A DNA stretch of 21,989 nt from Nitrospirota bacterium (lineage in GTDB: Bacteria; NPL-UPA2; JAADIA01), in assembly GCA_013151555.1 (NCBI GenBank), contig JAADIA010000036.1, forward strand, positions 1 to 21,989, given 5' to 3'. Of the stretch, positions 1-21,989 are shown piece by piece; within the stretch, counting starts at the first letter, position 1, and each line of letters opens with the position of its first letter. Both the position numbers and the translations under genes were made by a program. A model generated the notes under the pieces. The model saw only the letters and a list, made by a program, of their open reading frames with translations. It did no database searches and was not told where the DNA came from.

Positions 1-525
1 GGGGTTGCTTTTGCCAGCGGGGATTATGCGGAAAATGAAACCCTGTTTATAAACGGTGGAACCGGCTATCATTTCAACGGAGTCTGGGCGATGTCGATAT
101 ATCCAATTACGAAGGGCTTGGAATTCGGGGTAACTTCCATACCTGCTATTCCGGGAAGTAAACCTTTTACAGAGACAGGCAGCCATTCTTTTGTCTTTCC
201 TAAAAAGAGAGACAAAAAGAAATTAGCTGCGGCCCTTACCTTTGCCCAGTGGTTTTCAGCGCATAGCCTTGAATGGGCAAAGGCAGGACATATTCCTGTC
301 AATAAGAAAGTATTCGGGTCTAAAGCGCTTCTTGCTCTTCCGATGAGAAAAGATTATATAAACATTGTTAAAGATGTTGTCTTTCCTCCCTCTATGGTGG
401 GATATTCTCAGTTGAGAGAAAACATGTGGGAATTAGGACAGAGAGTATTAAACAAAGATCTTACTCCTGAGGAAGCAGCCAAAGCTTTGAATAAAAAGAT
501 TAACGAAATTATGAGCGGACAATAG
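1..525 (+). CDS. Sugar ABC transporter solute-binding protein, 3' part (5' end outside window)
   Basis: The reading frame is open from base 1, so only the last 174 residues are seen and the first ATG in view (91) is internal. The text FINGGTGYHFNGVWAM, followed by a long C-terminal lobe rich in Lys/Leu helices and ending NEIMSGQ, is typical of family 1 extracellular solute-binding proteins (MalE/UgpB type). These capture sugars or glycerol-phosphate-like substrates outside the cytoplasmic membrane and hand them to a two-permease ABC channel. The two permease genes directly downstream on the same strand support this. The N-terminal signal or lipoprotein sequence is off the window. Substrate cannot be told. 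Family assignment is firm; the exact subfamily is not. Confidence 0.85.
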   Translation, partial: GVAFASGDYAENETLFINGGTGYHFNGVWAMSIYPITKGLEFGVTSIPAIPGSKPFTETGSHSFVFPKKRDKKKLAAALTFAQWFSAHSLEWAKAGHIPVNKKVFGSKALLALPMRKDYINIVKDVVFPPSMVGYSQLRENMWELGQRVLNKDLTPEEAAKALNKKINEIMSGQ

Positions 526-535
526 CAAGAGCGTA

Positions 536-567
536 AAACCGGCAGGGAGAAAAACTCCTGCCGGTTT
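536..567 (+). promoter_or_regulatory. Intergenic stem-loop between binding-protein and permease genes
   Basis: A perfect 11-bp stem (536-546 pairing with 557-567, arm AAACCGGCAGG) closes a 10-base loop. It is GC-rich but followed by TAAACATT, not a U-run, so it is not a standard rho-independent terminator. It ends eight bases before the permease Shine-Dalgarno. Known parallels in binding-protein operons (malE-malF type) suggest a partial terminator or an RNA-stabilising element that lets the binding protein be made in excess. That role is inference. Confidence 0.7.
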
Positions 568-586
568 AAACATTAAGGGTGAACCA

Positions 587-1471
587 TTGGGCTCTCTGAG
601 CAAAAAAAAACGTAGTGTTTTTTATGGCTATCTTTTCTTTTTTCCCTTTGCTGTAATTTTTATTATCTTTAAACTTATTCCCTTTTTCCAATCTATCTGG
701 TTGACATTTAATAAATGGGATGTCTTTGGCCCTCCGGTCTTTGTCGGATTAGCAAACTTTAAGGCTTTGTTTACTTCTCCAAATTTTTGGAGTTCCCTTT
801 GGCATACAACCTATTTCACTCTGTTAACTGTCCCTCCCCTTGTCATCTTTGGCTTTTTTATGGCTATTCTTGTCAATTCCTATATTCACTTTAAAGGAGT
901 TTTCAGATCCGTATTCTTTCTTCCGTTTATTTTCTCTATCAGTGTAATTATGTTAACCTGGGGCCTTTTATACAATTCCAGTTACGGCCTGTTCAATATC
1001 ATCATTAAATCTTTAGGTCTGAAACCTGTCCAATGGTTAAATGACCCTGATATGGCGATGATATCGATTGCTTTGACTACCATTTGGTGGACAGTTGGTT
1101 TTAATTTTATAATTTATCTATCCGGCCTTCAACAGATTTCCCCTTCTTATTATGAGGCAAGTGATATAGATGGAGCTAGTGCCTTTCAAAAACTTATTTA
1201 CATAACATTTCCTCTTTTGAAAAGGTCCCATATTATTGTAATCATCCTGCAAGTAATTGCTTCATTGCAAATATTCGGCCAGGTTTACATAATGACCGGA
1301 GGTGGTCCCGGGGGGAAAACAAGAGTGCTGGTTCAATATATATATGAACAGGGATTCAGATATTTTAAAATGGGATATGCTCAGGCAGTAGCTTTTGTAT
1401 TCTTTATCCTGATGATCTTTATATCCTATTTGCAGATGAAACTGATGACGAGGAAAGAAGAACAATTATGA
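587..1471 (+). CDS. Sugar ABC transporter permease, MalF/UgpA type
   Basis: This 294-residue inner-membrane protein has about six hydrophobic segments (first near residues 12-34). The EAA loop, which docks onto the ABC ATPase, lies at residues 188-211 (YYEASDIDGAS, then TFPLL). It forms half of the sugar-import channel with the next gene. The start is TTG at 587, chosen because AAGGGTGA at 575-582 sits at a normal distance and the basic N-terminus GSLSKKKR precedes the first membrane helix. The stop overlaps the next start as ATGA. No ATP-binding subunit gene follows, so the energising ATPase is probably encoded elsewhere or is shared, as is common for this family. Confidence 0.92.
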   Translation: MGSLSKKKRSVFYGYLFFFPFAVIFIIFKLIPFFQSIWLTFNKWDVFGPPVFVGLANFKALFTSPNFWSSLWHTTYFTLLTVPPLVIFGFFMAILVNSYIHFKGVFRSVFFLPFIFSISVIMLTWGLLYNSSYGLFNIIIKSLGLKPVQWLNDPDMAMISIALTTIWWTVGFNFIIYLSGLQQISPSYYEASDIDGASAFQKLIYITFPLLKRSHIIVIILQVIASLQIFGQVYIMTGGGPGGKTRVLVQYIYEQGFRYFKMGYAQAVAFVFFILMIFISYLQMKLMTRKEEQL

Positions 1472-2295
1472 AATGGAAAACAAAAAAGGACAAACATAAA
1501 ACAGCGTTAACCATTCTTGCTTTTGTTCTCGCCTGTCTTTATTTGCTTCCCATTTTCTGGATGGTCAGCTCCTCTTTTAAAAGCGAAAAAGATATCGCTG
1601 CCATGAAATGGCTGCCTTCAAAGGCAAGTTTACAAAATTATGAAACAATTATTAAAAGAGCTAAGATCGGGAGATGGTTTGTAAATAGTGTCATCGTATC
1701 TGTTTTTTCAACTTTAGGAATAGTTATTATTAGTCTTTTTGCGGGGTATTCCCTGGGAAGATTACAATTCTCAGGTAAGAAATTTTTGTTCTTTCTTACT
1801 ATCCTGGGATTTATGATACCTTTTCAGTCAATAATGATTCCCCTTTTTTTACTTCTTAAAAAAATGCATTTGGTGAACACTTATGGAGGATTAATATTGC
1901 CGGCTTTGGCATCTCCTATAAGCATCTTTATCCTTTCTCAGTATTTCAAAGGAATCGACATAGAATATGAGGAAGCCGCCAGATTGGATGGGGCCAGTGA
2001 AATTCAGATACTCTTCAGGATAATGGTTCCCATGGCTATTCCGGCCATAGCTACTGTTTTGATTCTCAGTTTTACCTTTTCCTGGAATGATTTTTTATGG
2101 CCCCTTATCATTGCTCAAACCGACAATATGTATACTCTCCCTGTAGGTCTTGTAACTTTAGCAGGGTCAGACGTGAATATCAGATATGGGCCTATAATGG
2201 CTGCTAATGTTATTGCCAGCTTGCCGGTAGTTATCGTTTATATATTGTTCCAAAAATATCTGGTAGCAGGGATAACATCCGAGGGGATGAAATAG
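1468..2295 (+). CDS. Sugar ABC transporter permease, MalG/UgpE type
   Basis: This 275-residue membrane protein pairs with the upstream permease. Its hydrophobic segments begin near residue 12, and the EAA loop is at about residues 168-188 (YEEAARLDGASEIQ, then IMVPMAIP). The C-terminus ends GITSEGMK, close to the usual (GAVKG/GA-T-G) ending of MalG relatives. The ATG overlaps the previous stop by four bases (ATGA), which implies translational coupling and equal amounts of the two permeases. A rho-independent terminator about 70 bases downstream ends the operon. Substrate is not determined. Confidence 0.92.
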   Translation: MKWKTKKDKHKTALTILAFVLACLYLLPIFWMVSSSFKSEKDIAAMKWLPSKASLQNYETIIKRAKIGRWFVNSVIVSVFSTLGIVIISLFAGYSLGRLQFSGKKFLFFLTILGFMIPFQSIMIPLFLLLKKMHLVNTYGGLILPALASPISIFILSQYFKGIDIEYEEAARLDGASEIQILFRIMVPMAIPAIATVLILSFTFSWNDFLWPLIIAQTDNMYTLPVGLVTLAGSDVNIRYGPIMAANVIASLPVVIVYILFQKYLVAGITSEGMK

Positions 2296-2362
2296 AAGAA
2301 ACTATATGTTCAGATTACCATAGAAGATAAAATGAGAAATAATTCTCAATTTCCATATTGCC

Positions 2363-2405
2363 AAAAAGCCAGAGGCTGAAAATATGCTTGTGGCTTTTTC
2401 TTTTT
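2363..2405 (+). terminator. Rho-independent terminator of the ABC transporter operon
   Basis: A 9-bp stem (AAAAAGCCA at 2363-2371, TGGCTTTTT at 2391-2399) is extended by a few inner pairs, and the T-rich run TTTTTCTTTTT follows. It lies between the last permease and the next gene. It overlaps the extra upstream ATG of the following frame (2384), which argues that the real start of that gene is downstream. Confidence 0.8.
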
Positions 2406-2428
2406 ATTCGATCCGGGAGGAAGGAAAA

Positions 2429-3115
2429 ATGAAAATAAGCTTGGGGATAATTATCCTGCTCATGACATTAATATCTTCCGCTTATGGGAAAGGGGAGAAA
2501 GCGGCTCAGGTAACCATAGAAGCTATGATGGTAGAAACTCCTGCAGACAATTTAAAGGAGAAATTAGGAACCCTCAAAGGAAGGGATGATTTTTTCAAGG
2601 ATCCCGGCAAGGTAAAGACGCTTATAGATATCCCTCGGATAATGACTTTGGCCGGGAGCGAGGGAAATATCCAAATTACCAAGCCCATATATTATATTGT
2701 GGATGCAAAAGTTGATGAGAATGGGGACATAATCTGTAAGTTAAAAAAGGAGATAACGGGAATTGTTTTTAAAGCCCTGCCCCTCATCTCAGAGGAAAAC
2801 CCTGAAGTTGTAACTGTGGATTATCAATTGGAAGTTAAAACTTTCATCAAAAGAGTTAATCCCCAAATGCCTGCGATTGCAGATATTCAGGAACTGAAAT
2901 CTTTAGGACGGCCGATAATAAATACGAGGAAGATAGGAGGAAAGATTATCTTAAAAAATGGAAGCACAATCGTCACAAGCAAAGTAACCGGACACAAACT
3001 TATAAGGGGCCTTTCTCCAGGAAATACTAAAAACGAATTAAGGGCTAAAACTACAGGAGTTGAAGAAAGCTCAAAAGATATCGTGGCGTTGACCTTGCTT
3101 ACTGCAAGATGGTAA
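2429..3115 (+). CDS. Exported secretin-domain-like protein (hypothetical)
   Basis: The predicted protein has 228 residues with a clear signal peptide (hydrophobic 5-17, cleavage near SAYG at 17-20). I start at ATG 2429 because GGGAGGAAGG precedes it at 2415-2424; an in-frame ATG at 2384 lies inside the upstream terminator hairpin. After the signal there is VTIEAMMVETPAD, then DIPRIMTLAGSEGNIQI (67-83), GIVFKALPLI and, near 170-184, a segment ending ILKNGSTIVTS. This order resembles the C-terminal beta-domain of type II/III secretins (the ...PR..T..G..A.I... and dG-T-vv-g motifs), but the protein is far shorter than a full secretin and lacks N-domains. It could be a secretin-derived periplasmic protein serving the nearby pilus cluster. 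I infer this from pattern; no close family was recognised with certainty. Confidence 0.6.
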   Translation: MKISLGIIILLMTLISSAYGKGEKAAQVTIEAMMVETPADNLKEKLGTLKGRDDFFKDPGKVKTLIDIPRIMTLAGSEGNIQITKPIYYIVDAKVDENGDIICKLKKEITGIVFKALPLISEENPEVVTVDYQLEVKTFIKRVNPQMPAIADIQELKSLGRPIINTRKIGGKIILKNGSTIVTSKVTGHKLIRGLSPGNTKNELRAKTTGVEESSKDIVALTLLTARW

Positions 3116-3243
3116 ATCACAAGTGAAAAGTAGAAAAAAGGTTCGGAAGAGGAGCGGCAATAGGGCCGGAGGCGGAATTTTGTAGATGAGATGTAGGATG
3201 CTGACGAAGGGCTTTGTGGGCCGGGGATAGGAGATAAGATAAC

Positions 3244-3684
3244 ATGCGAGTACTTGGTTTGGATGTTGGCGATAAGACTATTGGCGTAGCTATCAGCGAC
3301 GAGATGAGATGGACTGCTCAGGCCTTTGAGGTTATCCAAAGGAAGGGCTTGAGCCGGGATATCGAGAGGATAAAAGAAATTCTCAGCGAATACCAGGTCA
3401 AGGAAATTATCATTGGATTGCCTAAGAATATGAACGGGGAAGAAGGCCCCCAGGCGAAGAAGGTGCGGGAATTCCTCAAGAAACTACAGGCCCAGGTCGA
3501 TTTACCGATAAAAACCTGGGATGAGAGGCTTACCACTACCGCAGCGGAAAGGACTTTATTGGAAGGGGATTTATCCCGGGCAAAGCGAAAAAAGATAATA
3601 GATAAGGTTGCGGCCCAGGTTATCCTCCAGGGATATCTTGATAGTATTGGAACTCACAGTTTAGTTTCTCCCGTGGATAAGTAA
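3244..3684 (+). CDS. ruvX: Putative pre-16S rRNA nuclease / Holliday junction resolvase-like RuvX (YqgF)
   Basis: This 146-residue protein has the family's RNase H-like fold motifs: LDVGDKTIGVA at 6-16 with acidic D7, IIGLPKNMNG at 56-65, WDERLTT at 92-98 and DKVAAQVILQGYLD at 120-133. In known members the enzyme matures the 5' end of 16S rRNA and is related to Holliday junction resolvases; it acts in the cytoplasm. The length is normal. A TAGGAG at 3228-3233 lies ten bases before the ATG. It sits 18 bases upstream of the first GspF-family gene, so it may head that transcript, but the link is probably positional, not functional. The 128 bases before it hold no gene I can support. Confidence 0.93.
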   Translation: MRVLGLDVGDKTIGVAISDEMRWTAQAFEVIQRKGLSRDIERIKEILSEYQVKEIIIGLPKNMNGEEGPQAKKVREFLKKLQAQVDLPIKTWDERLTTTAAERTLLEGDLSRAKRKKIIDKVAAQVILQGYLDSIGTHSLVSPVDK

Positions 3685-3702
3685 GCTCAAAGTTATCAAA
3701 AT

Positions 3703-4653
3703 ATGAAAGCTATAACCTACAGACAATTATCAACACTCCTTGATTCAGGAATGGGGATCTTGCAGGCGTTGGAAATATTATCACGTCACAAAAGGGGACC
3801 CACAAGAAGAATAATTTTTTCCATCCGCCGGTTGATTGAAAATGGTTCTTCTTTTACAGAGGCAGCCTCCGCACAGGATAGGTTCTTTACTCCTTTTGAG
3901 ATAGCCGTAATTCAGGCCGGAGAAAGATCCGGAAGGCTGGAAAACAATTTACGTTTTCTGGCTGATTATATGGAGAAGATATCCTCCTGGCGCAGGAAAA
4001 TAATTGGAGGGATGATCTATCCTGTAATTATCTTGCATGCTGCCATATTAATTCCTCCGGTACCCATATTGATTCTCCAGGGATCCATTCCGTATGTGGA
4101 TACGGTATCAAAAAGTTTACTCTGGATATATGGCATTGGTTTCGGAATTTTTCTTGCAGTAAAAATCAGCGGTCGTATCCCGGTGATATCATACCTGCGG
4201 GATTATTTGCTCCAGGCAATACCTATAATCGGGGGAATCTTGCGGCGTTTATCAATGGCAAGGTTTACAATTTCCTTATCCGGTTCCTATCGGGCCGGAA
4301 TTTCTATCAGGTCATCGATTATGTTTGCGGCGGCAGCCTGCGGCAATGAGTATATTAAACGGAGGATACTTAAACAAATCCGGATAGTTGAAACAGGCGG
4401 ACAAGTTACTGAAGTCTTGCAAAAATCGAAGGTATTTCCGGAAATGGTTATTGAGATGGTAAATACTGGGGAAGAGACCGGGGAAATGGAGAAAATGCTT
4501 TCTAAGGCCTCTTCCTACTGTGAAAATAAAGCTGAAGCTGCCATTACAATACTTAATAATACCCTTCCCGTAATTCTCTATCTTGCTGTTGCCCTTTACG
4601 TGGCCTTTAAAGTAATCAGTTTCTACGCCGGTTATTTCGCGACCTTGGAATAG
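3703..4653 (+). CDS. GspF/PilC-family inner-membrane platform protein, copy 1 (divergent, short)
   Basis: This 316-residue protein has two T2SSF domains. Domain 1 covers about 7-110 with the hallmark AGERSGRLENN at 72-82; domain 2 covers about 184-290 with NTGEETGEMEKML at 254-266. Membrane segments lie near 104-126, 138-156 and 287-308. It lacks the extra cytoplasmic N-terminal region that copy 2 has. GspF/PilC proteins form the inner-membrane platform through which the assembly ATPase drives pilin insertion. No good Shine-Dalgarno precedes ATG 3703; the N-terminal TYRQLSTLLDSG is needed for the domain, so I keep this start and suspect coupling to ruvX 18 bases upstream. It is the least conserved of three adjacent paralogues. 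Confidence 0.88.
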   Translation: MKAITYRQLSTLLDSGMGILQALEILSRHKRGPTRRIIFSIRRLIENGSSFTEAASAQDRFFTPFEIAVIQAGERSGRLENNLRFLADYMEKISSWRRKIIGGMIYPVIILHAAILIPPVPILILQGSIPYVDTVSKSLLWIYGIGFGIFLAVKISGRIPVISYLRDYLLQAIPIIGGILRRLSMARFTISLSGSYRAGISIRSSIMFAAAACGNEYIKRRILKQIRIVETGGQVTEVLQKSKVFPEMVIEMVNTGEETGEMEKMLSKASSYCENKAEAAITILNNTLPVILYLAVALYVAFKVISFYAGYFATLE

Positions 4654-4677
4654 GTTCCTGTACGGGAGGATAAGGAA

Positions 4678-5877
4678 ATGCCTCGATTTGAATACAGAGC
4701 AGTAGATTCTCATGGAAAAGAGGAGATGGGTATTACGGAAGCCCGTAATCCTCAGGAACTAGTTGCTAACTTGAGGGCAAAAGGACTTCAGGTCTCTTCA
4801 GTAAAAAGGGTGAGAGAAAGTGTGTTCACCCTTCTGGGAGCGAAAAGGAAAGTTAGTCTTGATGACCTTATGCTCTTTAACCGCCAACTGGCCTCGATGG
4901 TCAATACCGATTTGCCCCTTGTGCCCAGCCTGGAAGCTCTTTCCCAGGATATGAGAAAGGGAAGATTTAAGACCGTCATTGACCAGGTCAGGGGAGATAT
5001 AGAGAGAGGAACATCTTTAACGGAAGCTCTTTCCAAACATCCGGCCGTCTTTTCTGAATTTTATTTGAAGCTCATCGAGGCCGGCGAGAAGGGCGGAAAT
5101 TTACCCGGAATCCTCAACCAATTGGCCGATTACTCTCAGTCGATAGCTATGCTTAAGAGGAAGATCAGGGAAGCGCTTATCTATCCTCTTCTGGTGATCC
5201 TGGTAGCTGTGGCTGTCCTCTTTTTTCTCGTTCAATCCGTCATCCCGGCATTTGCCGAAATGTTTAGAGGAATTGAACCAAGTCTTCCTCCTCTAACGAG
5301 ATTCATTCTCCGCCTCCCTGTTTATTTCCCCTATCTGTTTCTGGGAACCTTAGGACTAATTTTTCTTATCTGGTTAGGGAAAAGCTGGCTGGTCCGGGGG
5401 GGAGGTTTATTCCTTGACCGGCTGAAACTTGGATTACCCCTTTTCGGCCCTTTCGTGAGAAATACAGCCATTGGAAACTTCTGTCGAACTTTAGGTATTC
5501 TTCTCCAAGCCGGAGTACCCCTGTTAACTGCTTTGGAGCTGGCTGGAACGGCTTCTTCGAACAGGCTCATTGAGATAGCCTCCCGGGAAATGGGAAAGGG
5601 CGTAAGCGAAGGAGAAAGAATGACTAAATCCATGAATAAGTTTGCTGTTTTTCCCCATACTTTGGTCTGGATGCTCTCCGTAGGCGAGCACCGGGGGAAA
5701 TTAGACGAATCCCTTCTCAGACTGGCCGGATTGTATAGAGAACAGATAGACAGAACGCTGAGAAGGATAGAGCGGACTCTGGCACCCCTTTGCATTGTAG
5801 GGATAGGTTTAATAGTGGGTTCAATTATCGTAGCTTTGTTTCAACCTCTCATTCAGATGGCCATAGCATTATCTTAA
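4678..5877 (+). CDS. gspF: GspF/PilC-family inner-membrane platform protein, copy 2 (canonical)
   Basis: This 399-residue protein has the full canonical layout: the N-terminal segment PRFEYRAVDSHGKE followed by an alanine/leucine-rich helix, T2SSF domain 1 at about 64-185 (AGEKGGNLPGILNQLADY at 135-152), membrane segments near 170-190 and 215-235, T2SSF domain 2 at about 262-385 (SVGEHRGKLDESL) and a last membrane helix near 370-392. Length and order match PilC/GspF of type IV pilus and type II secretion systems. GGGAGG and AAGGA lie just upstream of ATG 4678. It begins 24 bases after copy 1 and ends 24 bases before copy 3. Of the three paralogues this is the best candidate for the main platform protein. 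Confidence 0.93.
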   Translation: MPRFEYRAVDSHGKEEMGITEARNPQELVANLRAKGLQVSSVKRVRESVFTLLGAKRKVSLDDLMLFNRQLASMVNTDLPLVPSLEALSQDMRKGRFKTVIDQVRGDIERGTSLTEALSKHPAVFSEFYLKLIEAGEKGGNLPGILNQLADYSQSIAMLKRKIREALIYPLLVILVAVAVLFFLVQSVIPAFAEMFRGIEPSLPPLTRFILRLPVYFPYLFLGTLGLIFLIWLGKSWLVRGGGLFLDRLKLGLPLFGPFVRNTAIGNFCRTLGILLQAGVPLLTALELAGTASSNRLIEIASREMGKGVSEGERMTKSMNKFAVFPHTLVWMLSVGEHRGKLDESLLRLAGLYREQIDRTLRRIERTLAPLCIVGIGLIVGSIIVALFQPLIQMAIALS

Positions 5878-5901
5878 AACGAGCGCAAAGGTCAAAAGAA
5901 G

Positions 5902-6993
5902 ATGAATATCTGGACTCTGATTTATTTTTTCCTGCCCTGGGGAAGAAAAAAAAAGCGAGAGAGTATCATCTTTTTTACCGAACAACTAATTGCCGTGACA
6001 GAGGAGAACTTACCCTTGGTTCCCGGCCTGAAGATGATAGCTTCCGATACGAAACAGGTATGGTTTCGCCACCTTATTCAAGCCGTGGCCAGGGATATGG
6101 AGGAAGGCAAGTCTCTTTCCGAAAGCCTTTCCCGCTGGCGAAGGATATTCCCCCGGCTTTATCTTAAGATGGTGGATATCGGAGAGCGAAACGGCAATTT
6201 AAGCCAGCTGCTCCGACACCTCCTTGACCATTTCCAGAGGATGGATAAGTTTAGAGAGAAGATGAGAGAGCTATTATTTTATCCGGGCATTCCTCTTCTT
6301 TACATATTCTCTATATTACCCATCTTTATCAAACTTGTCTTTCCTGTCTTCAGAAAAATGTTTACTGATATGGAGACAGGATTACCTGCTTCTACCAGGT
6401 ACTTGATAGCGGCATCAAATTGGCTAACAACCAATAGTGATATGTTCTCCCTGGGGTTAATAATTCTGCTCTTTGTCCTGGGAACAATCAATCTCCTGGC
6501 CAAGAAGACTTCCCTGGCTCGATTACTATTGGACAGACTTTATCTCGGGTTACCGGTTGTGGGACCCCTGGTAAGGGAGGTAAGCCTGGTGAGATTTTCT
6601 CATACCCTGGGGACGCTCTTAGAGAGCGGCGTCCCTTTGGATGAGGCCTTAGAGACAACCGGGGAAGTACCCATGAACAGACTCCTGCAGCGGGAAACGA
6701 AAAGGATGGCCGGAGAGATAAGAGAGGGGGAGAGATTCTCCCGTCTCTTACCGGGGAGAAAACTTTTCCCTTCCACTTTTACCTGGATAACTGCCGTGGG
6801 AGAGGGACGAGGCGTTCTGGAAAAGTCGCTTTTTCAAGCCGGAGATTTTTACCGCCTGAGGTTTGAAGCAGACTTAACGAGAATTGTAGCTACGAGCATG
6901 CCGGTCTTTGTTCTTATAGAAGGAGGGCTGGTGGCCTTTATTGCTATAGGAATGTTCGCGGCTCTGGTAGCTATGGCCAACAGTTTAATGTAA
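5902..6993 (+). CDS. GspF/PilC-family inner-membrane platform protein, copy 3
   Basis: This 363-residue protein starts with a short hydrophobic and basic stretch (MNIWTLIYFFLPWGRKKK), then T2SSF domain 1 with the TEENLPLVPGLKMIA motif, DIGERNGNLSQLLRHLLDH and a membrane segment after FYPGIPLL; domain 2 carries LVRFSHTLGTLLESGVPLDEAL and TAVGEGRGVLEKSL. It shares phrases with copy 2 (NTDLPLVP versus EENLPLVP; GVPLLTALELAG versus GVPLDEALETTG), so the two are paralogues that have diverged widely. The cytoplasmic N-domain of copy 2 is missing. The Shine-Dalgarno is weak (AAAGG). It ends nine bases before the ATPase gene and is certainly in the same transcript. Its partner role (a hetero-oligomeric platform or a second system) is not known. 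Confidence 0.9.
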   Translation: MNIWTLIYFFLPWGRKKKRESIIFFTEQLIAVTEENLPLVPGLKMIASDTKQVWFRHLIQAVARDMEEGKSLSESLSRWRRIFPRLYLKMVDIGERNGNLSQLLRHLLDHFQRMDKFREKMRELLFYPGIPLLYIFSILPIFIKLVFPVFRKMFTDMETGLPASTRYLIAASNWLTTNSDMFSLGLIILLFVLGTINLLAKKTSLARLLLDRLYLGLPVVGPLVREVSLVRFSHTLGTLLESGVPLDEALETTGEVPMNRLLQRETKRMAGEIREGERFSRLLPGRKLFPSTFTWITAVGEGRGVLEKSLFQAGDFYRLRFEADLTRIVATSMPVFVLIEGGLVAFIAIGMFAALVAMANSLM

Positions 6994-7002
6994 GGGAGAA
7001 TA

Positions 7003-8253
7003 ATGGTTAATTTAACTGCTATCGCCGGTGAATTGAAGAAGATGCAGGTAGAGAAGGAAACCCAGATAAGTGATCTGGTAGCTTTCCTTTTCCAGCAAGC
7101 TGTTGAGCAACGAGCCAGCGATATTTACTTAGAGCCTCTGGACGCGGTTATATCTATCCGGTACCGGATTGATGGGATGCTGCACGATGTGGCGGAACTT
7201 CCTCTGGAGCTACAGGAGAAACTGGTATCCCGGATTAAGGTCCTGGCCAATCTAATTGTTTATAGGAGAGATATTCCCCAGGATGGCCATATTACCAGAG
7301 GTTTCCGGGAAGATGGTGTTGACCTGAGAGTAACCACATTTCCTACCATTCACGGGGAGAAAGTACTCATTCGCATCTTTAATTCCAGCCAGGTTCTCTT
7401 TAACCTCGGAGAATTAGGTTTCTCTCCCGATACTGAAGAGGAACTGAGAAAGCTTATCTTCCGGCCTCAGGGGACAATACTTTTAACCGGACCGAGCAGC
7501 AGCGGGAAAACGACGACCATTTATGCAGCCCTGAAGGAGATCGCCAGGGAAAAGAGGGATATTGCCAATATAGTAACCATAGAAGACCCCGTGGAGTATA
7601 ATCTAAAGACGATAAGCCAGACTCAGGTTAACCTCAGTGCCGGCCTTACCTTTGCCCGAAGCTTGAGATCTATCCTCAGGCAGGACCCGGAAGTAATTAT
7701 GCTGGGAGAGATCAGGGATGTGGAGACAGCCGCTATTGCCATCCAGGCCGGATTGACCGGCCACTTAGTAATCAGCACTATTCATAGCGGAACCGCCACC
7801 GGAGTCTTTGCGCGATTAATCGCTATGGAGATAGAACCTTTTCTTATTGCTTCCTCGCTAAGCGGAGTCCTGGCCCAGAGGTTGGTCCGGGTTATCTGTC
7901 CGAAATGTAAAGAATCCTATCAACCGAGCCGGGCATTAATAGGGGCGCTTGGTTTAAAGAAGATATCTTCTCCTACTTTTTTTAAAGGCCGGGGCTGTCC
8001 GGAATGCTCCCGGACCGGCTATCGAGGGCGAATAGCCATTACTGAACTCCTAACCGTAAACGAAAAATTCAGAGAAGCTATCCTCGGGAAATCATCCACC
8101 ACGGCCCTGGACAAAGTAGCTGAGGAAATAGGGATGAGAAGCCTGAGGGAAGATGGCTTAAGAAAAGTAGAGCAGGGAATAACCACCCTTGAAGAACTTC
8201 AGCGAGTAATTGTTTCCGAGGAGGGTATGGATATTGAAGATAAACAAGAATAA
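7003..8253 (+). CDS. gspE: GspE/PilB-type secretion/pilus assembly ATPase, short form
   Basis: This 416-residue cytoplasmic hexameric ATPase powers pilin or pseudopilin polymerisation. Visible motifs are Walker A GPSSSGKTTT (163-172), Asp box TIEDPVEY (202-209), Walker B VIMLGE (231-236), His box TGHLVISTIHS (252-262) and a four-cysteine zinc site, CPKC (289-292) and CPEC (332-335). All catalytic features are intact. GspE/PilB proteins usually have 500 or more residues; here the N-terminal MshEN/N1 domain is absent and the protein begins almost directly with the N2 domain (ASDIYLEPLD at 38-47). AAGGGAG stands just upstream of ATG 7003, so the short start is well supported. PilT is unlikely because of the CxxC pair and TIEDPVEY context. 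The last 20 bases overlap the next pilin gene. Confidence 0.94.
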   Translation: MVNLTAIAGELKKMQVEKETQISDLVAFLFQQAVEQRASDIYLEPLDAVISIRYRIDGMLHDVAELPLELQEKLVSRIKVLANLIVYRRDIPQDGHITRGFREDGVDLRVTTFPTIHGEKVLIRIFNSSQVLFNLGELGFSPDTEEELRKLIFRPQGTILLTGPSSSGKTTTIYAALKEIAREKRDIANIVTIEDPVEYNLKTISQTQVNLSAGLTFARSLRSILRQDPEVIMLGEIRDVETAAIAIQAGLTGHLVISTIHSGTATGVFARLIAMEIEPFLIASSLSGVLAQRLVRVICPKCKESYQPSRALIGALGLKKISSPTFFKGRGCPECSRTGYRGRIAITELLTVNEKFREAILGKSSTTALDKVAEEIGMRSLREDGLRKVEQGITTLEELQRVIVSEEGMDIEDKQE

Positions 8254-8692
8254 AGGGTTTGCCTTAATAGAACTGCTGACCGCTTTAGCCATTACCGGCA
8301 TTGCCCTGGGAGCTCTCTTCTCTATCTTTTATTATGGGCTCCGACAGGTCAGGAGCATATATCATTTTTCCCTCGCTAATACTATCGCTCAGACGGAGAT
8401 AGAAACTGTCAGGAGCATCCCTTTTTCTCAGCTTAATAACGGGAAAGATGTTCCCTTTATAGGAGGGGCAAAAGGTCTGGAGGAGCTTAAAGATGCAGAA
8501 GGGATATTAAGCATCGAAGATTATCAAGGAAGGGTAGGGGAGATAAAAAAAGTTACTGTTTGGGTAAGATGGCGGGAAGTTAAAGGAAGCAAAAGAAAGG
8601 TTACCTTTACCACCTTAGTAGCTAACCGGGATTATTCGCTCCCCCGTGAAACAAAGGGGACTGTCCCAGATTTACGGAGCGATAGCTCGTAG
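8234..8692 (+). CDS. Prepilin-like protein, GspI/PilV type
   Basis: The predicted protein has 152 residues from TTG 8234. GAGGAGGG at 8218-8225, inside the ATPase gene, sits eight bases before this TTG and gives a classic short basic leader MKINKNKG cut before FALIELLTALA, with Glu at mature position 5. An in-frame ATG at 8210 would give a longer leader and has no such site. The N-terminal hydrophobic helix is followed by a GspI-like body (FSLANTIAQTEIETVRSIPF). Minor pseudopilins of this type prime pilus assembly in the inner membrane. The final residues after about SLPRE are encoded by a palindromic repeat (8656-8708), so the natural tail may have been extended by insertion. Confidence 0.85.
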   Translation: MKINKNKGFALIELLTALAITGIALGALFSIFYYGLRQVRSIYHFSLANTIAQTEIETVRSIPFSQLNNGKDVPFIGGAKGLEELKDAEGILSIEDYQGRVGEIKKVTVWVRWREVKGSKRKVTFTTLVANRDYSLPRETKGTVPDLRSDSS

Positions 8693-8708
8693 AATCGGGA
8701 CTGTCCCC
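8656..8708. repeat. REP-like imperfect palindrome overlapping the end of the pilin gene
   Basis: GGGACTGTCCC occurs twice, at 8657-8667 and 8697-8707, exactly 40 bases apart, each itself a near-palindrome. The stretch between folds on itself (GATT..TACG..AGC facing GCT..GTAGAATC), so the whole 53-base block is an imperfect palindrome. It covers the last codons and stop of the GspI-like gene. It looks like a mobile or dispersed REP-type element; a genome-wide count would settle this. The 109 bases to the next gene hold no gene I can support. Confidence 0.6.
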
Positions 8709-8817
8709 GGAGCACGGAGAGCAGCATAATGAAAACGCTTGGTTTAATGCCGGGTATCCCGTATTTCAATTTTAAAGAGGGTATGAAGCAAGCGGGTAAA
8801 TAGAGGTCTTCGGACAG

Positions 8818-9336
8818 ATGATAATAAAGAAAAACAACGGGATGACCCTGATAGAAGTTATTGTATATGTAGCTATCTTTACTTTCGTTATTGGTGCTAT
8901 CTATTCTATCTATTATAATTCAGCAAAGGTTGCTAAGGCCGGAAATAATTACCTCTATAATTTACGTTACACTGATTTGGCTATCTCTCTAATGCAAAGA
9001 GATATCAGAGAAGCTAAGGAGGTTATTCCCTCCAGAGGGAACTTTGTCACCGGAAAAGATACCCTTATTTTAAAGAAAGGAACAAAGAGAAGCTATCTTG
9101 TCTATCACTTTGATAAAGAAAAAGAAGAATTGGAAAGGTCCGTCATCTCCGCAGAAGGGACCTCTTCCGAGCGAGCTATAGGGGCTGATCTCCAGGGAGT
9201 CAAGTTCAGCTATGACCGGCAACCCCTCTCCGATTCCCACTTGATCACGGTAGAGTTGATTCTAAAGAAAGGAGCCCTGAAGAAAAGGATAGTGACCTCT
9301 TTTCCTTTCTCAGTTGCTTTGCGAAGCAAACGGTGA
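8818..9336 (+). CDS. Prepilin-like protein, GspJ type
   Basis: This 172-residue protein has a leader MIIKKNNG that fits prepilin peptidase cleavage before MTLIEVIVYVAIF, with Glu at mature position 5, then a hydrophobic helix to about residue 30. The body DLAISLMQRDIREAKEVIPS and the beta-rich remainder ending in VALRSKR are like GspJ/PulJ minor pseudopilins, which sit at the pilus tip with GspI and GspK. The Shine-Dalgarno is poor (GAGG 11 bases upstream of ATG 8818). Gene order I-J-K after the ATPase matches type II secretion. J versus generic minor pilin is uncertain. Confidence 0.82.
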   Translation: MIIKKNNGMTLIEVIVYVAIFTFVIGAIYSIYYNSAKVAKAGNNYLYNLRYTDLAISLMQRDIREAKEVIPSRGNFVTGKDTLILKKGTKRSYLVYHFDKEKEELERSVISAEGTSSERAIGADLQGVKFSYDRQPLSDSHLITVELILKKGALKKRIVTSFPFSVALRSKR

Positions 9337-9340
9337 TATA

Positions 9341-9760
9341 GTGAAGAAATTCTTGAAGACTGGACAGGGAAGTGCGCTTATTACAGCGCTAATATTTATA
9401 ACTATCCTGGGAGTGTTGGCAAGCGCTTTTCTTTACAATATTCTGGCAACCAATTCTTCTTTTAAGAGAACCTCTAATTTGCAGGTAGCTTTCAACTTAG
9501 CTGAAGCCGGAATAGATAAAGCCATAGCCGAACTGAGCCGTTCTTCATCTACTTATTCGGGTGAAGAAGATACTCCCCTGGGCGAGGGAACCTTCAGCGT
9601 ATCTGTATTAACATCAGAGAAAGAAGCCGGGGAGATGTTGATCATCTCTACCGGATATGTTCCTCATTCTCCTGGACCTAAGGCAAAGAGGACGGTGAAG
9701 GCAACCGTCCGGCGCCAGGATAGTTCTTTAGTAATTACTTCCTGGCGGGAGGTTAGATAG
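9341..9760 (+). CDS. PilX/GspK-like minor pilin
   Basis: From GTG 9341 the product has 139 residues, beginning (V)KKFLKTGQG, then SALITALIFITILGVLASAF. This is a prepilin-like leader and helix but with Thr instead of Glu at mature position 5, a known trait of GspK. The following NLQVAFNLAEAGIDKAIAEL matches the N-terminal region of PilX/GspK proteins. A longer in-frame start (9314) would lie inside the previous gene. The GTG is four bases after the previous stop, so coupling is likely. At 139 residues it is much shorter than true GspK (about 300), so PilX-like is the safer name. It is the last gene of the assembly cluster. Confidence 0.78.
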   Translation: MKKFLKTGQGSALITALIFITILGVLASAFLYNILATNSSFKRTSNLQVAFNLAEAGIDKAIAELSRSSSTYSGEEDTPLGEGTFSVSVLTSEKEAGEMLIISTGYVPHSPGPKAKRTVKATVRRQDSSLVITSWREVR

Positions 9761-9841
9761 AAGGGAGATTTTAATACCGATACAGCCGGAAATATCAAAG
9801 TGAACGAAAGTATAAATAAGTTGCCGAAAGGGAGAAAAAAT

Positions 9842-10237
9842 ATGGAACTGCGGGATGATGATGTCTGCTTCGTTTGTGGGAAGAAGAATGTAAGAGGGCT
9901 TAAGCTCGATTTTTCCCTCGATAAAGAAAAGAAGACTATGGAGGCCGTCTTTATCCCTGAGGAATGGCAACAGGGTTATGCGGACATTATTCATGGGGGG
10001 ATAATCGCTACTCTTCTGGACGAGGTTATGGGGAAGTTAGCCTTCGAACTGGGGATAAATGCGGTTACGGCAGAACTCTCAGTGCGCTTCAAAAAACCGG
10101 TAGGCCGGAAAGATAAGCTTTTCATAAAGGGGCATTTTATCGAAGAGACCTCCCGGATTATTTATGCTAAAGCCAAGGCCGGGTTCGAAGACGGTTCCCT
10201 GGCCGCTGAGGCGAGCAGCAAACTCATCGTTGTGTAG
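9842..10237 (+). CDS. PaaI-family hotdog thioesterase
   Basis: This 131-residue protein has the N-terminal DVCFVCGKKNVRGLKLDF motif (residues 7-24) followed by the hotdog signature HGGIIATLLDEVMG at 51-64, with the usual catalytic Asp/Glu (D60/E61), and VRFKKPV. PaaI-type enzymes hydrolyse acyl- or aryl-CoA thioesters in the cytoplasm; the substrate here is unknown. ATG 9842 is chosen because AGGGAG at 9829-9834 lies seven bases before it; an upstream GTG (9800) lacks a site and adds no conserved sequence. It lies 81 bases after the pilin cluster and just before a repeat block, so it may be the end of that transcript, but a functional tie is not evident. Confidence 0.9.
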   Translation: MELRDDDVCFVCGKKNVRGLKLDFSLDKEKKTMEAVFIPEEWQQGYADIIHGGIIATLLDEVMGKLAFELGINAVTAELSVRFKKPVGRKDKLFIKGHFIEETSRIIYAKAKAGFEDGSLAAEASSKLIVV

Positions 10238-10257
10238 ATAAAGGTATTGTCAAATTC

Positions 10258-10440
10258 AACTACGGAAAGATAGAAATACAAATTAACTACGGAAACTCAG
10301 GAATTTAAAAACTTAATTTAATTTTTTCATTTTAAATTCATTTTTCCGTGTCTCCGTTCTTCCGTGCCTCTGTGGTTTTCTTTTTTAACCGCGGAAATAC
10401 AGAAATACAAATTCACCACGGAAACTCGGAAACTTAGAAA
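10258..10440 (+). repeat. Dispersed CCACGGAAA-type repeat block, copy A
   Basis: The gap of about 215 bases between the thioesterase and the next gene is filled by this block. A degenerate unit (10258-10384), which ends with CTCCGTTCTTCCGTGCCTC, is followed by the start of a second unit at 10385. Bases 10385-10431 are an exact inverted copy of 21943-21989, and the AATTTAAAAACTTAATTTA and CCGTGCCTCTGTGGTTTTC parts also recur there. The block is a partial self-palindrome (ACCACGGAAA facing TTTCCGTG..GTGGT). It is non-coding. Confidence 0.85.
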
Positions 10441-10452
10441 TAAGGAGGTTAT

Positions 10453-10704
10453 ATGGAAACAGTATTGATTTATACTTTTCAAAATGTAATTGAAGAGTCG
10501 AGAATTAGAACAGCTTTAGAGGAAGAAGGCGTAGAGGTCCTGGTCCGTTCTTTTGAGGATTCAGCTTATGATGGTATTTATACTCTGCAGAAAGGAAGAG
10601 GCGAAATGAGAGTATTTGAGAAAGATGTCGAAAAAGCCAAAAGGATTATCGAGGAGTGCTGTAAGCAGACCGATATCGATGAGGAAAGGGAGGAAACGAA
10701 ATGA
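10453..10704 (+). CDS. DUF2007-like small protein
   Basis: This 83-residue soluble protein starts METVLIYTFQNVIEESRIRT, has EEGVEVLVRSFEDSAYDGIYTLQ in the middle, and ends in a helix (VFEKDVEKAKRIIEECC) and an acidic tail. This matches the pattern of the small DUF2007 domain (putative signal-transducing, ferredoxin-like fold), which tells little about function. AAGGAGG at 10442-10448 precedes ATG 10453, directly after the repeat block. Its stop overlaps the next gene's start as ATGA, so the two are translated together. Confidence 0.8.
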   Translation: METVLIYTFQNVIEESRIRTALEEEGVEVLVRSFEDSAYDGIYTLQKGRGEMRVFEKDVEKAKRIIEECCKQTDIDEEREETK

Positions 10705-11351
10705 TAGACCTGCACAGCCATTCTCTGCTCAGCGATGGAAATTTAATCCCTTCCGAATTGGCTCGACGGGCAGAGTCTAAAGGGTATAAAGTTTTAGCCA
10801 TTACCGATCATGCCGATATGTCCAATATTGCAGTTATCGTGCCCCAGCTGGTAAGAACTTGTGAGGATCTTAATAGAAGTCTAAAGACAAAAATTATTCC
10901 CGGCATAGAGTTAAGTTATGTCCCTCTTGTTCTTCTTGCTGAGATGGCTAAAGAGGGAAGAGCTCTGGGAGCAAGGTTGATTTTAGTTCACGGAGAGACG
11001 ATTGTAGAACCGAGTATTCCCGGCACTAATAGCAGAGCCCTGGAAATTGACATAGATATCTTAGCTCATCCCGGTTTGCTCAGCCTGGAAGAAGCCAAGA
11101 TGGCTGCGGATAGAGGCATCTTTCTGGAAATCTCTTCTCGAAAAGGGCACTGTTTAACCAATGGTCATGTAGCCAAGATGGCCAGGAAAGCAGGGGCGAA
11201 ATTAACCTTTGGGACGGACACTCACGAGCCTGCAAATTTAGTAACCTTAGAAGAGGCGAGAAGAATTGCCCAGGGGGCGGGCCTGGATGAGGAAGAGATA
11301 GATACCCTCTTTGAAAATGCCCGCTACCTGGTGGAAAAAGTAGCCGGTTAG
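10701..11351 (+). CDS. PHP-domain metal-dependent hydrolase
   Basis: This 216-residue cytoplasmic enzyme of the polymerase-and-histidinol-phosphatase fold has its metal ligands in order: DLHSH (H5, H7) with D12, ITDHAD (D36, H37), GIE (E70), LVHGE (H97), LAHPG (H123) and GTDTH (D183, H185). Related proteins are phosphoesterases (YcdX type, histidinol phosphatase, nucleoside 3',5' phosphoesterase); substrate cannot be fixed here. It is too short to be a PolX polymerase and has only the PHP part. The ATG overlaps the DUF2007 stop by four bases, suggesting a two-gene unit. Confidence 0.92.
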   Translation: MIDLHSHSLLSDGNLIPSELARRAESKGYKVLAITDHADMSNIAVIVPQLVRTCEDLNRSLKTKIIPGIELSYVPLVLLAEMAKEGRALGARLILVHGETIVEPSIPGTNSRALEIDIDILAHPGLLSLEEAKMAADRGIFLEISSRKGHCLTNGHVAKMARKAGAKLTFGTDTHEPANLVTLEEARRIAQGAGLDEEEIDTLFENARYLVEKVAG

Positions 11352-11390
11352 CTTCTCCCGGTTGAAGCCATTCCTTGCGTGAATAATAAT

Positions 11391-11422
11391 CATTTAAACC
11401 AGAGAAGAGGAGAGTTTAAATG
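11391..11422 (+). promoter_or_regulatory. Hairpin occluding the glutaredoxin start codon
   Basis: CATTTAAAC (11391-11399) and GTTTAAATG (11414-11422) are perfect inverted copies. The right arm ends with the start codon ATG 11420-11422, and the 14-base loop CAGAGAAGAGGAGA contains the Shine-Dalgarno. The stem has 9 bp, mostly A-U, so it should open easily, as in RNA-thermometer-like or co-translational control. The structure is plainly in the sequence; a regulatory role is inference. Confidence 0.55.
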
Positions 11423-11659
11423 GATAAACCTGTGAAGATCTATAGTACGCCAACCTGTCCCTATTGTCTGCGGGCAAAGGCTTATCTAAAGGAAAAGAAC
11501 GTTTCCTTTGAAGATATCGATGTCTCGACAAACCAGGAAGCCGCTGATGAGATGATTAAGATTTCCGGACAGATGGGAGTGCCGGTGATTGTAGTAGGGG
11601 ATGTGATAATGGTTGGTTTTGATAAAAACAAACTGGAAGAACTGCTGGCAGGAGCTTGA
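11420..11659 (+). CDS. Glutaredoxin (NrdH/Grx-like) with CPYC active site
   Basis: This 79-residue thioredoxin-fold oxidoreductase has the redox motif CPYC at 13-16 preceded by IYSTPT, the cis-proline segment GVPVIVV, and GFDKNKLEELL at the end. It would reduce disulfides or mixed glutathione/thiol adducts in the cytoplasm, or serve ribonucleotide reductase as NrdH does. GAGGAG lies upstream inside a hairpin loop. The stop TGA overlaps a possible TTG start of the endonuclease III gene. Pairing with a DNA-repair gene is adjacency only. Confidence 0.93.
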   Translation: MDKPVKIYSTPTCPYCLRAKAYLKEKNVSFEDIDVSTNQEAADEMIKISGQMGVPVIVVGDVIMVGFDKNKLEELLAGA

Positions 11660-11670
11660 GAACGACTTTG

Positions 11671-12345
11671 ATGACAACAAAGAAGATGCAAAAAATCATC
11701 TCTCTTCTGGAAAAAGAATATGGAATTCCCCGGTTCGACGGTTATCACAACCCTCTCGATGAGCTAATCCTTACCATTCTTTCCCAGAATACCTCCTGGC
11801 AGAACTGCAGCCGGGCCTTCGACAGCCTGAAGAGAAGTTTTAAAGATTGGAAGCAGGTTGCTTCGGCCGATACCGGAAAGATTGCTCAGGCTATCAAAAC
11901 GGGCGGGCTCTCCCGGATAAAGGCGGAAAGAATTAAGAATATACTTAAAGTGATTTATGAAGAAAGAGGCTCTTACTGCTTGGAATTCCTGAAGAAAGAT
12001 AAGCTCAAAGAAGCCCATAAGTTCCTTATTTCCCTTAAAGGAGTCGGCCCGAAGACGGCGGCCTGTGTTCTTCTCTTTTCCTGCCGCAAACCTATCCTGC
12101 CTGTAGATACTCATATTCTGAGAATTTCTAAAAGATTGGAGTTAATTCCCAAGGATACGGACTTAGCCAAAGCCCATGAACTTCTGGGAAGACTAGTCCC
12201 TGATGACAAAGAAAATATCCTTACCTTCCACGTGGATATGATTGAACATGGAAGAATGATTTGCAAGTCCCGGAAAACCCGATGCCGGAACTGTATTTTC
12301 AAATTACTCTGTCCTTATGGACATTCTCAAAAATTAAGCAAGTAG
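11671..12345 (+). CDS. nth: Endonuclease III-family DNA glycosylase/AP lyase
   Basis: This 224-residue base-excision-repair enzyme removes oxidised pyrimidines and cuts at abasic sites. Numbered from ATG 11671, the helix-hairpin-helix LKGVGPKTA is at 122-130 with catalytic K128, the catalytic Asp is in LPVDTH (D146), and the 4Fe-4S ligands are C198-X6-C205-X2-C208-X5-C214, a perfect match to the family. Start choice is open: TTG 11656 overlaps the glutaredoxin stop (TTGA) but has GGAG only one base away, while ATG 11671 and ATG 11686 lack strong sites; alignment logic favours 11671 or 11686. The next gene also encodes a DNA glycosylase, so this is a small base-excision-repair unit. Some relatives are annotated MutY- or HP0602-like. 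Confidence 0.92.
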   Translation: MTTKKMQKIISLLEKEYGIPRFDGYHNPLDELILTILSQNTSWQNCSRAFDSLKRSFKDWKQVASADTGKIAQAIKTGGLSRIKAERIKNILKVIYEERGSYCLEFLKKDKLKEAHKFLISLKGVGPKTAACVLLFSCRKPILPVDTHILRISKRLELIPKDTDLAKAHELLGRLVPDDKENILTFHVDMIEHGRMICKSRKTRCRNCIFKLLCPYGHSQKLSK

Positions 12346-12351
12346 GAAATC

Positions 12352-12939
12352 ATGAAAACACTTCCCCGGGAATTTTACGAACGCGATACTATCGATGTGG
12401 CTCATAAGTTATTAGGGAAAGTTCTGGTCCACGATAGTAAAGAAGGACCGACGGCAGGAAAAATCGTCGAAGTAGAAGCTTATTTAGGAGAAAATGACCC
12501 TGCCAGTCATGCTTCCCGGGGAATAACGCCCCGCAATAAAATAATGTTTGGTCAACCCGGCCTTGCTTATGTTTACTTCGTTTATGGCAATCACTTCCTC
12601 TTTAATGCCGTTACCGAACAAGAGGGAAAAGCCGGAGCTGTCTTGATAAGAGCCCTGGAACCTCTTCAAGGGATCGAGTTAATGTGGGAAAGAAGAAAGT
12701 GCCGGGATAAGAAGATGCTCACTAACGGCCCCGGTAAACTTGCTCAGGCCCTGGGTATTACCAAAAAACAAAACGGTTCGGATTTGACCGGAGGCACTCT
12801 TAGAATTCTTAACGGAAGAGAAGAAAAGTTTAAAATTGTTTCCGCCCCTCGTATTGGAATTAAAAAGGGGAGCGAAGATTTATTGAGGTTTTATATCGCT
12901 GATAATGAGTTCGTCTCCAAGGTTAAGGAACAAAGATAA
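12352..12939 (+). CDS. mpg: 3-methyladenine DNA glycosylase, AAG/Mpg type
   Basis: This 195-residue protein has the family core VEVEAYLG with catalytic E42, DPASHASRGITPRNKIMFG (49-67), YVYFVYGNH (73-81) and NGPGKLAQALGI. It is a monofunctional glycosylase that excises alkylated purines and hypoxanthine from DNA. Length is normal. It begins six bases after the endonuclease III stop, so the two repair enzymes are co-expressed: glycosylase product (abasic site) can be processed by the AP-lyase activity of its neighbour. No terminator is visible after it. Confidence 0.95.
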   Translation: MKTLPREFYERDTIDVAHKLLGKVLVHDSKEGPTAGKIVEVEAYLGENDPASHASRGITPRNKIMFGQPGLAYVYFVYGNHFLFNAVTEQEGKAGAVLIRALEPLQGIELMWERRKCRDKKMLTNGPGKLAQALGITKKQNGSDLTGGTLRILNGREEKFKIVSAPRIGIKKGSEDLLRFYIADNEFVSKVKEQR

Positions 12940-12957
12940 TAGGGCGAGGCTCATCAA

Positions 12958-13065
12958 ATGTGGACGGTTGTTATCATCCTCGTTAAAAAATATGCTCAAA
13001 TTCGGCTTCTAAGACACTTTTTAAATGAAATCCATGTTAAACCATTCATGAAAAGGGCCGTTTGA
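12958..13065 (+). CDS. Possible 35-residue small protein ahead of the XRE regulator
   Basis: The open frame begins MWTVVIILVKKYAQIR and ends PFMKRAV, stopping one base before the next ATG (TGAAATG). GGGCGAGG at 12942-12949 gives a plausible Shine-Dalgarno eight bases before. The product is hydrophobic at its start and basic, so it could be a membrane peptide, a leader peptide coupled to the regulator, or a worn-down toxin of a toxin-antitoxin pair. I recognise no family. It could also be chance. Confidence 0.3.
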   Translation: MWTVVIILVKKYAQIRLLRHFLNEIHVKPFMKRAV

Positions 13066-13066
13066 A

Positions 13067-13318
13067 ATGGATAAGATAAGTGAACAGACCGGGATGGATA
13101 TCAAAACCCGCAGGCAAATAATTGGAGTTAGCCAAAGAGTTTTAGCGGAAGAAGCAGAAGTCTCTTATAGGACCGTCCTCAGGTTTGAAAAAGGTGGGCA
13201 TATAAGAGAGAAAAAGTTTGAAAAGGTTATAAGAGCATTGGAAAGATTGGAGCAGTCGGGTCGAAAACCCGGTCTTTGGTGGTTAAGTCATAAAGAAATT
13301 GGGCAAGGGGGAAAATGA
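13067..13318 (+). CDS. Small XRE-type helix-turn-helix regulator
   Basis: This 83-residue protein has a Cro/cI-like HTH: KTRRQIIGVSQRVLAEEA then EVSYRTVLRFEKG, roughly residues 13-43, followed by a helix with EKVIRALERLEQSG and a tryptophan-bearing tail. It probably binds DNA as a dimer and may act as an antitoxin or a local repressor. ATG 13067 has AAAAGGG ten bases upstream; M10 (13094) is an alternative but would trim the first helix. No adjacent full toxin gene is seen, only the short frame just upstream. Confidence 0.82.
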   Translation: MDKISEQTGMDIKTRRQIIGVSQRVLAEEAEVSYRTVLRFEKGGHIREKKFEKVIRALERLEQSGRKPGLWWLSHKEIGQGGK

Positions 13319-13533
13319 ATATTTTCCGGGAGTGGAAATCTTGATAAGGAGAAATGGCCTCTCATTTCCCGGTAACTGTCAGTTCAGATAATATATCTTA
13401 TGTAAACTTCCTTAGAGCGCAAAATAGCCTATTTCCTAATGCGTAAGATTTGTTCTGCAATATACTTAGATATGCTCTTCTCATGGTTTGCCTTAACTTC
13501 TAAAGCTTAAATAAAGAGGTCATGTTCATCTTA

Positions 13534-13566
13534 TATCCTGTTTATCCCGTTCATCCCGTCAAAAAG
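13534..13566 (+). repeat. Dispersed ATCCTGTTTATCCTGTC-type repeat, degenerate copy
   Basis: The stretch reads as repeated ATCC(T/C)GTT units (TATCCTGTTTATCCCG then TTCATCCCGTCAAAAAG) and matches the pair of copies at 18812-18840 and 18928-18956. These short-period elements occur in intergenic DNA only here. Function is unknown. Confidence 0.65.
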
Positions 13567-13621
13567 AATTCAAGTTTTCATTTCTTCCCGGAGAGCGCCG
13601 GAAAGATTTTAAAAGGGACTT

Positions 13622-13657
13622 AAAAAAAGGGGGCATATCCATTTAAGGATTGCCCCC
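13622..13657 (-). terminator. Rho-independent terminator of the lysine-rich small gene
   Basis: Read on the minus strand, GGGGGCA pairs with TGCCCCC (13651-13657 with 13629-13635), with an inner ATCC/GGAT pair and a six-base loop, followed by a run of seven T (13628 to 13622). It lies about 50 bases after the stop at 13709. Confidence 0.88.
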
Positions 13658-13708
13658 GGATAATAATCTTCGCAGCATCAAAAAGCAATATCTCTTTTAT
13701 CTATCCAG

Positions 13709-13888
13709 CTATTTCTTGTGAGCGATGCAGAATTTTGATCGCCCGCTTGCTGATCTTTTACATCTCTTCCCCGCCTTAGTATTAGCGGCGCATCTCGTAG
13801 CCTTTACCTTAGCCTTAGCCTTAACCGTTACCTTAGCTTTAGCCTTGGCCTTAGCCTTGGGCTTAGCAGCACTTTTCTTCTTAGCCAT
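13709..13888 (-). CDS. Small lysine/alanine-rich basic protein with C-terminal Cys/His motif
   Basis: The product has 59 residues from ATG at 13888; AGGAGGTGA (13897-13905) lies eight bases upstream, so the in-frame GTG at 13900, which overlaps that site, is not used. The first half is low-complexity (AKAKAKAKV, KAKAKVKA), like histone H1 or HU-tail proteins, and would bind nucleic acid. The C-terminal half, RCAANTKAGKRC..FCIAH, has the spacing C-X9-C-X10-C-X2-H, a possible zinc-knuckle seen in small DUF-type proteins (CaA.TksGk-C pattern). The low-complexity part is built from CCTTAG-like hexamers, so its length could vary. It has its own promoter and terminator, which suggests high expression. 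Function: possibly nucleoid-associated, inferred. Confidence 0.75.
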   Translation of the reverse strand: MAKKKSAAKPKAKAKAKAKVTVKAKAKVKATRCAANTKAGKRCKRSASGRSKFCIAHKK

Positions 13889-13965
13889 AAATATCTTCAC
13901 CTCCTCTCGTCTTTCTCTTACTGCTTCTATTCACTTTGCAGGAAAAATATCTTGGATGATCCTTG

Positions 13966-13994
13966 AGTATAGCATTAAACGAAGAAGAGTTCAA
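13966..13994 (-). promoter_or_regulatory. Sigma70-type promoter of the lysine-rich small gene
   Basis: On the minus strand, TTGAAC (13994-13989) and TATACT (13971-13966) are separated by 17 bases, with TGC before the -10 (extended -10). Transcription would start near 13959, leaving an untranslated leader of about 70 bases. Confidence 0.7.
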
Positions 13995-14009
13995 GATTAT
14001 ATTCTCTAT

Positions 14010-14037
14010 CCATATGTTTTCATCCATATGTTTTCAT
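14010..14037. repeat. Two tandem copies of a 14-base unit
   Basis: CCATATGTTTTCAT is repeated exactly at 14010-14023 and 14024-14037, just upstream of the lysine-rich gene's -35 (seen from the minus strand). A pair of regulator sites is possible. Otherwise the 263 bases from 13889 to 14151 are AT-rich and hold no other gene. Confidence 0.6.
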
Positions 14038-14151
14038 CAACCAGTTTAAATTATATCATATATCTAAAGAAGAATGCAAAGAATATTTACTTACTCAATA
14101 AATTATTTTCTTGTTACAAAAAAATACCTTCCGGTTTTCTTCTTTCATCGT

Positions 14152-14595
14152 CTATGGCCGGAGGCTCTCAAATCCCGTGTCCGAATCTTCTGCCCGGTAG
14201 GCATTGTTATCAATGATTTCAAGAAGGATAACCTCTCCAAGTTTCCATACCTCAATGCCCGGCCGAATGCATCCCGTCCGGGTTTTTTCTTCACGTCCAA
14301 GGGCAGCATGCATATGAAGTCTTGGTTGTCCATTGCTATCGGGAAAGATAGCACCGGCAGCAACAATTTCATGAACTCCTTTGAGCTTAAAAACCATCGG
14401 AACTATTGGTGTGGATTCGCTGTCCTTGGGTCCCGCGACGATGTTCCCTCCATCTTTAATCCCACCCACAAGAATACACAATCCCCGGGATATATTCTTT
14501 TCCCGGGCAAGCAGTTCAATAACGTCAGGAAGCTTATCTCCATCTTCTAACCTTATAACAAATATTCTTCCGATCTTGCCTTCAGAATATTTCAT
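14152..14595 (-). CDS. PPC/DUF296-domain protein
   Basis: This 147-residue protein starts KYSEGKIGRIFVIRLEDGDKL and carries the PPC core LHMHAALGRE (93-102) and GCIRPGIEVWKLGEVILLE. The bacterial PPC domain is a trimeric fold related to plant AT-hook protein C-domains; the histidines may bind metal and the biochemical role is not settled. There is no AT-hook here. The start ATG is preceded by GGGGA about 12 bases upstream, a moderate site. It lies downstream of the secreted hydrolase in the same direction, 51 bases apart, with a possible promoter in the gap. Confidence 0.88.
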   Translation of the reverse strand: MKYSEGKIGRIFVIRLEDGDKLPDVIELLAREKNISRGLCILVGGIKDGGNIVAGPKDSESTPIVPMVFKLKGVHEIVAAGAIFPDSNGQPRLHMHAALGREEKTRTGCIRPGIEVWKLGEVILLEIIDNNAYRAEDSDTGFESLRP

Positions 14596-14612
14596 TTTTC
14601 TTAAAGTCCCCT

Positions 14613-14642
14613 ACTCTATTATTAAGACTTAAACAAAGTCAA
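14613..14642 (-). promoter_or_regulatory. Possible promoter of the PPC-domain gene
   Basis: On the minus strand TTGACT (14642-14637) and TAGAGT (14618-14613) are 18 bases apart, in the short gap after the hydrolase stop. The -35 is good, the -10 modest, so I rate this as tentative. Confidence 0.35.
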
Positions 14643-14646
14643 TTGG

Positions 14647-15795
14647 TTAATCCCGGAAAGCCTCTCGGAAAATAAATAGCCGGGGGTCCGGTTTAGTTAA
14701 TATCTTCTCAGCCGTATAGTCATCCATTAGATACCGACGGAAGAAGGCAAGGCAATACTTGTTAACCACGCCGGTCACTGCATCTTTGAACCGAACGTCT
14801 CGCGTGGAAAAGGTTTTTCCCATCTTAGCATTAAATGCTCCTGCCCCGCCGAAGTTAAGATGTTTTGCTCCTTTTACTCCAATAAGAAATTTGGGAGGGT
14901 TAGCAAGTGCATAGTCTTGCTTCATCCCTTCTGTCTTCGGGGGGCTTCTACTGTCAAGCAGAACCATCGTCTCTTTTTCTCCGAAGATAATCATTACCGG
15001 TATTTTCAACCGCGAGATATCTGTGCTCCTCCGGGACATCCCGGGATGTCCCCCAATGGGAACAGCTGCCTTGATTCTCCTATCATGATACCAGGGTATC
15101 GCTCCTGAAACGGCTAAGGTAGTCCAGGCCCCAAAAGATACTCCCATCATGCCAATCTTTTCCGGAGCCACGATACCGTAAAATGGGCTTTTGGGATCAG
15201 CGTTTAGTTTCAATAAATAATCTATGGTGGCAGTAACCTCGGCAGGTCTATGTTTATACTTCATTGCTTGTCCCCTGCTCCTTGCCACTTTTGTACTGCC
15301 TTCATATGCCCATCTGAGCCAGTCTCTTACTCTGACCTTGGTTTTCTTATCCGAGCGGCAGGCAATAAATTCGTCAGAATGGTCCGGTCCGGCAACAACA
15401 AACCCCGATGCAGTTAACTCTTCCGCGTAAATCGCCAGGGAAGTTGCAGATACACCACCTCCATGAGACAGAATCACAAGTGGAAATGGACCCTTTAAGG
15501 GAAAGGCATCTTTTGCTACATCAGCTTCAAGTTCTCTTCCGATTAAAAAATACTTCATCGGAGCAGGTTTCTCGTTTGTAGGATACCAGACTGCTACAAC
15601 TAAGGATTCGGTCCCTGGGCGCGGGACTTTGAGAATCCGGAAACCAATATTGTAGCGTCTCGCCAGAGGGGTATTCTCATCCCCTGCAGCAATACCGGGA
15701 AATGATATAAGGATTAGTCCGGTAATAACAAATAGACCGATGAATATTTTTCTCTTTACTATGGCAAGCCAATCTGACCGATATATCCGTCTCAT
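14647..15795 (-). CDS. Secreted alpha/beta hydrolase, PAF-acetylhydrolase/dienelactone-hydrolase-like
   Basis: This 382-residue protein has an N-terminal signal or anchor (basic start, hydrophobic 17-32, SFPGIAAG near 31-38). The oxyanion HGGG is at 111-114, the nucleophile elbow GVSFG at 218-222 (S220), and a likely catalytic His at H312 in KGAKHLNF; the acid could be in FGEKETM (271-277). RPAEVTATIDYLL (183-195) is like the platelet-activating-factor acetylhydrolase/chlorophyllase group. It is expected to hydrolyse an ester or related bond outside the cytoplasm; substrate unknown. AAGGA lies before ATG 15795. It is preceded by a 58-residue gene 13 bases upstream, probably co-transcribed. 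Confidence 0.85.
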   Translation of the reverse strand: MRRIYRSDWLAIVKRKIFIGLFVITGLILISFPGIAAGDENTPLARRYNIGFRILKVPRPGTESLVVAVWYPTNEKPAPMKYFLIGRELEADVAKDAFPLKGPFPLVILSHGGGVSATSLAIYAEELTASGFVVAGPDHSDEFIACRSDKKTKVRVRDWLRWAYEGSTKVARSRGQAMKYKHRPAEVTATIDYLLKLNADPKSPFYGIVAPEKIGMMGVSFGAWTTLAVSGAIPWYHDRRIKAAVPIGGHPGMSRRSTDISRLKIPVMIIFGEKETMVLLDSRSPPKTEGMKQDYALANPPKFLIGVKGAKHLNFGGAGAFNAKMGKTFSTRDVRFKDAVTGVVNKYCLAFFRRYLMDDYTAEKILTKPDPRLFIFREAFRD

Positions 15796-15808
15796 TCCTC
15801 ATCCTTAT

Positions 15809-15985
15809 TTAATAAAGGATACTGGACTGAACTTCAGTCTCCGTTGGCAAATTCCGGTAAGGTAGCTTGACAATACCTCGGGCTATATATTTGCCGGGTG
15901 TGGTCTCCACTTGAGGAATTACCTTGGAAAGGTAGGAAGTTTCAGATACCTTTTTCTCAGCATAACCGGTAAGTCCGGTTTTCAT
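15809..15985 (-). CDS. Small protein of 58 residues, unknown function
   Basis: The frame runs from ATG (15985) to TAA (15809) and is preceded by a near-perfect Shine-Dalgarno AAGGAGGGATG. The product starts MKTGLTGYAEKKVSETSYLS, includes PGKYIARGIVKLPYRNLP and ends VQSSILY. It has no membrane segment and no cysteine. I recognise no family. It ends 13 bases before the secreted hydrolase start on the same strand, so the two probably form one transcript. Because it is below 60 residues it would be missed by common gene callers. Confidence 0.6.
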   Translation of the reverse strand: MKTGLTGYAEKKVSETSYLSKVIPQVETTPGKYIARGIVKLPYRNLPTETEVQSSILY

Positions 15986-16062
15986 GATTCATCCCTCCTT
16001 TATTAGGTTGAACCACTATCAGCTAATACTCAAATACCTTCCAACTTTTTGTGAGGAATTTT

Positions 16063-16629
16063 TTACTCCCGGGGCTTGGCAAGAATTTCCAACACTTTCA
16101 AATTCAGGAATCTCTTCGAGGCCGCCGACTTAATAAGACAGACGGTATCAGCGCCCCGGCCCGTTCCGCCCACGGCCACCACTTCTTCTTCCTCAGGTAA
16201 CATCCCGGCATCGCAGGCTTCCATAACTATCTCCACGGCTACTTTTACCCCCTGGGAAAATCTTCTCAATGTTTGGGTTATAAGTATTGTAGGATAAACA
16301 CCTTGAAATTCTTTAGTTAATGCTGTTTCTATGGAATGGGTCAGGATTGTTCCCGTATAAACTTTAGCTCCCAGCCCGGTTATTTCTTTTCGTATTTCCC
16401 CGGATATCTCCAGTTCATTCGGCTTTCTAAAACCAGCCGAATGGGTTACCACTACTAAGTTCACTTCCCGGCTCGGCAATTCCTTGGCAAACCGGAGTCC
16501 TGTATTCCCGCTGGTCGAGGCCACTACCACGTTCTTATAACCTTCCTCTACCAGTCTTCTCACTATTTTCAAACAGTCTCCGGTACATGCCGGGCCGCCT
16601 TTATCAAAATATTCCACTTCCCGTTTCAC
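16063..16629 (-). CDS. Stand-alone pyruvate-kinase C-terminal-domain-like protein
   Basis: This 188-residue protein has the Rossmann-like features of the pyruvate kinase alpha/beta domain: VVVASTSGNTGLRFAKEL (34-51), VVVTHSAGF, and AVGGTGRGADTVCLIKSA. It lacks the catalytic barrel, so it is not a pyruvate kinase. Such free-standing copies (COG1751 type) are uncharacterised; they may bind a phosphorylated effector. Start is GTG 16629 with AGAGGGAAG about six bases upstream. It follows the DUF302 gene by 35 bases in the same direction. The 77 bases after it lead to the 58-residue gene. Confidence 0.83.
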   Translation of the reverse strand: MKREVEYFDKGGPACTGDCLKIVRRLVEEGYKNVVVASTSGNTGLRFAKELPSREVNLVVVTHSAGFRKPNELEISGEIRKEITGLGAKVYTGTILTHSIETALTKEFQGVYPTILITQTLRRFSQGVKVAVEIVMEACDAGMLPEEEEVVAVGGTGRGADTVCLIKSAASKRFLNLKVLEILAKPRE

Positions 16630-16664
16630 TGTCTTCCCTCTTCAGTTTCCCAGGTTAGGACCTA

Positions 16665-17051
16665 TTAAAGATTTTTTATCACTTGGTGCAATTTTTCTCT
16701 AATCTGGACGGCAATTTCATCCAACCCGGCATTTTCTACAGCCTGCATGGAAGCAACCGGGTCTATAGCAGCTACTTCTATTTTCCCGCCGGAAAGCTCT
16801 TGCACGATTACATTGCAGGGCAACATTAAACCAATCTTATCCTCTGCCTGCAAAGCTTTGTAAGCAAAGGGTGGATTACAAGCGCCCAGGATGCGGTATT
16901 TTCGGAAATCCACATCCAGTTTTTTCTTCAGGGTCTCTTTCACATCAATTTCCGTAAGGATACCAAAACCTTCTTTCTTCAGTTCTTCAATAACCCTGGC
17001 AACAGTTTCATCAAAAGATGTTTCCAGGGTCTTGCTGAAATAATAACTCAT
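16665..17051 (-). CDS. DUF302-domain protein
   Basis: This 128-residue protein has the DUF302 pattern: YYFSKTLETSFDETVARVIEE at the start, EGFGILTEIDVKETLKKKL, the CNP motif in YRILGACNPPFAYKAL, and LPCNVIVQE. These small proteins of unknown role are sometimes linked to metal or redox stress. AGGAGG precedes ATG 17051 closely and lies in the last bases of the YjbQ gene, 4 bases away, so translation is coupled. No signal peptide is seen. Confidence 0.92.
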   Translation of the reverse strand: MSYYFSKTLETSFDETVARVIEELKKEGFGILTEIDVKETLKKKLDVDFRKYRILGACNPPFAYKALQAEDKIGLMLPCNVIVQELSGGKIEVAAIDPVASMQAVENAGLDEIAVQIREKLHQVIKNL

Positions 17052-17055
17052 TTTT

Positions 17056-17472
17056 TCATCCTCCTATGATCTTGACCAAAATTTCCTTCTCTCTCTTTCC
17101 GTCGAATTCCGCATAATAGATGGTTTGGTAAATCCCCAGGTCTAACTGTCCGTTGCTAAGGGGAAGAACAATATGATGACCGGTAAGGATAGATTTTAGA
17201 TGGCCCTCTGCATTTTTCTTGGGGTCGGACCGGTTATGAGCATAGTCGTCTCCCTCAGGAACGAGCTGACTCCATACTTTTTGGTAGTCTCCGGTAAGGC
17301 AGGTATCGGAATCGCTGATATAGACGGCGGAACTGGTATGATGCGGGAAAACAAGGACAAGCCCTTCCTGCAAATGACTGTCCCGGCAGACATGCTGCAC
17401 CCGGGCAGTGATATTAACAATCTCTTCTTTTGACCGGGTAGTTAAACGGATAAACTCTTTATAAGTCTTCAT
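17056..17472 (-). CDS. yjbQ: YjbQ/UPF0047-family protein
   Basis: This 138-residue protein has the family's conserved blocks: FPHHTSSAVYIS (42-53) with the twin His, LVPEGDDYAHNRSDPKKNAEGHLKS-like region (70-94; H79, N87, H91), and DLGIYQTIYYAEFDGKR (111-127). It forms a compact trimeric beta-fold; some members have weak thiamine-phosphate-synthase activity, but the in vivo function is not known. First gene of a leftward cluster, it sits under a good promoter (17510-17537). The Shine-Dalgarno is weak. Confidence 0.92.
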   Translation of the reverse strand: MKTYKEFIRLTTRSKEEIVNITARVQHVCRDSHLQEGLVLVFPHHTSSAVYISDSDTCLTGDYQKVWSQLVPEGDDYAHNRSDPKKNAEGHLKSILTGHHIVLPLSNGQLDLGIYQTIYYAEFDGKREKEILVKIIGG

Positions 17473-17509
17473 TAGAAAGATTTGTCCCCGTTAAATAACT
17501 TTCTTAAAT

Positions 17510-17537
17510 AGTATAGCAGATTAAGAAATAAGGTCAA
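17510..17537 (-). promoter_or_regulatory. Sigma70-type promoter for the leftward yjbQ cluster
   Basis: On the minus strand TTGACC (17537-17532) and TATACT (17515-17510) are 16 bases apart with TGC before the -10. Its -35 is separated by only six bases from the -35 of the rightward promoter, so the two are back to back. Confidence 0.75.
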
Positions 17538-17543
17538 GGAAAA

Positions 17544-17571
17544 TTGACGCCTTTCAGTTATGTGCTATAAT
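17544..17571 (+). promoter_or_regulatory. Sigma70-type promoter for the MFS transporter
   Basis: TTGACG (17544-17549) and TATAAT (17566-17571) are 16 bases apart, with TGC before the -10 (extended -10). Transcription would start near 17578. Directly after it, TAAGGATA occurs twice in tandem at 17579-17594. Confidence 0.8.
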
Positions 17572-17602
17572 ACCGGTTTAAGGATATAAGGATACTTAAG
17601 AA

Positions 17603-17616
17603 GGTAACCGGTTACC
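17603..17616 (+). promoter_or_regulatory. Perfect 14-base palindrome in the MFS leader
   Basis: GGTAACCGGTTACC is exactly self-complementary and lies between the predicted transcription start and the Shine-Dalgarno of the MFS gene. It has the look of a dimeric regulator's operator. No adjacent regulator gene is present, so this is inference. Confidence 0.5.
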
Positions 17617-17627
17617 CAGGATTTATC

Positions 17628-18803
17628 ATGACGACTGATTATAGGAAACAGCTTCTTTATTTATCTGCTCTCATCATGGATATGTGTGTCGGGATAGTTC
17701 TTTTCGCTATCCCTTTGTTTTTAATTGAGAGGCTCCATGCCTCAGCTTTCATAATTGGCCTTACCGGAAGCCTGGGAGCTCTGGGTTACAGTCTTTTCTG
17801 TCTGGGGACAGGCAGACTTTCCGACAAGTTGGGACGAAAGAAAGTAGTGACTATAGGGCTGGGAATTTTTATCAGCGCCTATTTTCTCATTCCCTTTGTC
17901 CGCAGCTTATTCCCGGTTTTTATTCTGGTTATTCTCGGGGGAATAGGCATGTCCATGTTCTGGCCGCCTCTTCAAGCTTGGGTTGCCGAGAGTACAGAAA
18001 AGAAAAGACTCATAGAAAGCCTGGGTATATTCAATATTTCCTGGAGTGTCGGCTTGATGCTTGGTTCTCTCCTGGGAGGGATTCTTTTTCCCTTAGGGTC
18101 CGGCGTCCCCTTTTATTTTGCCGTTGGACAAACAGTAGTTTTGTTATTGATCATTCTTCAATTATCAGAGGTCCAAAAAAGACCGCTACCGGAAGAACTG
18201 AAGACAGCGGATGAAAATATACTTATCGATAAAACCAGCTTCCTTTTTATTGCCTGGATGGCTAACTTTGTTAGTTGGTTTATCGTTATCATGCTCCGCA
18301 ACCTTTTTCCTGTCCTGGCAGTGAACCTGGAGATTAGTCCCAGGGTGCTGGGGGTTTTAATCTTTTTAATATATTTTTCTCAAACAGGGATGTTTATTCT
18401 CTTGCGCCGTTTTCGGGGATGGCACTACCGAATAGGTCCGCTTTTATTTTGTCAGGGATTAGCTTCAATAGGGTTGATAATAGGTTTTTTTACCAGTTCT
18501 ATTCTTCTTTTTGGGATAAGCTTTATCCTGATGGGCGTCTCCGGTGGGATGACTTATTTCTCCAGCATTTTCTATAGCCTGGACAGTCTCTCTGCCAAAG
18601 GGAAGAAGACCGGTTTCCATGAATCCATCCTGGGGACGGGAGCCCTACTCGGTCCCCTATTCGGGGGATTGGCAGCTCGTTATTATAATCTCAGGGCTCC
18701 TTACCTTTTAGGTTTAATTTTGCTTATCTGTGCTATGCTTCTGGAAGTTGTGATATACCATAATGCTAAGACTGTAAATAGGAGAAAGAGAAAAAACCTT
18801 TAA
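17628..18803 (+). CDS. Major facilitator superfamily transporter
   Basis: This 391-residue inner-membrane carrier has about 12 hydrophobic helices. The loop between helices 2 and 3 holds the MFS motif A, GRLSDKLGRKK (62-72). Related drug:H+ antiporter (DHA1) or sugar-efflux carriers share this layout, but no substrate signature is seen. The basic C-terminus is KTVNRRKRKNL. AGGAT lies before ATG 17628. It stands as a single gene with its own promoter and palindrome, a pattern common for regulated efflux pumps. No terminator follows; the gap holds an inverted pair of repeats. Confidence 0.92.
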   Translation: MTTDYRKQLLYLSALIMDMCVGIVLFAIPLFLIERLHASAFIIGLTGSLGALGYSLFCLGTGRLSDKLGRKKVVTIGLGIFISAYFLIPFVRSLFPVFILVILGGIGMSMFWPPLQAWVAESTEKKRLIESLGIFNISWSVGLMLGSLLGGILFPLGSGVPFYFAVGQTVVLLLIILQLSEVQKRPLPEELKTADENILIDKTSFLFIAWMANFVSWFIVIMLRNLFPVLAVNLEISPRVLGVLIFLIYFSQTGMFILLRRFRGWHYRIGPLLFCQGLASIGLIIGFFTSSILLFGISFILMGVSGGMTYFSSIFYSLDSLSAKGKKTGFHESILGTGALLGPLFGGLAARYYNLRAPYLLGLILLICAMLLEVVIYHNAKTVNRRKRKNL

Positions 18804-18811
18804 AGAAATTT

Positions 18812-18956
18812 CGACAGGATTAACAGGATAGACGGGATATGAAAAGCTGAAAGCTGAAATAGGGAAAAAAGTGAGAAACAGAAACCTATGACCGCCACTG
18901 GCAAAACGGTAGGGTTACTATAAAAATCCAGTTAATCCTGTTTATCCTGTCAAAAG
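18812..18956. repeat. Inverted pair of GACAGGATTAACAGGAT-type dispersed repeats
   Basis: CGACAGGATTAACAGGAT at 18812-18829 (continuing to 18840) faces the opposite-orientation copy at 18928-18956, which on the other strand reads GACAGGATAAACAGGATT. A segment of about 87 bases between them is not coding. A third copy is at 13534-13566. The pair could form a long weak hairpin after the MFS gene. Confidence 0.75.
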
Positions 18957-18986
18957 ATTGTCCAACCGGTTTTGAGGAGAAAAATA

Positions 18987-19856
18987 ATGAAAGCAGAAGT
19001 AGAATGTATTCCCTGTGTTTTCAAACAAGCCCTGGCTGTTTCCCGCTATATTACCGATGACCCGGTAAGACAACAACGGGCTTTGGATGCAGTGATGCAG
19101 ATTATGGAAGGTATATCTTTGGACCGGTCTCCGGCTGAGATATCCGATAAGGCGGTAAAGACTGTCTGCAACCTATTGGCAAATGAAGACCCCTACCGGG
19201 AGTCCAAACATAAGCATAACCAGGAGGTCCTGAAACTTTATCCCCGGTTGAAAGAAATCATAAATAAAGCAGACGACCGTCTGCATACAGCTCTCCAATT
19301 GGCTTCCGCCGGTAATATCATCGACCTGGGAATTGTGCCTACTTTTGATATAGAGAAGACCATAGAAGAAGTTCTTTCCCGGGGATTCGCTGTGGACCAT
19401 TATAACCAGATGAAAGAACGTCTTCCTTCCGCTAAAAACATTCTCTATATCGGAGACAATGCCGGAGAGATAGTTTTTGATAAGCTTCTTATCGAAGAGT
19501 TAAGCCCGTTACCGGTAACCTTTGCCGTTAAAGAAGGTCCTATCCTTAACGATGTTACTAAAGAGGATGCCCGGGAAGTGGGTATGGACAAAGTAGCCAG
19601 GGTGATCAGTACCGGACAGCAAGTGATTGGAGTTAACCTGCCGGAAGCATCTCCGGAATTCCGTCGTCTTTTTGAAGAAGCGGAAATAATTATTAGTAAA
19701 GGGCAAGGAAATTATGAGACTCTGGACGGGACAAGTGACCGGATCTTCTTCATCCTGAGAGCCAAATGCAATTGCGTGGCCCGGTCGTTGGGAGTGCAGG
19801 AAGGAAACGTAGTTCTCCTGAGAAAAAGCAAAGATGGTTCTGCCGGCATTTCATGA
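18987..19856 (+). CDS. DUF89 (damage-control phosphatase family) protein
   Basis: This 289-residue protein is of the DUF89/ARMT1 family. Blocks seen are ECIPCVFKQAL near the N-terminus (C7, C10), the metal-site IGDNAGEIVFD (155-165, DN at 157-158), VKEGPILNDVT (181-191) and ISKGQGNYETL (236-246). A C-X-C (261-263) follows. In known members the family removes phosphate from damaged or unwanted sugar-phosphate metabolites, metal-dependently; the substrate here is unknown. ATG 18987 has GAGGAG upstream; the in-frame TTG 18972 overlaps that site and is not used. It is a single gene, convergent with the AsmA-like gene 27 bases away. Confidence 0.88.
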   Translation: MKAEVECIPCVFKQALAVSRYITDDPVRQQRALDAVMQIMEGISLDRSPAEISDKAVKTVCNLLANEDPYRESKHKHNQEVLKLYPRLKEIINKADDRLHTALQLASAGNIIDLGIVPTFDIEKTIEEVLSRGFAVDHYNQMKERLPSAKNILYIGDNAGEIVFDKLLIEELSPLPVTFAVKEGPILNDVTKEDAREVGMDKVARVISTGQQVIGVNLPEASPEFRRLFEEAEIIISKGQGNYETLDGTSDRIFFILRAKCNCVARSLGVQEGNVVLLRKSKDGSAGIS

Positions 19857-19883
19857 AGTACCGGTTCCTTATCCCGGGTTAGA

Positions 19884-21623
19884 TCACTTCCCGAAAATAT
19901 TCAGGATATCCTGAAAACCTTTCTTCAATAGTTGCTCCATAGGAGCCTTTAATAAGTCCAGCTTCGGTTTATTGAAAGTGCCTGTAAGTGATGTCTCTAT
20001 TATGGTCCACCCTTCCTTATCCTGAGGATATAGAGACCGGAGAGGAAAGTCAGCCGATATCTCCGGGGATATCCTGAGCGTCAATTTGTAATCGAGATTA
20101 GCGGCAAAATCAAAGGTGCCTTTAGCAAACATGCCCATGTCCTGACTAAGCAATCTGAGGTTATCTGTCCGGATGAGTTGATCTTTAAGAGAGAAATCAG
20201 CGTAGATTTCCTGGAAATCAATCTCTGCCAGGGAAGGCATTCTCAGGAGCGAAACCAATAATTGCATAAGAGGCATCCCGATAAGTTTCCCTCCTTTTAT
20301 CCGTAGTTCTCCCTGCCCAGAGATAGCTTCAGGAGAGATCTGTTGCCCTTGGAAAGAAGCTCGACCTTCTAACTTTCCCAGGAGCATACCCTTTAACTTA
20401 GGAGAAGGTAATAAGCTGTCCAGAGCAAGATTTTGCCAGTCCGCCCGGAAAGAATAAGCTAACCGGGAGATATTAAAAAAATCTTCTCCTTTATTATGTA
20501 TCTCTCCTTGCAAGTTAATGGTCCCGTCCCCAAGATTTGCCCTTAGCTCGGAAAACGATATTTTGTTCCTCTTTATTTCAAATTTTCCTTTGATATTATT
20601 CAAGGGAACTTCTATCCGTGCCAACTTTACTTCTCCCTGATCGATATTCAACGTTCCTTCCAACTGCTTAATCTTTAGCGGAGGGGTGACGTTAGCGGTT
20701 AATTTGTTAAGGTCAAAGGAAAAGTTCAGATTGTTCACTCTCTCTAAAGGGAATTCTCGAGCCGTAGACGGAAGGGGAAATTCCAGCCCGATATTCTTTC
20801 CTTCCATCCTCCCCGTCAGGTCCAGGTTTTTCTCTTTATCCATCTGACAGTTCAGGTTGAGGTTAGCTTTTCCGGTCAGATAAGTCAGGGGAACATATTC
20901 TTTGAGATAAGGTTGGAAAGAGGAAAAAACGAAGTTATTTATGGCAAGGTTGACTTCTAATTTAGAAAATGGGAGAAGCTCAACTTTTCCTTTCAGGGTT
21001 AAAGGCGCGGGTTCTTTCCCTTCTAAATTCCCTGTTAGGAGAAACCGGAAAGGAGCGATGAGAGAAAATCCGGAGACATCCAAATCAAGATTATCCAGTT
21101 TGGTTTCAGTGGGAGGGTCGGACACTTTTCCATCCCGGAGAATCACTTCTCCTCCGCTAATAATAATTCTGGAAATCAGAAAGGAAGTTCTCTTTAAGGA
21201 AATTCCTCCTTTGGCAACAGGTACCTTCTCCCGGGAGGTCAGGAGATCAGAAAAATTCCACTTCCCTTCCCTATCCCGATCCAAAAATATCCTGGGATTG
21301 ATAAGAACCATCCTGCCGATAACCAATTTCCGCTCTAACAATGGAAGCAACCGATATCGAACCCGGAGAGTTCCTACTTGAAGAAAACGTCCCGGTTGAG
21401 AACCTTTTCGGTTCTCAATCGATAATTTTTTGATCTCTATTCCCTTCCCCAGATTTATTTTCAGTTCCCCTATCCTTACTTTTCGTTCCAGAGCCTTTTC
21501 CAATTGGTTCCTGGCCACATCTCTGATCCGGGGAGAAGTAATCGTGACATTTGTTAAAACTATCAATCCAATGAGGAAAAATAAGAGCAAAACCAGAATA
21601 ATTTTTAATTTTTTAGTTTTCAT
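19884..21623 (-). CDS. AsmA-family envelope protein
   Basis: This 579-residue protein has an N-terminal membrane anchor (basic MKTKKLK, hydrophobic 8-26) and then the AsmA N-domain (ITSPRIRDVARNQLEKAL, LKINLGKGIEIKKLSIENR), a long beta-strand-rich body, and an AsmA-like C-domain near LQLLVSLLRMPSLAEIDFQEI and YADFSLKDQLIRTDNLRLLS. AsmA/TamB-type proteins span the periplasm and are thought to help lipid or protein traffic to the outer membrane; its presence supports a double-membrane cell. GGAGAAGAG precedes the ATG. It has its own promoter (21658-21685). No terminator is seen before the convergent DUF89 gene. Confidence 0.9.
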   Translation of the reverse strand: MKTKKLKIILVLLLFFLIGLIVLTNVTITSPRIRDVARNQLEKALERKVRIGELKINLGKGIEIKKLSIENRKGSQPGRFLQVGTLRVRYRLLPLLERKLVIGRMVLINPRIFLDRDREGKWNFSDLLTSREKVPVAKGGISLKRTSFLISRIIISGGEVILRDGKVSDPPTETKLDNLDLDVSGFSLIAPFRFLLTGNLEGKEPAPLTLKGKVELLPFSKLEVNLAINNFVFSSFQPYLKEYVPLTYLTGKANLNLNCQMDKEKNLDLTGRMEGKNIGLEFPLPSTAREFPLERVNNLNFSFDLNKLTANVTPPLKIKQLEGTLNIDQGEVKLARIEVPLNNIKGKFEIKRNKISFSELRANLGDGTINLQGEIHNKGEDFFNISRLAYSFRADWQNLALDSLLPSPKLKGMLLGKLEGRASFQGQQISPEAISGQGELRIKGGKLIGMPLMQLLVSLLRMPSLAEIDFQEIYADFSLKDQLIRTDNLRLLSQDMGMFAKGTFDFAANLDYKLTLRISPEISADFPLRSLYPQDKEGWTIIETSLTGTFNKPKLDLLKAPMEQLLKKGFQDILNIFGK

Positions 21624-21657
21624 CTCTTCTCCTTAAACTCCTTCTATCCAGGAAACC

Positions 21658-21685
21658 ATTCTATCATATTGTTCCTCCCCGTCAA
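21658..21685 (-). promoter_or_regulatory. Sigma70-type promoter of the AsmA-like gene
   Basis: On the minus strand TTGACG (21685-21680) and TAGAAT (21663-21658) are 16 bases apart, with TGA before the -10. Transcription would start near 21651, about 28 bases before the ATG. Confidence 0.65.
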
Positions 21686-21774
21686 CTATATAAAACGTAA
21701 TAAATTGACACACCTTTAACATTCTGATAATATAACCTGAGCTTGATAACTTTCCGCCTATCCGTATTTCTAAA

Positions 21775-21989
21775 GAAAACCACAGAAGAACGGGGAAAAA
21801 AACCACAGGGGCAGGGAAGAACGGAGAAAAGAAAACCACAGAGGCACGGAAGGACGGAAACACGGAAAAAAGAATATAAAAAAATAAAAAGAATTAAAGA
21901 TTTATAAATTAAGTTTTTAAAATTCCAAGTTTCCGTGGCTACTTCCGAGTTTCCGTGGTGAATTTGTATTTCTGTATTTCCGCGGTTAA
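21775..21989 (-). repeat. Dispersed CCACGGAAA-type repeat block, copy B (runs off the window)
   Basis: Bases 21943-21989 are the exact inverted copy of 10385-10431. Inner parts also match copy A in order (AAACTTAATTTA, and CCGTGCCTCTGTGGTTTTC read on the minus strand). Three degenerate ACCACAG-type tandem units occur at 21775-21850. Between 21624 and 21989 I see no gene; only the promoter and this repeat. Confidence 0.85.

Follow-up and report, generated by a model that had tools for sequence, protein, structure and literature searches.

Three adjacent GspF/PilC-type platform genes beside a motor ATPase without the N1E domain, and comparable clusters in other phyla

Why should a single motor ATPase be accompanied by three different platform proteins? 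The question is raised by a cluster in which three genes for proteins of the GspF/PilC type (here F1, F2 and F3) stand in a row directly before the gene for an extension ATPase. The cluster lies in the window, i.e. the whole stretch of 21,989 nucleotides analysed here, which is contig C47 of a 1.81 Mb genome in 99 contigs; nine genomes were sampled from its phylum. Of the core parts of type IV filament machines, the platform has been described as the least well characterised, and there is debate over its symmetry, with a trimer suggested by cross-linking of PulF (PMC10790770, PMC10191384). The initial annotation had noted three adjacent platform genes of 316, 399 and 363 residues, and these ORFs are indeed present. 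The features are as follows (identities refer to counterparts in G004, an independent MAG from a different family of the same order):

2384..3115, + strand: secretin-like fragment, 243 aa (PF00263, 29 bits over positions 11-118 of 169)
3244..3684, + strand: RuvX/YqgF, upstream neighbour and synteny anchor (PF03652, 168.7 bits)
3703..4653, + strand: F1, short platform protein, 316 aa (PF00482 twice, whole-protein E 3.6e-46)
4678..5877, + strand: F2, full-length GspF/PilC-type platform protein, 399 aa (PF00482 twice, E 2.4e-52)
5902..6993, + strand: F3, platform paralogue of F2, 363 aa (PF00482 twice, E 2.3e-40)
7003..8253, + strand: GspE/PilB-type extension ATPase, 416 aa (PF00437, 395 bits)
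8210..8692, + strand: prepilin-like protein, GspI/PilV type (PF07963; GFALIE motif; 55% identical in G004)
8818..9336, + strand: prepilin-like protein, GspJ/PilW type by position (PF07963; GMTLIE motif; 60% identical in G004)
9314..9760, + strand: small PilX/GspK-like protein, so assigned by position, with an N-terminal hydrophobic helix (61% identical to the protein at the same position in G004; no Pfam match)

The gaps between F1 and F2, F2 and F3, and F3 and the ATPase gene measure 24, 24 and 9 bases. Since successive genes from RuvX to the ATPase are 9-24 bases apart and the ATPase gene runs into the first pilin-like ORF, RuvX, the three F genes, the ATPase and the pilin-like genes are likely, from their coordinates, to form a single transcription unit. 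The stand-alone protein at 2384-3115 has about 110 secretin-domain residues, and a normal outer-membrane secretin would be longer; whether it belongs to the platform cluster is uncertain.

Anatomy of the three platform proteins

F1, F2 and F3 are intact adjacent genes, each encoding two PF00482 (T2SSF) domains, and a six-frame scan of the genome agrees. Their matches reach 138-177 bits against a curated cut-off of 25.2 bits, which bears out the earlier assignment of two such domains to every copy, the shorter first and third included; all three score below the equivalog cut-offs for GspF and PilC. An N-domain is found in F2 only, which aligns to the GspF/PilC models from its N-terminus (GspF, 310.8 bits). 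The alignment of F3 begins at about position 60 of GspF and that of F1 directly at cytoplasmic domain 1, so that copies 1 and 3 do lack the N-terminal region, as had been proposed. Pairwise identity is 35% for F2 and F3 and 24% for F1 with either of them.

AlphaFold (AF2) monomer models of F1 and F3, computed from shallow four-sequence alignments, have mean pLDDT values of 81 and 77, respectively, and both are all-helical with the expected long membrane helices. The F1 model has two helical cytoplasmic domains, for which the Foldseek matches are the solved cytoplasmic domains of EpsF, OutF and PilC; by this prediction F1 has the fold of a complete platform protein.

In 42 reference F proteins the Tyr-Pro of TMS1 is invariant, and the Glu of TMS3 is found in 98% and is followed by an invariant Pro. 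The corresponding PulF residues Y168 and E370 oppose each other at the constriction of the trimeric channel (PMC10790770). The TMS1 Tyr-Pro and the GE..G motifs are retained in F1, F2 and F3, and the TMS3 Glu (PulF E370) is absent from all three: the Glu-Pro site reads Ala-Pro in F2, Met-Pro in F3 and, as aligned, Leu-Pro in F1, retention of the Pro being counted for F2 and F3. The F2 of G004 (72% identical) ends before this site. Loss of the Glu, a conserved feature and no strict criterion, lowers the claim of canonical function and leaves that of homology intact. F2 keeps 49 of 58 conserved columns and F1 keeps 34, the reference mean being 54.6; F1 also has a shortened TMS1-TMS2 loop. Several departures common to F2 and F3 are missing in F1 (e.g. 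Gln for Glu at F2 position 154), which is consistent with a separate origin of F1.

The motor and its known relatives

The window ATPase has, as read from its sequence, a Walker A/P-loop and two CxxC pairs, as in extension ATPases, and its best model is GspE (485 bits, compared with 41 bits for the TadA family). It is devoid of the N1E domain (MshEN, PF05157), its alignment beginning at GspE model position 102. The initial annotation had not foreseen this absence, nor the distinct history of F1 or the recurrence of the arrangement in other phyla described below. N1E usually makes contact with PilM or GspL of the inner-membrane complex; a motor that lacks the domain suggests a machine in which this complex is missing, and the window contains no gene of the PilM/GspL type. 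Elsewhere in the same genome, N1E-bearing ATPases and secretins are present: there are four other F loci, each with a single F beside its own GspE-type ATPase of 564-594 aa, and MshEN is found in the four that were scanned. A further ATPase without MshEN (487 aa scanned) lies on contig C97 of this genome with no F nearby, and on contig C82 (L103, 9723-10974) an F gene is split into two ORFs of 257 and 162 aa, probably by a frameshift.

Like GspF of type II secretion systems and PilC of type IVa pili, the window proteins combine two PF00482 domains, helical cytoplasmic domains, three membrane helices and the TMS1 Tyr-Pro; they differ in that three paralogues accompany one ATPase, two are without the N-domain and none has the TMS3 Glu. 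A type II secretion system, defined by the full GspC-M set and a secretin, was rejected: the Pfam scan of the cluster found no GspC, G, H, L or M, and the secretin is represented by the fragment of about 110 domain residues only. Neither PilM/N/O/P/Q nor a major pilin of the type IVa pilus was found among the Pfam-scanned ORFs of the window.

Tad/Epd systems, with TadB and TadC, resemble the window in having more than one platform gene per ATPase and provide a precedent for a mixed platform (PMC6668835, PMC10790770). TadB and TadC, however, have one T2SSF domain each and arose by gene fission (PMC6668835), whereas the window proteins are two-domain and F2 and F3 go back to duplication; a Tad pilus, or a split of the Tad type, is ruled out by the two T2SSF domains per protein and the GspE-like ATPase. 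PulF forms a trimer, its N-domain can be dispensed with, and for TadB/TadC a trimer of heterodimers has been proposed (PMC10790770).

The ComG competence pilus is similar to the window cluster in its N1E-less ATPase, its platform without an N-domain and the small number of other parts. Its single platform and its major pilin ComGC contrast with the three platforms of the window, where no major pilin was identified and no ComGC was found among the proteins scanned. A ComG pilus was rejected, as the cut-offs are missed (ComGA 238.5 against 300, ComGB at most 138 against 240). In this system ComGA, an ATPase without N1E, is paired with one F, ComGB; the component table of PMC10191384 has it likewise. 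The open papers searched for tandem or multiple PilC/GspF genes yielded nothing of relevance except the Tad and archaeal cases, and clusters such as the present one are not described there. Clusters with several F genes belong to poorly sampled lineages, where annotation pipelines are expected to repeat 'type II secretion system F family protein' for each gene.

Conservation and history of the cluster

G004 retains F3-ATPase-pilin-pilin-PilX in this order on a single contig, and its F2 orthologue is found on a separate contig of 3 kb, with a short F gene upstream of it. Identities between the window and G004 amount to 72% for F2, 60% for F3, 65-79% for pieces of the ATPase and 55-61% for the pilins. 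An assembly artefact in the window is ruled out by this recurrence of the F3-ATPase-pilin order in an independent MAG. The ATPase gene of G004 (L098, 10449-11554) has about 47 codons deleted before the P-loop with a change of frame, which is either an assembly error or a real loss (pseudogene). The short F and F2 of G004 are separated by an inserted, opposite-strand gene for an AbiEii-like nucleotidyltransferase (L099, 1424-2439).

A tree of 50 F proteins recovers the F2 pair and the F3 pair of the window and G004 as sisters (100/99), with F3 on a long stem branch. The duplication thus predates the split of the two families, and F2 and F3 are, to judge from the tree, tandem duplicates from an ancestor of the order. 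The tree and the identities of 24-35% rule out a recent duplication, in line with the earlier judgement that the three copies are far diverged. F3, in an unchanged gene order, still has 60% identity across the two families and is therefore under selection. A search of the genome contigs with F3 matched G004 and one distant F only, and among the nine genomes of the phylum the multi-F arrangement occurs in the window genome and, in part, in G004; the triplet is hence no routine feature of this lineage.

The history of F1 differs. Its positional counterpart is the short F, which in G003 (331 residues) ends the order RuvX, Mut7-C-like gene, PilT, PilT, short F; the RuvX proteins of this locus and the window are 72% identical. 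F1 is 30% identical to the short F, whereas its window neighbours are 55-79% identical to their counterparts and the short F proteins of G003 and G004 are 91% identical to each other. Both F1 and the G003 short F have the shortened TMS1-TMS2 loop and FYxG at the end of TMS3. The position of F1 shifts with sampling: one tree pairs it weakly with the G003 short F (85/89), and in a larger tree the two do not group. F1 is either a very fast orthologue of the short F or an unrelated F at the same place.

Multi-platform clusters in other phyla and the case for a mixed platform

A PF00482 search in 51 genomes from 51 other families revealed adjacent two-domain F genes in three, namely G037 (an N1E-less ATPase followed by three F genes), G020 (two F genes on each side of one N1E-less ATPase, then two pilin-like genes; L138, 7936-14002) and G012 (two F genes without an adjacent ATPase). 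The four F genes of G020 are two copies of one alpha-beta pair; one of them has a single PF00482 stretch by Pfam, yet the whole F profile is matched. With the G020 ATPase as query over 40 genomes of its phylum, six more N1E-less ATPases were found, each followed by exactly two F genes and several by pilin-like genes. In the two other genomes of the phylum of G037 no N1E-less counterpart of its triplet ATPase was found, and none of the ORFs beside the G037 cluster itself was recognised as pilin-like.

These clusters (G037, G020 and the six G020 relatives) thus resemble the window in combining an ATPase that lacks N1E with two to four F genes, and pilin-like ORFs are common to the window, G020 and several of its relatives. 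Their F sequences, however, are no specific relatives of those in the window, and most keep the TMS3 Glu-Pro in at least one F, another having lost the Glu, the Pro or both (G098 keeps Glu-Pro in both). The multi-F clusters of other phyla appear from their sequences to have arisen independently of that in the window. Within the phylum of G020 the two members of an F pair fall in different clades, each spanning several genomes, in two separate groups (G020, G090 and G091; G080, G094 and G095, with G098 less firmly). Two distinct F proteins long kept side by side with one motor are the pattern expected of obligate partners.

A census of 63 ATPase loci, with F genes counted if on the same strand and within 3 kb of the ATPase, links the two peculiarities. 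ATPases with a short N-terminus (an extension of at most about 100 residues, N1E being called by length for most loci) have at least two F genes in 9/15 cases, exactly one in none and no F in six, whereas at least two F genes occur at 0/48 loci with a long, N1E-bearing ATPase; a single F is indeed usual elsewhere, as had been assumed. Fisher's test gives p = 2e-7, a value that ignores kinship and how the loci were found, the sampling being partly biased in that G020-phylum loci were chosen by similarity to the ATPase of the four-F cluster. When the loci are grouped manually into about eight N1E-less lineages and set against 30 genomes, p is ~0.001, and restricted to the phyla of the window and G037 it is ~0.05. 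By Pfam, the ATPases of the window, G037, G020 and four G020 relatives were confirmed to lack MshEN, and four long ATPases to have it.

The reading we prefer, to which we give about an even chance, is that F2 and F3 co-assemble as a mixed platform on one N1E-less motor, the whole being a compact type IV filament module. It is suggested by the retention of both genes in two families near their ATPase and pilins and by the co-occurrence of N1E-less ATPases with multiple F genes. By analogy with PulF the platform would be a trimer; a platform trimer presents six cytoplasmic domains to six ATPase subunits (PMC10790770, PMC10191384), and a mixed F2/F3 trimer would likewise fit a homohexameric motor, as proposed for TadB/TadC. 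Its six domains may dock on the N2 domains of the ATPase encoded next door, and the docked platform would lift pilin-like subunits out of the membrane. More speculatively, the extra specialised F subunits may replace part of the anchoring lost with N1E. We infer this compensation, as we do co-assembly and stoichiometry. Against the reading, ComGA with its single ComGB indicates that loss of N1E needs no second F, and the six F-less N1E-less ATPases of the census point the same way; the low identity of F1 to its positional counterpart also counts against it. F1 would be either a third subunit of the mixed platform or the rapidly evolving remnant of an adjacent cassette linked to PilT. The hetero-oligomeric platform of the initial annotation thus survives as the best reading for F2 and F3.

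A broader version, in which an N1E-less homohexameric motor with an asymmetric platform of two or three two-domain F proteins constitutes a recurrent undescribed class, F1:F2:F3 possibly forming one trimer that replaces the PilM/GspL link, seems to us doubtful. The multi-platform arrangement itself recurs and consists wholly of familiar parts; how F1 fits in is uncertain. Multi-platform clusters in at least two other phyla hint at platforms of mixed subunits; a natural machine whose platform subunits differ would make every ring position open to separate mutation, as in the split TadB/TadC, and the tie to N1E loss yields a concrete prediction on the role of N1E.

Another possibility, to be taken seriously if on the unlikely side, is that F1 serves as a retraction-type platform with a link to PilT, independent of the F2-F3-ATPase unit that it happens to adjoin. 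The gene order of G003 and the short F upstream of F2 in G004 speak for it, as do the weak tree pair and the common FYxG; F1 has no PilT neighbour in the window, however, and it and the short F are 30% identical and do not group in the larger tree. F1 could also be a decaying relic (F3 less likely so), leaving F2 as the sole working platform. The number of conserved columns lost from F1, its flat codon-position GC (0.45, 0.41, 0.42), the want of a clear ribosome-binding site and the low identity to its counterpart would fit decay, as would the long stem branch of F3. Yet the frames of all three genes are open over 316-399 codons, a complete platform fold is predicted for F1, and F3 is well conserved, with its gene order, across the two families; we regard decay as improbable.

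We think it equally improbable that F1, F2 and F3 are interchangeable homotrimers alternating on the same ATPase for different pilins or conditions. None of them lacks a cytoplasmic domain or one of the three membrane helices, so that each could work alone, and for archaeal ATPase/TadC modules interactions with different sets of pilins have been reported (PMC4858521). The cluster, however, encodes a single small pilin-like set, the other F loci of the genome adjoin their own ATPases, and the co-carriage of two F clades in several genomes of the G020 phylum is unexpected for free alternatives. The earlier suggestion of separate systems sharing one ATPase is less supported for similar reasons, given those self-contained F loci and the retention of F2-F3 with ATPase and pilins.

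Some isolated genes were also encountered. Orphan short F genes without an ATPase or pilin neighbour occur in G032 (L140, 6697-7737) and G042 (L141, 1268-2326). In G078, from a distant phylum, an F-less N1E-less ATPase is followed by RuvX (PF03652), the neighbour of F1 in the window (L197, 6388-8264), which may be chance. N1E-less GspE-type ATPases with no F nearby in G074 (L190, 4840-7447) and G063 (L192, 1510-4074) directly adjoin, according to the translations, a gene for an ECF-type sigma factor and a probable anti-sigma gene.
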